From positions 1 through 64,000 of the forward strand of contig CAJXZG010000005.1 in the NCBI GenBank assembly GCA_913063265.1: a stretch of DNA of 64,000 bases, in the 5' to 3' direction. Both the position numbers and the translations under genes were made by a program. This document shows positions 1-64,000 of this stretch, one piece after another (position 1 is the stretch's first letter; each line of letters begins with the position of its first letter). The notes beneath the pieces were generated by a model. The model ran no database searches, was not told the origin of the DNA, and was given only the letters and a program-made list of their open reading frames with translations. Source of the stretch: an uncultured Prolixibacteraceae bacterium. Lineage in GTDB: Bacteria > Bacteroidota > Bacteroidia > Bacteroidales > Prolixibacteraceae.

Positions 1-437
1 AAGAAACAGTTGAAGAACTTATTCAAGAATTTGGCACAGATACTAAAAGCTGGGAATGGGGTAAACTTCACACCTTTACAATTCAACATCCACTGGGTGT
101 TGTCGATATTCTGAACAGGGCATTTAAGCTAAACAAAGGCCCTTTCGAAATGCCGGGAAGTTATCATACAGTTAGTCCGTTTTCGTACTCCTACAATAAT
201 TTGTACCATGTTGTCCATGGTGCTTCTCAGCGAAATATATTTGATGTTCAAAACTGGGATGCATCAGAAACAGTTATACCTACGGGAAATAGCGGGATAC
301 CGGCCAGTGATTTCTATCTCGATCAAACAGAATTATACATCAATTACAAATACCATCCTGATCCCTTCACCAAAAATGAAGTCGAAAAAGCAGCAAAGTT
401 CAGTATGAAACTATTACCAAAAACTGAGGCAAAATAA
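1..437 (+). CDS. Penicillin acylase (S45) family protein, C-terminal part
   Basis: The open frame enters from the left edge (first full codon at 3) and runs 144 codons to a TAA, so the N-terminus, including the autoprocessing Ser of the beta chain, is outside the window. The visible tail carries marks of the penicillin amidase family (Ntn hydrolases that hydrolyse amide bonds, usually periplasmic). These are a WxWGKLHT block near the start, PGSYHTVSPFSYS, an R-x-x-(V/F)D-like segment around QRNIFDVQNW, and a PTGNSGIPASDFYLDQ block that corresponds to the usual GQSGNPxSPHYxDQ near the C-terminus. Substrate cannot be deduced; many members act on acyl-homoserine lactones or small amides. It converges on nagB with only 13 bp between the stop codons. 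Confidence 0.85.
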   Translation, partial: ETVEELIQEFGTDTKSWEWGKLHTFTIQHPLGVVDILNRAFKLNKGPFEMPGSYHTVSPFSYSYNNLYHVVHGASQRNIFDVQNWDASETVIPTGNSGIPASDFYLDQTELYINYKYHPDPFTKNEVEKAAKFSMKLLPKTEAK

Positions 438-450
438 TAATTAGTGAAGA

Positions 451-1230
451 TTAAAAAGAATCCTTAAAGTATTTTACAGTTTTTACCTTTAGCTCCATTG
501 TGGCATATTCATCGCAAACAATTATTCCGTTAGCATGGTTTTGTAAAGCTGAGACTGTCCACATATGATTAATCCCTTCTTCAACAACTTTTTGCAACGC
601 ACGGGCTTTGCCATATCCATTAACAATGATTACAACTTCTTTTGCATCCAGCACAGTTTGTACACCAACAGTTAGAGCTTGCTTTGGAACTTTGTTAAGA
701 TCATCATCAAAAAATCGTGAGTTGGCAACAATGGTATCGTAATTCAGATTAACCAGCCTGGTTCTGGAACTTAATGAGGATCCAGGAACATTAAATGCTA
801 AATGTCCGTCGGCTCCCATTCCTCCTAAAAATAAATCAATTCCACTGTATGAGTTAATTCTATCTTCAAAATCAGAACATTCTTTTTCCAGATTTTTTGC
901 ATTGCCATTAAGAATATGAACATTCTCACTTTCTATATCAATATGATTAAAAAATACGGTATCCATATAGCTATGATAACTTTCCGGATGGTCTTTGGGA
1001 ATTCCTACGTATTCATCCATATTAAAAGTAACCACATTTTTAAAAGATACTTTACCATTTTTGTATGCCTCAATGAGCCTTTTATAAGCTCCTAATGGAG
1101 AAGATCCGGTAGGTAATCCCAATACAAAAGGATTCTCTTTTGTTGGATGAGCATCATTGATTTTTTTTACAATATATGCTGCAGTCCAGCTACTGATTTC
1201 ACTGTATGTTTTGCGTATTACTAGTTTCAT
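451..1230 (-). CDS. nagB: Glucosamine-6-phosphate deaminase (NagB) with Glu148 replaced
   Basis: This 259-residue protein aligns along its whole length with E. coli NagB (266 aa), which converts glucosamine-6-P to fructose-6-P plus ammonia. Clear blocks are [10 protein letters not shown] (phosphate loop, residues 36-45), FNMDEYVG (69-76), [12 protein letters not shown] (136-147), SRTRL and VANSRFF, and [10 protein letters not shown] near the end. By position it keeps Asp72, Asp141 and His143 of the E. coli catalytic set. The fourth residue, Glu148 in the usual FNEPxSS, is Val148 (codon GTT). The enzyme may therefore be slower at ring opening or have shifted substrate. It is last in a tight minus-strand operon, 15 bp after the NagB/PIG-L fusion gene and behind a ROK regulator. 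The family call is firm; full activity is less certain. Confidence 0.93.
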
Positions 1231-1245
1231 TTGTTTTATCTAAAA

Positions 1246-3567
1246 TTATAATATACCATTTACTGATTTTTCGAGTTTAAATGCTTCTTCAAGAAATTCT
1301 GCAACATTTAAATCCCTGTGGAAAACCATTCCATGCGTTGCTCTTAACAGGGGTGATTCATTTTGATAGAAAAAATCTTTACCCAGTAAAAGCTGAATTT
1401 GTTTATGTTGATCGTACCATACTTTTTGTGTTAATTCGCTGAATTTTCCATCGAGCTGATAACTTGGGAACGATGCATTTACCTGGGTTACATAACATTC
1501 TGAGAAAGATTTTTCCAATGTAGCCAGTGAGTTTAACGAAACCGGAACAATCACTTCAACATCCCAGGGATTGTATTTAAACCAAACATTTCTGTATCCG
1601 ACAATTCTTAGTTTACTTAAATCTTCTTCTTTGCTCCATGCCTCAACAGCCCTTGCAATGGCCTGAAGGACCTTATAGTGGGTATCGGGTCCACTACCCT
1701 GGGGATCCATTGCCAAACTAATTACTGTGGGTCTATATTTTCTGAAATCCTCAAGAATTGGTAAAACGTCACCATCAAAATCTGGTTGCCCCGATGACGA
1801 GCTCCCCTGATAAAAACTTAATCTTTTGTGATGAACATTTTTAATCAGAATACCATAATGCGCCCATACCAGTTCTTCTTCGAATTCCCTTATCATACCT
1901 TTTAACCGTTGGATTTTTGGAGGATTTTTACCCCCATCGTAACTGTTGTTGAGCGATGCAATTATTTCATATATCGCATCTCGCAAAGCGTCTTTCGATT
2001 TAACATTCCAGATTGACACAATGGCACGAATTGCCCGATGACAAACTCCACGACGTTTCTCTTCATCGTTTTGTGCTGCAATATTGTCGAGGTAATGATA
2101 AATATCTTTATCCCACTTATATTGAAACCCATCCTTGAAAAAGTCAGCGTAATTAATCATTTCTATTTTACCCAGATACATCAATTCTTTGGTTTCGTTT
2201 AGCAATTGCAGAAGAAAGCGATTGGTTACTGCAGTAAAACCAGATGTTAATACGGAAAAATGCAATTCGTTGCTGGCATCCCTTGATTGCCGATTTGTTG
2301 ATGGCATTATTCCAAGCATAATATCATCGTGATGTGGCCCTGTATGATAATAAGTCTGGTTCACCTCTTTTTGCATTCCTTTTTGAAGTTTTGCCAATAC
2401 CGAATCAATTACTGATTGAACTGTATCTTCATTCAGATTTGGAATTAAACTGCAGTATTTGTCAGCTTTTAAATCATCTAATTCCAGTTTTGGCCCAAAC
2501 TTGTTTATTTTCTTGCATAATTCAATTACAGCTCTTTCAGTTTTTTGATGAGTCCACGGGCCTTTATTATAAAAATTATCAATGCTGTCTTCCAGTTTTA
2601 CAGCTGCTCCATCCGTTAAATAAAATCTGCTATTCTCAAGATTTTGTAATGAAGTTGCAGGTGCTTTAACATTAGGTTCACTTTCAAGTGCTGTTTTTAT
2701 TGTATCTGCAATGGCTTCCCCTGCAGCATAAACAATTGCCTTCGCATTTTCATTATAATTTATAGTTCCTAACCCAATAGTTATTACTAAACGGTTTCTG
2801 GAGACTTCTATTCCACCTAAATCCGTTGCAAGCACGGCCTGAGTTTCAAAATTTGTTTGCGTTAAACGGCTGCTTGAAAAATGATCAGTCCCCTGGGTAT
2901 TAAATGCAATATGTCCGTCAGGACCTATACCACCAAGAAAAAAACCTATTCCTCCTTTTTCCCTGATTTTATTTTCATAGCTGGTACACCAGTTGTCAAT
3001 CAAAAAAATCGATTCTTGTTGAATTTTTTCCTGTTCTGTTTTTGCTTCACGATACCGTAAGGTTAAATCAATGTTGTAATCCGGGAAAACTTCCAAATAA
3101 TCTCTGTCATCTGCCAGGGGTATGTCTTCGGTTTTAATTAGTAAGGATTTTTCCTGATTCATTCCAAAACCGTCAACGTAATTTTTTTTTGCATAATTGT
3201 ATAAACTGTTGTGCTGTTCAGAATCTATAGGATAAAATGCACCCATTTGTACAAATTGCAAATTTTTAAATTCAGGCTTTCTGATATCTTTAAGGTTGTA
3301 TTTTTCCAAAATATTTTTACCTGTTTTGTTTTCCCAATTATCAAGAATTGAATGTGTATTTTGGATAAAGTACTGAGCCGATTTTCCTGTTGGCAAGCTC
3401 ACCACACCATTTGGATTTTCTGATACCCATTCAATAAAACTCAACGCTGAAAGCAGCCCCAGTTGAGGAAAACTCTCTACAGTTATGTAGGGTATTCTGG
3501 TTATAATATTACTGTTTTTTGCATTTTCAAAAAATGCACGTTCAACATTTGTGAAATTATTTTTCAT
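1246..3567 (-). CDS. NagB-like / PIG-L deacetylase fusion protein
   Basis: A 773-residue two-domain protein. Residues about 20-345 are a NagB/6-phosphogluconolactonase-type sugar-phosphate isomerase domain (SLPTGKSA at 57-64; LGGIGPDGHIAFN at 211-223). Residues about 400-690 are a PIG-L/LmbE-type zinc deacetylase domain, with the metal motif PHHDD at 411-415 and a second motif DPQGSGPDTH at 621-630. PIG-L enzymes remove N-acetyl from GlcNAc derivatives, so the pair could couple deacetylation to deamination. This would explain why no nagA is seen locally; that is inference. Such fusions occur in Bacteroidota and are annotated as glucosamine-6-phosphate deaminase. Oddity: where NagB has Asp72-Glu73, this domain reads Gly109-Ala110 (VQMGAFYP), so the deaminase site lacks the enolisation base. 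It lies 5 bp after the ROK gene and is probably co-transcribed. Confidence 0.88.
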   Translation of the reverse strand: MKNNFTNVERAFFENAKNSNIITRIPYITVESFPQLGLLSALSFIEWVSENPNGVVSLPTGKSAQYFIQNTHSILDNWENKTGKNILEKYNLKDIRKPEFKNLQFVQMGAFYPIDSEQHNSLYNYAKKNYVDGFGMNQEKSLLIKTEDIPLADDRDYLEVFPDYNIDLTLRYREAKTEQEKIQQESIFLIDNWCTSYENKIREKGGIGFFLGGIGPDGHIAFNTQGTDHFSSSRLTQTNFETQAVLATDLGGIEVSRNRLVITIGLGTINYNENAKAIVYAAGEAIADTIKTALESEPNVKAPATSLQNLENSRFYLTDGAAVKLEDSIDNFYNKGPWTHQKTERAVIELCKKINKFGPKLELDDLKADKYCSLIPNLNEDTVQSVIDSVLAKLQKGMQKEVNQTYYHTGPHHDDIMLGIMPSTNRQSRDASNELHFSVLTSGFTAVTNRFLLQLLNETKELMYLGKIEMINYADFFKDGFQYKWDKDIYHYLDNIAAQNDEEKRRGVCHRAIRAIVSIWNVKSKDALRDAIYEIIASLNNSYDGGKNPPKIQRLKGMIREFEEELVWAHYGILIKNVHHKRLSFYQGSSSSGQPDFDGDVLPILEDFRKYRPTVISLAMDPQGSGPDTHYKVLQAIARAVEAWSKEEDLSKLRIVGYRNVWFKYNPWDVEVIVPVSLNSLATLEKSFSECYVTQVNASFPSYQLDGKFSELTQKVWYDQHKQIQLLLGKDFFYQNESPLLRATHGMVFHRDLNVAEFLEEAFKLEKSVNGIL

Positions 3568-3572
3568 ATCTG

Positions 3573-4793
3573 TTATTTTAACAAAGCCATTTTTTCCAGT
3601 GCATATGCTGCAATTCCTACAGGTCCTGCATTTGCACCTAGCTCTGAGAATTTTATATCTGTATTATTACTTATATCATGATTGCAATAAGTATTTATTG
3701 CCTGCTGAATGGGTGCTAAAATAAACTGACCAGCTTCTGCAACACGGCCACCAATAATTACCAATTCAGGATTAAAAATCTGAATAAGATACGCTATTCC
3801 TCTTCCCAGCCATTGTCCGGATTCTGTAAAAACTGAAATTGCAAACTGGTCTCCCAGATTAGCTGCCTGCAACACAATAGATATATCAATTTTATCCATG
3901 TTGTTTTTTACAAGCTGAGAAATTAAAGATGGTTTACCCTCTGTTATTCCTTCTTTTGCCAACCTGGAAATTGCAACTGCAGAAACCATAGTTTCCAAAC
4001 AACCTTGTTTACCACAAAAACACAAAGGTCCGTTATCTACAATTGGCAGATGTCCAAACTCACCAGAAAATCCGGATTTTCCTGAATACAATTTTCCGTT
4101 AACTATAATACCTAAACCAAGCCCCCAGTCAACCTGAAGTAATAAAACATTTTTCTTTCCTTTCGCTAATCCGAAATGTTGTTCAGCAAAAGCCCTGATT
4201 TTTGCATCATGGTTAAAGAAAACGGGAATACCAAAAATACTTTTCAGCTTTTTAAATAAATTATCAATATCAGGGAAATAAGTTTTATTAATGCCCCGCT
4301 TTAAATCTATTAACCCCGGAAGTTCAATTCCGGCAACAAGTATTTTTTCAAATGGAATATTACTCTCTTTTACAACCTTCTCCAATCCTTCATTAACCTT
4401 GTTAAAAATGGTAATATCTGATTGCATTTTAATTGGGAAATAGTGAGGCCCACTGGTAATTTCTCCGTTGCTGTTAAATATTGAAATAATGGTTCTTTTT
4501 ATATTAATCGTTATTCCAACAACATAAAAACCATTTGTAAGTAATCCGTAAATGAGTGGCCGTCTTCCTCCACTTGAATCACCTACACCCAACTCCTCAA
4601 TTAAACCATCCTTAATTAGTTCAGTTAAAAGCTTATTAATCTTTGGAGTACTTAAATTTATTCGTTTCGAAAGCTCTGAGTTTGACAAAGCACCGTTAAA
4701 ATAGATGGACCTTAAAATCAATTTTTTATGTGCTATATTTTTAGATTCTACAGCTAAACTTTGGCCACCTGAATTTTTAAATAGTTTATCCAT
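3573..4793 (-). CDS. ROK-family transcriptional regulator (NagC/XylR-like)
   Basis: A 406-residue ROK repressor, probably sensing an amino sugar or its phosphate. Residues about 22-70 form a winged helix-turn-helix (ALSNSELSKRINLSTPKINK). The ROK kinase-fold domain follows, with NHDA (194-197), GEFGH (244-248) and a zinc-binding segment with Cys258, Cys260 and Cys265 (CFCGKQGC). No ATP-phosphate loop typical of the sugar-kinase members stands out, and the fused HTH argues for a regulator. The frame stays open upstream to an ATG at 4928. The shorter start is preferred because the protein then begins MDKLF like related regulators and the extra 45 residues are AT-rich and resemble nothing. It heads the operon with the NagB/PIG-L fusion and nagB, so autoregulation of that operon is likely. 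Confidence 0.88.
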   Translation of the reverse strand: MDKLFKNSGGQSLAVESKNIAHKKLILRSIYFNGALSNSELSKRINLSTPKINKLLTELIKDGLIEELGVGDSSGGRRPLIYGLLTNGFYVVGITINIKRTIISIFNSNGEITSGPHYFPIKMQSDITIFNKVNEGLEKVVKESNIPFEKILVAGIELPGLIDLKRGINKTYFPDIDNLFKKLKSIFGIPVFFNHDAKIRAFAEQHFGLAKGKKNVLLLQVDWGLGLGIIVNGKLYSGKSGFSGEFGHLPIVDNGPLCFCGKQGCLETMVSAVAISRLAKEGITEGKPSLISQLVKNNMDKIDISIVLQAANLGDQFAISVFTESGQWLGRGIAYLIQIFNPELVIIGGRVAEAGQFILAPIQQAINTYCNHDISNNTDIKFSELGANAGPVGIAAYALEKMALLK

Positions 4794-4976
4794 AATTTGC
4801 GAAGGCAAGTTCGTAATAAAATAAATATCTCGCAACCTACTTTTTAATTTTTTTAATAAGTTATAATTATTTAACTTTTTGTTTAAAAATGAGTTCAATT
4901 CGGTTGTGGGAAAGATGCTGAAATCCAATAAATAGTCAGATATTTATACCATCAAAACAGACAAAAACAATAGTTT

Positions 4977-6074
4977 ATGTTACGATTAAAATTTGCAGGA
5001 ATTCTGATTTTAGTTTTTCTATTTTCACAATCTGAAGCTCAAAGACATGTTATAAAAATTCCTGACATTCCAGGCTATAAAACTTTAAAGGGCGATTTTC
5101 ATATGCACACAGTTTTTTCTGACGGGACAGTTTGGCCAACAGTACGTGTTCAGGAGGCATGGGAAGAAGGTTTGGATGTTATTTCAATAACCGAGCATAT
5201 TGAATACAGGCCGCATTCATCAGATATGAATGCTGATCATAACAGGGCTTATGAAATTGCAGAACCACTTGCAAATAAACTTGACCTTATTTTAGTCAGA
5301 GGTGCGGAAATTACACGAAGTATGCCACCCGGACATTTAAATGCTCTTTTTATTAAAAATGCCAATCTTCTTGAACTTGAGGATGTTAATGATGCTTTAC
5401 AGGAAGCACGTGCCCAGGGTGCTTTTTTAATGTGGAATCACCCCGGTTGGAAAGCCCAGCAACCCGATACGACACTTTGGTGGGATGAACATTCGGAATT
5501 GCTGAAAAAGGACCTGTTACATGGGATTGAGGTCTACAATGAAGAATTTACACCGGAAGCTTTATTATGGGCAAACGAAAAAAAACTGACAATGTTTGGT
5601 AACTCTGATATACATGGTCCGGCAAACTATGGAGATGGACACAGACCCATGACATTGATTTTCTCAAAAAGCAGAACGCTTGGTGGAATTAAGGAAGCTT
5701 TATTCAGTAAGAGAACTGCAGTGTATTTTGACAATATAATCGTTGGAAATGCGTCATTTTTAAATCCATTGTTTTTTGCTTCTTTACAAATTGATAAAAA
5801 ACCCGTCAATTTAAAAAACGAAGAAAGTAAAATTATTTATATAGAAAATACTTCAGATTTAGACTATCAATTAGAGCTCGCTCAACCCGGAGTTGGATTT
5901 GATGCACCTGAAAATTTAAATTTGAAAAGCGGGCAAATAACAGCCGTTGAACTTACAGGTAATTCAATTGAAGTAGGACAAATGCAAAATTTGAAAATCT
6001 ACTACGAGGTAAAAAATCTTAAATTAAGCAATACAGACAATCTTGTTGTTACTATTACACTGCAGAATATTTAA
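4977..6074 (+). CDS. PHP-domain phosphoesterase, Sb-PDE-like, exported
   Basis: A 365-residue protein with an N-terminal signal peptide (MLRLKFAGILILVFLFSQSEAQ). The PHP (polymerase and histidinol phosphatase) metal-hydrolase domain has its HxH motif in DFHMHTVFSDG (about residues 41-51). Further ligands lie in SITEHIEYRPH, WNHPGW and GNSDIHGP (about residue 212). It closely resembles the secreted PHP group named Sb-PDE-family phosphodiesterases, so the likely role is periplasmic hydrolysis of a phosphoester. The substrate is unknown. The C-terminal 90 residues form a small beta-rich domain. It is divergent from the ROK operon; 183 bp separate the two starts and probably hold both promoters, though no exact TAnnTTTG box is visible there. 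Confidence 0.85.
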   Translation: MLRLKFAGILILVFLFSQSEAQRHVIKIPDIPGYKTLKGDFHMHTVFSDGTVWPTVRVQEAWEEGLDVISITEHIEYRPHSSDMNADHNRAYEIAEPLANKLDLILVRGAEITRSMPPGHLNALFIKNANLLELEDVNDALQEARAQGAFLMWNHPGWKAQQPDTTLWWDEHSELLKKDLLHGIEVYNEEFTPEALLWANEKKLTMFGNSDIHGPANYGDGHRPMTLIFSKSRTLGGIKEALFSKRTAVYFDNIIVGNASFLNPLFFASLQIDKKPVNLKNEESKIIYIENTSDLDYQLELAQPGVGFDAPENLNLKSGQITAVELTGNSIEVGQMQNLKIYYEVKNLKLSNTDNLVVTITLQNI

Positions 6075-6126
6075 CAAATTAAGCTGACAATTTTCACAGT
6101 GTAGAGAGACTCAGGAAATCAGATGC

Positions 6127-6801
6127 ATGCAAAAAAGCAAAAAGATAAAGAATGAAGTATCATTGAGAGAATATACACTTACGGGCAATTTTGAAATTTC
6201 TCCTGATGTTCATGTAATCTCATTTGTCAGAGATTTTGAATTTCAGCCAGGACAAGTTGTAAAAATAGCTTTAAACAATGAAGTAGCCCCACGAATTTAT
6301 AGTATTTGCAGTGGAAACAAGGAAGAGGAAATTCATATTCTGTTTAATATTAAAGACGATGGATATCTGACCCCTAAATTGGCAACAATGATTCCGGGTG
6401 AACAAATTTTGGTTTCAGAACCATATGGCACCTTTATTGGTTCCAAAAAAGAGGCATGGTATATTGCAACCGGAACCGGAGTTGCACCCTTCTACAGCAT
6501 GATAAAGTCCGGCGTTACGGATAATAAAAAACTTATCCATGGTGTTCGGTTTTTAAATCAGTTCTATTTTGAAGATGACCTTGAAGAAAAGCTTACTGAG
6601 AATTATATCAGATGTTGTTCAAAAGAATCTTCTTGCCATACTTTTCCGGGAAGAGTAACTGATTATTTAAACAGCTTGCCAAATTTACCTGATGTTAGCT
6701 ATTATCTTTGCGGACAGGCTTTAATGGTTGTAGAAGTTCGCGATTTACTTATCAGCAAAGGAGTGAAGTTTGATAAAATCTTATCCGAAATTTATTTTTA
6801 A
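6127..6801 (+). CDS. FAD/NAD(P)H oxidoreductase of the ferredoxin-NADP reductase family
   Basis: A 224-residue cytoplasmic flavoprotein. The N-terminal FAD-binding barrel ends in PRIYSICSG (the RxYS motif that contacts FAD). The NAD(P)-binding half has ATGTGVAPFYSMI, the CGQALMV nucleotide site, and a C-terminal aromatic residue (EIYF) as usual in FNR proteins. It would move electrons between NAD(P)H and a one-electron carrier such as ferredoxin or flavodoxin; the partner is not encoded nearby. It is short for the family (240-270 aa is common) but all key blocks are present. It follows the PHP gene by 52 bp and precedes the LolA-like gene by 63 bp in the same direction. Start chosen at the ATG that keeps this frame; an ATG four bases upstream is in another frame. 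Confidence 0.85.
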   Translation: MQKSKKIKNEVSLREYTLTGNFEISPDVHVISFVRDFEFQPGQVVKIALNNEVAPRIYSICSGNKEEEIHILFNIKDDGYLTPKLATMIPGEQILVSEPYGTFIGSKKEAWYIATGTGVAPFYSMIKSGVTDNKKLIHGVRFLNQFYFEDDLEEKLTENYIRCCSKESSCHTFPGRVTDYLNSLPNLPDVSYYLCGQALMVVEVRDLLISKGVKFDKILSEIYF

Positions 6802-6864
6802 GTATCAAATATCGTAAATTCCCAATTCTTAATTAAATATTATTAAAATCCAAAAATCTACACA

Positions 6865-7575
6865 ATGAAAAAAACATTAATTCTATTTTCAGCTATTCTG
6901 ATTTCGTTTGTAAATGTTGTTCAGTCACAATCTGTTGATGACATACTTGAAAAACATTTTAAAGCTGTTGGACAGGAAAAACTGGTATCGATAAATTCTT
7001 TCTATATAAAAGCCAAGGTTAGTCAAATGGGCATGGAAATGCCTATGGAAATGAAAATTCAAAAACCTGATAAATTTATAGTTACGATTGATGTTCAGGG
7101 CCAAAAAATGATTCAGGCCTTCGATGGTGAAAAAGGATGGATGATAATTCCAATGATGAGCCCTGATCCACAGGCTTTGGAGGGAGATAATCTAAAACAA
7201 GCAAAAGAACAGGTAAATATGGAAGGTGAACTTTATAAATACAAGGAAAAAGGTAGTTCAGCTGATTTGAGAGGAAAAGTAAATATTGAAGGAAAAGATT
7301 ATTACAGAATTAAGCTTACGACCAAGGATGGAAATCTAAAAGATTATTTTATTGATGCAGAATCATATCTGGTTTCACGTGTTAAAACAAAAGTTTCTCA
7401 ACAGGGACAAACAGTTGATATAGAACAAATAATGAGTGACCACACAACAATTGAAGGGATAACTATGGCAAAAAAAATTGAAATAAACTCACCAATGCCA
7501 TCTACAATTATAATGGAAGAGATAAAATTTAATGAAAAATATGATGATTCGATTTTTAAACAAAAGACAGAATAA
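6865..7575 (+). CDS. LolA-like outer-membrane lipoprotein-sorting family protein
   Basis: A 236-residue exported protein starting with a clean signal peptide (MKKTLILFSAILISFVNVVQSQ). The rest has the pattern of Bacteroidota LolA/LolB-fold proteins. The start SVDDILEKHFKAVGQEKL is followed by repeated amphipathic beta strands (FYIKAKVSQMGMEMPMEMKIQKPDKF, IQAFDGEKGWMIIP, YYRIKLTTKDGNLKDYFIDAESY). The fold forms a half-barrel that holds a lipid or lipoprotein acyl chain in the periplasm. The methionine-rich strand at about residues 51-64 is unusual. Whether this is the true lipoprotein carrier or a paralogue with another ligand is unknown. A strong intrinsic terminator follows at 7601-7624. Confidence 0.75.
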   Translation: MKKTLILFSAILISFVNVVQSQSVDDILEKHFKAVGQEKLVSINSFYIKAKVSQMGMEMPMEMKIQKPDKFIVTIDVQGQKMIQAFDGEKGWMIIPMMSPDPQALEGDNLKQAKEQVNMEGELYKYKEKGSSADLRGKVNIEGKDYYRIKLTTKDGNLKDYFIDAESYLVSRVKTKVSQQGQTVDIEQIMSDHTTIEGITMAKKIEINSPMPSTIIMEEIKFNEKYDDSIFKQKTE

Positions 7576-7600
7576 CAAACTCTAACACAGCTGATAATCA

Positions 7601-7624
7601 GGGGCGGGATACCGCTCCTTTTTT
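7601..7624 (+). terminator. Intrinsic terminator after the LolA-like gene
   Basis: A 7-bp GC-rich stem (GGGGCGG at 7601-7607 with CCGCTCC at 7612-7618, one G-U pair) closes a GATA loop and is followed at once by six T residues (7619-7624). On the other strand there is no U-tract, so it acts for the plus-strand genes ending at 7575. Confidence 0.85.
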
Positions 7625-7645
7625 GTATAACTGAGACAGATTGAA

Positions 7646-8995
7646 TTACCTGTTTTTCATTTCATCTCTGAAAGAAGTTCTTACACAGCGAAAGCCAATA
7701 AAAGATTTTGCAGTATCCTGGTATTCAAAACTTCTGGTACCAGATCTGATAAAATATGAAATGTCTTTCCAGGAACCACCACGAATAACTTTTCTTTTCA
7801 TTACGGGAGGGTCATCTGTTTTCGCATCATAATGCAACTCAGGATTAATATCATCAGTAAATTCATAACCTGCCTCAAAAAAAGCTGTACTTGTCCATTC
7901 TGCGACATTACCCGCCATATCATACAAACCAAACAGATTTGGGTCAAACTCTCCGGTGCGCATGGTTGTGGTTGTCGTTGGACTATCTGCTACATAGTTT
8001 CCCCGCAGGGGCTTAAAATTGGCAATAAAACAACCCTGATCATTTCTGGTATAATAACTACCCCATGGATACAGACCATTCTGCAGACCACCTCTTGCTG
8101 CTCTTTCCCATTCACTCTCGGTAGGAAGCCTAAAATCGTGTGCCGGTGTTTCACTTGATTTCCCGGCATTTACTTCCTGCAAATTTGTTCTCCAGTTACA
8201 AAATGCATTGGCTTGTTTCCAACTAATTCCAACAACCGGATAATCATCAAAAGCCACATGTGAAAAATATTTTAAAGTCATGGGCTCGTTATAACTATAG
8301 GTAAAATCACGTATCCAGCATAAAGTATCAGGATAAACAGGAACTGATTCCCGTCTTAAAAATGCACTTCTGTTTGCAATCGGGATTACTTCCCCATCAC
8401 TGTTTGTAACCGTTCCATCGTATTGCTGAGTTTCAAAATTATAGCTGTTACTGCGGCGGGCTGCCTGCTTGTAATCTACCCAATAGTATTCGTATATCAG
8501 TTTTCTTGAATCCACTTCGCGATAAAATGCATGTCGTTCATTTTCCGGAATATATAAATCTTCCAACGCAATTTTAAAATCAGGATCATTCCATTCAATT
8601 TTTTCCCGCCAGTTGAGAACAGGATTTTCGAGTGGCACACCAAACTCATCTTCTGTAATTACATAATCAGTATATGTTTCTCCAAGTAATTTTCTGGCTA
8701 TGGAATCACGCACCCAAAAAACAAACTGGCGGTATTCGTTATTTGTTATTTCCGTGTCATCCATCCAAAATGCTTCAACAGTTACTGTTTTGGTTTTAGT
8801 AATTGTATTTACTTCATCATCGGATGGCCCCATATTATATGAACCACGTTTAATATATGCCATTCCATATGGAGTTGGTTCAAACCATTGAGCTTTTTTA
8901 TCATTGCTTCGACTAAGCATATAATTGTCGGGCTTTTGACAAGAACTCAAAAGCAACCCAAAGGCAACAACTATATAAATAATTGCTTTTTTCAT
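7646..8995 (-). CDS. Second GldK-like lipoprotein (SUMF1/FGE-fold), T9SS-associated
   Basis: A 449-residue lipoprotein (signal peptide with lipobox LSSC, Cys19) with a formylglycine-generating-enzyme-like SUMF1 domain. It is a close paralogue of the GldK at 12559-13899: long stretches match nearly residue for residue (FWMDDTEITNNEYRQFV, YPDTLxWIRDFTYSYNEP, DDYPVVG, FCNWRT, MKRKVIRGGSWKD). The two most likely arose by duplication. GldK/PorK forms the periplasmic ring of the type IX secretion system with GldN. A second copy downstream of gldN could be an alternative ring subunit or a regulator of assembly. It is separated from gldN by an intrinsic terminator (9044-9072) and so may be expressed less or separately. 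Start chosen at the ATG giving MKKAIIYIVVA; a TTG lies three codons upstream. Confidence 0.85.
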   Translation of the reverse strand: MKKAIIYIVVAFGLLLSSCQKPDNYMLSRSNDKKAQWFEPTPYGMAYIKRGSYNMGPSDDEVNTITKTKTVTVEAFWMDDTEITNNEYRQFVFWVRDSIARKLLGETYTDYVITEDEFGVPLENPVLNWREKIEWNDPDFKIALEDLYIPENERHAFYREVDSRKLIYEYYWVDYKQAARRSNSYNFETQQYDGTVTNSDGEVIPIANRSAFLRRESVPVYPDTLCWIRDFTYSYNEPMTLKYFSHVAFDDYPVVGISWKQANAFCNWRTNLQEVNAGKSSETPAHDFRLPTESEWERAARGGLQNGLYPWGSYYTRNDQGCFIANFKPLRGNYVADSPTTTTTMRTGEFDPNLFGLYDMAGNVAEWTSTAFFEAGYEFTDDINPELHYDAKTDDPPVMKRKVIRGGSWKDISYFIRSGTRSFEYQDTAKSFIGFRCVRTSFRDEMKNR

Positions 8996-9043
8996 TCGAA
9001 ACAATTCATTTTGATTACTACCATTAAGCCGGACTCCACCTTC

Positions 9044-9072
9044 AAAAAAAAACCTTATGACATCATAAGGTT
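9044..9072 (-). terminator. Intrinsic terminator between gldN and the second gldK-like gene
   Basis: A perfect 9-bp stem (AACCTTATG at 9051-9059 with CATAAGGTT at 9064-9072, four-base loop) sits 18 bp past the gldN stop. In the minus-strand direction it runs into a nine-T tract (A residues at 9044-9052 on the plus strand). It would end or attenuate the porP/gldKLMN transcript before the downstream paralogue. Confidence 0.85.
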
Positions 9073-9089
9073 AAATTTATATTTACAGA

Positions 9090-9941
9090 TTAATACTCCC
9101 AAAGATCCTGTTCGTAATTGAAAATTCTTTCTTCAATACGTTTAGATTCAAGCATAGCATTTTTACCGGTTAAGTAGGCATTGATACCACGGTTATTAAA
9201 CACATTTTCCTCTGCGACGATATAGCTGTTAAAAACTCGTTTAATGAACAAATCATCGAAAGACATTTGTTGTGCTGTATTGTATGGATTTAATACCAGA
9301 TTGGTCGATAACAATGGTCTTGCTTCAGGATAGTATACCCAAAATAGTTTTTGTCGCTGTACATTTTCCGGAGCATCGCCAGGACGGACAAATTCGCGAA
9401 TTGGGCAAATACCGATAATTCTAACATTCAGTGTTGATGTTTGCTTATCGAAATACCATTCCTCTTTTATCATGTATTGTTTAATATCATTAGGCCTGAT
9501 TTCACCCTGAATGGTAATTTGCTCACGCTCACCGGTATCAAAGTTTATTCTTTCTTCAGTAGTGGCCTCTGCTCCAAATGCAGCTTTTACCTGCTCATAA
9601 GACATTGGTACTTTAAAGTCATCATCCAAACTTGCATCATAAGGAGTCAATTGTCCATTTTCTATACCGCTAAGAAGCAATGCGATAAGGTTCATTCTTC
9701 CATCTATTTCGACGGTTGGATAATACAACGGTAAATTTACTTTTTCACGTAAATCAATAATTCTCCAAAGCTTTTGTGACCAAAACACATCAGCCTCACG
9801 AACCGATGTAAGTGGCATCGGCTTTTTCTGGATTATATCGGTACGTTTAAATGCTCCATTTACTATTTGAGCCTGAGATTGTTTCACTGAAACAGTGAAT
9901 ACAAAAACTATAACTCCCAAGTATGCAAATAACTTTCTCAT
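9090..9941 (-). CDS. gldN: Type IX secretion ring protein GldN/PorN
   Basis: A 283-residue exported protein with a cleavable signal peptide (ends QSQAQ) and the GldN hallmark ADVFWSQKLWRIIDLREKVNLPLYYP (about residues 50-75). It continues through TEERINFDTGERE, IKEEWYFDKQTS and GICPIREF to the VYYPEARP segment. GldN/PorN binds GldK/PorK to form the large periplasmic ring at the outer membrane that the GldLM motor engages during type IX secretion and gliding. Length and block order are normal for the family. Its start follows the gldM stop by 2 bp, so the two are translationally close, and the operon order gldK-L-M-N is the canonical one. Confidence 0.96.
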   Translation of the reverse strand: MRKLFAYLGVIVFVFTVSVKQSQAQIVNGAFKRTDIIQKKPMPLTSVREADVFWSQKLWRIIDLREKVNLPLYYPTVEIDGRMNLIALLLSGIENGQLTPYDASLDDDFKVPMSYEQVKAAFGAEATTEERINFDTGEREQITIQGEIRPNDIKQYMIKEEWYFDKQTSTLNVRIIGICPIREFVRPGDAPENVQRQKLFWVYYPEARPLLSTNLVLNPYNTAQQMSFDDLFIKRVFNSYIVAEENVFNNRGINAYLTGKNAMLESKRIEERIFNYEQDLWEY

Positions 9942-9943
9942 AA

Positions 9944-11542
9944 TTAACGAACTTTGAATGAAATCGGGTCTAGATTCCTGGTACTACCATCATCTCCCAC
10001 AGCTTTAATATTACTTATATAAACAATACTTTGAGGTTGAACATTTTTTAACTGGGTTAATTGTTCAGGTGTAAAACGATTTGAATTTGAGGTTTTAATA
10101 TTTGTATAACCTCCATCAGTTGTTTGAATCTCAAAGCTTGTAACTTTATATTTAAAGTTAAAATCGAAATCTACCAATGTTGCCATAACACCCTGCTCAA
10201 CCATTAATCTTTCTTTTCTTATGTCTCCCCCTGATAAACCTGCAACTTGCGCAACCGGATCCGGAACTTTTTTAACCCTCCAGTCAGTGGATCCTACAAG
10301 TTTTCTTGATCCGTTGATATTAGCATAAACACTTACTTTTGTTTTTCTTCCCTGCTCATCCAAATCTGTTGGACGAATAACAAAGGCATCGCCCGATTTT
10401 ACAACCCTGCCATTGGTCATTTCAACCACAAGGTCTTCTTTTGGAATTCCGCTGGCAATATCAAATGGATTATCAAGACCTTTATAAAATACATTCATCC
10501 TTGTTGCTGACATGGTAATACCTGGTTTTGTAACCTGATATTCCTGCTCAAACGGATAATCTTTAAAAATTCCATCCGGAGTTTTGTATTTAATTAATCC
10601 ACTCCATTTGAATACACCGGCTTCGCTTGTATTTACCTGATATCTGGCTTTTCCATCAGAAACTTCAACTGCCCTGCCATTTATAAAAATCTGGGGCTGT
10701 TGTGTTGTATCTTCAGCAGCAAGGAATACTTCTGCCTCATACGATTCTCCCTGAAAAACAATGTTTGAATTTGCAATTACTCTGGCACCCAGTTTATTAA
10801 ACTTAAATGATCCTGCATCAATTTGCGCATACAGGTAATTAATAACATTTGCTTCGGCATTTCTAACATCAATCAGCATTTTAGAAAGCACCGTCAAAAT
10901 TGCCGCCATTGGAGTATTTTCGAAGTGCATTGACTCCCAGGTTTTTCTTTCGACTTTACTACCACCTGAAGGATCAACTATTTCCAAAGTTTTTCTTACT
11001 GATTCTTTTAGTTCTTCCTCATCTTCATCTATTAACGAAACCAAATCTTCGCGATATTTTTCTACTCTTGTTCTTAACTCAGTTGCATTCTTTTGTGTGA
11101 TCATAAATTCGGATGTTCCGTTTAGATCATCCTCCTTTTCAACCTGCAATGTATCACCACTTAAAGTTACTATATTAAATGCTTCAGGGTCGTAGGGATT
11201 ATCTGGTCCAACCAGCTTACTGCCTGAATATTTAACAAGTTCTTCTTTCATTGTGGAAATATATTCAGTTATTTCCTTAGTAATGCTGCGAGCTTCATCT
11301 GCCTTATCTTTCCACTCCTGTACTTTTGCCGGATTTTCGAGATAAGCCTGTTCAAATGAGGAATAGATCTGCTGGTTCTTCATTTTGGCTGCATCAAGCG
11401 TATGAATCAAACTCGAATCAATTAACCTGAATGCCTCAAGAACTTCAGCTGCTACATTTAATGCCAACATTGCTGTCAGCACAATGTACATCATATTTAT
11501 CATTTTTTGCCGCGGGGTTTCCGGGCAATTCTTTGCACCCAT
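9944..11542 (-). CDS. gldM: Type IX secretion motor protein GldM/PorM
   Basis: A 532-residue protein with the GldM N-terminus: a short cytoplasmic PRQKMINMMYIVLTAMLALNVAAEVL start in which one transmembrane helix (about residues 15-33) crosses the inner membrane. A long helical region (35-230) and several beta domains follow, reaching across the periplasm. GldM pairs with GldL to form the proton-driven rotary motor that powers type IX secretion and gliding; the C-terminal domain contacts the GldK/GldN ring. The C-terminal block YKVTSFEIQTTDGGY and the last strands (DGSTRNLDPISFKVR) are typical. It lies 19 bp after gldL and 2 bp before gldN. No truncation is seen. Confidence 0.97.
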   Translation of the reverse strand: MGAKNCPETPRQKMINMMYIVLTAMLALNVAAEVLEAFRLIDSSLIHTLDAAKMKNQQIYSSFEQAYLENPAKVQEWKDKADEARSITKEITEYISTMKEELVKYSGSKLVGPDNPYDPEAFNIVTLSGDTLQVEKEDDLNGTSEFMITQKNATELRTRVEKYREDLVSLIDEDEEELKESVRKTLEIVDPSGGSKVERKTWESMHFENTPMAAILTVLSKMLIDVRNAEANVINYLYAQIDAGSFKFNKLGARVIANSNIVFQGESYEAEVFLAAEDTTQQPQIFINGRAVEVSDGKARYQVNTSEAGVFKWSGLIKYKTPDGIFKDYPFEQEYQVTKPGITMSATRMNVFYKGLDNPFDIASGIPKEDLVVEMTNGRVVKSGDAFVIRPTDLDEQGRKTKVSVYANINGSRKLVGSTDWRVKKVPDPVAQVAGLSGGDIRKERLMVEQGVMATLVDFDFNFKYKVTSFEIQTTDGGYTNIKTSNSNRFTPEQLTQLKNVQPQSIVYISNIKAVGDDGSTRNLDPISFKVR

Positions 11543-11561
11543 AATCTTGTTCTAAAGTTTC

Positions 11562-12533
11562 TTACTTTTTATAACTCATTGCTCCCAACATGTTACCATA
11601 GATGGTATTCAACGATTCAAGATTTTTATTTAGCAGCTCAGCATTTTCTTTATATTTCTTCAACTCTTCTACTGAAGCAACAAGAATATTGTTCATGGCT
11701 GCCAAATCCTGATTAAAACTTAGGCTCGCCTTTAATTGCTCTTCAGTTCCTTTAAGCTGGGATTCAAAACTTGAATTTAGCGCGTCCAGATTGGTATTAA
11801 GCTTTTGCAAATTAGCAGAATATTGCTTTGAATTATTAGTTATACTATTAATTTCAGTCTCCACGGTTTGACCGGCATTGCTGTAACTGTCAGACAGTTT
11901 TTTACTGGTTTCAGCAATTACGGCAGAAAACTGCTCACTACTTTTATTCATGGTTTCAATCGCCTGCACTCCTGAATCAGAAATTTTCTGTGCAGTTGAA
12001 GAATATGAATTGATAAGTGTTCCCAACGATTGGTTGAGACTTGCATTTGCTTTATTATTTATTTCAGCCAAATTATTCATCGACTCCGAGGCAGATCCAA
12101 GGTTTTTGACGTACATATCAGTAGCAAGTGTAGCCGATGATATATCGCTGATCCCTTTAGCTGTGTTGCTAAGATTGCTTAATCCCTGACCGACTTTGTC
12201 GATTAATTCAGGTGTTAATTCATTACTTGCAAATAATTCATTAAAACCACCCTTTTTCTTTTTGCCCAACTCTTCGTACTTGTCGAGTTCGTAGTCTTCA
12301 CTTAATTCAGGATAGACTTTACTCCAGTCCGGTATTTCCAATGGCGGCTCAAACGCCGAAAGGAAAAAGATAAAGGCCTCAGTAATTAAACCAGTGGCCA
12401 ACAGGATTCCGGAAAATTTTAAGTGTTCCAGTTTAAATAAGGCACCAATCATAACAATTGCAGCACCCCAGCCATAAACATAGCCCATGAAAACTTTCCA
12501 CCGTTTCGATTTAATAAGTTCTCCAATACTCAT
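11562..12533 (-). CDS. gldL: Type IX secretion motor protein GldL/PorL
   Basis: A 323-residue inner-membrane protein with two N-terminal transmembrane helices (VYGWGAAIVMIGALFKL and FSGILLATGLITEAFIFFLSAF). A short charged linker and a long Ser/Asn-rich coiled-coil cytoplasmic tail follow, with repeats of the SxxYSSTAQKIS kind. The conserved glutamate of the second helix (TEAF), proposed as the proton-channel residue of the GldL/GldM motor, is present. The frame is open upstream to an ATG at 12593 that would overlap gldK. The ATG at 12533 is preferred because MSIGELIKSKRWKVF matches the start of other GldL proteins, and it leaves a normal 25-bp gap after gldK. Confidence 0.96.
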   Translation of the reverse strand: MSIGELIKSKRWKVFMGYVYGWGAAIVMIGALFKLEHLKFSGILLATGLITEAFIFFLSAFEPPLEIPDWSKVYPELSEDYELDKYEELGKKKKGGFNELFASNELTPELIDKVGQGLSNLSNTAKGISDISSATLATDMYVKNLGSASESMNNLAEINNKANASLNQSLGTLINSYSSTAQKISDSGVQAIETMNKSSEQFSAVIAETSKKLSDSYSNAGQTVETEINSITNNSKQYSANLQKLNTNLDALNSSFESQLKGTEEQLKASLSFNQDLAAMNNILVASVEELKKYKENAELLNKNLESLNTIYGNMLGAMSYKK

Positions 12534-12558
12534 CTCATTAATATTTAGGTTAAGTAAA

Positions 12559-13899
12559 TCATTTAAATTCTTGTCCAAAAGTAGATCGAACACAACGGAA
12601 CCCTATATAAGATTTTGTTGTGTCCTGGTATTCATAATTCCTGGTCGAAACCTGGATAAATGAAGCAATATCCTTCCATGAACCACCACGAATTACTTTA
12701 CGTTTCATTACAGGAGGTTCGTCGGCGCGAGCGTTATACGTAAATGTTGGATTTAAATCTCCAAAATAATTATATCCTGCCTGATCAAATGCAGTTTCAG
12801 TCCATTCTGCTACATTTCCTGACATATCATAAATTCCATATTCATTTGGATCGTAGCTACCTACTTTCATTGTAGCAATTCCACCATCTTCAACATAGTT
12901 CCCTCTTAAAGGCTTAAAGTTTGCAAGAAAAACTCCCTGATCGTCTCTGGTATAATACCCTCCCCAGGGATACATTGAGAATTCTTTTCCTCCACGAGCA
13001 GCATATTCCCACTCAACTTCTGTTGGTAACCGATATGCCATTAATGTAGCTTCACCTTTAGAATTCAGATAATCGTTTTGAATTTTAGTTCTCCAGTTGC
13101 AAAATGCCAGTGCCTGTTTCCAAGTTACACCTACTACGGGGTAATCGTCAAATCCAGGATGCCAAAAGTAACGTGTTGCCAAAGGCTCGTTGTATGAATA
13201 GGTAAAATCACGAATCCATGTTAAAGTGTCAGGGTAAACCTGAACTCTGTCCTGCAATATAAAAGAGGAGCGATTTGTTATCGGAACCAATTCTCCTTCC
13301 GCATTATAAACATTTCCTTCATATTGCTGTGTTTCAAAATTGTAACTATTACTTCTTTTTGCAGCCTGGTGCAAATCGATCCACCAGTATTCGTATATAA
13401 GTTTTCTTGTATCAATTTCTTTTTTGCCAAAGAATCTTTCATTTTCAGGGATATACATATCCTGCAAAGCCATTTGATAATCCGGGTCATCCCAGTCTAT
13501 TTTTTCTCGCCAGTTAACCGTTGGTGGATCAATTGGATTTCCATCTCTGTCTTCGGTGTGCAAAAATTCGGGATACTGATCTCCCAGCATTCGTCTGGCA
13601 ATTGAATCTCTTACCCAATAAACAAATTGCCTGTATTCATTATTTGTGATCTCTGTGTCATCCATCCAGAATGCTTCCTGAGACACTGTTTTTGTCGGAA
13701 CTCCGGTAGTTCGGGGATCCTGGTCGCTTGGTCCGATGTTAAAACTTCCCTTACGGACGTATACCATACCATATGGTTGATTTTCCCTCCATTTAGGTCT
13801 GTCTTGTACTCCAACCAATTCACCATTTCCCGATTGACTGCAACCGGTAAATATGAATACACTCCAAAGCACAAAAGCGATTAATAATAGTCTTTTCAT
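12559..13899 (-). CDS. gldK: Type IX secretion ring lipoprotein GldK/PorK
   Basis: A 446-residue lipoprotein with a signal peptide and lipobox FTGC (Cys20). It has a SUMF1/formylglycine-generating-enzyme fold without obvious catalytic cysteines (KGSFNIGPSD, FWMDDTEITNNEYRQFV, LPTEVEWEYAARGG, YDMSGNVAEWT, RKVIRGGSWKD). GldK/PorK forms the outer-membrane-anchored ring with GldN. Together with gldL, gldM, gldN and the porP gene upstream, this is the canonical T9SS core order. A TAnnTTTG promoter box sits at 13928-13935, so gldKLMN can be transcribed independently of porP. A close paralogue lies at 7646-8995. Confidence 0.96.
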   Translation of the reverse strand: MKRLLLIAFVLWSVFIFTGCSQSGNGELVGVQDRPKWRENQPYGMVYVRKGSFNIGPSDQDPRTTGVPTKTVSQEAFWMDDTEITNNEYRQFVYWVRDSIARRMLGDQYPEFLHTEDRDGNPIDPPTVNWREKIDWDDPDYQMALQDMYIPENERFFGKKEIDTRKLIYEYWWIDLHQAAKRSNSYNFETQQYEGNVYNAEGELVPITNRSSFILQDRVQVYPDTLTWIRDFTYSYNEPLATRYFWHPGFDDYPVVGVTWKQALAFCNWRTKIQNDYLNSKGEATLMAYRLPTEVEWEYAARGGKEFSMYPWGGYYTRDDQGVFLANFKPLRGNYVEDGGIATMKVGSYDPNEYGIYDMSGNVAEWTETAFDQAGYNYFGDLNPTFTYNARADEPPVMKRKVIRGGSWKDIASFIQVSTRNYEYQDTTKSYIGFRCVRSTFGQEFK

Positions 13900-13927
13900 C
13901 TGTTTTTAGTCTTTATATCTTTTAGGC

Positions 13928-13935
13928 CAAACTTA
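13928..13935 (-). promoter_or_regulatory. Bacteroidota -7 promoter box for gldKLMN
   Basis: Read on the minus strand this is TAAGTTTG, an exact match to the Bacteroidota -7 consensus TAnnTTTG, 28 bp upstream of the gldK start. It implies a short leader of about 20 nt and a promoter inside the porP-gldK gap. Confidence 0.55.
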
Positions 13936-14004
13936 ACATTTTAAATATTGCATTAAAGATAAAGAATATTTAAAGGTTAGTTTCATAGCTCAATAATATC
14001 GTAT

Positions 14005-14955
14005 TTATAAAAATCTAATACTCTTATATTTTTGGTTTCGGTTTCTTTCCAAATCCAGAGAATAGCTTACAAAAATCTCATGCGATCCGTATCCGTAATG
14101 TGACATTGCTGATGTCACCAAATCAAATGAATATCCAAACCGCAAACCATTTTCCATTTCCATTCCCATTAATAGTGCAATAGCGTCCTGCACACGATAG
14201 GTGATCCCTCCCCAAAATCGTTTATTAAAAACAATATTTGCGTTTAAATCCAATTGCCAAAAAGCCATATCAGTTTTAAACAAGAACGAAGGCTGCAACT
14301 CAAATAACGGATCAGATAGCTTAATATTGTATCCACCCATAAAATAATAGTGGCGAACCAAATATGTTGTAGCCAAATCACTGAACTTTATTTCAGCCTG
14401 GTTAACATGTGTTACCGAAGCTCCTACATAAAACTGGTTTGAAGATAAATATAGTCCCAAACCTGCATCCAGCGCTAATTGGCTTACTTCTCCCTGAGGA
14501 ATTGCCGGGTCTGAATTGGGTTGTGTATATATCCCAAAATCGTCTTCCGGTATTTCCCACTCTCCATTTATACTTTTATTTAACACTCCTAATGATACAC
14601 CAATCCCAAGTTTTCCAAAACTAAGGGTTTGACTGTAAGCATAATTGGCGTTTATTTGTGTATTCTTCTCAAATCCTAATTCGTCGCTAACAATATTTAA
14701 TCCTATTCCTCCTTCGGAACCAAATGCATTAATCGCTGCATCCGCACTAAATATCAATGTTTTAGGCGATCCTCTAAATCCATCCCATTGATATCGATTT
14801 AAAATAATACCATTAATGGTACCTTCTGAGCCTGCATATCCCGGATTTACTCCCAACTTATAAAACATGTTGTTTGTAAATTGCGGGTCCTGCTGACTAA
14901 AGGCTGCTAATTTAACTATAATTACTAAATATAAAAAAGAAATTATTTTTTTCAT
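14005..14955 (-). CDS. porP: PorP/SprF-family type IX secretion outer-membrane protein
   Basis: A 316-residue protein with a signal peptide (MKKIISFLYLVIIVKLAAFSQ) followed by QDPQFTNNMFYKLGVNPGYAGSEG, the signature opening of the PorP/SprF family. The rest is a predicted beta-barrel with alternating strands (NRYQWDGFRGSPKTLIFSAD, GGIGLNIVSDELG, YHYFMGGYN-like strands), ending in GYSFDLVTSAMSHYGYGSHEIFVSYSL. These barrels anchor T9SS components or adhesins at the outer membrane. An upstream ATG would add 12 charged residues before the signal peptide and is rejected. It sits 105 bp before gldK, the same arrangement as porP-porK in Porphyromonas. Confidence 0.94.
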   Translation of the reverse strand: MKKIISFLYLVIIVKLAAFSQQDPQFTNNMFYKLGVNPGYAGSEGTINGIILNRYQWDGFRGSPKTLIFSADAAINAFGSEGGIGLNIVSDELGFEKNTQINANYAYSQTLSFGKLGIGVSLGVLNKSINGEWEIPEDDFGIYTQPNSDPAIPQGEVSQLALDAGLGLYLSSNQFYVGASVTHVNQAEIKFSDLATTYLVRHYYFMGGYNIKLSDPLFELQPSFLFKTDMAFWQLDLNANIVFNKRFWGGITYRVQDAIALLMGMEMENGLRFGYSFDLVTSAMSHYGYGSHEIFVSYSLDLERNRNQKYKSIRFL

Positions 14956-15072
14956 ATTTCTTTCTGGGTGCAGCTTACACGGTATTTTCAATTCTTGCTA
15001 AAGAAAGAAAAAATTGTGGTCTGAAACAAACTTCTGTACCTATTGTAAGCAAAGAACGTTAGCTTATCATCA

Positions 15073-16230
15073 TTATTTTAACACCTGGTCGATTTTTTGA
15101 ATAAAATTTATCCACAGCTGTGGTATTTCATTGGACGACGCCTGTTGATATTCTTTTTCGGAACAAGCAATATTTAACTTCTTTTTTCCCGCAGTTTCAA
15201 TTTGTATCCACCATCTGTTGGAACTGTTTTGTTTAATAAAAACCAATGGTTTATCAATACCCTCAATCTCGACCTTAAAAACCGTATTATCCCCCTGCGT
15301 ATCTGTAAATTCATCTTCCCTGTTTGTAAATCCATCAATAAAATACCATAGAATTTGAGCAAACAGCTTGATAGTAAGGTCGTTAATATCATTTTCTTCC
15401 CATAAATTAAATATACCAAAAACCTTTAACCGATTACTCAAACCAGCAAACCTTGCCAACTGGCAGATTTCCTGACTTTGCAAACCATTGGGTATAGTTA
15501 TTCCGTTTCCCGGGGCATCAGCTGTTTTTATTGATTTAACATCAATGGATAAAAAATCGGTGTTTCGTAAAACAGGCTCTGCCAAATTAATGTCATCACG
15601 CAAAGCTCCCAATCTTAAATGTGTGCTTACTGGCTTAATTTTCTTCAGACTTTCGGTTGGCACATAATGACTTTGATAAGCAATTAAATTAAATTGAAAT
15701 AAGTCAGGAGAATTTGTAAAAATACGTGAAAGATAGTTTGTTGCATCAAAACGGTCTTTACCTGTTTTGACATCTAAAAATGCATCAATGGTTGAAAATG
15801 AAAAATACTTTTTACCTTTAAAAGCGCTACACACTCCATAACTTAAATCCTGGCTGCCGCCAATAACCATTGTTGTAATATTCAATTCGTTTAAATAATC
15901 AATTATATCGCGCACAGCCTTGTAGTTGCCATTAATGCTGCTTGCCGGTTTTAAATTACCAAAATCAACAATTCCAATTTTTTTATTGAACTTGGCGAGT
16001 TGGTAAATCTCTGACCTGATTTTTCCCGGCGTTTTATTATTATGGGAATCTTCTTTTCTGCTGTCAAATGGTATTCCAATAATGGCCAATTGTAGTTTCT
16101 TATTTTTCCTTGCCAGCAGACTTCCGGTATTTTTTTCAATAATAGACCCAAGAGAATATCTCCAACTTAATTGTCCTTGATCATAATATTTTGAAAAATC
16201 AACAGGATCGAAATAGTATAGAATATCCAT
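15073..16230 (-). CDS. Arginase/formimidoylglutamase-fold protein with degenerate metal site
   Basis: A 385-residue protein of the ureohydrolase (arginase, agmatinase, HutG) fold. The order of blocks is right: IIGIPFDSRK, VIGGSQDLS (123-130), STIDAFLDV (147-154), SIDVKSIKTADAPG (228-241). The dimanganese ligands are not all kept. GGxH reads GGSQ (Gln127), DxHxD reads DAFLD (Phe151 for His) and DxD reads DVK (Lys232). Three of six ligands are thus changed, and classic guanidino hydrolysis is unlikely; a binding or structural role is more plausible. Related genes annotated as formimidoylglutamase sit beside the gldK locus in other Bacteroidota, as far as I recall. It lies between topA and porP on the same strand, 117 bp before porP. 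Confidence 0.85.
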   Translation of the reverse strand: MDILYYFDPVDFSKYYDQGQLSWRYSLGSIIEKNTGSLLARKNKKLQLAIIGIPFDSRKEDSHNNKTPGKIRSEIYQLAKFNKKIGIVDFGNLKPASSINGNYKAVRDIIDYLNELNITTMVIGGSQDLSYGVCSAFKGKKYFSFSTIDAFLDVKTGKDRFDATNYLSRIFTNSPDLFQFNLIAYQSHYVPTESLKKIKPVSTHLRLGALRDDINLAEPVLRNTDFLSIDVKSIKTADAPGNGITIPNGLQSQEICQLARFAGLSNRLKVFGIFNLWEENDINDLTIKLFAQILWYFIDGFTNREDEFTDTQGDNTVFKVEIEGIDKPLVFIKQNSSNRWWIQIETAGKKKLNIACSEKEYQQASSNEIPQLWINFIQKIDQVLK

Positions 16231-16251
16231 AGTTTAAATTTGATTGTAAAA

Positions 16252-16281
16252 ATAAAGGCAAATGATGTTTCATTTGCCTTT
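16252..16281 (-). terminator. Intrinsic terminator after topA
   Basis: A perfect 12-bp stem (AAAGGCAAATGA at 16254-16265 with TCATTTGCCTTT at 16270-16281, four-base loop). In the minus-strand direction it is followed by ATTTTTAC. It overlaps the gap just past the topA stop. Confidence 0.75.
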
Positions 16282-16285
16282 TATC

Positions 16286-18622
16286 TTATTTTTTTCTTGT
16301 TCTTCTTTTTTTCGGTTCCGGAGCTTCATTTATAATTTTCATACAATCTTCCAAAGTTAACTTTTCTGCTTCTGTTTTTTTTGGAATTTTGTAATTCTTT
16401 TTTTTGTATGAAATGTAAGGCCCCCATCTTCCGTTCAGAACTTTCAGGTCGGGTTCTTCATCAAAAACAGCAATTACTGCTTTTGCATCTTTTTCCCTTT
16501 TTGCTTTAATCAATTCAATTGCCTTTTCAATACCTACAGTGTAAGGATCGTCCTCTTTCTCCAACGACACAAACTTGTTGTCATGTCTGACATAGGGTCC
16601 AAACCTGCCAATTGATACAGTTACTTTTTTATCTTCAAATTCACCCAATTCTCTTGGCAATTTAAAAAGTTCAAGTGCCTCATCAAGGGTGATACTTTCA
16701 AGATGCTGCCCGGTTCTTAAACTAGAAAATTGTGGTTTTTCACCTTTGCCGTCAGCTGAAGCTTCTCCAAGCTGTGCAATTGGACCAAACCTTCCTATTT
16801 TAACTGAAACCTGTTTCCCGGTTTTTGGATCAACACCCAAAATTCTTTCACCTTTCGAACGTTCCGAATTTTGAATTGCATCTTCCACTTTGTTATGGAA
16901 CGGTTGATAGAATTTATCAATCATTTCATTCCAGACTTTTTTACCATCTGCAATATCATCGAATTCGGCTTCTACATTTGCTGTAAAATTATAATCCATT
17001 ATCTGGTCGAAATTGTCAACCAAATAATCAGTTACCACCATTCCAATATCAGTTGGAAATAGTTTTGATTTTTCAGCTCCTGCAATTTCATTATTGTTTA
17101 TTTCAGCAATTTCACCGTTTTCCAGGGTAAGTATATCAAAGGTTCTTTCTATTCCCGGGCGATCTTCTTTTACAACGTAATTTCTGTTTTGAATTGTAGT
17201 AATTGTTGGCGCATAAGTAGATGGCCTGCCAATTCCAAGTTCCTCTAGTCTTCTTACCAAAGAGGCCTCAGTAAATCTCGCAGGCTTTTGCGTAAATCTT
17301 TGTGTGGCCACTGCCGTAGCTAATTCAAGCTTATCATTTGCCTTTAACGGTGGAATAATTACATCGCTTTCAGAGTTGCCGTTTAATTCTTCATCAACCG
17401 ATTCCATATAAACTTTAAGGAATCCATCAAAAATTAAAACTTCTCCGGTAGCAACAAATTTTTCTTTTGCATTTGAAATATCAATTGAAACTGTGGTTTT
17501 TTCCAATATGGCATCCGCCATCTGAGATGCGATTGTTCTCTTCCAGATTAATTCATATAATCGTTGTTCCTGACTTGAACCTTCTACAGTTTCTTCCGAC
17601 ATGTAAGTGGGCCGAATGGCTTCGTGAGCTTCCTGTGCTCCCTTTGCTTTAGTAGTATATTTTCTGATTTTTACATACTTATCGCCATGTAATTCCTGGA
17701 TCTTTTGTTTCGAAGTATTTATTGCCAAACCCGAAAGATTTACAGAGTCGGTACGCATGTAAGTTATTTTCCCGCTTTCGTATAAACGCTGAGCGACACT
17801 CATAGTTTGAGAAACCGAAAATCCAAGTTTTCTGCTTGCTTCCTGTTGCAATGTTGATGTTGTAAAAGGTTTTGCAGGACTTCTTTTTCCCGGCCTTTTT
17901 GCAACATCTTCAATAGTAAATTCTGCAGTCTTACATTTTTCAAGAAATTTATTTGCTTCCTCTTTTGTTTTTAACCTTTTTGAAAGTTCCGCTTTGAGTT
18001 CGGTTAAATTTCCATTTTTATCGGGTACTAAAAAGTTACCGATTACACGATAAAAAGATTCACTCTTGAAATCTCTAATTTCACGCTCCCTCTCCACAAT
18101 CAAACGAACTGCAACAGACTGAACCCTTCCGGCTGAAAGTGAGGGTTTAACCTTTTTCCACAAAACGGGAGATACCTCAAAACCTACAATTCTATCCAGA
18201 ACCCTTCTGGCTTGCTGGGCATTTACCAGGTTTTCATCAATATCCCGTGGATTTTCAACTGCATTTATTATTGCATCTTTTGTAATTTCATGAAATACAA
18301 TACGTTTTGTATTTTCAGGTTTTAACTTTAATACTTCTTTTAAATGCCATGCAATAGCTTCTCCTTCGCGGTCTTCATCGGAAGCAAGCCATACGGTTTT
18401 TGCATCTTTCGATAATTTTTTAAGTTCTGAAACAATTTTCTTTTTATCGGCAGATACAATATATTTCGGAATAAATTTATTCTGTAAATCGATGCCAAAA
18501 TCTTTCTTCTCCAAATCTCTGATATGCCCCATACTAGACTTAACCAGAAAATCTTTCCCAAGAAATTTTTCTATGGTTTTTGCCTTGGCAGGTGACTCAA
18601 CAATTACAAGGTTTTCGTGCAT
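16286..18622 (-). CDS. topA: DNA topoisomerase I
   Basis: A 778-residue type IA topoisomerase that relaxes negative supercoils. The TOPRIM domain is at the N-terminus (NLVIVESPAKAKTI at 4-17; acidic SDEDREGEAIAWHL at 81-94). The gate domains carry the catalytic Tyr288 in ITYMRTDS (286-293). The mid part (RRVLDRIVGFEVSPVLW, SAGRVQSVAVRLIVERE) is standard. Instead of cysteine zinc fingers, the C-terminus has repeats of the FGPxAQLG/FGPYVRHD/WGPYISYKKKNYKIP kind (about 610-760) and ends in a basic tail KKRRTRKK. This zinc-free C-terminus is common in Bacteroidota. The gene is divergent from the PBP gene at 18826. Confidence 0.98.
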   Translation of the reverse strand: MHENLVIVESPAKAKTIEKFLGKDFLVKSSMGHIRDLEKKDFGIDLQNKFIPKYIVSADKKKIVSELKKLSKDAKTVWLASDEDREGEAIAWHLKEVLKLKPENTKRIVFHEITKDAIINAVENPRDIDENLVNAQQARRVLDRIVGFEVSPVLWKKVKPSLSAGRVQSVAVRLIVEREREIRDFKSESFYRVIGNFLVPDKNGNLTELKAELSKRLKTKEEANKFLEKCKTAEFTIEDVAKRPGKRSPAKPFTTSTLQQEASRKLGFSVSQTMSVAQRLYESGKITYMRTDSVNLSGLAINTSKQKIQELHGDKYVKIRKYTTKAKGAQEAHEAIRPTYMSEETVEGSSQEQRLYELIWKRTIASQMADAILEKTTVSIDISNAKEKFVATGEVLIFDGFLKVYMESVDEELNGNSESDVIIPPLKANDKLELATAVATQRFTQKPARFTEASLVRRLEELGIGRPSTYAPTITTIQNRNYVVKEDRPGIERTFDILTLENGEIAEINNNEIAGAEKSKLFPTDIGMVVTDYLVDNFDQIMDYNFTANVEAEFDDIADGKKVWNEMIDKFYQPFHNKVEDAIQNSERSKGERILGVDPKTGKQVSVKIGRFGPIAQLGEASADGKGEKPQFSSLRTGQHLESITLDEALELFKLPRELGEFEDKKVTVSIGRFGPYVRHDNKFVSLEKEDDPYTVGIEKAIELIKAKREKDAKAVIAVFDEEPDLKVLNGRWGPYISYKKKNYKIPKKTEAEKLTLEDCMKIINEAPEPKKRRTRKK

Positions 18623-18792
18623 AATTCTTTGAAAATTTTTGCAAATTAAAGCAAATCAAACGCTAAGTTCAAAATTTATAACACAATTTTTTTTAATTCT
18701 ATTTGATTGAAAATGATGATTTTATTTTTCCAGCTTCAAAATATTCACCCCCTTACCCCCGTTTATTTAGTTGCTGCGTTAACAGAATCGTA

Positions 18793-18800
18793 TATCTTTG
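18793..18800 (+). promoter_or_regulatory. Bacteroidota -7 promoter box for the PBP1A gene
   Basis: TATCTTTG matches TAnnTTTG exactly, 25 bp before the start codon. TTGC at 18771-18774, 18 bp upstream, is a weak candidate for the -33 element. The rest of the 203-bp topA/PBP divergent region shows no other clear signal. Confidence 0.6.
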
Positions 18801-18825
18801 CCAAGGTTAAAAAATTGATTTATTT

Positions 18826-21171
18826 ATGACCAATAATCAAGTCGGTTACAAAAAATATATTATTTGGTTTTGGGGAATTGTTATAGCATCCATGCTGGGA
18901 GTTTTTCTTCTTTTCTTCCTTTTATCAAAAGGGGTTTTAGGATTTATGCCCACTTTCGAAGAGCTTGAAAATCCAAAAAATATTCTTGCATCAGAAATGC
19001 TTTCGGATGACAATATTATTCTTGACAAATATTTTATTCGGGAAAACCGTTCATATGTAGGCTATGAAAATCTGCCTCCGGAATTGATCGAAGCATTGGT
19101 TTCTGCTGAAGACATCCGATTTTACAATCATTCAGGAATTGATTTAAGAGGATTAATGAGAGTACTTAAAGGAATTGTAACTATGGATTCCAGCTCCGGA
19201 GGAGGTAGTACCTTAAGTCAGCAGCTTGCGAAAATGCTTTTCCCAAGAGAGGTAAGATTGAATGCTTTTGAGCTTGTATTTCGGAAATTTAAGGAGTGGA
19301 TTATCGCAGTTAAACTGGAAAGAAGTTATACCAAGGAAGAAATTATTTTAATGTATTTAAATAAATACGATTACCTGAATAATGCAGTTGGAATAAAATC
19401 GGCTGCACAGGTTTATTTCAGTATACAACCAGATTCGCTTCAATTGCATCAATCTGCCATGTTGGTAGGAATGGCAAAAAACTCTTCCCTTTACAATCCT
19501 GTCCGCAGGCCCGAACTGGTAAAAAAACGACGTAATGTGGTTTTAAACCAAATGGCAAAATACGGTTACATAAGCGGTGAAGAAAGAGATTCAATTAAAC
19601 AACTTCCATTGGATTTAAAATACAGTAAGGTTGATTTTAAGGCGGGACTTGCACCTTATTTAAGAGAATACTTGCGATTAACCTTAACTGCTGAAAAACC
19701 GGAATTAAGTCATTACGCATCATGGCAAAAGCAAAAGTATATAGAAGATTTAAGCGAATGGGAAACCAACCCGCTTTACGGATGGTGTAATAAAAATACC
19801 AAGCCAAATGGTGAAAATTATAATATTTATTCTGACGGACTAAAAATTTTCACCACCATTGATTCACGAATGCAGCAATATGCAGTTGAAGCAGTTGAAC
19901 AACATTTGCGTTACGATATTCAACCCATGTTTGATGGCAGTATGAAAGATCTGAGAAATCCGCCTTTTGCCAATAATATGACAAAGGAGGAAACTGACGA
20001 CTTACTGGATCGATTAATCAGGCAAAGTGAAAGACACCGGGTTTTAAGAAACAAAGGTTTAAATTTTAATGAAATAAAAGAGAACTTCAATACACCTGTT
20101 GAAATGACTGTTTTCTCATGGGATGGTGAGATTGACACACTAATGTCTCCATTGGATTCAATAAAATGGTATTTAAGATATTTTCGTTCCTCAATAATGG
20201 CGATGGAACCCGAAACCGGAAAAGTAAAAGCATATGTTGGTGGACCAAATTACAAATATTTTATGTATGATATGGTGAAAGACGGGAAACGCCAGGTAGG
20301 ATCTACTGTAAAACCGTTTTTATATACGCTTGCCATGCAAAACGGATTAACACCTTGCAAGAAAGTTCCTTTTGTAAACCAGCAATTTCAATTATTCGAC
20401 GGAACAATCTATGAGCCCAAAGATTCTGAAGTAGATGATCCAATGGATGGACAAATGGTAACTTTAAAGTGGGGACTCGCCAATTCCAAAAACCGAATTT
20501 CGGCATGGGTTTTAAAACAGTTTAGTCCGGAGGCAGTTGTTGAAGTAATGAAGCGTCTCGGAATTTATAGCCCTATTGATCCAGTTCCTTCAATGTTTTT
20601 GGGTGTTTCGGATGTTACCTTGTACGAAATGGTTGGTGCATTTAATACATACAACAACCTTGGGGTTTTTGTAAAACCTTATTTTGTAACACGTATCGAA
20701 GATCGGTTTGGAAATGTAATTGCCTCATTTCAACCCGAAATTCGGGAAGCTATTGATGAACAAACTGCATACCTGATGTTGAATATGTTACAAGGAGTAA
20801 TTGATGAAGGAACAGGTATCAGGTTGAGAGGGCCACGGGAATATGGCGGATTTACAATGCCAATTGCAGGAAAAACGGGCACAACACAAAATCATTCCGA
20901 TGGATGGTTTATCGGAACAACACCGGCATTAACAGCAGGAGTTTGGACCGGTGCCGATTTAAGAAGTATTCATTTTCGGACATTGTCATCCGGGCAGGGA
21001 GCCAACCTGGCTTTGCCGGTTTGGGCATGGTTCTTTAAAAAAGTAGTTGCAGATTCAACGCTCGGTATCACTGAAGATATGATGTTCAAAAAACCTCGCT
21101 ATTTCAATGTAAACCTTGATTGCGATGAAATAGAAAACAAAAGCAAAAACGATATCGATGAGTTCTTTTAA
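18826..21171 (+). CDS. Class A penicillin-binding protein 1A (GT51 transglycosylase / transpeptidase)
   Basis: A 781-residue bifunctional peptidoglycan synthase. It has one N-terminal membrane anchor (about 11-35), then a GT51 domain with catalytic Glu95 in SAEDIRFYNHSGID and the GGGSTLSQQLAK motif (126-136). The transpeptidase domain has the active-site Ser493 in STVK (493-496), SKN (554-556) and KTG (683-685). It polymerises and crosslinks lipid II on the outer face of the cytoplasmic membrane. The stretch 375-450 between the domains is longer and more charged than in short PBPs. Length matches other Bacteroidota PBP1A proteins. It converges with the nitroreductase gene, the two stops overlapping by 4 bp. 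Confidence 0.97.
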   Translation: MTNNQVGYKKYIIWFWGIVIASMLGVFLLFFLLSKGVLGFMPTFEELENPKNILASEMLSDDNIILDKYFIRENRSYVGYENLPPELIEALVSAEDIRFYNHSGIDLRGLMRVLKGIVTMDSSSGGGSTLSQQLAKMLFPREVRLNAFELVFRKFKEWIIAVKLERSYTKEEIILMYLNKYDYLNNAVGIKSAAQVYFSIQPDSLQLHQSAMLVGMAKNSSLYNPVRRPELVKKRRNVVLNQMAKYGYISGEERDSIKQLPLDLKYSKVDFKAGLAPYLREYLRLTLTAEKPELSHYASWQKQKYIEDLSEWETNPLYGWCNKNTKPNGENYNIYSDGLKIFTTIDSRMQQYAVEAVEQHLRYDIQPMFDGSMKDLRNPPFANNMTKEETDDLLDRLIRQSERHRVLRNKGLNFNEIKENFNTPVEMTVFSWDGEIDTLMSPLDSIKWYLRYFRSSIMAMEPETGKVKAYVGGPNYKYFMYDMVKDGKRQVGSTVKPFLYTLAMQNGLTPCKKVPFVNQQFQLFDGTIYEPKDSEVDDPMDGQMVTLKWGLANSKNRISAWVLKQFSPEAVVEVMKRLGIYSPIDPVPSMFLGVSDVTLYEMVGAFNTYNNLGVFVKPYFVTRIEDRFGNVIASFQPEIREAIDEQTAYLMLNMLQGVIDEGTGIRLRGPREYGGFTMPIAGKTGTTQNHSDGWFIGTTPALTAGVWTGADLRSIHFRTLSSGQGANLALPVWAWFFKKVVADSTLGITEDMMFKKPRYFNVNLDCDEIENKSKNDIDEFF

Positions 21172-21686
21172 AACTTGTTGAATTTGATTTTTTCGAATTG
21201 AAGATCTTCGTATGCCTTACCCTCACGCTGCTGATCAGAATACCCTATTGATATTATACTGAGAACTTTAAAATAATCAGGGATTTCTAATAACTCACGA
21301 ATATAATTTTCGGAGGTTTTGGTTTCCGAGTATTTCCTGTTTCTGATGTGAATCCAACAGCTTCCAAGTCCAATTGATTGTGCAGTTAATTGTAGTAAAA
21401 TAGATGCAATGGAACAATCCTCAATCCAGGCATCGTTTACTGTTTCGTCGGCACACATTACTACCGCCAGGGTTGCTGTTGAGAGCGGAGCAGCACCGTG
21501 TGGTTTGCAATCCTTCAATTTTTTAATAGTTTCTTTCTGATCGACAAAAATAAATTGCCATGGATTAATACCTTTTGACGATGGCGATCGTAAAACCGCT
21601 TCCTTTAAAATTTCAATTTTTTCAGGTTCGATAAGTCGTGCCGAATATTTCCTGATACTTCTTCGTTCCCTTAAAAGTTCAATCAT
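21168..21686 (-). CDS. Nitroreductase family protein
   Basis: A 172-residue FMN-dependent NAD(P)H oxidoreductase of the nitroreductase fold. The opening MIELLRERRSIRKYS is the usual Arg-rich FMN phosphate contact. APSSxGxxPW-like RSPSSKGINPWQFIFVD (about 33-49) and GLGSCWIHIRNR (about 110-121) cover the FMN/dimer region, and the end VLSIISIGY is typical. Substrate is unknown; these proteins reduce quinones, flavins or nitro compounds in the cytoplasm. Start chosen at the ATG giving MIELL; a TTG six codons upstream is also in frame. Gene order gives no functional clue. Confidence 0.9.
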   Translation of the reverse strand: MIELLRERRSIRKYSARLIEPEKIEILKEAVLRSPSSKGINPWQFIFVDQKETIKKLKDCKPHGAAPLSTATLAVVMCADETVNDAWIEDCSIASILLQLTAQSIGLGSCWIHIRNRKYSETKTSENYIRELLEIPDYFKVLSIISIGYSDQQREGKAYEDLQFEKIKFNKF

Positions 21687-21919
21687 GATTCCTGGTTTTT
21701 TCAAGCTAAAAGTAAAAAAGAATTTCCGGTTTCTTTATTAAGAACTCGTATAAAAATTATCAATACATTTGATTAGATTCTGTTTTGATTATACTGCGCT
21801 GAATTTTTCTTAGGCAGCCAGTACCATTCGCGTCAAATTCACCTTCTTTATACAATACATCTTAATCATTCTAAAAAATAAAATTTAGACAGCTTCTGTA
21901 AAATGAAATCATTTTTTAA

Positions 21920-21927
21920 TACCTTCG
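21920..21927 (+). promoter_or_regulatory. Probable -7 promoter box for the amidohydrolase lipoprotein
   Basis: TACCTTCG, one base off TAnnTTTG, 23 bp before the ATG at 21951. It lies inside the longer open frame that begins at 21903, which supports the later start. Confidence 0.4.
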
Positions 21928-21950
21928 AAATCTCTAATAACCAAAATCTT

Positions 21951-23018
21951 ATGAAAACTTATCCAATTTTTTATGTTTTGCTTTGTGTTTTTCTGATTTC
22001 CTGTAAAAGTGAATTTTATACAATAAACGATTTTCCGAAGATTAGAAAAATTGATGCTCATTACCACATTTATTCCGAAAGCAACAACTCCCTGGAACAG
22101 GCACAAAAAGACAACTTTAAATTAGTTGCAATCAATACGTACACAGGCAATTGCGAAAGAGTAAAAAAAACTCAGACTGAATCGGAAAAAATTCAAAATG
22201 AATTTCCTGCAGACTTTGGATTTACCACCACTTTTTGTTTGGATGGCTGGGATGATGAGAATTGGGTAAAAAACACGATTTCGTGGTTAGACAGTTGCAT
22301 TGCCAATGGCGCGATTGCAGTAAAAGTATGGAAAAATATAGGAATGGAATTTCGGGATAAAGACAGTTTGATAATAATGGTCGACAATTCAAAATTTGAT
22401 CCCATTTTTAAGCACATGGCTAAAAAAGGAATACCTTTAGCTGGACATTTAGGAGAACCTAAAAACTGTTGGTTACCGACAGAAGAAATGACCACCAATA
22501 ACGACAGAAATTATTTTACAAATAATCCAAAATACCACATGTATTTGCACCCTGAACTCCCTTCCTATAAAGAACAGATTGCAGCTCGTAACAAGATGCT
22601 GGAAAAGCATCCGGAACTGGTTTTTATTGGTTGCCATTTGGCAAGTCTTGAGTGGAGTGTAGATGAGTTGGCTTTATTTTTAGATCGTTTCCCAAATGCA
22701 TCCGTTGACATGGCTGCCCGAATGGGTCAGCTCTATTTTCAAGCCCAAAGCAACAATAAAAAAGTACGCGATTTTTTTATTCAATACCAGGATCGCATTA
22801 TTTATGGAACAGATTTAATTGATAACGGGAAGGATAAAACTTCGTTTCAAAACAGGATGCATAAAACCTGGTTAAATGATTGGGAATTCCTGGTAACAAA
22901 TAATATAATGACAAGTGATTTAATTGATGGAGAATTTCGGGGGCTCCAACTTCCAAAAGTTGTAATAGATAAAATTTTCAGAATAAATGCCGAGCATTGG
23001 TACAATTTAGTACCATAA
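21951..23018 (+). CDS. Amidohydrolase-family (TIM-barrel) lipoprotein
   Basis: A 355-residue lipoprotein (MKTYPIFYVLLCVFLISC, lipobox LISC, Cys18) with an amidohydrolase-2-type TIM-barrel. The metal motif is IDAHYHIYS near the N-terminus, followed by AIAVKVWKNIGMEFRD, IPLAGHLGEP, FIGCHLASLEW and IIYGTDLID. These last blocks supply the later His and Asp ligands in this superfamily. It probably hydrolyses or decarboxylates a small molecule in the periplasm or at the outer membrane; the substrate is unknown. The ATG at 21951 is preferred over 21903 because it gives a perfect lipoprotein signal and is preceded by a likely promoter box. It shares a bidirectional terminator with nrdJ. Confidence 0.85.
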   Translation: MKTYPIFYVLLCVFLISCKSEFYTINDFPKIRKIDAHYHIYSESNNSLEQAQKDNFKLVAINTYTGNCERVKKTQTESEKIQNEFPADFGFTTTFCLDGWDDENWVKNTISWLDSCIANGAIAVKVWKNIGMEFRDKDSLIIMVDNSKFDPIFKHMAKKGIPLAGHLGEPKNCWLPTEEMTTNNDRNYFTNNPKYHMYLHPELPSYKEQIAARNKMLEKHPELVFIGCHLASLEWSVDELALFLDRFPNASVDMAARMGQLYFQAQSNNKKVRDFFIQYQDRIIYGTDLIDNGKDKTSFQNRMHKTWLNDWEFLVTNNIMTSDLIDGEFRGLQLPKVVIDKIFRINAEHWYNLVP

Positions 23019-23027
23019 ATTCAGTAT

Positions 23028-23063
23028 AAAAAAATCCATCTGCCGTTTGGCAGATGGATTTTT
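23028..23063. terminator. Bidirectional intrinsic terminator
   Basis: A perfect 10-bp GC-containing stem (TCCATCTGCC at 23035-23044 with GGCAGATGGA at 23049-23058, loop GTTT) is flanked by seven A residues on the left and five T residues on the right. It can therefore end transcripts from both convergent genes, the amidohydrolase and nrdJ. Confidence 0.92.
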
Positions 23064-23095
23064 AACCTACTTAATTGAGTGGAATAAATAAAAAT

Positions 23096-25648
23096 TTATC
23101 CACATTTTGAGGATCCACACGCAATACAAGTAAGGCATCCTTCCTGGTAAACTACTTCATCTGATCCACATTCTCCGCATTTTGCTTCAGCAATTGTACC
23201 GTCAGGTATATATTTTTTTAACGCACGTGCAACACCAGCTTTCCAGGAATTAATGGTTTCATTATCGAGCTGAAGGCTTGTGACTAAATCAACCACTTTA
23301 TGAATTGGCATACCATGCCTTAGTGTTCCTGAAATCAGTTTTGCATAATTCCAGTAAACCGGATTAAATTTATGAGAAAGTCCTTCAATTGTTGTTTTAT
23401 ATCCACGAGAATTGGTATACTGAAAATCATACCTTGAATTGTCTTCTTCTTCACGGCTTTTAATTATTACGCCTTTTGTTATTGACCGGGGCAACAAAAT
23501 ACCGTCTTCATCATCAGACAGACCTGTGAAAATTTCGTAAGGTTTACCTCCCAGCAATCCTACAAATGCAATCCATTTATCTTTATTGTTTTGGAAACGA
23601 ACCACATCAGCTTCGAGTTGATCCGGCCGTCTCGTCGGGAAACCTGCTGTTTCCTTTTTTTCTTTATCATCATTCGAGATCAAAACGCCTGAACGAGAAC
23701 CATCGCGATAGACAGTAACACCTTTACAACCCGATTTCCAGGCTTCGAAATATAGCTGGCCAACCAGCTCTTCCTTTACATCGGCCGGGAGATTTATGGT
23801 TACACTTATTGAATGGTCAACCCATTTTTGTATTCTTCCCTGCATTCTCACTTTTGCCAGCCAGTCTACATCGTTTGAGGTAGCTTTATAATAAGGAGAA
23901 ATTTTAACCAGCTCGTTTAATTCTTCCTGAGTGTACTCACGATTTGTTTCGTGTCCGTTTGCTTCCATCCAGGTTTTAAACTTATGATGGAAAACTGTGT
24001 ATTCTTCCCAGCTGTCTCCCACTTCATCTGTAAAATCAACCCTGGCATCTTTGTCGTTTGGATTAACTTTTCTGCGTCGTTTATAAACCGGCATAAATAC
24101 AGGCTCAATTCCCGATGTTGTTTGTGTCATTAAACTTGTTGTTCCTGTTGGAGCAATGGTTAACAAAGCAACATTTCTACGACCATATTTTTTCATTTTT
24201 TCATATAATCCGGAATCGGCTTCTTTAAGACGATTAATCATTGGATTATCTTTTTCACGATCTGCACTGTACATGGTAAAAGGACCACGGTCTTTCGCCA
24301 AATAAACTGACGAACGATAAGCTTCAATCGCTACAGTTTTATGAATTTCTTCAGAGAAATCGATAGCATTTTCGCTACCATAACGCAAACCAAGAGCAGC
24401 TAACATATCGCCTTCAGCTGTTATCCCGATTCCGGTACGCCGTCCTTCATTTGCTTTCTTTTTTATATTTTCCCAAAGATTTCTTTCTGTAAATTTAATG
24501 TGTTCGTCTTCAGGATCGTCGTTGACTTTTTTCAAAATGGCATCAATTTTTTCCAATTCCAAATCGATAATGTCGTCCATTATTCTTTGTGCATAATGAA
24601 TGTGTTCTTTAAATAATCCGAAATTGAATTTGGCTTCTTTTGTAAAAGGATTTTCAACGTATGAATAAAGATTGATTGCTAAAAGGCGACAACTATCGTA
24701 GGGGCATAATGGAATTTCGCCACACGGATTTGTAGATACAGTTTTATAACCCATATCGGCATAACAATCCGGAATGGATTCATTAATTATATTATCCCAG
24801 AAAAGGATTCCCGGCTCTGCTGATTTCCATGCATTTCTTACAATTTTTGCCCATAAATCAGTTGCTGAAATTTCTTTTGTATAAATCGGCTTTTTTGAAT
24901 CGATTGGATACTGTTGAACATAGGGTTTCCCTGATTCAACCGCACGCATAAAATCGTCAGCAAGTTTTACAGACACATTGGCTCCCGTAACTTTCCCCTG
25001 TTCAAGTTTGGCATCGATGAAGTTTTCAGAATCGGGATGTTTAATAGAAACCGATAACATTAAAGCGCCACGTCTTCCATCCTGTGCAACCTCGCGTGTT
25101 GAATTAGAATAACGTTCCATAAAAGGAACAATACCTGTAGATGTTAATGCAGAATTTTTAACAGGAGATCCTTTGGGGCGAATGTGAGACAAATCATGTC
25201 CAACACCTCCGCGTCTTTTCATTAACTGAACCTGCTCCTGGTCAATTTTCATGATTCCACCGTAAGAATCAGAATTTCCTTCGTTACCAACAACAAAACA
25301 ATTTGAAAGTGAAGCAACCTGATAATCATTACCAATTCCTGTCATTGGACCTCCCTGAGGAACGATGTATTTAAAGTCTTTTAAAACTTTATAAATCTCA
25401 TCTTCTGTAAGCGGATTAGGATATCGATTTTCGATTCGTGCTATTTCTTTGGCCAATCTCCTGTGCATATCATCGGGAGTTAACTCAAAAATGTTACCAA
25501 ACGAATCTTTTAAGGCATATTTATTGACCCATACGCGAGCGGCCAGGTCATCGCCTTTGAAGTACTTTAATGAAGCCTGAACAGCTTCTTCCTGATTGTA
25601 AATTTTTTTGCCTGTTGAGGCTTTTACAGATACTTCACCTATTGCCAT
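23096..25648 (-). CDS. nrdJ: Adenosylcobalamin-dependent (class II) ribonucleotide reductase
   Basis: An 850-residue class II ribonucleotide reductase, which makes deoxyribonucleotides with a cobalamin-derived thiyl radical and works with or without oxygen. The catalytic region has SLSNCFVV (Cys117) and STNPCGEIPL with Asn307, Cys309 and Glu311. The second redox cysteine region and the phosphate-binding LLTIAPTGTTS and ITAEGDML-type blocks are also present. The C-terminus ends in a cysteine-rich tail (CGECGS and GCLTCIACGSSKCG) that supplies the dithiol re-reducing the active site. Length is normal. No cobalamin riboswitch is recognisable in the 319-bp upstream region. It is probably monocistronic between a shared terminator and the waaA gene. 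Confidence 0.97.
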   Translation of the reverse strand: MAIGEVSVKASTGKKIYNQEEAVQASLKYFKGDDLAARVWVNKYALKDSFGNIFELTPDDMHRRLAKEIARIENRYPNPLTEDEIYKVLKDFKYIVPQGGPMTGIGNDYQVASLSNCFVVGNEGNSDSYGGIMKIDQEQVQLMKRRGGVGHDLSHIRPKGSPVKNSALTSTGIVPFMERYSNSTREVAQDGRRGALMLSVSIKHPDSENFIDAKLEQGKVTGANVSVKLADDFMRAVESGKPYVQQYPIDSKKPIYTKEISATDLWAKIVRNAWKSAEPGILFWDNIINESIPDCYADMGYKTVSTNPCGEIPLCPYDSCRLLAINLYSYVENPFTKEAKFNFGLFKEHIHYAQRIMDDIIDLELEKIDAILKKVNDDPEDEHIKFTERNLWENIKKKANEGRRTGIGITAEGDMLAALGLRYGSENAIDFSEEIHKTVAIEAYRSSVYLAKDRGPFTMYSADREKDNPMINRLKEADSGLYEKMKKYGRRNVALLTIAPTGTTSLMTQTTSGIEPVFMPVYKRRRKVNPNDKDARVDFTDEVGDSWEEYTVFHHKFKTWMEANGHETNREYTQEELNELVKISPYYKATSNDVDWLAKVRMQGRIQKWVDHSISVTINLPADVKEELVGQLYFEAWKSGCKGVTVYRDGSRSGVLISNDDKEKKETAGFPTRRPDQLEADVVRFQNNKDKWIAFVGLLGGKPYEIFTGLSDDEDGILLPRSITKGVIIKSREEEDNSRYDFQYTNSRGYKTTIEGLSHKFNPVYWNYAKLISGTLRHGMPIHKVVDLVTSLQLDNETINSWKAGVARALKKYIPDGTIAEAKCGECGSDEVVYQEGCLTCIACGSSKCG

Positions 25649-25967
25649 TGTGTTAAGTTAATTTTTAAAAATGTTTGACTCTAATTCTAGGGGAAATTTA
25701 CATCTCCTTTTTCTCTGGTATTTGTGTGCTGCAAGATAAAACACAATCCAAAAATTGGTGAATCTTTTTTGAAAAAAAAATCAAAAAGTTATCAACTTTA
25801 AAGATTCATTATGTTGACATTCAGATATTTAGCTATTTAATATCTGCAAATTGTTTACAAAAACGGACAACTTTTGTTTTGGAATAAAACAATTTTACGT
25901 TCAGATTTTCAGGAAGTTTGCTTTCTGTTTCGGGCTAAAATTTGTTCCGCAAAATCCTTTCCAAAAA
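25649..25967. other. Intergenic region between waaA and nrdJ
   Basis: 319 bp of AT-rich sequence upstream of nrdJ. A weak 7-bp stem (AATCCTT at 25953-25959 with AAGGATT at 25970-25976) overlaps the waaA stop and could help end that transcript. GCAAGATA at 25731-25738 (TATCTTGC on the minus strand) is a poor -7 box candidate for nrdJ. No B12-box, riboswitch fold or gene was seen. Confidence 0.4.
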
Positions 25968-27209
25968 TTAAGGATTGTTGAAAACTTTTTTTATGATAAG
26001 TTTAGTAGATCCCACATTTTTTTCTACATAATTTTGGCAAACATATGAAGCTTTTTTAATGGAATCTTCTTCGTTTATCAGTTTATTCAATACATGCCGA
26101 AGATCTTTAAAATTTGATATTGGGAATGCACCCCCTTCAAATGCCAAATCAACTGCTTCTTTAAACTTTTTATAGTTTGGACCAAAAATCACAGGTAAAC
26201 CAAAGGTTGCGGCTTCGAGAATATTATGAATCCCTACTCCGAAACCACCGCCAATATAGGCGATTTTGCCATAGCGATACATTGAAGAAAGTAATCCAAC
26301 AGAATCAATTATTAACACATCACAACTTTCAACATTTGATTCTTTAGCACTACTAAACAATAAAGTAGTTTTTTTCAACATCTGTTGAATTCTGTTAATA
26401 TTTAAATCTGAAACCTCGTGTGGCGCAATTATAAATTTTATCCCTTCCTCACTCTGATTTATAAATTCTATAAACAGCTCTTCATCAGGCTTCCATGTGC
26501 TTCCAGCGATTATTAACAACGAATTCTTTTGAAATTTTTCTAAAATCGGGATTTCTCGTGAACTTTTTGCAATTGTTGATACCCGGTCAAATCTTGTGTC
26601 GCCAGACACTGTATAATTAGCAATTCCAATACTTTTTAACAGTGCCCCGGATTCTTCGTTCTGAACAAACAAATGCTCAATCTGGAATAAGATCTTACGA
26701 TACCAGCGCCCCCAGACAGTATTTTTAAAAAACTGCTGTTTTTCACGAAAGATTGCCGACACTATATACAAAGGAATTTGTCTGTTCTTTAATTCCGTAA
26801 CAAAGAAATACCAGAATTCATATTTTATAAAAAAGGCTTTTTCAGGATTTACTAAATCTAAAAAAGCTTGGGCATTCCTTTTTGTATCCAGCGGTATATA
26901 ACTTACCACATCAGCCAATTCATAGTTTTTCCTGATTTGATAACCGGATGGTGAAAAAAAAGTAAGTACTATTTTATATTCAGGATGCCTTTTTTTTAAT
27001 TCTTCAATTACCGGCCGTCCCTGTTCAAATTCTCCCAATGATGAACAATGAAACCATATGTATCTTTGTCCGGTTTCAATTTTTTGAGAAAGATTCTGTT
27101 TCCAATTTTTTCTGCCTTTGACAAATAAATTCGCTTTTTCGTTAAAAACCGAGAATAAACGAACTGCCAAAGCATAAAAAAAGATCCCAAATTTGTATAA
27201 AATTATCAT
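25968..27209 (-). CDS. waaA: 3-deoxy-D-manno-octulosonic acid (Kdo) transferase
   Basis: A 413-residue inner-membrane-associated GT30 glycosyltransferase that adds Kdo to lipid A precursor during lipopolysaccharide synthesis. It has an N-terminal membrane helix (MIILYKFGIFFYALAVRLFS), and WFHCSSLGEFEQGRPV (52-67) with the catalytic Glu60. The N-terminal Rossmann half (KYEFWYFFVTELKNRQIPLYIVSAIFR) is clear. The C-terminal half contains AGSTWKPDEE, IAPHE, and YIGGGFGVGIHNILEAATFGLPVIFGPNYKKF, which binds CMP. Length and blocks are normal. It follows the lycopene cyclase-domain gene by 30 bp on the same strand and may be co-transcribed with it. Confidence 0.96.
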   Translation of the reverse strand: MIILYKFGIFFYALAVRLFSVFNEKANLFVKGRKNWKQNLSQKIETGQRYIWFHCSSLGEFEQGRPVIEELKKRHPEYKIVLTFFSPSGYQIRKNYELADVVSYIPLDTKRNAQAFLDLVNPEKAFFIKYEFWYFFVTELKNRQIPLYIVSAIFREKQQFFKNTVWGRWYRKILFQIEHLFVQNEESGALLKSIGIANYTVSGDTRFDRVSTIAKSSREIPILEKFQKNSLLIIAGSTWKPDEELFIEFINQSEEGIKFIIAPHEVSDLNINRIQQMLKKTTLLFSSAKESNVESCDVLIIDSVGLLSSMYRYGKIAYIGGGFGVGIHNILEAATFGLPVIFGPNYKKFKEAVDLAFEGGAFPISNFKDLRHVLNKLINEEDSIKKASYVCQNYVEKNVGSTKLIIKKVFNNP

Positions 27210-27239
27210 ACTTTTTCTGAAGAATTGAAGCCTGCAATA

Positions 27240-27929
27240 TTAATACAATTGGTTGTTCCTTAGATATTCAAATATGGTGATATTAATCAACATTAATAAA
27301 AATAAGTAAGCAAATTCCTCAACCGGCATATTAAATAAACGAATTCCAAAAATGTGCTCATTTTTATAAATTAAAATCGGTAATGAATTGACAATTGCCC
27401 GCAAGCATAAAAAAGGTATTGCCACAATTAAGTACGAAATATAAAACTTTGCCAGGTGTGGGTAAAATCTTTTTCTGAAAAGCGTGTAAGCCAAATAAAT
27501 CGCCAGCAAAAATGAAATAAAGAAAGGTATTAATTTATCACGGGTTGACCAGGCGACATATGAAATTCCAATTAACAGTACTACACTGATAAAAATAAAC
27601 AAATTTGTTTTTTTCAGATTCTCAAATTTTGCTGATACCAAAAGATAAACTGAAAATGAAAGAAGACTTATTATAATTAAATAAATCCACTCTTCGACAG
27701 GCAAATTATATAGTTTTTTCCCCAGTAAATAGTTGGTATTGAATTCTGTTATACCGGTTTCGAGTAACCTGTTGTTAAAAAGAATAAAAATCGCTCCTGT
27801 AAAAACTATGGCAGGTAACATGTATTTAAACTCCGTGACCAATACGATAGTTTTTTTCATGAATAAAAACAATGTTACTCCGGCAAGCAGCAGCAATACC
27901 AATAAATACCAATAATTTTGGAAATCCAT
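27240..27929 (-). CDS. Lycopene cyclase domain-containing membrane protein (fused c/d type)
   Basis: A 229-residue hydrophobic protein with six to seven predicted membrane helices. It contains two copies of the heterodimeric lycopene cyclase repeat, each ending in the signature PVEEW/PVEEF block: KLYNLPVEEWIYLI at about 71-84 and RLFNMPVEEFAYLF at about 197-210. In actinobacteria and archaea the two halves (CrtYc, CrtYd) cyclise the ends of lycopene; here both are in one chain, as in the Bacteroidota CrtYcd type. No phytoene synthase is nearby, and the only desaturase-like protein is 18 kb away at 45865-47487. Carotenoid cyclisation is the likely role, but related membrane proteins with other substrates cannot be excluded. 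Confidence 0.82.
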   Translation of the reverse strand: MDFQNYWYLLVLLLLAGVTLFLFMKKTIVLVTEFKYMLPAIVFTGAIFILFNNRLLETGITEFNTNYLLGKKLYNLPVEEWIYLIIISLLSFSVYLLVSAKFENLKKTNLFIFISVVLLIGISYVAWSTRDKLIPFFISFLLAIYLAYTLFRKRFYPHLAKFYISYLIVAIPFLCLRAIVNSLPILIYKNEHIFGIRLFNMPVEEFAYLFLLMLINITIFEYLRNNQLY

Positions 27930-27943
27930 GTTTTATTATTTTA

Positions 27944-27951
27944 CAAAGTTA
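27944..27951 (-). promoter_or_regulatory. Bacteroidota -7 promoter box for the lycopene cyclase-domain gene
   Basis: On the minus strand this reads TAACTTTG, an exact TAnnTTTG match 14 bp before the start codon, implying a very short leader. Confidence 0.5.
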
Positions 27952-27982
27952 TAATTCGGAGTTGTAAATAAACATGTAAAAA

Positions 27983-29278
27983 CTATTCAAAAAGTGAAGC
28001 AACTCTCTTCTTAATATCCTCAGCATCATGCCCGATATCAAAAACAATATCAGGTTTTAAACTGTATAGTTTATTCTCGTTTTTAAATTTCGCCTCTCCA
28101 CCTCCTGTTATATTTAACATTACCAAGGAGTCTTTTTTTACTTTTCCATCTCTTACCGCATTAATCAATGTGGAAGTTGCCACTGCAGCTGCCGGATGAA
28201 TATCAATTCCTTCTGTATGCTCAAACAATTCCGCTGCCGTTTTTGCCTCCATGTTGGTTGCTAATAAAACGTCACCACCTGCATCTTTCATGGCGTCAAA
28301 AAGGCCGCCAGAAATTGGATATGGTGGTTTTCGGTTCGATAAAACTTTTGCATCAATTACTTCAACTTGTTTACGGGCCAATTCGTCATCCAAAGGTAGC
28401 ATGGAGCGAGAATTTGCTTTCCACGCATCATGAATAGGCGTAAAAGGAGAATTTTGTGAAACCATTAATTTCATTTTTCTTTTACCAAATCTGCCATCTT
28501 CTATTAACCTTAAATTGGCCTCCCATGCGGCAATAGCTCCTGTACCACTTCCAATAGCCTGAAAATAATATTCCGGAATTTCGCCAATAGTAGTTGTTGC
28601 TGAAAGCATTGTAGTTCCCATGCCGTCGCGACGGGCAACATTTTTTGCTCCTCCCTCTGCGACAAAACCTTCTATACCGGCCACCACATTTGATAGATGA
28701 ATCGCATCAAAATAGTCGCTTCCTGATTTACTGCAAATAAGCTTAACACAATCGTTAATTGGAGCGTCGAACCAAAGCGCATTCAAATTATCTTCCGGTA
28801 CGCTGAGTAAAAGAGGGATGTTATTATCTGAGCAAACTTTTGCGAAAGCTCTTGCAGTATTCCCTGCGGAAGCAACAACGAGTACTTTATCCATTTCAGG
28901 TGTCATACGCCCGCATACTGAATAAGCTTCAGTCTCTTTAAATGAACAGGTTTTAAAATCAGCCCCTTTCTCCGGCCAGTAGCCACTAAATGTAATCCAG
29001 AGATTTTCTAATCCAAGTTTTTCAGCAAGTCCCTTACTTTTATAAGTAACCGGAGCGGAAGATCCATTTAAGATTCTTCCTACAGGTAACCAATTTGAGA
29101 ATTTGTAAATTCCCATTGAATCATCACCTAAATTAAGTTTTTTGTTTTCGTAAACCGCCCGAATCAATGTTGGCTCGGTTTCTTCCGGTGCATCAAGCAT
29201 CCAGCCTTTATCTTCGAAAATTTTCCCTGTTTTAACCGATTGAAGTCTGTAATTGGTTTTAGTAAACTCAGCACTCAT
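27983..29278 (-). CDS. Cysteate synthase-like / threonine synthase-fold PLP enzyme
   Basis: A 431-residue fold-type II PLP enzyme related to threonine synthase. The PLP lysine is in TCSFKETEAYS (Lys114), with the cofactor-phosphate and substrate loops VVASAGNTARAF, GSGTGAIAAWEAN and NITGGGEAKF. The opening (RLQSVKTGKIFEDKGW) and the SYWPEKGADFKTCSFKETEAYSV-type region match proteins annotated as cysteate synthase in Bacteroidota. These make L-cysteate from phosphoserine and sulfite. Cysteate is the head-group precursor of sulfonolipids such as capnine in this phylum. A role in threonine synthesis is the alternative. The ATG at 29278 is preferred over 29311 because a -7 promoter box falls inside the longer version. 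Confidence 0.82.
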   Translation of the reverse strand: MSAEFTKTNYRLQSVKTGKIFEDKGWMLDAPEETEPTLIRAVYENKKLNLGDDSMGIYKFSNWLPVGRILNGSSAPVTYKSKGLAEKLGLENLWITFSGYWPEKGADFKTCSFKETEAYSVCGRMTPEMDKVLVVASAGNTARAFAKVCSDNNIPLLLSVPEDNLNALWFDAPINDCVKLICSKSGSDYFDAIHLSNVVAGIEGFVAEGGAKNVARRDGMGTTMLSATTTIGEIPEYYFQAIGSGTGAIAAWEANLRLIEDGRFGKRKMKLMVSQNSPFTPIHDAWKANSRSMLPLDDELARKQVEVIDAKVLSNRKPPYPISGGLFDAMKDAGGDVLLATNMEAKTAAELFEHTEGIDIHPAAAVATSTLINAVRDGKVKKDSLVMLNITGGGEAKFKNENKLYSLKPDIVFDIGHDAEDIKKRVASLFE

Positions 29279-29299
29279 TTTTCTAATTTTTATGAACGA

Positions 29300-29307
29300 C
29301 AAAAGTA
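29300..29307 (-). promoter_or_regulatory. Bacteroidota -7 promoter box for the cysteate synthase-like gene
   Basis: On the minus strand this is TACTTTTG, an exact TAnnTTTG match 21 bp before the ATG at 29278. Its position inside the longer possible frame decides in favour of the later start. Confidence 0.55.
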
Positions 29308-29348
29308 ACAAAATGGCGGTTTATTCGGGAAATAAATTACTGAAACCG

Positions 29349-31388
29349 CTATTTTAACAATCCCCTGTTTTTTAATAAAGGTTCAATACCTGGCTGTTTC
29401 CCTCTGAAATTTAAATACAATTGCATTGGTTCATCTGTATTTCCCCGTTCAAGTATATTTTGCCTGAATGATTTTGCCACATCCTGATTAAAAATATCAC
29501 CTGTTTCTTTAAATGCGTTAAAAGCATCTGCATCTAAAACTTCGGCCCAGGTATAAGAATAATAGCCACTTGAATAACCCCATGAAAATGCATGTGCAAA
29601 ATATGTCGACCTGTAGCGAGGGATTATTTCATCGATTAAACCTATTTTATTCAATACTAACTTTTCAAATTCATTGATGTCGTAATCTTTCTCCTCCGAA
29701 ATGGTATGAAAATCCATATCCAAAACAGCAGCTGCAATAAATTCGCTTGTTGCAAATCCCTGGTTAAATTTGGCTGCTTTTTTCATTTTACTAATTAATT
29801 CGATCGGAATGGTTTCCCCTGTATTATAATGTAAAGCAAACATTTTTAACACCTCCGGTTCTGCCGCCCAGTGTTCCAGAATTTGCGATGGCAGCTCCAC
29901 AAAATCTCTCGAAACATTTGTACCCGAAATACTTTCGTATTTACATTGCGATAAAAGCCCGTGTAATCCATGACCAAATTCATGAAAGAAAGTTTCCACT
30001 TCCTCAAAACTTAATAAGGCCGGTTTATCTCCAACCGGTTTTGAGAAATTACAGGTAAGCGACACCACCGGGCGAATATTTTCATCTTCTTTAGAAACAT
30101 ATTGCTCCCTGAAATTGGTCATCCATGCCCCCCCTTTTTTTGATGCACGTGGAAAATAATCCAAATAAAGAATCCCAACAAGTTCTTCATTTGAATCTTC
30201 AACCTTAAAAACCTCGCATTCGGAGTGATACACCGGCATGTTTTTCAATTTTGAAAACTGTAGCCCAAACAATTTATTTGCTACGGTAAAAGCACCATTA
30301 ACCACATTGTTTAACTCTAAATATGGTCTGAGTTGTTCTTCATCCAAATTATATTTTTCTTTTCTTACTTTTTCGGCATAATACCACCAGTCCCAGCTCT
30401 CCAATTTAAAATCTGCTCCTTCTTTTTCTGCCATATTTTGCAAAGCGAGCAGTTCTTCCTTTGCTTTTTTTATAGCTGGATTCCAAACCTTTTGTAAAAG
30501 ATCATAAACATTTTCGGGTTTTTGTGCCATACAATCATCTAAAACAAACTCCGACCAGTTGTTAAATCCAAGAATTTTAGCTTTCTGTAAACGAAGATTT
30601 ATAAACCGATTGATTATTTCTTTATTGTCAAAATCGTTATCATTATTACAACGATTAAACATGGCTTTGTAAATTTTCTCGCGCAATACACGTTTTTCTG
30701 AATAGGTCACAAAAGGCAACCAGCTTGGTTTTTGAAGTGTAAAAATCCATTTTCCTTCCTGTCCTTCCGAAATTGCAAGTTCAGCAGCAGTTTCAACAAC
30801 ATTTTCCGGTAGTCCGGCCAAATCATCTTTATTTTCTAATATTAATTTAAAAGCATTGGTTTCTGCCAAAAGGTTCTTATCAAATTGTAATTCAAGAAGT
30901 GCCAGCTTTTCATTTATTGTTTTCAGCTCCTCCTTTTTTTCAGGTTCCAGATTTGCTCCACCTCTTACAAAATTTCTATAGGTTTCTTCAAGTAATCTGT
31001 TTTGTTCCGGAATAAGATCTAAATCTTCTTTATGATTATACACTGATTTCACTTTTTCAAATAAGGCCGGATTTAAATTAATGGCATCATTGTGTTGCGA
31101 AATAAGTGGCGCAATTTCTTCGGCAATCGCATCCATTTTATCATTTGTATTTGCCTCTTTCACATTAAAGAACACCATGGAGACTTTAGAAAGTAACTCC
31201 CCGCTTCTTTCCAAGGTTTCAATGGTATTTTCAAAAGTAGGTATATCCTTGTTTTCTGTTATTCCCCTAATTTCTTCATTCTGAACTTTCATTCCTTCCT
31301 GAAAAGTTTCGAGAAAGTGCTGTTCATTTATTTTATTGAACGGAGGCACCTGAAAAGGCGTATTGTAATTTTCAAAAAATGGATTCAT
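29349..31388 (-). CDS. M3-family zinc metallopeptidase (oligopeptidase A / Dcp-like)
   Basis: A 679-residue cytoplasmic M3 peptidase. The zinc motif is FFHEFGHGLHGLLS (His469, Glu470, His473) with the third ligand Glu498 in the following DFVELPSQ segment. The C-terminal RYRSTYFAHAFSWGYSSGYYSYTWAEVLDADAF block that shapes the substrate pocket is typical of the Dcp/OpdA group. No signal peptide is present, so it probably trims short peptides in the cytoplasm. A few Bacteroidota relatives are exported, but this one lacks that feature. Length is normal for the family. It is divergent from the GH95 gene with about 90 bp between the starts. Confidence 0.95.
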   Translation of the reverse strand: MNPFFENYNTPFQVPPFNKINEQHFLETFQEGMKVQNEEIRGITENKDIPTFENTIETLERSGELLSKVSMVFFNVKEANTNDKMDAIAEEIAPLISQHNDAINLNPALFEKVKSVYNHKEDLDLIPEQNRLLEETYRNFVRGGANLEPEKKEELKTINEKLALLELQFDKNLLAETNAFKLILENKDDLAGLPENVVETAAELAISEGQEGKWIFTLQKPSWLPFVTYSEKRVLREKIYKAMFNRCNNDNDFDNKEIINRFINLRLQKAKILGFNNWSEFVLDDCMAQKPENVYDLLQKVWNPAIKKAKEELLALQNMAEKEGADFKLESWDWWYYAEKVRKEKYNLDEEQLRPYLELNNVVNGAFTVANKLFGLQFSKLKNMPVYHSECEVFKVEDSNEELVGILYLDYFPRASKKGGAWMTNFREQYVSKEDENIRPVVSLTCNFSKPVGDKPALLSFEEVETFFHEFGHGLHGLLSQCKYESISGTNVSRDFVELPSQILEHWAAEPEVLKMFALHYNTGETIPIELISKMKKAAKFNQGFATSEFIAAAVLDMDFHTISEEKDYDINEFEKLVLNKIGLIDEIIPRYRSTYFAHAFSWGYSSGYYSYTWAEVLDADAFNAFKETGDIFNQDVAKSFRQNILERGNTDEPMQLYLNFRGKQPGIEPLLKNRGLLK

Positions 31389-31412
31389 GGTAATTGTATT
31401 TATTTAACGGTT

Positions 31413-31420
31413 CGAATTTA
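31413..31420 (-). promoter_or_regulatory. Possible -7 promoter box for the M3 peptidase gene
   Basis: On the minus strand this is TAAATTCG, one base from TAnnTTTG, 24 bp before the start codon. It is the same variant type (TTCG) as the box at 21920. Confidence 0.35.
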
Positions 31421-31449
31421 TTAATCCACAAAAGATGACGCAACTTTTT

Positions 31450-31457
31450 TATTTTTG
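31450..31457 (+). promoter_or_regulatory. Bacteroidota -7 promoter box for the GH95 gene
   Basis: TATTTTTG matches TAnnTTTG, 22 bp before the ATG at 31480. It falls inside a longer open frame starting at 31435 and so rules that upstream start out. Confidence 0.5.
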
Positions 31458-31479
31458 TAGTTCACTAAATTCTAAACCA

Positions 31480-33876
31480 ATGAAGAAGCAATTCTGTTTT
31501 ATCCTTTTATTAATTCTGAATTATCAATCATTTTCGCAATCATCAACAAAGCTTTGGTACAACCAGCCTGCCCAATATTTCGAAGAAACTTTGGTTTTGG
31601 GAAACGGAAAAGCCGGAGCATCTGTTTTTGGGGACATCGAAACAGACAAAATTTATTTGAATGATATTACCCTATGGTCCGGTGAGCCCGTAGATCCTTA
31701 CATGAATCCGGAAGCTTATCAAAATATTCCGGTAATCAGAGCAGCGTTAAAAAACGAAGATTACAAGTTGGCCGATGAATTACAGCGCAAAATTCAGGGC
31801 AAATTTTCGGAATCGTATGCACCTCTCGGAACCATGTTTCTTGATTTTGCAATTGATGGCAGGCCATACAACTACTATCGCGAACTTGATATATCCAACG
31901 CAGTTTCAACAGTAATGTATGAAATAAACGATGTGAAATATACCCGGGAGTATTTTGTTTCTTTTCCCGACCAGGTTTTTGTGATCCGTTTAGCAAGCGA
32001 TAAAAAGGGACAGCTAAACTTTAATATTCGTTTTGAAAGTTTGCTTAGAAATAGTGTAGAAATCAAAAACAAACAACTTGAAGCCAATGGATATGCACCT
32101 ATTATTGCATTACCTAATTATCTGGGCGACAGAGAAAATGCAGTTGTTTTTGAAAAGGGTAAGGGCACCCGTTTTAGTTCCTATATTTCCATAAAAGATA
32201 CCGATGGAAAAGTTGTACAAACAGAACAAAATATAGGTATTGAAAATGCCAGTGAAGCAGTGATTTTGGTTTCTATGGCAACAAGTTTTAACGGATTTGA
32301 CAAAGATCCCGCAAAGGAAGGATTGGATAATAAAAAGATAGCGCTTAGTCAACTTGAGAAAGCATCAAAAAAAACATTTGTTGAATTAAAAGAAGCACAT
32401 ATTACTGACTATCAAAAATACTTTAAGCGGGTTGAACTTGATTTGGGCAAAACCTCAGCACCAGACCTTCCCACAAACGAGAGACTAATTAGATATGCTG
32501 AAGGAAAAGAAGATAAAAATCTCGAAATTCTTTATTTCCAATTTGGAAGATATTTATTAATCAGCAGTTCCCGCACTCCGGATGTTCCTGCCAATCTTCA
32601 GGGGTTATGGAATCCATATTTACGCCCGCCCTGGAGTAGCAATTACACCATCAATATAAATGCCCAGGAAAATTACTGGCTGGCAGAAAACACCAATTTG
32701 AGCGAAATGCATCAACCTATGCTTTCGTTTATAAAAAATGTTGCAAGCACTGGTGAAATTACTGCCAAAACTTTTCTTGGGGTAGAAAAAGGGTGGACAG
32801 CCTGCCATAATACCGACATTTGGGCGATGAGTAATCCAGTTGGGAATTTTGGAGAAGGAAGTCCGGCCTGGGCAAACTGGTACATGGGAGGTCCATGGTT
32901 AAGTACTCATTTATGGGAACATTATACATTTACACAAAATAAAAAGTGGTTAAAAGATGAAGCTTATTCTATATTGAAAGGTTCTGCTGAATTTTGCCTT
33001 GGATGGCTAATTGAAGATGATAATGGATATTTGATTACCTCACCCTCAACATCTCCTGAAAATACTTTTATAACCGACAAAGGTTACAGAGGTGCTACAA
33101 TGTATGGTGGTGCGGGAGACATTGCAATGGCAAGAGCAAGTCTTAAGCAATTTATTGAGGCTTCTATAATTTTGAATACCGATGATAAACTTCGGGAAAA
33201 GGCCAAAAATGCTTTATCCAGGTTGTATCCATTTCAAATTGGTGAAAAAGGTAATTTGCAGGAATGGTATTACGACTGGGAAGACGGAGATCCCAAACAC
33301 CGTCATCAGACTCACTTATTTGGATTACATCCCGGGCATCAAATTACACCCTATACAACACCGAAACTTGCAGCCGCCTGCCTCAAATCACTGGAGATAA
33401 AGGGTGATGAAACTACAGGTTGGTCGAAAGGCTGGAGGATAAACCTTTGGGCCCGACTAGGTGATGGAAACAGGGCATACAAAATGATTCGAGAACTTTT
33501 AAAATATGTAGAACCTGATGGATTGAGAACCAATTACAGCGGTGGAGGGGGAACCTATCCAAATCTTTTTGATGCTCACCCTCCTTTTCAAATTGACGGT
33601 AATTTTGGAGGGTCAGCAGCTTTTGCCGAAATGCTGGTTCAATCTTCAGAAAATGAAATCAGACTTTTGCCCGCACTCCCTGATTCATGGAACACCGGTT
33701 CAGTAAAAGGAATTTGTGCTCGCGGCGGTTTTGAATTAGATTTGAATTGGGAGCAAGGACAATTGAAATCGGCAAAAATTCTGAACAAAGCAGGAAATCA
33801 CAGCCAAATAATTTATGGTAATAAAACCTGGAATCTGGTTACAAAAAAAGGGGAATCAAAAGAATTGGCATTTTAA
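31480..33876 (+). CDS. Glycoside hydrolase family 95 protein (alpha-L-fucosidase-like)
   Basis: A 798-residue exported enzyme with a signal peptide (MKKQFCFILLLILNYQSFSQ). The N-terminal beta-sandwich opens with LWYNQPAQYFEETLVLGNGKAGASVFG and IYLNDITLWSGEP, the GH95 signature. The (alpha/alpha)6 barrel has NLQGLWNP, TININAQENYW, TSPSTSPEN, KGWRINLWARLGDGNRAY and NLFDAHPPFQIDGNFGG, with the conserved acid Asp706. GH95 enzymes are inverting alpha-1,2-L-fucosidases or alpha-L-galactosidases. Together with GH97, GH78, GH29 and a sulfatase in the window it suggests breakdown of a fucose- or rhamnose-bearing glycan. No T9SS C-terminal sorting domain is visible, so it is probably periplasmic. Confidence 0.94.
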   Translation: MKKQFCFILLLILNYQSFSQSSTKLWYNQPAQYFEETLVLGNGKAGASVFGDIETDKIYLNDITLWSGEPVDPYMNPEAYQNIPVIRAALKNEDYKLADELQRKIQGKFSESYAPLGTMFLDFAIDGRPYNYYRELDISNAVSTVMYEINDVKYTREYFVSFPDQVFVIRLASDKKGQLNFNIRFESLLRNSVEIKNKQLEANGYAPIIALPNYLGDRENAVVFEKGKGTRFSSYISIKDTDGKVVQTEQNIGIENASEAVILVSMATSFNGFDKDPAKEGLDNKKIALSQLEKASKKTFVELKEAHITDYQKYFKRVELDLGKTSAPDLPTNERLIRYAEGKEDKNLEILYFQFGRYLLISSSRTPDVPANLQGLWNPYLRPPWSSNYTININAQENYWLAENTNLSEMHQPMLSFIKNVASTGEITAKTFLGVEKGWTACHNTDIWAMSNPVGNFGEGSPAWANWYMGGPWLSTHLWEHYTFTQNKKWLKDEAYSILKGSAEFCLGWLIEDDNGYLITSPSTSPENTFITDKGYRGATMYGGAGDIAMARASLKQFIEASIILNTDDKLREKAKNALSRLYPFQIGEKGNLQEWYYDWEDGDPKHRHQTHLFGLHPGHQITPYTTPKLAAACLKSLEIKGDETTGWSKGWRINLWARLGDGNRAYKMIRELLKYVEPDGLRTNYSGGGGTYPNLFDAHPPFQIDGNFGGSAAFAEMLVQSSENEIRLLPALPDSWNTGSVKGICARGGFELDLNWEQGQLKSAKILNKAGNHSQIIYGNKTWNLVTKKGESKELAF

Positions 33877-33884
33877 GCATTCTT

Positions 33885-34316
33885 TTAGCCGGCGCCCAAC
33901 AAAATATCGTGAACCAATACTCCACCATGGTAACTGGTAATTCCAACTGCTATGGTTGAAATACCATACAGTACAAAAGCAATCCATTTTAATGGCGAAT
34001 CTTCTTTTTTTTCTGCTTTTAAATAGATTTTAAAAACTGTGCAAATCAATGAAGAAATTACAGTTATTTCTGCATAAAACTCGTGAGTGTTTTGCTGAAC
34101 TCCTGCAGCTCCTCTCAAATCACCGGTTAAAAATGCTCCGCTTACATACGAAGCAACTGCAGAAACCGTACCTATTGCCAGCAACCAAAAAGCAGCCTCC
34201 CGAAAAAGTTTTTCTTTTTTGATAAATAAATAAATCAATTCAGCTAAAAAGCCAATGATTAGCAATGCAATAGGGAAATGCACAGTCATCGGGTGTATGT
34301 GGTCTATCGAAAACAT
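33885..34316 (-). CDS. DUF2231 family membrane protein
   Basis: A 143-residue integral membrane protein with four predicted helices, matching DUF2231 (IHPMTVHFPIALLIIGFLAELIYLF, then GAFLTGDLRGAAGVQQNTHEF, and a last helix ending SYHGGVLVHD). The His residues in the first and last helices (HPMTVHFP, SYHGG) recall possible heme or metal sites. Many DUF2231 proteins sit near cytochromes, but none is present here. Function is unknown. The ATG at 34316 is preferred over 34355 because a -7 box at 34332-34339 lies between them. It is encoded against the flow of the surrounding glycosidase genes. Confidence 0.85.
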   Translation of the reverse strand: MFSIDHIHPMTVHFPIALLIIGFLAELIYLFIKKEKLFREAAFWLLAIGTVSAVASYVSGAFLTGDLRGAAGVQQNTHEFYAEITVISSLICTVFKIYLKAEKKEDSPLKWIAFVLYGISTIAVGITSYHGGVLVHDILLGAG

Positions 34317-34331
34317 GAAGCTTTGTTTATT

Positions 34332-34339
34332 CAAATATA
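34332..34339 (-). promoter_or_regulatory. Bacteroidota -7 promoter box for the DUF2231 gene
   Basis: On the minus strand this is TATATTTG, an exact TAnnTTTG match 15 bp before the chosen start at 34316. Confidence 0.5.
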
Positions 34340-34420
34340 CAATGTTTAATATCAAGTATGTTAAATGTTATTAAATGTATTATTGTTCACAACAATTAAT
34401 TTTAAAACCTGTTTTTTTAA

Positions 34421-34428
34421 TATTTTTG
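34421..34428 (+). promoter_or_regulatory. Bacteroidota -7 promoter box for the GH97 gene
   Basis: TATTTTTG matches TAnnTTTG, 45 bp before the GH97 start. It is AT-rich context, so a chance match is possible. Confidence 0.4.
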
Positions 34429-34473
34429 AATAGTTGCTAACTAGAACTAAAGAAATCTATCAACCTAAATAAA

Positions 34474-36429
34474 ATGAAAAAATTAATTAAAACTTTTGCA
34501 ATATTATTATTGTTTGTCTCAATGATTTCCTGTACAACACAACCAGAAAGTTGGACTGTCGATTCTCCGTCTGAAAATATTTTATTTGAAGTGTTTTTGG
34601 ATGATAGTCATCAAGCAAAGTATAATATCTCAATATTGGATTCCGAAGGTAAAAAGGAAGTGGTAGCCAATTCACCAATGGGTATCAAAAGGCGCGATGC
34701 ATCTTTTATAACTAATCTAACTTTTGTTTCCCAAGCCCCTGAAATGACACTTAGTGAATCATTCTCCATGCCAACAGGAAAGCGCAAAATCATCAATACC
34801 GAAGCCAATGAAATGTCGCTAACCTTTAAAAACGAAACCGGAAACCTGATTGAAATTATCGTCAGAGTTACAGATGATGGTGCGGCTTTCAGATATCGTT
34901 TCCCTGAATCGGATGAAAAGTTATTTTTTGTTGAGGAAGAAATTACGGGATTCAATTTTTCGGGCGAGGGAAAAACCTGGATGGCACCTTATGATAAGGT
35001 TACTACTTATTCACCCGGCTACGAACGTTATTTCGAAAACGGGATCCCAATCGGCACCAATGCACCGGACAAAGAAGGCTGGTGTTTGCCCGCTCTTTTT
35101 GAAACCGAAAATGCCTGGGTTTTATTAACCGAAGCAGCACTCGATTCAACCTATTTTGGTTCTCACCTTCAACCTGATGCGGAAGGTGGTTTATATAAAA
35201 TCAGAATGCCGGAGGAAAATGAAGCGAATAATGTTTACAGCCACATTCCTGAATCCACATTACCATGGGCAACACCATGGAGAGTGTTTATAATCGGTCA
35301 AGAACTTTCAGATGTAGTGGAATCTGATTTTGTAGTTGCTCTAAATCCTCCTTCAAAAATCGAAGATGAGTCCTGGATTGTTCCCGGGCGTTCATCCTGG
35401 AGTTGGTGGAGCGACTGGCCAAGTTCAAAAGACTATAATAAACTGAAAAAATTTATTGATCTGGCAGTAGAAATGGGCTGGGAATATTCTCTTGTTGACG
35501 CCAATTGGGATATGATGGAAGGTGGAAATATTGAACAACTTATTGAATATGCCAATTCAAAAAATATTAAAATACAGATGTGGTACAATTCGGGTGGTGC
35601 ACATAATGATGTTACAGAACGACCACGCGATATTATGAGTGACCCTGTGGCACGCAAAGCCGAATTTAAAAAACTGGAAGAATGGGGAGTCAAAGGAATA
35701 AAAGTGGATTTTTTCCAAAGCGATAAGCCCCGCATTATTAAACAGTATTTCGATATTTTAAAAGATGCAGCAGACCATAAAATCATAGTCAATTTTCACG
35801 GTTGTACAATGCCCAGAGGTTGGAAAAGAACCTGGCCAAATCTGGTAACCATGGAAGCAGTAAGAGGTGCTGAAACATATGGCTTTGGCGAAGACTATCC
35901 TGAAAAAGCGGTTTGGCATAACACCATTTTACCTTATACCAGAAATGTAATTGGACCGATGGATTATACCCCTGTAACTTTTTCAAACCAAAAGTTTCCA
36001 CACCTTACCACTTATGCTCATGAGATGGCGTTATCTGTAGTTTTTGAATCGGGCGTTCTTCATTTTGCCGACAATTGTGAATCCTACAGAACCTTACCGG
36101 AAAAGCCAAAAACTTTTCTGAAAACCGTTCCTGTTACATGGGACGAATCCCTATTACTTTCAGGTTACCCGGGAAAAAATTGTGTTATGGCCCGAAGAAA
36201 TGGAGATACCTGGTATGTTGCCGGAATTAATGGATTGGATAAAAACAAAAACTGGGAAATAGATCTCAGCAGACTGGGAGACAAGAGTTTTAATGTTGAA
36301 ATAATTACCGATGGTTCAAACGATAAAGAATTTTCAACACAGGAAATCTCTCTTACAACTGCGAATAAATTAAAAGTTAGTGTATTGTCAAAAGGAGGTT
36401 TTGTGGCTACTTTAAAGAGTGTCGAATAA
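34474..36429 (+). CDS. Glycoside hydrolase family 97 lipoprotein (retaining type, alpha-galactosidase-like)
   Basis: A 651-residue lipoprotein (lipobox MISC, Cys20). The N-terminal GH97 beta-sandwich (residues 25-290) contains VRVTDDGAAFRYRFP. The TIM barrel contains SWSWWSDWPSSKDY, YSLVDANWD, KGIKVDFFQSDKP (Asp412, in the position of the retaining nucleophile) and NFHGCTMPRGWKRTWPN. A small C-terminal sandwich ends the protein. The Asp in KVDF marks the retaining branch, known from B. thetaiotaomicron alpha-galactosidase, rather than the inverting SusB alpha-glucosidase branch with glutamates. The alpha-galactosidase or alpha-L-arabinopyranosidase call is therefore an inference from that residue. 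It lies upstream of the DUF559 cassette. Confidence 0.92.
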   Translation: MKKLIKTFAILLLFVSMISCTTQPESWTVDSPSENILFEVFLDDSHQAKYNISILDSEGKKEVVANSPMGIKRRDASFITNLTFVSQAPEMTLSESFSMPTGKRKIINTEANEMSLTFKNETGNLIEIIVRVTDDGAAFRYRFPESDEKLFFVEEEITGFNFSGEGKTWMAPYDKVTTYSPGYERYFENGIPIGTNAPDKEGWCLPALFETENAWVLLTEAALDSTYFGSHLQPDAEGGLYKIRMPEENEANNVYSHIPESTLPWATPWRVFIIGQELSDVVESDFVVALNPPSKIEDESWIVPGRSSWSWWSDWPSSKDYNKLKKFIDLAVEMGWEYSLVDANWDMMEGGNIEQLIEYANSKNIKIQMWYNSGGAHNDVTERPRDIMSDPVARKAEFKKLEEWGVKGIKVDFFQSDKPRIIKQYFDILKDAADHKIIVNFHGCTMPRGWKRTWPNLVTMEAVRGAETYGFGEDYPEKAVWHNTILPYTRNVIGPMDYTPVTFSNQKFPHLTTYAHEMALSVVFESGVLHFADNCESYRTLPEKPKTFLKTVPVTWDESLLLSGYPGKNCVMARRNGDTWYVAGINGLDKNKNWEIDLSRLGDKSFNVEIITDGSNDKEFSTQEISLTTANKLKVSVLSKGGFVATLKSVE

Positions 36430-36505
36430 TTTTTCCTTTAATCTTTGCAAATTTTTATTGGATCCTTCGTGGCTTTATTTGATATAATTTTAAAAATTTG
36501 AAATA

Positions 36506-36575
36506 CTTACCCTGATTATTATTGCAAAATTATCATCACTCTCTAAACGTAGAGAGGGAGAAGAGGGTGCGTAAA
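36506..36575. repeat. Left direct repeat of the DUF559 cassette
   Basis: This 70-bp segment matches 36964-37033 without gaps at a fixed offset of 458 bp. The last 37 bases (36539-36575) agree at 35 positions, and the first 13 (CTTACCCTGATTA) at 12; the middle has diverged. It includes a 7-bp palindrome (CTCTCTA at 36539-36545 with TAGAGAG at 36550-36556). It ends 9 bp before the ATG of the nuclease gene. Confidence 0.85.
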
Positions 36576-36584
36576 GTAACTGAG

Positions 36585-36953
36585 ATGAGCCAAAATTATA
36601 CACCTAAACAACGGGCAAGACTGTTAAGACAGAATTCAACCGAAGAAGAAAAAATTTTGTGGGAAAAATTGAGGAATAGAAAGTTTCATGGTTTGAAGTT
36701 TCTTCGTCAACGCCCTATTGTATATGATGAGATTAATGGGAGGGTATTATATTTTATTCCTGACTTATATTGTGCTGAAATGAAAACAATAATTGAAATA
36801 GATGGAAAAATTCATGATTTTCAGAAAGATTATGATAATCGCAGGGATGAAATATTAAGAAATATGGGATTAAAAATTCTAAGATTTAAAAATGATGAAA
36901 TCAAAAATATTTCAGAGGTTCTGAAAAGAATTAATTGTTTTATTTTTGAATAG
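36585..36953 (+). CDS. DUF559 (Vsr/PD-(D/E)xK-like) endonuclease-domain protein
   Basis: A 122-residue protein of the DUF559 group, related in fold to Vsr mismatch endonuclease and other PD-(D/E)xK nucleases. An N-terminal basic segment (YTPKQRARLLRQNSTEEEKILWEKLR) is followed by the catalytic core FIPDLYCAEMKTIIEIDGKIH with Asp60, Glu71 and Asp73. The helix DYDNRRDEILRNMGLKILRF completes the fold. It is complete and short. The frame can extend upstream to 36522, but that would start inside the left repeat; the ATG at 36585 gives the usual family N-terminus. The gene fills nearly all of the space between two near-identical palindromic repeats. No partner methylase or transposase is nearby. 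Natural target is unknown. Confidence 0.88.
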   Translation: MSQNYTPKQRARLLRQNSTEEEKILWEKLRNRKFHGLKFLRQRPIVYDEINGRVLYFIPDLYCAEMKTIIEIDGKIHDFQKDYDNRRDEILRNMGLKILRFKNDEIKNISEVLKRINCFIFE

Positions 36954-36963
36954 ATTAGGATTA

Positions 36964-37033
36964 CTCACCCTGATTACGTCAGTGACATAATCGTCCCTCT
37001 CTACTCGTAGAGAGGGAGAAGAGGGTGCGTAAA
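36964..37033. repeat. Right direct repeat of the DUF559 cassette, foldable into three stems
   Basis: The partner of 36506-36575, starting 10 bp after the nuclease stop. It holds a perfect 10-bp palindrome (CCCTCTCTAC at 36995-37004 with GTAGAGAGGG at 37007-37016). A second palindrome has one mismatch (GATTACGTCA at 36972-36981 with TGACATAATC at 36983-36992). Outer arms CACCCT (36966-36971) and AGGGTG (37022-37027) enclose both. The whole could form a three-way junction as DNA cruciform or RNA. It ends 27 bp before the sulfatase start. Confidence 0.85.
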
Positions 37034-37060
37034 AAAACAATATAATATTGAATTTCCATT

Positions 37061-38506
37061 ATGATTCTCAAAAAAACATTTACCCTGATTATTGCTTTGT
37101 TTACCGCAACTTCAATCTTTGCACAAACCCAAAAGCCAAACTTTATCATCTTTATCGCCGATGATGTTAGCTGGGATGATTTGGGATGTTATGGTAATAC
37201 ATATGTAAAAACACCCAACATCGACAAACTTGCACAAGAAGGAATGAGGTTCGATAATGTTTTTCTTACAGCAAGTTCCTGTAGTCCGAGTCGTAACAGC
37301 ATTATTACAGGAAGATATCCACATAATACCGGTGCATGTGAGTTGCACACCGAACCACCAATTGATATGATTTCTTTCCCTGAAGTTTTAAAACAAAACG
37401 GATATTTTACAGCTCAATCAGGTAAATTCCATATGGGAAAATATGCCGAACGTGGTTTCCACTTAACAAGCAACGGAAAAGATATTGGTGATGGAGGAGA
37501 AGCGTTATGGTTAGAAACGGTTCAAAACCGACCAAAAGACAAACCCTTTTTTATGTGGTTTGCAGCGCTGGATGCTCACCGCGCCTGGGGACCCAACAAA
37601 TTCTCGGGAAAACATGATGGAGAGAAAATAGCTTCACCCGATTATTTGGCTGATGGTGCAGAAACGAAAACCGACCTTGCGAAATATTACGATGAAATTT
37701 ATCGCTTCGACAATTTTATAGGACAACTCACCAAGGAACTTGAAAAACAAAATGTTCTGGATAATACCCTTATTTTAATTATGGCAGATAACGGGCGCCC
37801 TTTTCCTGCGAGCAAGACACGGGTAAACGACCGTGGAATGAAAACACCATTCGTGGCATTTTGGCCAAAAGGGATAAACAAAAATCAGGTATGCAAAGAA
37901 CTGGTAAGTGTGATTGATATTGCACCGACTATTCTGGAACTGGCAAGTGCTGAAATACCGGAATCAATCCAGGGAGTTAGTTTTAGCAAACTTTTAAATA
38001 ATCCTGAAAAATCATTCAGAAATTATGTTTTTGCCGAACACAACTGGCATGATTATGAAGCACATGAACGAATGGTAAGAACCAATGAATATCTTTATAT
38101 TTTGAATTCACGACCTCAATTCACCAATCTTGGCCCTGCAGATGCTGTTGGCAGTCCATCTTTTGAAAACCTCGTACAACTGAAAGAAGAAGGTACAATT
38201 TCTACAGAGCAAGCGGAAATTTTTATGGAACCTCGTCCTACAGAGGAATTGTACAATAATTTAGAAGATCCCGAGCAATTTAACAATCTTGCAACAAATC
38301 ACAATTATATCAAAAAACGAAAAAAGCTAAATAAAGTGTTGATGGAATGGATGAAAGAAACCGGGGATGATGTTCCTGAAATTCTAACTGCTGACTGGTA
38401 CGAAAAAGTGCCAGGTTATATAAAAACTCCGGAACACGGTAAAAGGGGTGAAATGCCCGGGACAAAAAACAATGCGGCAATAAATAATAACAAAGGAAGA
38501 TTTTAG
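37061..38506 (+). CDS. S1-family sulfatase (heparan N-sulfatase-like)
   Basis: A 481-residue exported sulfatase with a signal peptide (ends ATSIFAQ). The alkaline-phosphatase-fold core opens with PNFIIFIADDVSWDDLGCYGN, the metal Asp pair. The formylglycine site is SSCSPSRNSIITGRYPH, with Cys74 in the CxPxR motif that an anaerobic sulfatase-maturing enzyme must oxidise. Later blocks are KFHMGKYAERGF, DAHRAW and MADNGRPFPASKTRVNDRGMKTPF. The sequence resembles N-sulfoglucosamine sulfohydrolase-like bacterial sulfatases, but subfamily and substrate are inference. No maturase is in the window. It starts just after the right DUF559 repeat and is followed 18 bp later by the GH78 gene, so the two are likely co-transcribed. 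Confidence 0.93.
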   Translation: MILKKTFTLIIALFTATSIFAQTQKPNFIIFIADDVSWDDLGCYGNTYVKTPNIDKLAQEGMRFDNVFLTASSCSPSRNSIITGRYPHNTGACELHTEPPIDMISFPEVLKQNGYFTAQSGKFHMGKYAERGFHLTSNGKDIGDGGEALWLETVQNRPKDKPFFMWFAALDAHRAWGPNKFSGKHDGEKIASPDYLADGAETKTDLAKYYDEIYRFDNFIGQLTKELEKQNVLDNTLILIMADNGRPFPASKTRVNDRGMKTPFVAFWPKGINKNQVCKELVSVIDIAPTILELASAEIPESIQGVSFSKLLNNPEKSFRNYVFAEHNWHDYEAHERMVRTNEYLYILNSRPQFTNLGPADAVGSPSFENLVQLKEEGTISTEQAEIFMEPRPTEELYNNLEDPEQFNNLATNHNYIKKRKKLNKVLMEWMKETGDDVPEILTADWYEKVPGYIKTPEHGKRGEMPGTKNNAAINNNKGRF

Positions 38507-38524
38507 CAACTAATAATTTTAACC

Positions 38525-41260
38525 ATGAAACTAATAACCAGTCTTTTTTTGCTGATGGCAATTCCGATATTCCTTTTTGGAAAAATTACGCCAAACAAAC
38601 TCACATGCGAGTATCTAAGAAATCCTCAGGTAGTTGATGTAATTCAGCCACGGCTCTCATGGATTAATATTGCCGATAAAGGAGAACGAGGCCAAAAGCA
38701 AACTGCCTGGCAAATCAGGGTAGCTTCTTCAAAAGAAAATCTAAATAAGCCTGATTTATGGGATAGTGAAAAAATGGAAAGTGAAGAATCTTTTAGAATT
38801 GAATATGCCGGCAAAAAACTAAAATCAAGACAGGAATGTTGGTGGCAGGTTCGTGTTTGGGATAAAAACAAAAAAGTATCGAAATGGAGTGAACCGGGAT
38901 TTTGGCGAATGGGAATTCTGGATTCTTTGGAATGGCAGGCCAAATGGATTGGTGCTCCCTGGCAGAACGAAGAAGCTTTACCAAAACCCATGAATCCAAA
39001 TGCTCCACTACCAGAACAACTACCTCCCCCTGCGCCCATGTTCAGAAAAGAAATTCAAATCGAAAAGAAAATTAATAAAGCAATTGCCTTTGTAACCGGT
39101 TTGGGCTATTTCGAAATGTATGTCAATGGTAAAAAAGCAGGAACTGATGTATTGGTTCCCAATCAGACCAATTATGGGAAACGCCCCGGTTTGATTAAGG
39201 AAAATATTCCACTTGAAGATAATTTCAGGGAATATAAAGTAATGTATCTGGCTTACAACATTACCAACCTTTTAAAAAATGGAGAAAATGTTCTGGGAAG
39301 TATTTTGGGAAACGGATTTTATAATCCTGCAAAATACTGGGCCGGTGCCTATGGAACACCGCGATTTATTGCACAGGTTTACATCACATACGAAGATGGA
39401 AGCGAAGATATAATTGTTACTGACGAAACATGGAAAGCATCTAAAAGTCCGATTTTAATGGATATGGTTTATTATGGCGAACATTACGATGCCCGCAAAG
39501 AACAAGATGGATGGAATCAACCGGATTTTGATGATTCGGAATGGGAATCCGTTGTTTTAAGAAAAGCACCGGAAGGAAAATTGGTTGCCCATACTGCTCA
39601 TCCTGATAAAATAACACAAACTATTACTGGGCAAGTTAAAAAACTTCCAAATGGAAATTACCTCGTTAATTTTGGCGAAGAAGTCTCGGGCTGGGTAAGA
39701 CTTAAAAATGTTGAAGGTCCTGAAGGTCACAAGATTAAAATTAAATATTTAAGTAACCTTTATTCAGGAGATAACAGCTATATATTTAAAGGAAAAGGAA
39801 AAGAAAATTACGTGGCCCGTTTTAACTGGTTTATTTTTAGTGAAGTGGAAATTGAAAACTGGCCCGGCGAATTAAAACGTGAAATGATTATTGCAGAGGT
39901 AGTTCATACCTGGGTAAAAGAATCCGCCACTTTTGAGACTTCCAATCAGATGTTTAACGACATTAACAGAATCTGGCGCCGAAGTCAGACCGACAATATG
40001 CACGGTGGGATTGCCAGCGATTGCCCTCATCGTGAACGGTCAGGTTATACCGGCGACGGACAGGTAGCTTGTGTAACGGTTTTGCATAACTATGATGCGA
40101 GGAATTTTTATCAGAAATGGATTGGGGATATGCGTGATGCGCAAATTGTAAATACAGGTTATGTTCCAAATGGGGCTCCCTGGCAGCCCGGTTGTGGAGG
40201 TGGTGTTGCCTGGGGAGCAGCAATTTGTATTATGCCATGGGAGTATTATTTGCATTATGGAGCTATTGATATGCTTTCAGATAATTATTATGCTATGAAA
40301 GAATACATTCGTTATATGCAGACATGGGTAGATGATGAAGGAATAATGCACTCTCAAAGACCCGGCAAAGACGGTAAAGTTTTAAAATGGTTTAACCTGG
40401 GGGAATGGGTAACTCCCGGAGAACTTCCACCTGATGAATTGGTTCATACATTCTATTTCTGGCGTTGCGCTGAAATTACAGCAAAGGTGGCAAAGGCTTT
40501 AAATAAAAATGAAGAAGCGAATTATTACAATCAACTTGCAGAAAATACAAGAAAAGCATTCTGGTTAAGATTCTATGACGCAGAAAAAGGAACTTATGGA
40601 AATGCAGGAGCAAACATATTTGCCTTAAAAATGGGAGTTCCCGGTTCGCAATATAATAAAGTAGTAGCCGCAATAAAACAGAATATCAAAAACAATAACG
40701 GACATTTGGATACCGGGATTTTTGGTACACAATTCTTTTTCGAGGTCTTATCGGAAAATGGCATGCACGATTTAGCTTTTGAAGCAATGAACAAAAAAAC
40801 CGAGCCTGGTTATGGACACTGGTTAGAACTTGGCGCAACAACAACTCGTGAAAAATGGGATACCGGTGGCTCGCATAACCACCCTATGTTTGGTGGCGGG
40901 CTTGTATGGTACTACCGTAAACTGGCAGGAATGAACGCAGACCCTGAAGAACCGGGATACAAACATATTATTTTTAAACCTATGCCTGCTGGAGACATCA
41001 CATATACCGAATACTACAATGAAACCTCTTACGGGAAAGCAGGGATTATCTGGACTAAAAAAGACGGAGACTTTTCAATTGATGTTATGGTTCCTGTAGG
41101 GTGTAAAGCAACGGTATATGTGCCGGTTAAGGAACATGAAAAAGTTTTGGAAAGTGGAAAAACTATTTCGCAGTCTTCCGAAATTCAAATCCTTGAAAAA
41201 GAGAATGGATACCAGAAGTTTTTGGTTAGAAGTGGAAACTATAAGTTTACCCTGAATTAG
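38525..41260 (+). CDS. Glycoside hydrolase family 78 alpha-L-rhamnosidase
   Basis: A 911-residue exported enzyme with a signal peptide (MKLITSLFLLMAIPIFLFG). The N-terminal fibronectin-like domain (TPNKLTCEYLRNPQVVDVIQPRLSW) and beta-sandwich domains (KWIGAPW, GYFEMYVNGKKAG, VLGSILGNGFYN) precede the (alpha/alpha)6 barrel. Its signature is SDCPHRERSGYTGDGQV (Asp499), the catalytic acid loop of GH78. Further on are GELPPDELVHTFYFW, THLELGATTTxEKWD-like WLELGATTTREKWD, and SHNHPMFGGGLVWYY. GH78 enzymes remove terminal alpha-L-rhamnose by inversion, for example from pectin RG-I or ulvan fragments. It forms a transcription pair with the preceding sulfatase. Confidence 0.95.
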   Translation: MKLITSLFLLMAIPIFLFGKITPNKLTCEYLRNPQVVDVIQPRLSWINIADKGERGQKQTAWQIRVASSKENLNKPDLWDSEKMESEESFRIEYAGKKLKSRQECWWQVRVWDKNKKVSKWSEPGFWRMGILDSLEWQAKWIGAPWQNEEALPKPMNPNAPLPEQLPPPAPMFRKEIQIEKKINKAIAFVTGLGYFEMYVNGKKAGTDVLVPNQTNYGKRPGLIKENIPLEDNFREYKVMYLAYNITNLLKNGENVLGSILGNGFYNPAKYWAGAYGTPRFIAQVYITYEDGSEDIIVTDETWKASKSPILMDMVYYGEHYDARKEQDGWNQPDFDDSEWESVVLRKAPEGKLVAHTAHPDKITQTITGQVKKLPNGNYLVNFGEEVSGWVRLKNVEGPEGHKIKIKYLSNLYSGDNSYIFKGKGKENYVARFNWFIFSEVEIENWPGELKREMIIAEVVHTWVKESATFETSNQMFNDINRIWRRSQTDNMHGGIASDCPHRERSGYTGDGQVACVTVLHNYDARNFYQKWIGDMRDAQIVNTGYVPNGAPWQPGCGGGVAWGAAICIMPWEYYLHYGAIDMLSDNYYAMKEYIRYMQTWVDDEGIMHSQRPGKDGKVLKWFNLGEWVTPGELPPDELVHTFYFWRCAEITAKVAKALNKNEEANYYNQLAENTRKAFWLRFYDAEKGTYGNAGANIFALKMGVPGSQYNKVVAAIKQNIKNNNGHLDTGIFGTQFFFEVLSENGMHDLAFEAMNKKTEPGYGHWLELGATTTREKWDTGGSHNHPMFGGGLVWYYRKLAGMNADPEEPGYKHIIFKPMPAGDITYTEYYNETSYGKAGIIWTKKDGDFSIDVMVPVGCKATVYVPVKEHEKVLESGKTISQSSEIQILEKENGYQKFLVRSGNYKFTLN

Positions 41261-41283
41261 GGTATTAAAATTTTAGAGGCTGT

Positions 41284-44200
41284 TTAAATTTTATGAATTG
41301 GAAGTGTAAAACTAAATTTACTCCCCTCGCCCACTTTACTTTTAACAGATAAAACACCACCCTGTTTTTCAACAAATTCTTTACATAAAACAAGCCCAAG
41401 TCCGGTTCCTTTTTCGCCTTGGGTTCCCCTGGTCCTGTGTTTGCTTCCAATTTTAAAAATCTTTTCCAGGTTTTCTTTTGAAATTCCAATCCCGTTATCC
41501 CTGATACTAATTCGGCAAAAATCTGATTCCCGTTCAACAAAAATTGAAATTGTGCCGTTTTCAGAAGTGAACTTAATCGCGTTAGAAACCAGGTTCCGGA
41601 ATATTGTTGAAAACATATTTAAATCTCCAAGAACTTTGATGGTCTCAATTTTTTCAATTTCAAGATTGATTTTCTTTTTATTACAAGCTCCTTCAAATAA
41701 ACCCACTGAGTCAATTACCTTTTCCTCAATATCAAAGACTTCAGGATTAAATTGAATTAAGTTGGTTTGCATTCTTGCCCATGTTAAAAGGTTTTCCAGC
41801 AGATTATAGGCTTGTTTCGAAGAGTTATTAATATTGTGCAAATGAGTTTCAACTTTAGCTTGATCAAGCTTTTTAAAGTTCGATACCAAAACATCAAGGA
41901 ACCCTAAAATGATATTGAACTGATTTCCAAGGTCATGTCCAATAATCGAGAATAATTTATCTTTTGTATGATTTAACTCTTCCAATTCCTGATTTTTTGA
42001 AACAATCATACGGTTTTGTTCTTCAATCTGTATCGTCCGCTCCTGAACTTTTTGCTCAAGGATTTTTTTATCCCGAATCAGCTTTCTTTCTCTTTGCTTA
42101 ATCAATAAAATGATGGTCACAATTATTAACACCAAATACGCCATATATGCATAAATACTTCTATACCAGGGTGGAAGAATTGTAACTTTCAAGCTTACCG
42201 GTTCATCATTCCAGAGTCCATCATTATTTGAACCTTTAACGCTAAAAATATAATCCCCGGATTGAAGTCCAGTGAATGGAACAAACATCCTGCTTCCAAT
42301 TTCTACCCAGTCGTCAGAAATTCCTTCCATTTTATATGCATAGTGGTTATAGTTTGAATTGGTATATTCAAGCGCAGCAAATTCTATAGTAATTGATTGA
42401 ACCTTATGATTTAGAGTGAGTTTATCCACACCTTCTATATGAACTGATTCTTCAATACCACCGGTAGTTTTTTTAAAGGAAGTAAGAACCATCTCCGGGA
42501 TATGTGGATTTCCTGCAAGCGAATCCGGATAAAATGTGTTAAAACCATTCATTCCTCCAAACAACATTTCTCCATCTTCACAAACAAACGAGGCTCTTAT
42601 ATTAAATTCAAGACTCTGCAGTCCATCCTCATGTGTAAATGTTCTAAGCTTTTTCGTTCCTGTATCATATATACAAAGTCCCCTGCCTGTAGCAAACCAA
42701 AGATTGTTGTTTTTGTCTATCTTGATTTCATAAATGTAATTGCTGGGGAAACCATCTTCCTGGCTCATATAATCAAACTCTCCGGTTTTTTTATTCAAAA
42801 TGTTAACATAGGCATTTGAACCAATCCAGATATTACCCTCATCATCTTCTGCAAGAGAAATAAGAAAATTACTGTTCAACCCATAATTTTCCTTTGTAAA
42901 ATGCCTGATTTGATGAGTTTCCGGATTATACATATCAAGACCGTTGATGGTGGCACACCAGATAAGTCCTTCGGAATCTTCAAGCAAACTGTATATTAAA
43001 TTGGCTCCAAGCCGATGATTCGGCTCTGCATCAGTATGAAAAAAAACCATTGATTCATCATCAAGATTAAACCTGTATAAACCGTTAGAACTGGCAATCC
43101 AGTAATTTTCGCTTTTATCCTGAATGATATGATAAATTCGAATATTTTCAAAAGTTGGAAAATCCGGTTTTTTAAAATATTCTGTCCATAAAACAAATCG
43201 ATTTCCGGCCTTGTCATATATAAAAATCCCATTTCGTGTTCCCAGCCAAATATTATTTTTATTGTCTTTATGAATAACATGAACAAAATCGTTTGGCAGA
43301 TAATGATTACCCGAATGTTGAGATGAAAAATGTTCTACTTCTTTGGATTCCGGATTTACAAGGTTTAATCCCTGTCCCCAGTTACCTGCCCAGATTATAC
43401 CGTCATCGTTTTTAAACAAACCGGCAATTACATTTCCCAACAAATTTGTAGAATTGGGTACGTTGCTGTTTCGGTAAATTTTAAATTTTTGAGGTTTTAG
43501 ATCAGTTTTACTAATTCCCGACAAAGTTCCTGCCCACAAATTATTTGAATTGTCAATAAGCAAACACTGAACAATGTTATGCCCAATTCCACTGTTGTTT
43601 ACCAAATAATTTTTAATTACATATTTCTCATTAATTATCGGAGTGATCATAAACAAACCATTTCCCTCGGTTGCAACAAAAATATTTCCCTTTTTATCTT
43701 TTAAAATACTTCGAACGCAAGAATTAATTGAATGTGAGATGCCCTCTTCTGTTAGAAATTCTGCTTCATAAAAAGTTTCAGCTTCCGAGTCAAAAAAGTA
43801 TAATCCATCGTTGGTCCCGGCCCATATTTTCCCTGAAATATCCTCAAACAGTGCTGTGATATTTATTTCCATTAAAGATTGGCCTAAGTTGTTTTTGAAA
43901 GAATAGTAGGTAAATTCTTTGGTTTTTCCTGAAAACATTGTCAATCCAAGGGTACTTCCAATCCAAATGTTTCCATTTCTATCCTCAATGACCGGAACTT
44001 TTACATCTTTTACTGAAGCATCGTATTCAAAATTACTGATATAATGCTCGAATGTTTGATTATCACAATTAAGAATTGAAATTACAGGCGGTGTATTAAT
44101 AAGAATATTTCCGTTTGAAAGACATACGTTATCGTAGCTGTAATTGGTTACATCAAAATCATATCCGGTTTCATATTGAATTCTTTCAAACGTATTTTGA

Positions 44201-44526
44201 TTTCGGTCATATTTATGCAAACCTCCTTTTGTGCCAATCCAAAGATTACCATTTAAATCTTCAGAGATTGCATAAATCCAGTTATTTGATATAGAATTGG
44301 AATCTGCCGGATTAAAACGAAAGAGTTTAAAATTCCTGCCGTCAAACCGATCGAGTCCATTTTGGGTTCCTAACCAAATATATCCTTTAGAATCCTGAAA
44401 TACACAATTGACAACGCTTTGTGACAGGCCATCACTAATAGAATAATTTACAAAATTAAAAGATTGTGAAAATCCCGGAAAAGAAATAAAAATCCAGAAA
44501 ATTAATATTGCAGGCCATAGTTTCAT
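41284..44526 (-). CDS. Two-component propeller-domain sensor histidine kinase
   Basis: A 1080-residue membrane sensor. A signal peptide (MKLWPAILIFWIFISFPGFSQ) is followed by about 14 beta-propeller repeats of the Reg_prop type (DSKGYIWLGTQNGLDRFD, DLNGNLWIGTKGGLHKYD and many more) and a Y_Y_Y domain (about 720-785). Next come one membrane helix (about 792-811), a coiled coil and a HisKA dimerisation helix with the phospho-acceptor in SIIGHDLGNQF (His at about 864). The ATPase domain has NLVSNAIKFT, DNGIGIS and GTGLGLVLC. Unlike hybrid two-component systems of polysaccharide loci it lacks a receiver and an AraC-type DNA-binding domain, so its response regulator must be elsewhere. It converges with the GH78 gene, which suggests but does not prove control of that region. 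Confidence 0.93.
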   Translation of the reverse strand: MKLWPAILIFWIFISFPGFSQSFNFVNYSISDGLSQSVVNCVFQDSKGYIWLGTQNGLDRFDGRNFKLFRFNPADSNSISNNWIYAISEDLNGNLWIGTKGGLHKYDRNQNTFERIQYETGYDFDVTNYSYDNVCLSNGNILINTPPVISILNCDNQTFEHYISNFEYDASVKDVKVPVIEDRNGNIWIGSTLGLTMFSGKTKEFTYYSFKNNLGQSLMEINITALFEDISGKIWAGTNDGLYFFDSEAETFYEAEFLTEEGISHSINSCVRSILKDKKGNIFVATEGNGLFMITPIINEKYVIKNYLVNNSGIGHNIVQCLLIDNSNNLWAGTLSGISKTDLKPQKFKIYRNSNVPNSTNLLGNVIAGLFKNDDGIIWAGNWGQGLNLVNPESKEVEHFSSQHSGNHYLPNDFVHVIHKDNKNNIWLGTRNGIFIYDKAGNRFVLWTEYFKKPDFPTFENIRIYHIIQDKSENYWIASSNGLYRFNLDDESMVFFHTDAEPNHRLGANLIYSLLEDSEGLIWCATINGLDMYNPETHQIRHFTKENYGLNSNFLISLAEDDEGNIWIGSNAYVNILNKKTGEFDYMSQEDGFPSNYIYEIKIDKNNNLWFATGRGLCIYDTGTKKLRTFTHEDGLQSLEFNIRASFVCEDGEMLFGGMNGFNTFYPDSLAGNPHIPEMVLTSFKKTTGGIEESVHIEGVDKLTLNHKVQSITIEFAALEYTNSNYNHYAYKMEGISDDWVEIGSRMFVPFTGLQSGDYIFSVKGSNNDGLWNDEPVSLKVTILPPWYRSIYAYMAYLVLIIVTIILLIKQRERKLIRDKKILEQKVQERTIQIEEQNRMIVSKNQELEELNHTKDKLFSIIGHDLGNQFNIILGFLDVLVSNFKKLDQAKVETHLHNINNSSKQAYNLLENLLTWARMQTNLIQFNPEVFDIEEKVIDSVGLFEGACNKKKINLEIEKIETIKVLGDLNMFSTIFRNLVSNAIKFTSENGTISIFVERESDFCRISIRDNGIGISKENLEKIFKIGSKHRTRGTQGEKGTGLGLVLCKEFVEKQGGVLSVKSKVGEGSKFSFTLPIHKI

Positions 44527-44546
44527 TGTCATAGCTTATTGGTATT

Positions 44547-44554
44547 CAAAATTA
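44547..44554 (-). promoter_or_regulatory. Bacteroidota -7 promoter box for the sensor kinase
   Basis: On the minus strand this is TAATTTTG, an exact TAnnTTTG match 20 bp before the start chosen at 44526. The alternative ATG at 44532 would leave almost no leader. Confidence 0.5.
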
Positions 44555-44640
44555 CAATTTTGAAACACCATTAAAAAAATTTCTTTATAACAATTTGAAA
44601 TTCAGAACCTAATCTAATTATTTCCGACTAAAGAAGCTGA

Positions 44641-45702
44641 TTACTTTTGGTTGAACTTATCTTCGAGATTTTGAATGATTACATCAATCTCCTCTCCAAA
44701 TACTTCTTTGGCATGTTCATACCTTTGGTCAACAAAAAAAGTCAGAAACTTTTCTTTCCCAAAAGTTTCAATCAGCTGTTCAACAAAAATTCCTGCCATT
44801 GGATATGAAATTTCTTGCGGATATTCTTGCCAGTACAACCACATGGCTTTGATATCGATTTTTTCCTCCTCATTTTTTTCCAACCATTTTTTCACAATAG
44901 CCTCTTTATCCTGATTAGCAAGATTAAAACAAACTGCCGTACCTTCGTTAATCAGGCTGGTTTTTACTATTTCTTTTTCCAAAAAGTTGGAGATTACATG
45001 TGTCATTTCATGGCCCCTGGTTTGTTGAAAATGGGAGTGAATAATACAAAAAAAAGGATTGGCGAAACCCAACTCCGCACGCAACACCATTTTTGCATCA
45101 GCCCGCGAATCCCAAACAAAAAAATCTATTTTTTTAGGAAGCTCAGTATTGAAAAATTTATTTATTTCTATAAATGCTTCCTCCCTTGAATCAGCATAAG
45201 ATTTGGCATCCATTTCATCCATTTTCTGAAAATGAAATTTAAAATTATCGGATTCTATCATTGTCCAGTCATCAAAAAACTTGTGGTAACCAAATTGAAG
45301 AAATCTATTCGTAGCATAATTGGTGGCATTGCTTGTAGCATTAAATTCAACACAGTCCTTTAATACTTTCTTCGATTTTTCATGCTCAGAAATCATATAA
45401 TAGCAGGAACCCAAATATCCAAGTGCCCAGGCTTTTCTCCATGAATTATGAGGATCATTTTCTACCGTATATTTTAAATGAGGGATTGCTTTATTATACT
45501 CACCATAATCGGTAAGTGCTCTTCCAAGAATAAGAATATAATCAATGTTTTCGGGCTCTTCTTCCAAATATTCATCTGCTCTGTTAATTGTTTCTTTTAA
45601 ATTGCCGGACATATACAATTTTCCCAGTTGCTCCATTTTGCTTGGTTGAGCTTTGCATAACATGGCAATGGTAACGAGTAAAAGTGTCAGTTTAAGTTTC
45701 AT
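44641..45702 (-). CDS. TPR-containing periplasmic zinc metalloprotease (HExxH type)
   Basis: A 353-residue exported protein. A signal peptide (MKLKLTLLLVTIAMLCKAQ) precedes two to three tetratricopeptide repeats (about 25-120: LYMSGNLKETINRADEYLEEEPENIDYILILGRAL and following). The second half is a gluzincin-like peptidase with HEMTH (His231, Glu232, His235) and the downstream INEGTAV segment providing a candidate third ligand Glu253. The arrangement resembles peptidase MA-like proteins. Substrate is unknown; the TPR region may hold a protein partner. It stands alone between the sensor kinase and a palindromic repeat. Confidence 0.78.
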   Translation of the reverse strand: MKLKLTLLLVTIAMLCKAQPSKMEQLGKLYMSGNLKETINRADEYLEEEPENIDYILILGRALTDYGEYNKAIPHLKYTVENDPHNSWRKAWALGYLGSCYYMISEHEKSKKVLKDCVEFNATSNATNYATNRFLQFGYHKFFDDWTMIESDNFKFHFQKMDEMDAKSYADSREEAFIEINKFFNTELPKKIDFFVWDSRADAKMVLRAELGFANPFFCIIHSHFQQTRGHEMTHVISNFLEKEIVKTSLINEGTAVCFNLANQDKEAIVKKWLEKNEEEKIDIKAMWLYWQEYPQEISYPMAGIFVEQLIETFGKEKFLTFFVDQRYEHAKEVFGEEIDVIIQNLEDKFNQK

Positions 45703-45764
45703 GGTTTTGGGTAATTATTGGTTTTTGTTTTTCAATTTTAATGTTGGTTTGTGGTTCAACCCGG

Positions 45765-45809
45765 CTTCGGCTCCGCTCAACCTGACTGCAATCCTGAGCG
45801 GAGTCGAAG
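45765..45809. repeat. Palindromic intergenic repeat (CTTCGnCTCCGCTCA type)
   Basis: Two 15-bp arms, CTTCGGCTCCGCTCA (45765-45779) and TGAGCGGAGTCGAAG (45795-45809), pair with a single C-T/G-U exception around a 15-base spacer. The sequence is much more GC-rich than its surroundings. The same arm motif is a familiar dispersed repeat in Bacteroidota genomes, as I recall it. No other copy was found in this window. Confidence 0.75.
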
Positions 45810-45864
45810 GATTGTTCTAATTTGATTTTTTACAGTAATTCATGCAACACTCCTTCTTTTTAAA

Positions 45865-47487
45865 CTAACTTTTGTTTCTCTTAATTGCCTTATCCGAAGC
45901 CAGCTTCCCGGTTAAAATAGAGATGGGCATTCCGGAAGGGCTGTAGGACCATTGTCCGCATTGAAACACATCGGGGATAATCGTATTTACTGATTTCGCC
46001 ACGGTGAGCATTTTATCAACTACCGGCATATAAGGATTATTAAAAGCCCATCCTGTAATTCCACCCTCTGTTGATTGTGTTCGTTTTTCGATGGTTAAAG
46101 GTGATGAAGAAAAGGTGTGTGATACTTTGTCTTTTAATCCCGGGAAAATGCTTTCATCCAGTACTTTGATAAATCGTTCTTCCAGTAGCTTTTTAATTTC
46201 ATCAGACCAACCTACTTCATCAATCTTTTTTGCCAACATATAATCGAAAAGTAAACTAACAATCAAACCTGTTTTTCCTTCGGGAGCCATTGACGGATCA
46301 CGCATAGCGGGTGCAGCAACTTCAAGTGTATTATAATCGCAGAATTCGTTTAAATAGTCTATTAACTTTTGTTTTAATTCCTGATTATTAGCGTCGATAT
46401 TTTGGGCAGACATAAATTCATCAAGCCCTTCAGTACTTACGGCTGAAAGTCCCTTTTTACTTGGGGTATAGAAAAAATGACCAGTACATTTTTCTGCAAA
46501 AAATTTGGGTCCCAAATCCACGGTCATATAAACCGTAAACACAGAGTCGCCACCTCTTAAATCTTTCAGGTACGACCTTTGTTTTAATATTTTGCCGGTC
46601 AGTTTTTTATTCCTCAGTTTATCAGTTGGAACACGATTGTAGAGTTGCTTTAAATCGCCTGCCCAAATTAAAGTATTGTAAAAAACCTTTTCTCCCGATT
46701 CGCAAATCACATACTTTTCTTCAGGATTATACTCGGCTATTCCGTTTGAAACATTGATTTTCCCGCCATGTTTTTTGATAAAGTCTGCCAGCTTGTTAAT
46801 TATTGTTGCAGTTCCTCCCCCGCCTTTGGGATAGTAATAATCGAGATACAAACTAAAATAACTCAAAGCAAATGAAGCCGGTGTTTTTTGAAAAAAATGC
46901 TGCCCGATTACATCAATCAATGCCTGATTATCCGTAAATCGTTGCAAATATTCATCAATTGGAGTTTTTAATTTTTTGAGTTTTCTGAGCGTCATCAAAA
47001 ATTTGAACATCCATGGAAAAAGCTTTTTTCTAACGTATTCCTTGTCATTTTTTAAATCCATAAAAGTTGGATTATCAATACCATAGAGGATATCCATATA
47101 ATCCATACTTTTCCTAACCTCACCAATTATATTTTTAATTTCCTGTTTGTTCTCCGGAAACTCTTTTATCAAAAAATCTTCGTATTCGTTTATACTTTCA
47201 TGGCTTTCCAAAACCATTACCGAGTCGCCAACACCAATCGAAGTTCGGCTTTTTACCCAGTCTATTTCAATGCCCAGTTGTTTTAGCATAGGAAAAACAG
47301 TTCCTGAATTTTCAAGCGATCGCAAACCTCCATCAAAGTACACCTTGTTTCTGTGAAAAGTTTGAATCAGGCCACCCACTTTCTCCTGTCTTTCAAAAAG
47401 TGCTACCGACTGACCTGCTTTTGCAACATAAGCGGCTGCCGTTAATCCGGCTATTCCACCACCTACAACTATAGTGTCATACTTCAT
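45865..47487 (-). CDS. Phytoene desaturase/RetSat-like FAD-dependent oxidoreductase
   Basis: A 540-residue flavoprotein of the CrtI/retinol saturase superfamily. The FAD dinucleotide-binding motif VVGGGIAGLTAAAYVAKAG is at 7-25, followed by LFERQEKVGGLIQTFHRNKVYFDGG, the usual region around the isoalloxazine ring. A conserved C-terminal segment (NTIIPDVFQCGQWSYSPSGMPISILTGKLASDKAI) closes the FAD site. Related enzymes desaturate, isomerise or saturate polyene chains. The substrate is unknown here; a carotenoid is possible since a lycopene cyclase-domain gene exists at 27240. It is the last of a four-gene minus-strand operon, and its start overlaps the SDR gene by 11 bp, suggesting coupled translation. 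Confidence 0.85.
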   Translation of the reverse strand: MKYDTIVVGGGIAGLTAAAYVAKAGQSVALFERQEKVGGLIQTFHRNKVYFDGGLRSLENSGTVFPMLKQLGIEIDWVKSRTSIGVGDSVMVLESHESINEYEDFLIKEFPENKQEIKNIIGEVRKSMDYMDILYGIDNPTFMDLKNDKEYVRKKLFPWMFKFLMTLRKLKKLKTPIDEYLQRFTDNQALIDVIGQHFFQKTPASFALSYFSLYLDYYYPKGGGGTATIINKLADFIKKHGGKINVSNGIAEYNPEEKYVICESGEKVFYNTLIWAGDLKQLYNRVPTDKLRNKKLTGKILKQRSYLKDLRGGDSVFTVYMTVDLGPKFFAEKCTGHFFYTPSKKGLSAVSTEGLDEFMSAQNIDANNQELKQKLIDYLNEFCDYNTLEVAAPAMRDPSMAPEGKTGLIVSLLFDYMLAKKIDEVGWSDEIKKLLEERFIKVLDESIFPGLKDKVSHTFSSSPLTIEKRTQSTEGGITGWAFNNPYMPVVDKMLTVAKSVNTIIPDVFQCGQWSYSPSGMPISILTGKLASDKAIKRNKS

Positions 47488-48415
47488 AAACGTCTTCCTT
47501 ATCTAAATTTGTTAATTTTTTACTTATTTGAAATATTTTTTTCCCTAACTCCCGGTCGCGGGCATGTTTGGCCGGAATCTCTTCGTTGGTAAGGTTATAA
47601 AATTTTCCGCTAATCCCTTCCATTTCTTTTGAAGCCGCCAAATAATAAATAGCCTCACCCGAAATTTTCGCTTCTTTTAAAAGAGGCTGAATAAGATATT
47701 TCGAATATAGATTATACAATTTCCCATTGTTTGTTCCAATGTTTGATTTTACGGCCCCAGGATGCATGGCTATTATGCTTACCCCTTTGTTTTGTAACAA
47801 TTCGTGCAATTCCCAAACCGTCATTAACTGTGCTGTTTTTGAAGCACCGTATCCCTTAATTCCTTTGTAGCGTCTGTTTTCCCATATTAAATCATTAATA
47901 TCCAAGCCATTAAACCGATGTCCTTCTGAGTTGATTTGAATGATTCGTGACGGTGCACTTTCAACCATTCTTTTTAACAACATACTTGTAATTAAAAACG
48001 GTGCCAGATGATTAACGCAAAAAGCCATTTCATGACCTTCTTTAGTCAATTGACGAGTAGTCATGTGCACTCCTGCATTGTTTATCAAAACATCTATTTT
48101 TTGATAATCATGCAGAATTTCTTCAGTAGCTATTCTTACCTGTATTAAATCTGAAAAGTCGGCAATAAAATACTTTGGTTTTAATCCTGAAATCTTTTCA
48201 ATTTCAATACTTAATCTTTCAGATTTTTCTTTATTCCTGTTAATGGTTACGATGCTTGCTCCCGCCAGTGCCAGTTCCTTTGCTGCTTCGTAACCAACAC
48301 CTGATGTTGCCCCTGTAATGATACAAACCTTACCATCCAAACGCTCATTTGTTGTTTTTTGAGGAAGTCGTCCGGCACGAATAAAATCCAATTCTTCAGG
48401 AAGATTTAATTTCAT
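47477..48415 (-). CDS. Short-chain dehydrogenase/reductase (SDR)
   Basis: A 312-residue NAD(P)-dependent oxidoreductase with the classical SDR pattern: VCIITGATSGVGYEAAKELA (nucleotide loop, about 31-50), DVLINNAGVH (about 108-117), a catalytic Ser in IIQINSEGHRF, YGASK (Tyr and Lys), and HPGAVKSNIG after the active site. It is most like the retinol dehydrogenase/protochlorophyllide reductase branch. Its substrate is probably a lipophilic alcohol or ketone handled together with the downstream FAD enzyme. Operon position: 5 bp after the NTF2-like gene and overlapping the FAD gene. Confidence 0.92.
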   Translation of the reverse strand: MKLNLPEELDFIRAGRLPQKTTNERLDGKVCIITGATSGVGYEAAKELALAGASIVTINRNKEKSERLSIEIEKISGLKPKYFIADFSDLIQVRIATEEILHDYQKIDVLINNAGVHMTTRQLTKEGHEMAFCVNHLAPFLITSMLLKRMVESAPSRIIQINSEGHRFNGLDINDLIWENRRYKGIKGYGASKTAQLMTVWELHELLQNKGVSIIAMHPGAVKSNIGTNNGKLYNLYSKYLIQPLLKEAKISGEAIYYLAASKEMEGISGKFYNLTNEEIPAKHARDRELGKKIFQISKKLTNLDKEDVYEV

Positions 48416-48420
48416 TTCTG

Positions 48421-48897
48421 CTACCCAAATTTTTTAATTAGAAATCGCCGGTACATTTTCCCAAATCGCGGAATATTGTTAAAAATATCACCCCATAAAT
48501 CGTAATAATCTCTCTGCTCAAGAATATAATTATCTTGACTGATTAACAGTTTGGTACAACCATATAATGGTGTACTTGGATATTTTTTAAACATCATGGT
48601 CATAATCCACTCAAAAATAATTGTATTATCGTTTTGAACAATGGAGACAATTTCCATATTTAACTGCTTTGTTCGTTTGGTTAACCTGTTGCACATATCG
48701 ATAAAATTATCGATACCTTCAATTCGCTGAATGGTATCCTGAAATACAATATTTTTGTGGTAATATTTAAATATATGCGACCAATCCGGTTTCCCATCAG
48801 TATTATAGGTTTTTGACCACAATTCTTTAATTGTTTCAATATTTAATTGCTTTCTCTCTGAAAGGTCGTTTATAGTATTTAATTTACTATCCGGCAT
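48421..48897 (-). CDS. NTF2/SnoaL-like family protein
   Basis: A 158-residue protein with the cone-shaped NTF2-like fold expected from its pattern (LWSKTYNTDGKPDWSHIFKYYHKNIVFQDTIQRIEGIDNFIDMCNRL, then FEWIMTMMFKKYP and QRDYYDLWGDIF). Such domains bind or isomerise hydrophobic ligands (SnoaL cyclase, ketosteroid isomerase) or act as binding partners. In the operon DUF2141-NTF2-SDR-FAD oxidoreductase it is a candidate cyclase or isomerase, or a ligand carrier, for the two redox enzymes. That role is inference. No signal peptide is present. Confidence 0.82.
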   Translation of the reverse strand: MPDSKLNTINDLSERKQLNIETIKELWSKTYNTDGKPDWSHIFKYYHKNIVFQDTIQRIEGIDNFIDMCNRLTKRTKQLNMEIVSIVQNDNTIIFEWIMTMMFKKYPSTPLYGCTKLLISQDNYILEQRDYYDLWGDIFNNIPRFGKMYRRFLIKKFG

Positions 48898-48909
48898 ATT
48901 TCATACAAA

Positions 48910-49323
48910 TTATTTTCCCATGTAGGTTGGGATACACCTCAATGTATCTGATTTTGTAACTTCAAAAACCATTTTATCAAAAGAAGGGATACCAAAAGTT
49001 CCTTTTGCATTATTAGAAAAACCAAATCCCTCCCTGGGCATACCTAAAAAATTTGTATTGAGTTTTTCATCGTCATTTGCATCATGAAAATACTTAAAAG
49101 CATATTTCCCCGGTTTCAAATCCTTTAAAACAACATAACTTTTATTGTTTGTAATTTTTTCAGAAAATGCCCCGATTGTTTCTTTATTTTCATCGTTAAG
49201 TTCCAGTAAAAGATGCCCGTCATTACTACTTAATTCCGAAATTTCAACCACAACATTAATCTGACTAATACCTTTAAAAGGAATAATAAACATAATTAAG
49301 GCTAACAAAACCAGATTTTTCAT
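48910..49323 (-). CDS. DUF2141 family exported protein
   Basis: A 137-residue protein with a signal peptide (MKNLVLLALIMFIIPFKGISQ) and the DUF2141 pattern: LEL..E, LKPGKYAFKYFHDANDDEKLNTNFLGMPREGFGFSNNA, ending in TFGIPSFDKMVFEV. DUF2141 proteins are small beta-sandwich periplasmic or surface proteins of unknown function. It is first in the operon with NTF2-like, SDR and CrtI-like genes (12-bp gap to the NTF2 gene). The GMPxEGxGFSN motif may bind a ligand; that is only a guess. Confidence 0.88.
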   Translation of the reverse strand: MKNLVLLALIMFIIPFKGISQINVVVEISELSSNDGHLLLELNDENKETIGAFSEKITNNKSYVVLKDLKPGKYAFKYFHDANDDEKLNTNFLGMPREGFGFSNNAKGTFGIPSFDKMVFEVTKSDTLRCIPTYMGK

Positions 49324-49698
49324 AATTCAAATTTTTATAGTTTTAATCGTTTGTATTATGCAACAATTCATTAGGCTTAAAATAGTTATATTTTTTAAGT
49401 TGAAGTAAAATATTTTAAAAGTTTTTGAAACCATTGATGTTTGTCTAATTATCAAATTATTAAATTAAACAAACCCTTTTAAAATATGTTCTCACCTTTG
49501 TAATACTCATTAAAATTTTTATCTTTTCGAAGCTAAAACTGTGTGTGAGCAAAACTTTTAAAAGCTAACTTTATATTTCAATTTTAATGCTATTCATTGA
49601 ATATTTAATTAAATGTGTTTTAACAAAGAAATTGGAAGGTAAAAACAAAACATACCGCTTAAGCCAGGTGTTACTATATCAAATTGAAAATTAAAAAA
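49324..49698. other. AT-rich divergent intergenic region
   Basis: 375 bp between the divergent DUF2141 operon and the PCMD lipoprotein gene. It must hold both promoters, but no exact TAnnTTTG box was found. CACCTTTG at 49494-49501 and TATCTTTT at 49520-49527 on the plus strand are partial matches. No RNA gene, repeat or coding frame was recognised. Confidence 0.35.
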
Positions 49699-50751
49699 AT
49701 GAAAAAGCTAGTTATACTGTTACTTGTTGTTTTGGTTTTTGCCTGCAAAGAAGAAGACAATGTGCTTTCGGACAAAGCGGAAATAGAGGATTTTAAAGTG
49801 GAAACCAGCGGAAACTTTACTCCTGACAAAATTTACCTTAACACTGAAGAAGGAAAGATAAAGGCTTACACCAACAAAGATTTTGAAGATTCAGATTTTC
49901 CGGTTTCATTTTCACCACAAATTTCTGTTTCTCAGGGAGCCACTGTTACCCCGGCTTCGGGAACACAGGTAAACTTTAGCCAACCGGAAGATTTTGTAAA
50001 GTATGTGGTCGTTTCTGAGGATGGGAACATCGTATCTGAATATATTTTTACGATTGGTGACAGGCAAATTCCAAATGCCGGTTTCGAAAACTGGTTTATG
50101 GAAACAGGCATGAACGGGAAACCTTTTCAGCAACCCGGGGCCTATGGTGAATCTACAGTTTGGGCAACAGCAAACATGGGAACAAGTATTTACAGTATTT
50201 ACGGAACTTCGCCCGTACCTGAAGGAGACAACACCGTGGTTAAAATAGAAACTGTTACTACGGTGGCACTGCCCCTGGTTGCAGGTGCGCTGTATGTTGG
50301 CGAGTTTGACCTGGATGGAGCTGTTGAAGATCCGACCAATCCCGTTGCTGCCGCAAAGCTGGGAATGCCGTTCTACTCAAGACCTAAATCTGTCAAATTC
50401 AAATATGCTTTCAAAGCAGGAGAACAAATGATTCAGGCCGTTTTAAAAGAACCGGGAAATTTATTCGGTGGTTTTGATGTATTTGATGTTGAAGGAAAAG
50501 ACAAATTCGGAATTGAAATTGTACTGGAAAAAAGAGAGGGAGAAAGTATTACGACTATTGCCAAAACAAACTTCCAAAGCGATGAAGATATTGAAACTTT
50601 AACTGAAATTGAATTACCGGTTAATTATCTGACCAACGATGAACCTACGCATTTTTACATCTCGTTTTCACCCAGTTTTGACGGGGGAACATTTAAAGGT
50701 GCCATTGGAAGTACTTTGATTTTAGACGACGTAAAATTGATTTATGAATAA
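49699..50751 (+). CDS. PCMD domain-containing lipoprotein
   Basis: A 350-residue lipoprotein (MKKLVILLLVVLVFACKEE, lipobox VFAC). An N-terminal Ig-like segment (about 25-120: DFKVETSG, YLNTEEGKIKAYTN, ISVSQGATVTPASG) is followed by a PCMD (putative carbohydrate metabolism domain) region. This begins with IPNAGFENW and includes VKIETVT, AGALYVGEFDLDG and FKYAFKAGEQM, and ends in GSTLILDDVKLIYE. PCMD proteins are surface lipoproteins of Bacteroidota with a jelly-roll fold, thought to bind carbohydrate. The gene ends 8 bp inside the next one, which encodes an outer-membrane barrel, so the two are likely co-translated partners. Start chosen at the ATG; a TTG five codons upstream is less likely. 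Confidence 0.86.
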   Translation: MKKLVILLLVVLVFACKEEDNVLSDKAEIEDFKVETSGNFTPDKIYLNTEEGKIKAYTNKDFEDSDFPVSFSPQISVSQGATVTPASGTQVNFSQPEDFVKYVVVSEDGNIVSEYIFTIGDRQIPNAGFENWFMETGMNGKPFQQPGAYGESTVWATANMGTSIYSIYGTSPVPEGDNTVVKIETVTTVALPLVAGALYVGEFDLDGAVEDPTNPVAAAKLGMPFYSRPKSVKFKYAFKAGEQMIQAVLKEPGNLFGGFDVFDVEGKDKFGIEIVLEKREGESITTIAKTNFQSDEDIETLTEIELPVNYLTNDEPTHFYISFSPSFDGGTFKGAIGSTLILDDVKLIYE

Positions 50752-51487
50752 ATTAGTTTTTTTATTGATTTTCTTATTTTCTATTTCCGGAGTTTTTGCA
50801 CAGGAATCCAAATGGCAATTTGCGCCATCACTTGGAATTGATATGGGAGGAGCTATACCTGTTCCTTTGTCAGCTGTTCCCAAGGGAGCAAAAGGGACTC
50901 CAAAACTAAAACCTAACCTTGGAATTGCATTTCAAAGAAATATCAATGAGAAATGGAGTCTTGCGTTCGAAACAAGTTATCATATTTTATCGATTGATGC
51001 ATACGTAAACGTTGTCAGTCAGCCTTTTTGGTCTGACGACCGTTCTTATGCAACGTATTTTTCTGGAGAAGCATTTACCTCAACAGAATTACAGTTTATT
51101 GAACTTCCATTAGTAGGTTATTTTCATTTTAATGATCGCTGGTCGCTCACATTTGGTGCTTACTATTCTATTATTCTGAATGGGAAATTAGAAACCGAAG
51201 GAAGAAACGGATGGATTTCAGCAAATAAAGAAGATACAGATACCGCACCATTGCCGGGTACTCAAAACACTTCATTTAATTTTAATGATGAACTGGACAA
51301 CTACGACATTGGCGCACTAATTGGTTATCAATGGAAAGTTGCTGATCGTGTAAATTTGTGGGGGCGTTTTAATGTAGGTTTTAAAAGTATTTTTAAACCC
51401 GATTTTACCAATATCGATTACGATATGTACCAATTTCGTTTTAGTACAGGTGTTTCATTTGTATTATGGAGAAAAGGTGAAGTTTAA
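50744..51487 (+). CDS. Outer-membrane beta-barrel protein
   Basis: A 247-residue exported protein with a signal peptide (MNKLVFLLIFLFSISGVFAQ). The rest is alternating strands of aromatic-flanked beta sheet (WQFAPSLGIDMGG, NLGIAFQRNINEKWSLAFETSYH, FIELPLVGYFHFNDRWSLTFGAYYSIIL, IGALIGYQWKVADRVNLWGRFNVGF), ending in a strand YQFRFSTGVSFVLW. This is the PorT-like 8-strand barrel type. Function is unknown. Overlap with the PCMD lipoprotein gene suggests a surface complex. A 20-bp inverted repeat follows the stop. Confidence 0.85.
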   Translation: MNKLVFLLIFLFSISGVFAQESKWQFAPSLGIDMGGAIPVPLSAVPKGAKGTPKLKPNLGIAFQRNINEKWSLAFETSYHILSIDAYVNVVSQPFWSDDRSYATYFSGEAFTSTELQFIELPLVGYFHFNDRWSLTFGAYYSIILNGKLETEGRNGWISANKEDTDTAPLPGTQNTSFNFNDELDNYDIGALIGYQWKVADRVNLWGRFNVGFKSIFKPDFTNIDYDMYQFRFSTGVSFVLWRKGEV

Positions 51488-51493
51488 TTTGAC

Positions 51494-51540
51494 TTCAACA
51501 AGAATCGATTTAAACTTGTATTAAATCGATTCTTGCTGAA
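51494..51540. terminator. Long stem-loop between convergent genes
   Basis: A perfect 15-bp stem (CAAGAATCGATTTAA at 51499-51513 with TTAAATCGATTCTTG at 51521-51535, 7-base loop) extends by four more pairs beyond one mismatch. There is no clear U-tract on either side. It probably ends or protects the transcripts of both convergent genes. Confidence 0.7.
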
Positions 51541-51550
51541 AACAACCGGA

Positions 51551-54500
51551 TTATTTCTTTATTGCCGGAGATGAAAATGGAGGAGGAGTGATTTCTATTT
51601 TACTCTCCGTATCTACTAATTTTAACACTTCTTTTACAGCTCTTTCCAACTGCGGATCTTTTCCTTCCGATAATGATTTTGCATCTTGTCTGACTGCGAT
51701 ATCAGGAGCAATACCCATATTTTCACCTATCCATTTATTGTTAATCGGATCGAATACAGCATTGTCGGGTGCTGTTAATGCTCCACCGTCTATCAAACTA
51801 TAATGAACAGAAGACTTAACCAAACCGCCCCAGGTTGTAGATCCAATAAGCGGACCTACTTTTTGCTGACGGAAAACCCATGGAAAAAAGTCACCACCAG
51901 ACCCGGCCATTTCATTTATCAGTAAAACTTTTGGTCCAAGGATTCCGGCCGGCAAACGCATTGGTTTACCATCTGGTACTTCGTTGGTAATAGATGCCCT
52001 TAAAGATCGTGTCATTAAATCAACCATATAATCATCCAAAAGGCCACCACCGTTATATCGTTCGTCAATTACTGCTCCTAATTTATCCTGCTGTGCAAAA
52101 AAGTATCGATTAAACGAAACAAAACCCGGCGTGGAAGTATTGGGTACCCACACATAAGCCAGTTTACCTCCTGACAAACTATCTACTAACCTGCGGTTGT
52201 CTTCTACCCATGCACGTTGGCGAAGAGCATATTCACTGCCAATCGGTTTAACAGTTACTTTCCAGGCACTGTCGAATTCTGCCGTTTTATTAATGTGTAA
52301 AATTGTTTGAACACCGGATTTCCCATCCAAAAATTCGTATGGATCATCACCTGCTATTAACTCTTTACCATCGATACCAACAATATAGTTTCCTTCTTCA
52401 ACTTTAAGTCCGGGCTCCTCCAAAGGACTGGATAATTCCGGATTCCAGCTTTCTGTGGTAAATATTCTATCAATTTTCCATCTGTCATTATCGGCTATCA
52501 AATTTGCCCCTAATAAGCCAACTCTTTGTCTTTCTGTATCAGGATAATCACCTCCAAAAACAAAACTATGCCCAACTGAAAGTTCTCCGTTTACCATATC
52601 TAAAATATAAGTCAAATCTGCACGATGTTTTATAAAAGGAACCAAGGGTGAATATCGTTCATAAACCTCATCCCAATCCCGACCATGCATATTGGGATCG
52701 TAAAAATAATCGCGTTGATAACGCCATGCTTCCTTAAACATTTGTGTCCATTCCTGAGTTCTGTCGAGTTGCATTTTCAGGTTTACTTTAATCGATTTCC
52801 CATCTTTCCCCGATGCGCCACCGGTATCTATTATTTTCCATGATGAGCCCATTTTTGCCAGCATTTTTTTACCATCATTAGAAACAGATACCTGGCTTAC
52901 TCCTCCCACAAACTCCTTTGCTTCACGTTCTTTAAGTGCAAATTTCTGTAAAGTAAGGCCCCTGCTGCCTGGTTTTCTTTCAGCAACAAAAAGTGATCCT
53001 TCCGGTCCGGCCAGTAAGCCTCGATAGTTACTTTTTTCCATTGGAAGAGCAATGGTTCTGGATTCAATCCCTTCAAAATCTATTTTTATGTCATCCTCTT
53101 TTGCATCTTTCTTGTCTTCTTCCTTGCTTTTCTTTTTCTTTTCAGATTTTTTATCCTTATTATCTTCTTCTTTTTCTGTCTCTTCGCCATCTTCCTTTTT
53201 AACCTCTTCATCATCACTTCTTAATTTAAATGGGGAAGACTCTTCTTTTTGAAGGTTAACAACATAAACACTATAGCTCGCATCCGCAGTCATGGAACTT
53301 GTATTTGCCCAACCCGAACCTAATGCAAGATCTGTACTGGCTAAAAAATAGAAGTGTTTTTTGTTACGATCCCAGGCAGGAGAAAAAGCATCGGCAAATG
53401 CATTGGTTACTTTGTAAATAGTGTCTTGCTCAAGCGACCAAACAGTAATTTGCCTGAAATTATTCGACCCAGCTTTTGTATAAGCGAGCCATTTTGAATC
53501 GGGTGACCATATAAGCCCCATACCTCCTCTTTCAAGATTATTTCCGCCAACGTCAATCGTTTTAATTGTTTCAGCAGAAATATCAACCACCCTGATTCTG
53601 ACATCATCGTCGGTAAAAGCAATATATTTTCCATCGGCTGACCAAACCGGCTCCCATCCCAATTTTGATTCACCAATAGAAATAGCTTTGGGTTCATCAA
53701 GTCCATCCTGTGCGCCAATCATAAGCGAATATCCATCACCTGCTTTATCAGAAAACCACGCAAGTTTAGCTCCGTCCGGTGACCATATTGGCCAACGATC
53801 TGCTGCATCAGAACTTTGTGTTATGTTTCTTACTGCTCCATGTTCAGCAGGAACAGTAAATATTTCTCCCCGGGCTTCCATAATCGCTCGTTTTCCTGTT
53901 GGTGAAAGAGATGCCGATCTTGCTGATCCGCTAACGTCTTCCCATTTGGTTTCAGCCCACGGGAAATCTCCTTTAACCTCAATATCAAGCTGAGTTATTT
54001 GGTTTGAAGAAAGATCCAAGGTGCTAATATATCCATCTCTTTCAAAAACAATTTTATTTCCTTTTCCCGAAATTGATTTTACATCTGATCCCGTAAAGTT
54101 GGTAAGCTGTTTTAATTCTTTTGCAGTTGGAGAATAGGACCAGATATTTGTTGTCCAGTCGCGATCGGAAAGAAAATAAATTGTTTCTCCCAACCACAAT
54201 GGTTGAGTATCTGTTTGTTTTTCATTTGGTAACAATTCTTCAGAATTATCTTCAAGATTTAAAATCACCAATGGCGTATTTTGACCACCGCGATAGGCTC
54301 TCCACTCACTATCCCATCTTGAAACCCTGTCTATAACAATTTTTTTTCCATCAGATGAAAAAGAACCTGAGGTTCCCCATTGCTGATTGAGTAATTTCGA
54401 AGGACCTCCGTTTTTTGAAACCGTCCAAAGCCTGTTGAATCCGGTTGGAGCTGTTTCCCGACTTGAAGCATAAAGCACGCTTTCTCCATCAGGTGTCCAA

Positions 54501-54835
54501 CCACAAGCTTTTGCTGATGAAGGATACCATGTTAGTCTTTTTGGAGTTCCTCCTTCAATGGAAACAATATATACTGCATTCGACCCGGAGCGGTTAGAAG
54601 TAAAAGCAATCGTTTTTCCATCGGGTGAAAAATGCGGATTACTTTCTATAGCAAGTGTACTTGTTAAACGTATCGTTTGTTGACTTTGTACATCGGTAAT
54701 CCAAATATCGGCTCCATAAGTAAAGGCAACTTTATTTTCACTAATTGTTGGCTGTCGGAGTAATCGTGTACCTTGAGCAAAAACAACGAAAACTGAAACA
54801 AAAAGAAGAATGAGGGAGTAAAGACTTTTTCGCAT
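51551..54835 (-). CDS. Tricorn-like S41 serine protease with charged insert
   Basis: A 1094-residue exported protein (signal peptide ends VVFAQ). Two beta-propellers built from WD40-like PD40 repeats (HFSPDGKTIAFTSNRSG, WTPDGESVLYASSR, WSPDGAKLAWFSD, WSPDSKWLAYTKAG) fill residues about 25-530. A PDZ domain (about 780-870) and an S41 tail-specific protease domain follow, with the catalytic Ser979 in NEMAGSGGDFF. Tricorn-type enzymes cut peptides threaded through the propellers. Residues 541-582 form an almost pure Glu/Lys/Asp stretch between propeller and core, not part of the usual fold. It probably acts in the periplasm. Length is normal for bacterial tricorn homologues. Confidence 0.93.
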   Translation of the reverse strand: MRKSLYSLILLFVSVFVVFAQGTRLLRQPTISENKVAFTYGADIWITDVQSQQTIRLTSTLAIESNPHFSPDGKTIAFTSNRSGSNAVYIVSIEGGTPKRLTWYPSSAKACGWTPDGESVLYASSRETAPTGFNRLWTVSKNGGPSKLLNQQWGTSGSFSSDGKKIVIDRVSRWDSEWRAYRGGQNTPLVILNLEDNSEELLPNEKQTDTQPLWLGETIYFLSDRDWTTNIWSYSPTAKELKQLTNFTGSDVKSISGKGNKIVFERDGYISTLDLSSNQITQLDIEVKGDFPWAETKWEDVSGSARSASLSPTGKRAIMEARGEIFTVPAEHGAVRNITQSSDAADRWPIWSPDGAKLAWFSDKAGDGYSLMIGAQDGLDEPKAISIGESKLGWEPVWSADGKYIAFTDDDVRIRVVDISAETIKTIDVGGNNLERGGMGLIWSPDSKWLAYTKAGSNNFRQITVWSLEQDTIYKVTNAFADAFSPAWDRNKKHFYFLASTDLALGSGWANTSSMTADASYSVYVVNLQKEESSPFKLRSDDEEVKKEDGEETEKEEDNKDKKSEKKKKSKEEDKKDAKEDDIKIDFEGIESRTIALPMEKSNYRGLLAGPEGSLFVAERKPGSRGLTLQKFALKEREAKEFVGGVSQVSVSNDGKKMLAKMGSSWKIIDTGGASGKDGKSIKVNLKMQLDRTQEWTQMFKEAWRYQRDYFYDPNMHGRDWDEVYERYSPLVPFIKHRADLTYILDMVNGELSVGHSFVFGGDYPDTERQRVGLLGANLIADNDRWKIDRIFTTESWNPELSSPLEEPGLKVEEGNYIVGIDGKELIAGDDPYEFLDGKSGVQTILHINKTAEFDSAWKVTVKPIGSEYALRQRAWVEDNRRLVDSLSGGKLAYVWVPNTSTPGFVSFNRYFFAQQDKLGAVIDERYNGGGLLDDYMVDLMTRSLRASITNEVPDGKPMRLPAGILGPKVLLINEMAGSGGDFFPWVFRQQKVGPLIGSTTWGGLVKSSVHYSLIDGGALTAPDNAVFDPINNKWIGENMGIAPDIAVRQDAKSLSEGKDPQLERAVKEVLKLVDTESKIEITPPPFSSPAIKK

Positions 54836-55012
54836 GATTAATAAATTTTATATTTTTTTAGAGTCTGGTCCAAAATTTACAATGTAACATCTCTGTTGAC
54901 AAATTTGTTTTTATTGATTTATAGGTACTTTATAAATAGGATAATTACAAATCTTAAGAATTTATATGCTTTAGGTTATGTAAAATACGGTAATTTAGAT
55001 TTGACATCAAAA

Positions 55013-55420
55013 TTAAAAAAGCTTCAGATTATTATCTCCATTGTTTCTATTACTCTTTTTCAGCAACCACGTAAGTCTATCCATTGACAGTAAATAATGG
55101 GTAATAACAGCAACAGCAAATAATCTGCCCCAAAGTGAATATCCTAAATTATAGACCATCCATATTGATATTGCAAAAATTGTCAGTTCAATTACAAGTC
55201 GAATTGTTCCTGAAACCGGCACAGGTGCCCTTCCTGAACGACTGGGATCATTCGGAACAGCAAATATTCCCCAAACCATTGCTGCGATAAAAGGTATTAA
55301 AAAGGCCATTATAAGTCGCAAATATCCTTCGCCCGCCATCCAGCCCCAATATCCCATTGTCCCCAATGCGGTTATTTCAAGTAAAAACCGAAATATCAGA
55401 TTTATTGGATGTGTGCTCAT
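55013..55420 (-). CDS. YrdB/DUF2568 family membrane protein
   Basis: A 135-residue membrane protein with four predicted helices. The pattern LIFRFLLEITALGTMGYWGWMAGEG, MVWGIFAVPNDPSRSGRAPVPV, RLVIELTIFAISIWMVYNLG matches DUF2568 (YrdB of Bacillus). Function is unknown. It sits alone, divergent from the M19 dipeptidase gene, with its own -7 box at 55441-55448. Confidence 0.85.
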   Translation of the reverse strand: MSTHPINLIFRFLLEITALGTMGYWGWMAGEGYLRLIMAFLIPFIAAMVWGIFAVPNDPSRSGRAPVPVSGTIRLVIELTIFAISIWMVYNLGYSLWGRLFAVAVITHYLLSMDRLTWLLKKSNRNNGDNNLKLF

Positions 55421-55440
55421 ATTATTTATTTACTGAATAT

Positions 55441-55448
55441 CAAATGTA
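55441..55448 (-). promoter_or_regulatory. Bacteroidota -7 promoter box for the YrdB-like gene
   Basis: On the minus strand this is TACATTTG, an exact TAnnTTTG match 20 bp before the start codon. Confidence 0.5.
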
Positions 55449-55606
55449 TGAATTCTGTATACATTTTCTCACCCCGTTACATTTTTTTAAACATCAGATC
55501 GAACAGGTGGTTAAAGAAATTTATTTTCACATTAATAATATACATCTGGTTAACCTTAACAGATTGATTTCGTAAATACAAAATATTAACGTTTAAAATA
55601 AAAGTC

Positions 55607-57040
55607 ATGAAATCTCAGTTTATCGATTTACACATACATCCGGCGATGAAACCACTTGGTAAAAGTTACAATCGCCGTCCGGGAATTAACAGCCCCAGAA
55701 AGAATCGTAAAAACAGCATCTGGCACTACGATCCTCCAACGGTTCTGGACAAAGCTGCAAACATAATCACTTCACTTACTAAATTCAGACAATCAGACTT
55801 TACTTCTCTCATGCGGGGTGGTGCCGAAATTGTTTTTGTTTCCTTATGCGGACTGGAAAAAGGTTTTGTAATGAACAAACTGGGAACAAAACTGCCGGGT
55901 GATATCATTGGTAACCTTGTTACAGGTCTGGGCAAAAAACGTATTGATCATATACAAAACATGAATGACTATTTTACCGACCTGGAAAGAGAATATAATT
56001 TTTACCTGCAACTAGACGGACATAAGGTAAAAATTGATAATCAGTGGCACCAATATAAAATTGTATCGGAGTTTAATGAAATTCAGGATAATACAGATCC
56101 CGACTTAAATACGATATTTGTAATTCTTACCATTGAAGGAACACATGTTTTTAATACAGGACTAAAAATGATGGGCAGGAAGGCAAATGCAGCAGAAGTA
56201 ATGGCCAATGTTGACGCGGTAAAACAATGGGACAAAAGGCTTTTTTTTATTGGACTTACCCATCACTTTGATAACGAAATGGTAGGACATGCCGCCAGCC
56301 TGAGTGGAGTGGTCAGCAAGTTTTGTGACCAAAGTGAAAATATGGATTCAGGATTTAATAAACTTGGATGGGAGATGTTACAAAAACTGCTTGATACGAA
56401 AAATGGTCACAGAGTATTAATTGACCTTAAACATATGAGTGTAAAATCGAGAAATGAGTACTACAGTTTTCTGAAAACTGAATATCCCGATGATACAATT
56501 CCCTTAATTGTAAGCCATGGCGCGGTAAATGGTTTTCGCTCGCAAAACCATCCCGAGGAAGATGATGTGAAAAATGAAGGTAAATTTCAACCCAATAATA
56601 TTAATTTTTATGATGACGAGATATTAAAAATTGCAGACTCCGAAGGTTTGTTTGGAATTCAGTTTGACGAAAGAAGATTGGGTAGTAAATCGGAATTGAA
56701 AAAAACAGGGCCTAACTTGAGTAGAAGAAAAATGCTTTTTTACAAATCAAGATTGGTTTGGAACCAAATCGAACATATTGCTGAAGTACTGAACAGAAAT
56801 AATAAATTTTGTTGGGGAATTCAATGTATCGGTTCTGATTATGATGGAATGGTAAATCCTTTAAATGGTTTCTGGACAGCAGAAGACATGCCGCTTTTTG
56901 ACAGCTACTTGGAAAAACATGCATATAATTTTATTAACTCCACAGAAAATTTAAAAGATGAAAATAAAATTTCAGCAGCTGAAATAGTTGAAAGATTTAT
57001 GAGAAAAAATGCATATGATTTTTTGAAAACAAATTTTTAG
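55607..57040 (+). CDS. M19-type membrane dipeptidase family protein
   Basis: A 477-residue TIM-barrel metallopeptidase of the renal dipeptidase (M19) family. The metal motif FIDLHIHPAMKP is near the N-terminus. TIEGTHVF, IGLTHHFDNEMVGHA, LIDLKHMSVKSRNEYY, IPLIVSHGAVNGFRS and the C-terminal IGSDYDGMVNPLNGF supply the bridging Glu, His and Asp positions. Relatives cleave dipeptides, some with D-amino acids. It is larger than typical M19 members (about 350-400 aa), with extra sequence at about 20-100 and 320-380. No signal peptide is present, so it is probably cytoplasmic. Confidence 0.85.
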   Translation: MKSQFIDLHIHPAMKPLGKSYNRRPGINSPRKNRKNSIWHYDPPTVLDKAANIITSLTKFRQSDFTSLMRGGAEIVFVSLCGLEKGFVMNKLGTKLPGDIIGNLVTGLGKKRIDHIQNMNDYFTDLEREYNFYLQLDGHKVKIDNQWHQYKIVSEFNEIQDNTDPDLNTIFVILTIEGTHVFNTGLKMMGRKANAAEVMANVDAVKQWDKRLFFIGLTHHFDNEMVGHAASLSGVVSKFCDQSENMDSGFNKLGWEMLQKLLDTKNGHRVLIDLKHMSVKSRNEYYSFLKTEYPDDTIPLIVSHGAVNGFRSQNHPEEDDVKNEGKFQPNNINFYDDEILKIADSEGLFGIQFDERRLGSKSELKKTGPNLSRRKMLFYKSRLVWNQIEHIAEVLNRNNKFCWGIQCIGSDYDGMVNPLNGFWTAEDMPLFDSYLEKHAYNFINSTENLKDENKISAAEIVERFMRKNAYDFLKTNF

Positions 57041-57090
57041 TCTGGGATTAAAAAACCTGTACAATTAAAAAAGTTTACCTCTTTGGAATT

Positions 57091-57135
57091 AGAACTGTTT
57101 CAATAATAGTTAATTATTGAAACAGTTCTATTTTA
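57091..57135. terminator. Stem-loop terminator between the M19 and GH29 genes
   Basis: A perfect 16-bp stem (AGAACTGTTTCAATAA at 57091-57106 with TTATTGAAACAGTTCT at 57114-57129, 7-base loop) is followed on the plus strand by ATTTTATT. It lies between convergent genes; the U-tract is modest but points to the plus-strand gene. Confidence 0.78.
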
Positions 57136-57142
57136 TTGCCAA

Positions 57143-58660
57143 TTATTCAAAAGTAATTTTTAACGCATGTGCAAATTCACTTGGTTTTTCGGAAGGAAAA
57201 TTAACTTTTAAACCCTCGGTGCTTTGTTTCCATTCCAGTTTTTCTGAATTCCCTAAAAGTTCCACTTCGGCTACTTTAACTTCTAAATTGATCGATTTAA
57301 TGAGCACATCTTTTTCCGGCCATTCCAATAAGGTTGCAAAAAGAATATCGCCTTTTGCAGTAAATCGAATATCCTGTGAAGTGTATTTTGTTTCTTCGTT
57401 ATCAGTAAATGCACCTGCTGTACCTTTTTGCGCTCCTTCACTCGCCACCTTCCATGGACGAGTTCCGTAGATAGCTTCACCGTTAACTTTCAGCCATTCA
57501 CCAATTTGAAGTAAAACTTCCTGTTGCCCTTCTGTAATGGTTCCATCCGGGCGTGGCCCGATATTGAGCAACAAATTTCCGTTTTTACTTACAATGTCAA
57601 CCAGATCGTCAATAATTTGGTTTGGCGATTTAGACTCTTCTCCCTCGATATAACCCCACGATTTTTTCCCTATGGATGTATCAGTTTGCCATGGAAACGG
57701 ACGGGCAGTTTCCGATTTTCCCCGTTCAATATCAAAAACCTGGATATTATCTCCATATCCGAATTTTGTGTTTACCACTACTTCTTTGTTCCAATCGAGA
57801 GCACTGTTATAATAATAGGCCATAAACTGGTAGAATGTTGGCTGGAATGGATATTTCCCAACCGTCCAGTCAAACCACATTAATTCAGGCTGATAGATAT
57901 CAACCAATTCATAGGTATTTTCCAGCCATCTTTGAATAGAGTGTTCATTAAATCCGGCACCTTCCGGGCAATCCATGGTTTGTCCTCCCGGCCATTCGAG
58001 GCATTCGCCATATAGCGAACTGTATTCTCCGGTTTGAACATCAGAAGGAAACTCTGTTCCACCATTAAAAAACCATGCATTTTCTGCCCTGTGGCTGGAT
58101 AATCCAAAATGAAGGCCATGTTTTAAAGTTGCATCTTTTAATTCGCCCAGAATATTTCGTTTGGGTCCCATTGCAACAGAATTCCATTTATTCATGCTAC
58201 TTTCATAAAGTGAAAATCCATCGTGGTGTTCCGCAACAGGAACCACATATTTTGCACCCGATTTTTCGAAAAGTGAAACCCATTCTTCAGCATTAAATTT
58301 TTCAGCTTTAAACATGGGAATAAAATCTTTGTATCCAAATTCAGTATGGGGGCCATATTTTTCGATATGATGTTTATACACTTCGCTGTCTTTTTGATAC
58401 ATATTACGAGGATACCACTCGCTGCCAAAAGCAGGAACAGAATAAACTCCCCAGTGAATAAAAATTCCAAATTTAGCATCTCTGAACCAGTCAGGAATAG
58501 TATAATTTTCTGCTATTGATGCAGAATCCGGCTGAAAAACTGCAGTACCTTCTGGAGAAATATAGGTATCTGTTTTGGGTTTATAATCTTGTTTTTCGCT
58601 TGTACAACTCATTATAAAAATGAGAAAAAATGCACTCAAAATGAAGGCTGACTTTTTCAT
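57143..58660 (-). CDS. Glycoside hydrolase family 29 alpha-L-fucosidase lipoprotein
   Basis: A 505-residue lipoprotein (lipobox MSC, Cys19). The GH29 barrel opens with WFRDAKFGIFIHWGVYSVPAFGSEWYPRNMY (58-88) and continues with KYVVPVAEHHDGFSLYESSMNKWNS and GLHFGLSSHRAENAWFF. ELMWFDWTVGKY carries Asp264 at the position of the nucleophile. NGNLLLNIGPRPDGTI and a C-terminal sandwich follow. It removes alpha-L-fucose by a retaining mechanism, probably at the outer membrane or in the periplasm. It complements the GH95 gene 25 kb away. The general acid/base cannot be assigned from sequence alone. Confidence 0.94.
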   Translation of the reverse strand: MKKSAFILSAFFLIFIMSCTSEKQDYKPKTDTYISPEGTAVFQPDSASIAENYTIPDWFRDAKFGIFIHWGVYSVPAFGSEWYPRNMYQKDSEVYKHHIEKYGPHTEFGYKDFIPMFKAEKFNAEEWVSLFEKSGAKYVVPVAEHHDGFSLYESSMNKWNSVAMGPKRNILGELKDATLKHGLHFGLSSHRAENAWFFNGGTEFPSDVQTGEYSSLYGECLEWPGGQTMDCPEGAGFNEHSIQRWLENTYELVDIYQPELMWFDWTVGKYPFQPTFYQFMAYYYNSALDWNKEVVVNTKFGYGDNIQVFDIERGKSETARPFPWQTDTSIGKKSWGYIEGEESKSPNQIIDDLVDIVSKNGNLLLNIGPRPDGTITEGQQEVLLQIGEWLKVNGEAIYGTRPWKVASEGAQKGTAGAFTDNEETKYTSQDIRFTAKGDILFATLLEWPEKDVLIKSINLEVKVAEVELLGNSEKLEWKQSTEGLKVNFPSEKPSEFAHALKITFE

Positions 58661-58701
58661 TCTTTAAGTTTTGGTTTTATAAAAAAGATTTAATATCTGT
58701 A

Positions 58702-60015
58702 CTATATTGAGTTCCTGAAATAAATTTTCAAATTTTTATTTAAGCGGGCAAATTGAAGAATTACAAATCCTCCAATAAAAAACAAGGACATGAAGAGCAT
58801 ACTGTTTCGCATACTACCGGTAATCATATCAATCAAACCATACGAAAAAGTACCAATAACAATTGCAAGTTTTTCAGTGATATCATAAAAACTAAAAAAT
58901 GAAGCTGTGTCTTTTGTTTCTTTAGGTATAAGTTTAGACCATGTGGATCGCGAAATAGATTGAATTCCACCCATAACAAAACCCAGTAACCCCGCCAAAC
59001 CGTAAAAAGAAATTTTGTCTTTTAAAAAATATCCGCTTACACAAATAAAAATCCAGATTGCCAGGGTAGAGCCAATAGCAAATCCGTTTCCCCTGTATTT
59101 AGATATCATAGCAAATATATATGCTCCGGCAATCGCTAAAATTTGTAAAATCAGTACAACTATAATCATTTCTTCTCCCGCAATTCCAACCTCCTTTTCT
59201 CCAAACAAGGGAGCCAGAAGCATAACTGTCTGAACACCCATGCTGTAAATAAAAAAAGCAAAAAGAAACCGATACATTACATTTTTGTTTTTTACTATTT
59301 CAAACACTGATTTCAGTTCTTCAATTCCTTTTCCAAGAATATCAAATGAAAATTTTTTTCCACTATCTCTGTCCTTCAAATAATAAAAAGCGATTTGTGC
59401 AAAACCCATCCACCAGAGACCAACCAGTATAAATCCAAACCTGGTTGCCTTCCCTGTATCTGCAAATCCGAACCATTCGTATTTCATAAGCAATATCAGA
59501 TTTACAAGTAACAGAATCACACTTCCTATATACCCCATAGCAAAACCCCGGGCGCTTACATTATCCATTTTGTCTTCTGTTGCAACTTCAGGAAGAAAAG
59601 CATTGTAAAAAACCAGTGACCCGGCAAATCCTATACTGGCTAATACTGCACAAGTAATTCCATATTCAACATTCTCTCCTGTGAAAAAAAACAAACTCAT
59701 ACATGCAATTGAGCCGAGATAAGTAAACATTTTCATAAACTGTTTCTTTTTACCGCTAAAATCAGCGATTCCTGAAAGTATCGGGGCCAGTAATACAATC
59801 ACGAAAAATGAAAAAGAAATAGCATAAGAATACAAAACTGAATTGACTACGGAAATTCCAAAAAACTGAACTGTATCTCCGCCAAAAGCGGCAGTAGTTG
59901 AACTTAAATAATAAATCGGAAAAATTGCTGTTGTAACAATCAGGTTGTAAACGGAGTTTGCCCAATCAAAAGAAGCCCAGGCATTGATAAGGCGTTTATT
60001 ATTTTTTTCGAGCAT
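58702..60015 (-). CDS. MFS transporter of the UMF1/Atg22-like family
   Basis: A 437-residue membrane transporter with about 12 helices. The N-terminus LINAWASFDWANSVYNLIVTTAIFPIYY is the signature of the UMF1/Atg22-like branch. Other blocks are APILSGIADFSGKKKQFMK (loop 2-3 motif), a central loop (YYLKDRDSGKKFS) and QSISRSTWSKLIPKETKDTASFFSFYDITEKLAIVIG. Substrate is unknown; the yeast namesake exports amino acids from the vacuole. Upstream in-frame ATGs at 60219 and 60069 would add non-conserved residues and the longest would overlap the divergent gene, so the ATG at 60015 is used. Confidence 0.9.
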   Translation of the reverse strand: MLEKNNKRLINAWASFDWANSVYNLIVTTAIFPIYYLSSTTAAFGGDTVQFFGISVVNSVLYSYAISFSFFVIVLLAPILSGIADFSGKKKQFMKMFTYLGSIACMSLFFFTGENVEYGITCAVLASIGFAGSLVFYNAFLPEVATEDKMDNVSARGFAMGYIGSVILLLVNLILLMKYEWFGFADTGKATRFGFILVGLWWMGFAQIAFYYLKDRDSGKKFSFDILGKGIEELKSVFEIVKNKNVMYRFLFAFFIYSMGVQTVMLLAPLFGEKEVGIAGEEMIIVVLILQILAIAGAYIFAMISKYRGNGFAIGSTLAIWIFICVSGYFLKDKISFYGLAGLLGFVMGGIQSISRSTWSKLIPKETKDTASFFSFYDITEKLAIVIGTFSYGLIDMITGSMRNSMLFMSLFFIGGFVILQFARLNKNLKIYFRNSI

Positions 60016-60187
60016 AATATTAGGTTCGCTGACAGCAGAGAATGTTTTATAAAGAAACAATATTTTCATGTTTTTTAAAAGTTTGATATCAATCCGTTTT
60101 GAAAAACAAAGGGTAATCCGACAAATCTTTTTTGGATTTCGTTGAAAAACATCTACTTTTAGGCCACTTAAATTTAACAGACCAATT

Positions 60188-60565
60188 ATGAATTCGTTGC
60201 TACAAATTGGAACAACCATAGTAGTTTTAGCTTTACTTTCATACTCAATTGCTATAATTACAGAACAGCGTAAGAAAATTCTTCGCCGAAGGATTTTGGT
60301 CTTTTTAACCCTGGGAGTGGCTTTGGATATTACGGCTACTATATTTATGATTTTGGGATCATCAAAAGGAGGATTGACTTTACACGGATTTATAGGCTAT
60401 TCATCGTTACTTGGAATGTTTATCGATGCTGTTTTAATCTGGCGTTTAAAAATCAAAAAAGGTGCTTATTGCCCTGTCCCGGATGGAATCCATAAATATT
60501 CACGATACGCATATATTTGGTGGGTACTGGCATTTATTACCGGTGGTATTTTGGTAATGCTTTAA
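60188..60565 (+). CDS. Small HsmA/TIGR03987-like membrane protein
   Basis: A 125-residue membrane protein with four predicted helices (IGTTIVVLALLSYSIAIITEQ, RRILVFLTLGVALDITATIFMILG, LHGFIGYSSLLGMFIDAVLIWRL, YAYIWWVLAFITGGILVML). The DITATIFM and LHGFIGYSSLLGMFID blocks match the small conserved membrane family catalogued as HsmA/TIGR03987. Function is unknown. It starts 172 bp from the MFS gene, divergently. TACTTTTA at 60154-60161 is a near-match -7 box. Confidence 0.75.
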   Translation: MNSLLQIGTTIVVLALLSYSIAIITEQRKKILRRRILVFLTLGVALDITATIFMILGSSKGGLTLHGFIGYSSLLGMFIDAVLIWRLKIKKGAYCPVPDGIHKYSRYAYIWWVLAFITGGILVML

Positions 60566-60725
60566 AAACTGAAGCCAAAAATCTAACACCATATCTTATC
60601 AATGTAATTTTCCCAAAGCAAACCGGCAAGGAAATTATTCTGTTTCATCACTTTAAAAGTAAGGGAGTTAATTCAATGATTTAACAATTCTTATTACTTT
60701 TATACTAAACCAAAAACCTGAGCCG

Positions 60726-62069
60726 ATGAAAAGAAGAGATTTTGTTACCCGTTTGGCAGCCGCAGGAGGTGCGATTACCCTTGGCTTTGGCTGTGGACGC
60801 AAAATAACAAGTGAATCAAATCCTGAAGAATATGAATCTTCAAAAAAATCGTCCGAAAGAAAAACGATTACTGAACCTGCACGTGAAATTGAAGTGATCG
60901 GTGAAACAGATGTCCTTGTAATAGGTGGTGGACCGGCAGGTGTTGCAGCTGCAATTGCCGCAGCCCGTGGCGGAGCTGAAACTTACCTTGTCGAACGATA
61001 TAACCATTTGGGAGGTTTATGGACTGGTGGATTGGTTTTACCCTATCTCTCCACTCATGCCCGAGATACAAAAAATCAGTTCCGCCAGGTCATTCACGGA
61101 CTTGGCAACGAAATGGCACAACGCCTTTTTAATCTTGGCATGGCGATTCATGAAGTAAATCCTGTAATTGACCCGGAAGCTGGAAAATATGTTCTGGATG
61201 AAATGATTGTTGAAGCCGGTGTAAAAATGTTATACCATTCATGGGGAGTTAACGCAATAATGGATGGGAATACCATAAAAGGTGTATTTATTGAAAGCAA
61301 ATCGGGGCGACAGGCAGTGTTGGCAAAAGTAGTAATCGACTGCACAGGAGATGGTGATGTATTACACTGGGCCGGAGAGAATTATGAAAACATGTACTAC
61401 CATATTGGACTTGTGCACAGGCTGGGAAATGTTAACCAAATTAATAAAAATGCAAGCGGTTACAAAAAGGTTCCTGTTGGAGATCCAACACCTATACCAG
61501 GAGTAAACTGGGTAAATATGCACGGGCCAAATGATCAGGACGGCATTGACATGCTAAACCTTTCCCGCCTGCAACTGAAACACCGTAAACAAATATGGGA
61601 AAGTGTGGAAGAGATAAAAAAAGTACCAGGCCACGAAAAGATTTTTCTGCTTGATACAGCTTCGCAAATGGGAGTTCGAATGTCCCGGATTTTAGATGGA
61701 GAGTACCGACTGACCATAGAGGATTCAATGACATATAAAACCTTTGATGACGCTATTGGAATTAGTGGTGCATGGACAAATATTTTATATAATGGCAAAG
61801 TTGTGAATATGAATGAACGCCCGATGTGGCAGATTCCGTATCGTTCCTTATTGCCTAAAAAAACAGAAAATCTTTTGGTTGCCGGGCGTTGTTTCTGCTT
61901 TGAGAAGGAGTTGGTAGAAGATACAAGAATCATTGGCACGTGCCTGGTTACCGGCCATGGCGCCGGGGCAGCAGCTGCCCGTGCAGTTGCAGAAAGAGTA
62001 ACTGTAAGAGATATAGACAGGAATAAATTGAGAGAACTGTTGCTTAAACAGAAAGTTTGGTTTGGATAA
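60726..62069 (+). CDS. Tat-exported FAD-dependent oxidoreductase lipoprotein
   Basis: A 447-residue flavoprotein with a twin-arginine leader (MKRRDFVTRLAAAGGA) ending in a lipobox-like LGFGC (Cys23). The FAD motif VLVIGGGPAGVAAAIAAARGG (about 63-83) leads into LVERYNHLGGLWTGGLV, the PF12831-type (FAD-dependent oxidoreductase, xanthan lyase-associated) pattern. VVIDCTGDGDVLHWAGE, YRSLLPKKTENLLVAGRCF and a C-terminal GTCLVTGHGAGAAAARAV are also present. The Tat signal implies export already loaded with FAD. Its likely electron partner is the iron-sulfur membrane protein encoded 43 bp downstream. Substrate is unknown. Confidence 0.87.
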   Translation: MKRRDFVTRLAAAGGAITLGFGCGRKITSESNPEEYESSKKSSERKTITEPAREIEVIGETDVLVIGGGPAGVAAAIAAARGGAETYLVERYNHLGGLWTGGLVLPYLSTHARDTKNQFRQVIHGLGNEMAQRLFNLGMAIHEVNPVIDPEAGKYVLDEMIVEAGVKMLYHSWGVNAIMDGNTIKGVFIESKSGRQAVLAKVVIDCTGDGDVLHWAGENYENMYYHIGLVHRLGNVNQINKNASGYKKVPVGDPTPIPGVNWVNMHGPNDQDGIDMLNLSRLQLKHRKQIWESVEEIKKVPGHEKIFLLDTASQMGVRMSRILDGEYRLTIEDSMTYKTFDDAIGISGAWTNILYNGKVVNMNERPMWQIPYRSLLPKKTENLLVAGRCFCFEKELVEDTRIIGTCLVTGHGAGAAAARAVAERVTVRDIDRNKLRELLLKQKVWFG

Positions 62070-62112
62070 TTGAAGGCTGAAGTTGGAAATTGAAAACAAA
62101 GAGATCCTTATA

Positions 62113-63258
62113 ATGAAGTCCGGACACATCCGTTTGATATCAACCCTCGTGGCAATTTTATTTGCATTGCCATTTTCTTTCAATTGGGCCACAGGATTTT
62201 ACAATTGGTTAAGTCCGTTTATTTTGCTGAATTCTTTCTTTTTGTTAAAATCACTGGTAATCTTAAATATTTTGGGATTTGTAGTACTGGGATTTTCATT
62301 TGTAAAAAACAGATGGTTTTGCCGTTATTTATGTCCGGTTGGATTAGGTTGTGATATGGTATCTAAAATCAGTCCAATAAAATCTTCATACATGAAAAAA
62401 GTCCCTGCTCTGGCACGTTGGATTTATATCATATCTTTGTTGGCAGCACTTTTAGAAATTCCTGTTTTTATAGTTCTCGATCCTATGGCCATATTTAATG
62501 GTTTCTTTTCTGTGTTTGCTGAACCATTTTCCTGGATTGTTTTAATTTCCATGTTGGGATTACCTTTTCTTTTATTGCTGCATTTGATTTTTCCCAATTT
62601 TTGGTGTACTAAAATTTGTCCATTGGGAGGTTTGATGGATGATATTTATTTGCTTCGAAGGATTATTTCCCGAAAAACGGATAGCATAAATTATAATTCA
62701 TTAAAAACAAGCCGGCGCTTATTCCTGGCCGGTGGAGCCGGCATCGCAGCCGGAATTGTAATCCCAAAATTCTTACATGGAAATCAGATAAAAAAACTCA
62801 AACCTCCTGCATCTTTACATGAACCCCTTTTCAGTACAGTTTGTATACGTTGCGGAAGCTGTATCAAAGCATGCCCGGGAAAGATTTTAATTCATGACAC
62901 ATCAGGCTGGATGACATGGATGACACCTGAACTAACATTCGAAACCGGAGGTTACTGTCATGAAGATTGCAATTTGTGTGGCACTGTTTGCCCCAGTGGT
63001 TCTATTTCTCCTTTTTCGATTGAAGCTAAGAAAAAACTTTACATTGCCACAATCGAAATTGAATCTGAAAAGTGTTTACTAACCCGACAAAAAGAATGTG
63101 ATCGTTGTAAAGCAGTATGCAAATACAACGCAATCGAGATTCGGTCATTGGAAAATTCCATTATTATGGCTCCGGAAGTTAATTTGTCAAAATGTGTGGG
63201 TTGTGGTGCATGTTCACTTATATGTCCTGCCGAATGTATTCAAATGGTTCCCGTTTAA
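62113..63258 (+). CDS. NapH/NapG-like fusion: membrane and Tat-leader polyferredoxin
   Basis: A 381-residue iron-sulfur protein. Residues 1-185 carry four to five membrane helices with the NapH-type motifs CRYLCP (70-75) and CTKICP (165-170). Residues 199-220 hold a twin-arginine-like segment TSRRLFLAGGAGIAAG, as in the leader of exported NapG. The C-terminal part has four ferredoxin clusters: Cys244/247/250/254, 282/286/289/293, 321/329/332/336 and 361/364/367/371. In nitrate respiration NapH and NapG are separate quinol-oxidising and electron-relay subunits; here they are joined. It follows the Tat flavoprotein and probably feeds it electrons from the quinol pool. Start at ATG 62113; a TTG ten codons upstream is less likely. 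Confidence 0.88.
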   Translation: MKSGHIRLISTLVAILFALPFSFNWATGFYNWLSPFILLNSFFLLKSLVILNILGFVVLGFSFVKNRWFCRYLCPVGLGCDMVSKISPIKSSYMKKVPALARWIYIISLLAALLEIPVFIVLDPMAIFNGFFSVFAEPFSWIVLISMLGLPFLLLLHLIFPNFWCTKICPLGGLMDDIYLLRRIISRKTDSINYNSLKTSRRLFLAGGAGIAAGIVIPKFLHGNQIKKLKPPASLHEPLFSTVCIRCGSCIKACPGKILIHDTSGWMTWMTPELTFETGGYCHEDCNLCGTVCPSGSISPFSIEAKKKLYIATIEIESEKCLLTRQKECDRCKAVCKYNAIEIRSLENSIIMAPEVNLSKCVGCGACSLICPAECIQMVPV

Positions 63259-63264
63259 AAAAAG

Positions 63265-64000
63265 CTACAAAATTTTGCCAACAACCGGTATTTGTTTGAC
63301 TAACCATGCAATTATAAAACATGTAGCCAAAGCTAAAGGAGCAAGTAATATAAATTTTATTAGCTGGTTAATTTGAAAGCCTAAAAATACTGCACTGATA
63401 CCAATTATAATTGGTGTGTGAAATACATAAACTCCGTAAGCACTATCCGATAAGTTTTTGGCCACTTTCCCCTGGCGGTTAAGTTTCTTTTTAAAGATTC
63501 CCAGTAATCCCAAAATCATTGAAAATCCCAGCAGTTGTTCCCATAAAGCATATAAAAAATTTTGTATGGTTAATCCTCCCATAAATATTTCCAGTCCTTT
63601 ATCCACTACTCCACCTCCGATAAACACAGCCGGGAAACCACCAAAAATCAGCACTTGTGCAAAAATAAACCATTTAATACCCATTTTATAATTTATCGAT
63701 TCAAGCCAATTGTTTTCATAAGCCACTACTCCAAAAAACATTAAAAATATATATTGAATAAAATGAGGAAACTGAAAGTTTGTGAATGGCATACTCCAGC
63801 CCACAGGCATCCATATCCTAATAGTAAATTGCAGTATAGCAATAAAAACTGCTAAACTTATCACCTGCCATGTTCCGGGAAATTTTAGCACAATCTTTAT
63901 TTTCAGTTGACGAATGAGCAGAAAAAAAATGGTGAAGATCAGCAGTGCTTCCACAAACCACATTGGACCAAATCCCCATGCTCCCGGATTTGCAATTAAA
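63265..64000 (-). CDS. Acyltransferase family 3 membrane protein, 5' part missing
   Basis: The frame runs from its stop at 63265 through the right edge without interruption, so the N-terminus is outside the window. A Met at 63963 is internal: upstream codons still encode a sensible PGAWGFGP stretch that leads into MWFVEALLIF, and the GPxWFxEALL motif is typical of acyltransferase-3 membrane proteins. At least seven hydrophobic helices are visible, and GVYVFHTPIIIGISAVFLG near the end is the characteristic late-helix block. These enzymes add acyl groups to sugars of cell-surface polymers. The target is unknown. It converges with the NapH/G fusion gene with 6 bp between the stops. Confidence 0.85.
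   Translation of the reverse strand, partial: LIANPGAWGFGPMWFVEALLIFTIFFLLIRQLKIKIVLKFPGTWQVISLAVFIAILQFTIRIWMPVGWSMPFTNFQFPHFIQYIFLMFFGVVAYENNWLESINYKMGIKWFIFAQVLIFGGFPAVFIGGGVVDKGLEIFMGGLTIQNFLYALWEQLLGFSMILGLLGIFKKKLNRQGKVAKNLSDSAYGVYVFHTPIIIGISAVFLGFQINQLIKFILLAPLALATCFIIAWLVKQIPVVGKIL

What the first reader, a model, noticed from the sequence alone, without database searches (positions are those of the whole stretch)
36506..37033. Compact DUF559 nuclease cassette bounded by near-identical direct repeats
The 122-residue nuclease gene (36585-36953) starts 9 bp after one 70-bp repeat and ends 10 bp before the second copy. The gene and repeats form a self-contained 528-bp unit inserted between the GH97 and sulfatase genes. 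The final 37 bases of the copies match at 35 positions, so they are recent or under constraint. A small PD-(D/E)xK nuclease hugging palindromic repeats resembles the logic of REP-associated tyrosine transposases or homing elements. It could be a non-autonomous or nuclease-driven repeat mobile unit. I know of DUF559 genes as common orphans in Bacteroidota but not of a described mobility system for them.
Basis: partly seen in the sequence, partly recalled or inferred. Interest (0 to 1): 0.82.

Follow-up and report, generated by a model that had tools for sequence, protein, structure and literature searches.

The report
Nuclease gene boxed by cognate hairpins
A tiny DNA-cutting enzyme gene sits between two copies of a folding DNA repeat, and related enzymes in many bacteria carry their own matching repeats, so this looks like an overlooked family of very small mobile DNA elements.

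Summary
A 122-residue DUF559 nuclease gene (36585-36953) lies between two repeats (36505-36572, 36963-37030) that fold as DNA three-way junctions. It is one case of a general arrangement. The repeat has 16 copies in its genome, the window's two included, and occurs in 34 of 37 genomes of the genus. Of 84 short DUF559 genes tested, 45 are flanked by direct palindromic repeats, against 0 of 53 control genes. Repeat family follows nuclease clade: non-syntenic pairs from different genomes share repeats in 150 of 256 cases at 60% or more protein identity, and 0 of 1247 at 30-40%. In 10 of 14 window-clade genes the stop codon lies inside the downstream repeat's start. Orthologous sites exist with and without units, and 7 of 16 gene-less copies of one genome are missing in a close relative. 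None of 30 Y1 transposase loci carries the window repeat. Best reading: a REPtron-like selfish nuclease-hairpin system built on a Vsr/EDxHD-type nuclease, not on a RAYT. That DUF559 itself drives movement is inferred, and movement at the window locus could not be tested.

The parts
36505..36572 (+). upstream hairpin repeat, 68-nt three-way-junction core (outer stem 36505-36513/36564-36572, hairpin 1 36514-36534, hairpin 2 36536-36559); the more degenerate copy
   Evidence: covariance model hit E = 2.1e-16 (this copy is in the model's own alignment); fold z = -2.1
36585..36953 (+). DUF559 nuclease gene, 122 aa; T19, E22, W26, Q42, D60, E71, D73, G74, H77 all present
   Evidence: PF04480 E = 2.5e-29; conservation over 84 homologs
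36963..37030 (+). downstream hairpin repeat, same orientation (outer stem 36963-36971/37022-37030, hairpin 1 36972-36992, hairpin 2 36994-37017)
   Evidence: covariance model hit E = 6.8e-21 (also in the model's own alignment); fold z = -4.7 and -5.5; 56 of 70 identical to the upstream copy

Best explanation
The gene and its two repeats form one unit of a selfish nuclease-hairpin system that works like a REPtron but uses a different enzyme. Shown: each DUF559 clade is paired with its own family of palindromic DNA repeats, in one dominant orientation; gene-less copies of the window repeat are scattered in genomes of the genus; gene-bearing and gene-less copies are patchy at orthologous sites. 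Inferred: the DUF559 protein recognises its repeat when it is extruded as single-stranded or cruciform DNA (outer stem plus two hairpins) and cuts at it. Repair or re-joining of that cut then spreads the gene-plus-repeat unit and, more often, gene-less repeats.
For: Direct repeats flank 45 of 84 short DUF559 genes, against 0 of 53 control ORFs and 5 of 562 random windows; 31 of 55 across the phylum, against 0 of 25 and 11 of 820; 49 of 69 window-clade homologs from named records, with 13 of 96 random windows in the same repeat-rich loci. Repeat family tracks nuclease clade at non-syntenic loci (Mantel r 0.72, highest of 2000 permutations 0.09). Orientation relative to the gene agrees in 169 of 194 decided pairs. 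0 of 14 syntenic fixed DUF559 genes have repeats, against 45 of 70 others. Base pairs covary as whole pairs: 30 double-changed cells, 1 single-side change. In 10 of 14 window-clade genes (not all independent) the last 11 bases are the repeat's first 11. Copy number is higher with the cognate nuclease, median 12 against 3. Patchy sites. Profile match to the homing nuclease domain 3r3p, E = 6.7e-8. A DUF559 protein of Caulobacter is needed for a DNA-damage response in methylase-deleted cells (PMC12907096, passages), so the family can act on DNA in cells.
Against: No DNA cutting, binding or transposition was tested. No target-site duplication or fixed insertion chemistry was found. In G010 the mobile gene-less copies have ~50-70 bp outer arms that were not found beside DUF559 genes, so another enzyme may move those. 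Genomes without a window-clade gene hold up to 14 copies; copies beside the gene were not subtracted and relatedness was not corrected. Of the 7 DUF559 genes of the own genome only 4 pass the direct-repeat test. Two window-clade units at the radA locus have the repeat downstream only. One pair of the outer stem is unpaired in 11 of 16 copies. 23 of the 256 close pairs and 11 of the 207 pairs at 50-60% share a repeat in opposite orientation.
Confidence: 0.6

Rival explanations
1. Homing element: DUF559 is a free-standing homing endonuclease that cuts an allele lacking the unit, and recombination copies the gene in. The repeats are landing sites or homology arms, not the thing being moved.
For: The nuclease profile matches the homing endonuclease domain 3r3p, E = 6.7e-8. 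At the radA locus the unit sits at the same place in G025 and G005 while closer relatives of G025, such as G030 (95.5% and 92.9% flanks), are empty. At the L104 locus one relative has a single repeat and two genomes have repeat-gene-repeat.
Against: Gene-less repeats are scattered on their own. Empty radA sites show no repeat to cut. Unit identity between G025 and G005 (88.2%) is like the flank identity (88.4%, 89.1%), which gives no sign of recent transfer. Units of one clade lie at many unrelated loci.
Confidence: 0.2
2. Hitchhiker: the repeats are moved by another enzyme, such as a Y1 (RAYT-like) transposase, and the DUF559 genes are passengers that sit in repeat-rich spots.
For: All 13 genomes searched have Y1 matches, 76 in all. 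[quoted passage not shown] Outer arms in G010 copies are not found beside DUF559 genes. One weak Y1 match (L331) lies in the same repeat-rich locus as two DUF559 genes, and a repeat ~650 bp upstream of DUF559 gene L126 also lies beside weak Y1 matches in G013 and G025.
Against: None of the 30 Y1 loci held (of 76 matches) carries the window repeat. A passenger would not explain clade-specific pairing, the stop codon inside the repeat, or a similar hairpin beside 30 of 70 homologs outside the window's group.
Confidence: 0.12
3. RNA-level role: the hairpins are terminators or mRNA stabilisers of a small gene and the recurrence reflects common regulatory signals.
For: Repeats lie close to both gene ends, and in G010 12 of 16 gene-less copies follow an intrinsic terminator.
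Against: Pairs change on both sides with almost no G-U intermediates (30 cells against 1), which fits DNA folding better than RNA. Gene-less copies lie far from any DUF559 gene. In window 36000-37600 no Rfam family reaches its threshold; one chance-level hit, RF02706, E = 0.072.
Confidence: 0.05
4. House-keeping repair enzyme: DUF559 is a Vsr-type mismatch-repair nuclease, and nearby repeats are incidental.
For: The Caulobacter DUF559 protein VsrA is functionally linked to a solitary cytosine methylase and proposed to be a mismatch-repair nuclease (PMC12907096, passages). Two DUF559 genes of the genus are syntenic and free of repeats.
Against: Incidental repeats would not match the nuclease clade or hold the gene's stop codon. 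This may well be true of the repeat-free, fixed genes.
Confidence: 0.05

Closest known systems
REP/REPIN elements with RAYT (TnpA_REP) - REPtrons
   Same: Palindromic repeats flank a dedicated nuclease gene; each gene type has its own repeat family; gene-less copies are dispersed; patchy presence (REPtron features from PMC6006769 and PMC3733652, passages)
   Different: The enzyme is a DUF559 (PD-(D/E)xK, Vsr/EDxHD-like) nuclease, not a Y1 HUH transposase; no conserved GTAG or CGTC tag in the 16-copy alignment; the repeat is a three-way junction; the stop codon of the gene lies in the repeat in 10 of 14 cases
EDxHD homing endonucleases (I-Bth0305I; PDB 3r3p)
   Same: Related nuclease domain (E = 6.7e-8); patchy presence at orthologous sites
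   Different: The 122-aa protein has no room for the long DNA-binding part described for I-Bth0305I (PMC3943268, passages), and its repeats occur alone in many copies; no intron or intein host was seen
Caulobacter VsrA, a DUF559 protein proposed as a mismatch-repair nuclease (PMC12907096, passages)
   Same: Same domain family
   Different: The passages seen mention no repeats (the word occurs 0 times in the text) and the proposed substrate is a T-G mismatch
IS200/IS605 elements (recalled)
   Same: Small, with subterminal DNA hairpins
   Different: Different transposase fold; no constant element ends were found for the window family
Integron gene cassettes (recalled)
   Same: A gene followed by a folded repeat at its 3' end, and arrays
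   Different: No search for an integrase or for attC motifs was made

Membership tests
DUF559 (PF04480) | Score above the curated cut-off over the domain | tested here: met
   101.8 bits against 20.6, positions 4-105 of 109
DUF559 (PF04480) | Conserved putative active-site residues intact | tested here: met
   T19, E22, W26, Q42, D60, G74 in 84 of 84 homologs, E71, D73, H77 in 83, all present in the window protein; that these are catalytic is inferred
REP/RAYT system | Repeats flank a nuclease gene and recur elsewhere in the genome | tested here: met
REP/RAYT system | Nuclease is a Y1 HUH transposase (PF01797) | tested here: not met
   Only DUF559 and a sub-cut-off PvuRts1I-like match found; 30 of 76 Y1 matches of 13 genomes were read and lack the window repeat
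REP/RAYT system | GTAG or CGTC tetranucleotide tag at the hairpin foot | tested here: not met
   the 16-copy alignment has ACTCACCC ends and no such conserved end tag (by eye)
EDxHD homing endonuclease element | Nuclease domain related to I-Bth0305I | tested here: met
   profile hit to 3r3p, E = 6.7e-8, 71 positions; that 3r3p is I-Bth0305I is recalled
EDxHD homing endonuclease element | Cuts the allele that lacks the element | not testable with these tools
   needs protein and DNA in a tube
Classical transposon | Constant ends with target-site duplication | tested here: inconclusive
   Seven G010/G002 filled/empty pairs; ends readable in only a few (L347, L351), at a T-run without a clear duplication; ends of the gene unit at radA not resolved

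The most novel reading that the evidence does not exclude
DUF559 nucleases are the motors of a widespread class of minimal mobile elements, about 500 bp with one gene, in which a Vsr/EDxHD-fold nuclease reads a folded DNA three-way junction placed at the 3' end of its own gene. The gene plus its 3' repeat would be the mobile cassette, the scattered repeats its gene-less derivatives, and enzyme and hairpin would have co-evolved across several phyla. It would be a REP-like system that arose independently on an unrelated nuclease fold.
Probability: 0.4. Interest if true: 0.92.

Novelty: new variant of a known kind. Interest (0 to 1): 0.82.

Why it matters
DUF559 matches occur in 171 of 296 genomes sampled over the phylum (fused proteins included), yet Pfam still calls it unknown function. 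One member has been tied to mismatch repair (PMC12907096, passages). A cognate folded repeat would give the repeat-flanked members a second, testable role. It would explain part of the palindromic repeats of these genomes, and it would show that nuclease-driven hairpin repeats evolved more than once, on an unrelated nuclease fold.

Tried and rejected
Empty site at the window locus: the two best GH97 matches (G017, G016; 72-73% identity) show no unit, but the neighbourhood differs, so nothing follows. Clean insertions in a 400-kb comparison of G002 and G010 (93% identity in the chain): 43 indels of 20 bp or more; of those printed (length difference up to 620, leftover up to 45) none is a window-type repeat, a few carry other palindromes. 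Direct repeats around L010, L011 and L012 of the own genome: not found; hairpins lie on both sides by eye only. Outer arms of G010 copies as true element ends: not found beside a DUF559 gene. Apparent matches of Y1 flanks to window-clade flanks (L326 score 49, L329 score 36) are not the repeat: the L329 match lies in the GH97 side of the window flank, and the L326 match holds no hairpin. Structure prediction was never run. Literature: nine searches of the held open-access library list no title or abstract start that links DUF559 with repeats; passages were seen of PMC3733652, PMC6006769, PMC3943268 and PMC12907096, only listings of the rest.

Counts and drops: one search lists 117 DUF559 matches; one search found 104 hits in the loci held; one search used 84 (34 genomes) after leaving out 6 duplicate loci, 12 proteins over 250 aa and 2 with short flanks. 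One search used the stricter filters, so counts are lower bounds. One search's main test left out 6 genomes under 90% complete; with all 25 non-carriers p = 6.9e-5. One non-carrier, G032 (10 copies), has broken DUF559 matches like the window gene; without it p = 8.3e-5. One search used 55 of 58 loci that I picked from the strongest stand-alone matches. One search used 69 of 80 loci. One search used 16 of 17 fetched of 19 copies counted. At the L104 site nine relatives' loci were read: one filled, one single element, three plainly empty, one with another small palindrome, three too different. The hairpin pattern was written after seeing the window family; it finds only 7 of 14 window-clade units in the genus and 10 of 66 phylum loci.

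Full report
What is in the window. The gene 36585-36953 encodes a 122-aa DUF559 protein (PF04480, 101.8 bits). Two repeats in the same orientation bracket it, 56 of 70 bases identical and 35 of the last 37, and no other pair at that spacing in the window comes near. The gene begins 9 bp after one 70-bp repeat and ends 10 bp before the next. Residues conserved in 83 or 84 of 84 homologs (T19, E22, W26, Q42, D60, E71, D73, G74, H77) are intact. A profile of 39 homologs finds 3hrl (E = 4.1e-32, 'Endonuclease-Like Protein') and 3r3p ('Mobile intron protein', E = 6.7e-8) among solved structures. That 3r3p is the catalytic domain of the homing endonuclease I-Bth0305I is recalled; that this enzyme stands for the EDxHD family was seen in passages of PMC3943268.

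The repeat is a folded DNA element. The downstream copy folds as a three-way junction: an outer stem ACTCACCCT/AGGGTGCGT and two inner hairpins, z = -4.7 and -5.5 on the two strands against shuffles; the upstream copy is weaker, z = -2.1. On 16 copies from this and related genomes, 93.3% of cells pair (shuffled 86.7%, 0 of 500 as high), with 30 double-changed cells (shuffled mean 9.4) and one single-side standard change. Two measures do not exceed shuffles clearly: pairs with any double change (6 against 4.5) and further pair types (10 against 9.7); one outer-stem pair is unpaired in 11 of 16. The near absence of G-U intermediates speaks for a constraint on DNA rather than RNA (inference). In some copies hairpin 1 is an unrelated but well-paired palindrome, or a further palindrome sits inside an arm.

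Where it occurs. A covariance model finds 16 copies in the window's genome (the window's two included) and at least one in 34 of 37 genomes of the genus, but in 0 of 24 other genomes of the order (strict filters, so lower bounds). Genomes with a window-clade DUF559 have a median of 12 copies (12 genomes), those without it 3 (19 genomes at least 90% complete), p = 1.1e-4 one-sided. Copies beside the gene are counted in, relatedness is not corrected, and two genomes without the gene have 14 (one of them under 90% complete).

A general pairing. The own genome has seven DUF559 genes; four pass the direct-repeat test, each with a different palindromic family. Over 84 short DUF559 genes from 34 genomes, 45 have direct repeats in the 300-bp flanks (score 36 or more), against 0 of 53 other ORFs and 5 of 562 random windows. 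Two groups of DUF559 genes that stay at one syntenic place have none (0 of 14), the others 45 of 70, p = 5e-6. Across the phylum 31 of 55 show it, against 0 of 25 ORFs and 11 of 820 random windows. DUF559 matches are present in 171 of 296 genomes sampled there.

Repeat and nuclease are matched. Taking only pairs of units at non-syntenic loci in different genomes, a shared repeat (score 50 or more, same orientation) is found in 150 of 256 pairs at 60% or more protein identity, 11 of 207 at 50-60%, 8 of 1543 at 40-50% and 0 of 1247 at 30-40%; in opposite orientation the counts are 23, 11, 0 and 2. The Mantel correlation is 0.72 and the highest of 2000 permutations 0.09. Where a repeat is shared, the same orientation scores better in 169 pairs and the opposite in 25. 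Among 80 closest homologs in a named collection, 49 of the 69 tested have flanking direct repeats (13 of 96 random windows in the same loci also score, as those loci are rich in repeats). The hairpin CCYCTCT/AGAGRGG lies near 30 of 70 homologs outside the window's group, against 1 of 70 genus DUF559 genes of other clades. Of the 19 loci labelled with other phyla that I listed it is near 11, among them records of Acidobacteria, Aminicenantes, Spirochaetota, Chlorobiota and Nostoc, and absent near 8. The pattern was written after the window family had been seen, and many of those records are metagenome bins. In 10 of 14 window-clade genes the last codons and stop (ACTCACCCTGA or ACTCTCCCTGA) are the first bases of the downstream repeat; some of the ten are syntenic or tandem pairs. 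In the window the repeat core starts 9 bp after the stop codon.

Presence and absence. At one site (L104 in G002) the intergenic space is empty in G013, G014 and one G030 copy, holds one gene-less element in G010, and element-gene-element in G002 and G025; this is a cluster of similar genes, so paralogy is a caution, and that element belongs to another repeat family than the window's. At the radA locus (named from its translation, by recall) a window-clade gene with a downstream repeat is present in G025 and G005, and 11 of 11 other loci read have a 61-89 bp spacer with no such repeat. G030 is closer to G025 (95.5% and 92.9%) than G005 is (88.4% and 89.1%), yet is empty; the unit itself is 88.2% identical between G025 and G005. 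Descent with repeated exchange for empty alleles, or entry at the same site twice, could both give this. Of 16 gene-less copies of G010, 7 sites match G002 as one piece of 206-224 bp without the element; of the other nine some keep an element and some are unclear. So gene-less copies have moved or been lost recently. Twelve of those 16 follow an intrinsic terminator directly, against 7 of 320 random positions.

What moves them. Y1 transposases, the enzymes of REP elements, match in all 13 genomes searched (76 matches), but 0 of the 30 Y1 loci held carry the window repeat, and several have other repeats of their own. That leaves DUF559 as the enzyme consistently paired with these repeats. That it cuts them, and that cutting spreads them, is inference; that a DUF559 protein can act on DNA in cells has support from Caulobacter VsrA (PMC12907096, passages), where mismatch repair is proposed instead. 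Two results weigh against a simple story: the mobile gene-less copies of G010 share outer arms that were not found beside DUF559 genes, and no target-site duplication was seen.

Compared with what is known. It works like a REPtron (gene plus cognate palindromes plus dispersed copies; PMC6006769 and PMC3733652, passages) but fails two tested defining features, the Y1 enzyme and the tag, so it is not a member. The nuclease belongs to the DUF559 family and is related by profile to an EDxHD homing endonuclease. Nine searches of the held library list no paper on DUF559 with repeats; most subscription papers are not in it.

Noticed in passing
L337-L353 (G010), around the repeat core at position 501: Gene-less copies of the window repeat sit in ~190-bp elements with shared outer arms (CTGAAAGTC... 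/ ...GATTCCCGGGAATCATGAATGTTT) that lie directly after intrinsic terminators in 12 of 16 cases. What moves them is open.
   Followed up: partly
L021, L022, L149: Other palindromes (CCTGCC...GGCAGG type) are inserted inside the hairpin arms of the repeats: hairpins within hairpins.
   Followed up: no
L036, L037, L041, L052, L056, L089, L099, L103, L117; L048, L053, L091, L093, L094: Two DUF559 genes are kept at one syntenic place in several genomes and lack flanking repeats (0 of 14); they may have a host function.
   Followed up: partly
L030, L034, L035, L039, L040, L043, L046, L049-L051, L055: DUF559 domains inside open frames of about 840-1310 aa, a different setting from the short genes.
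   Followed up: no
L313, L318, L323, L328, L334, L335: Y1 transposase genes of this genus with strong direct repeats of their own on both sides, unlike the window repeat; perhaps REPtrons.
   Followed up: no
L126:1237-1287; G013:C1:1878637-1878687; G025:C3:518772-518822: A repeat upstream of one DUF559 gene recurs beside weak Y1-like genes in two other genomes, so DUF559 and Y1 repeats can share a neighbourhood.
   Followed up: no
L107 (G027), L134 (G018): Tandem arrays of the window repeat; a spacer in L107 holds ATGAGTATTAAA, which resembles the start of a window-clade DUF559 gene, as if gene-less units were internal deletions.
   Followed up: no
G002:C1 about 148128 and 310724 (sites): Two gene-less insertions of roughly 480-510 bp that look alike by eye, one after a terminator-like T-run, absent at the same places in G010.
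   Followed up: no
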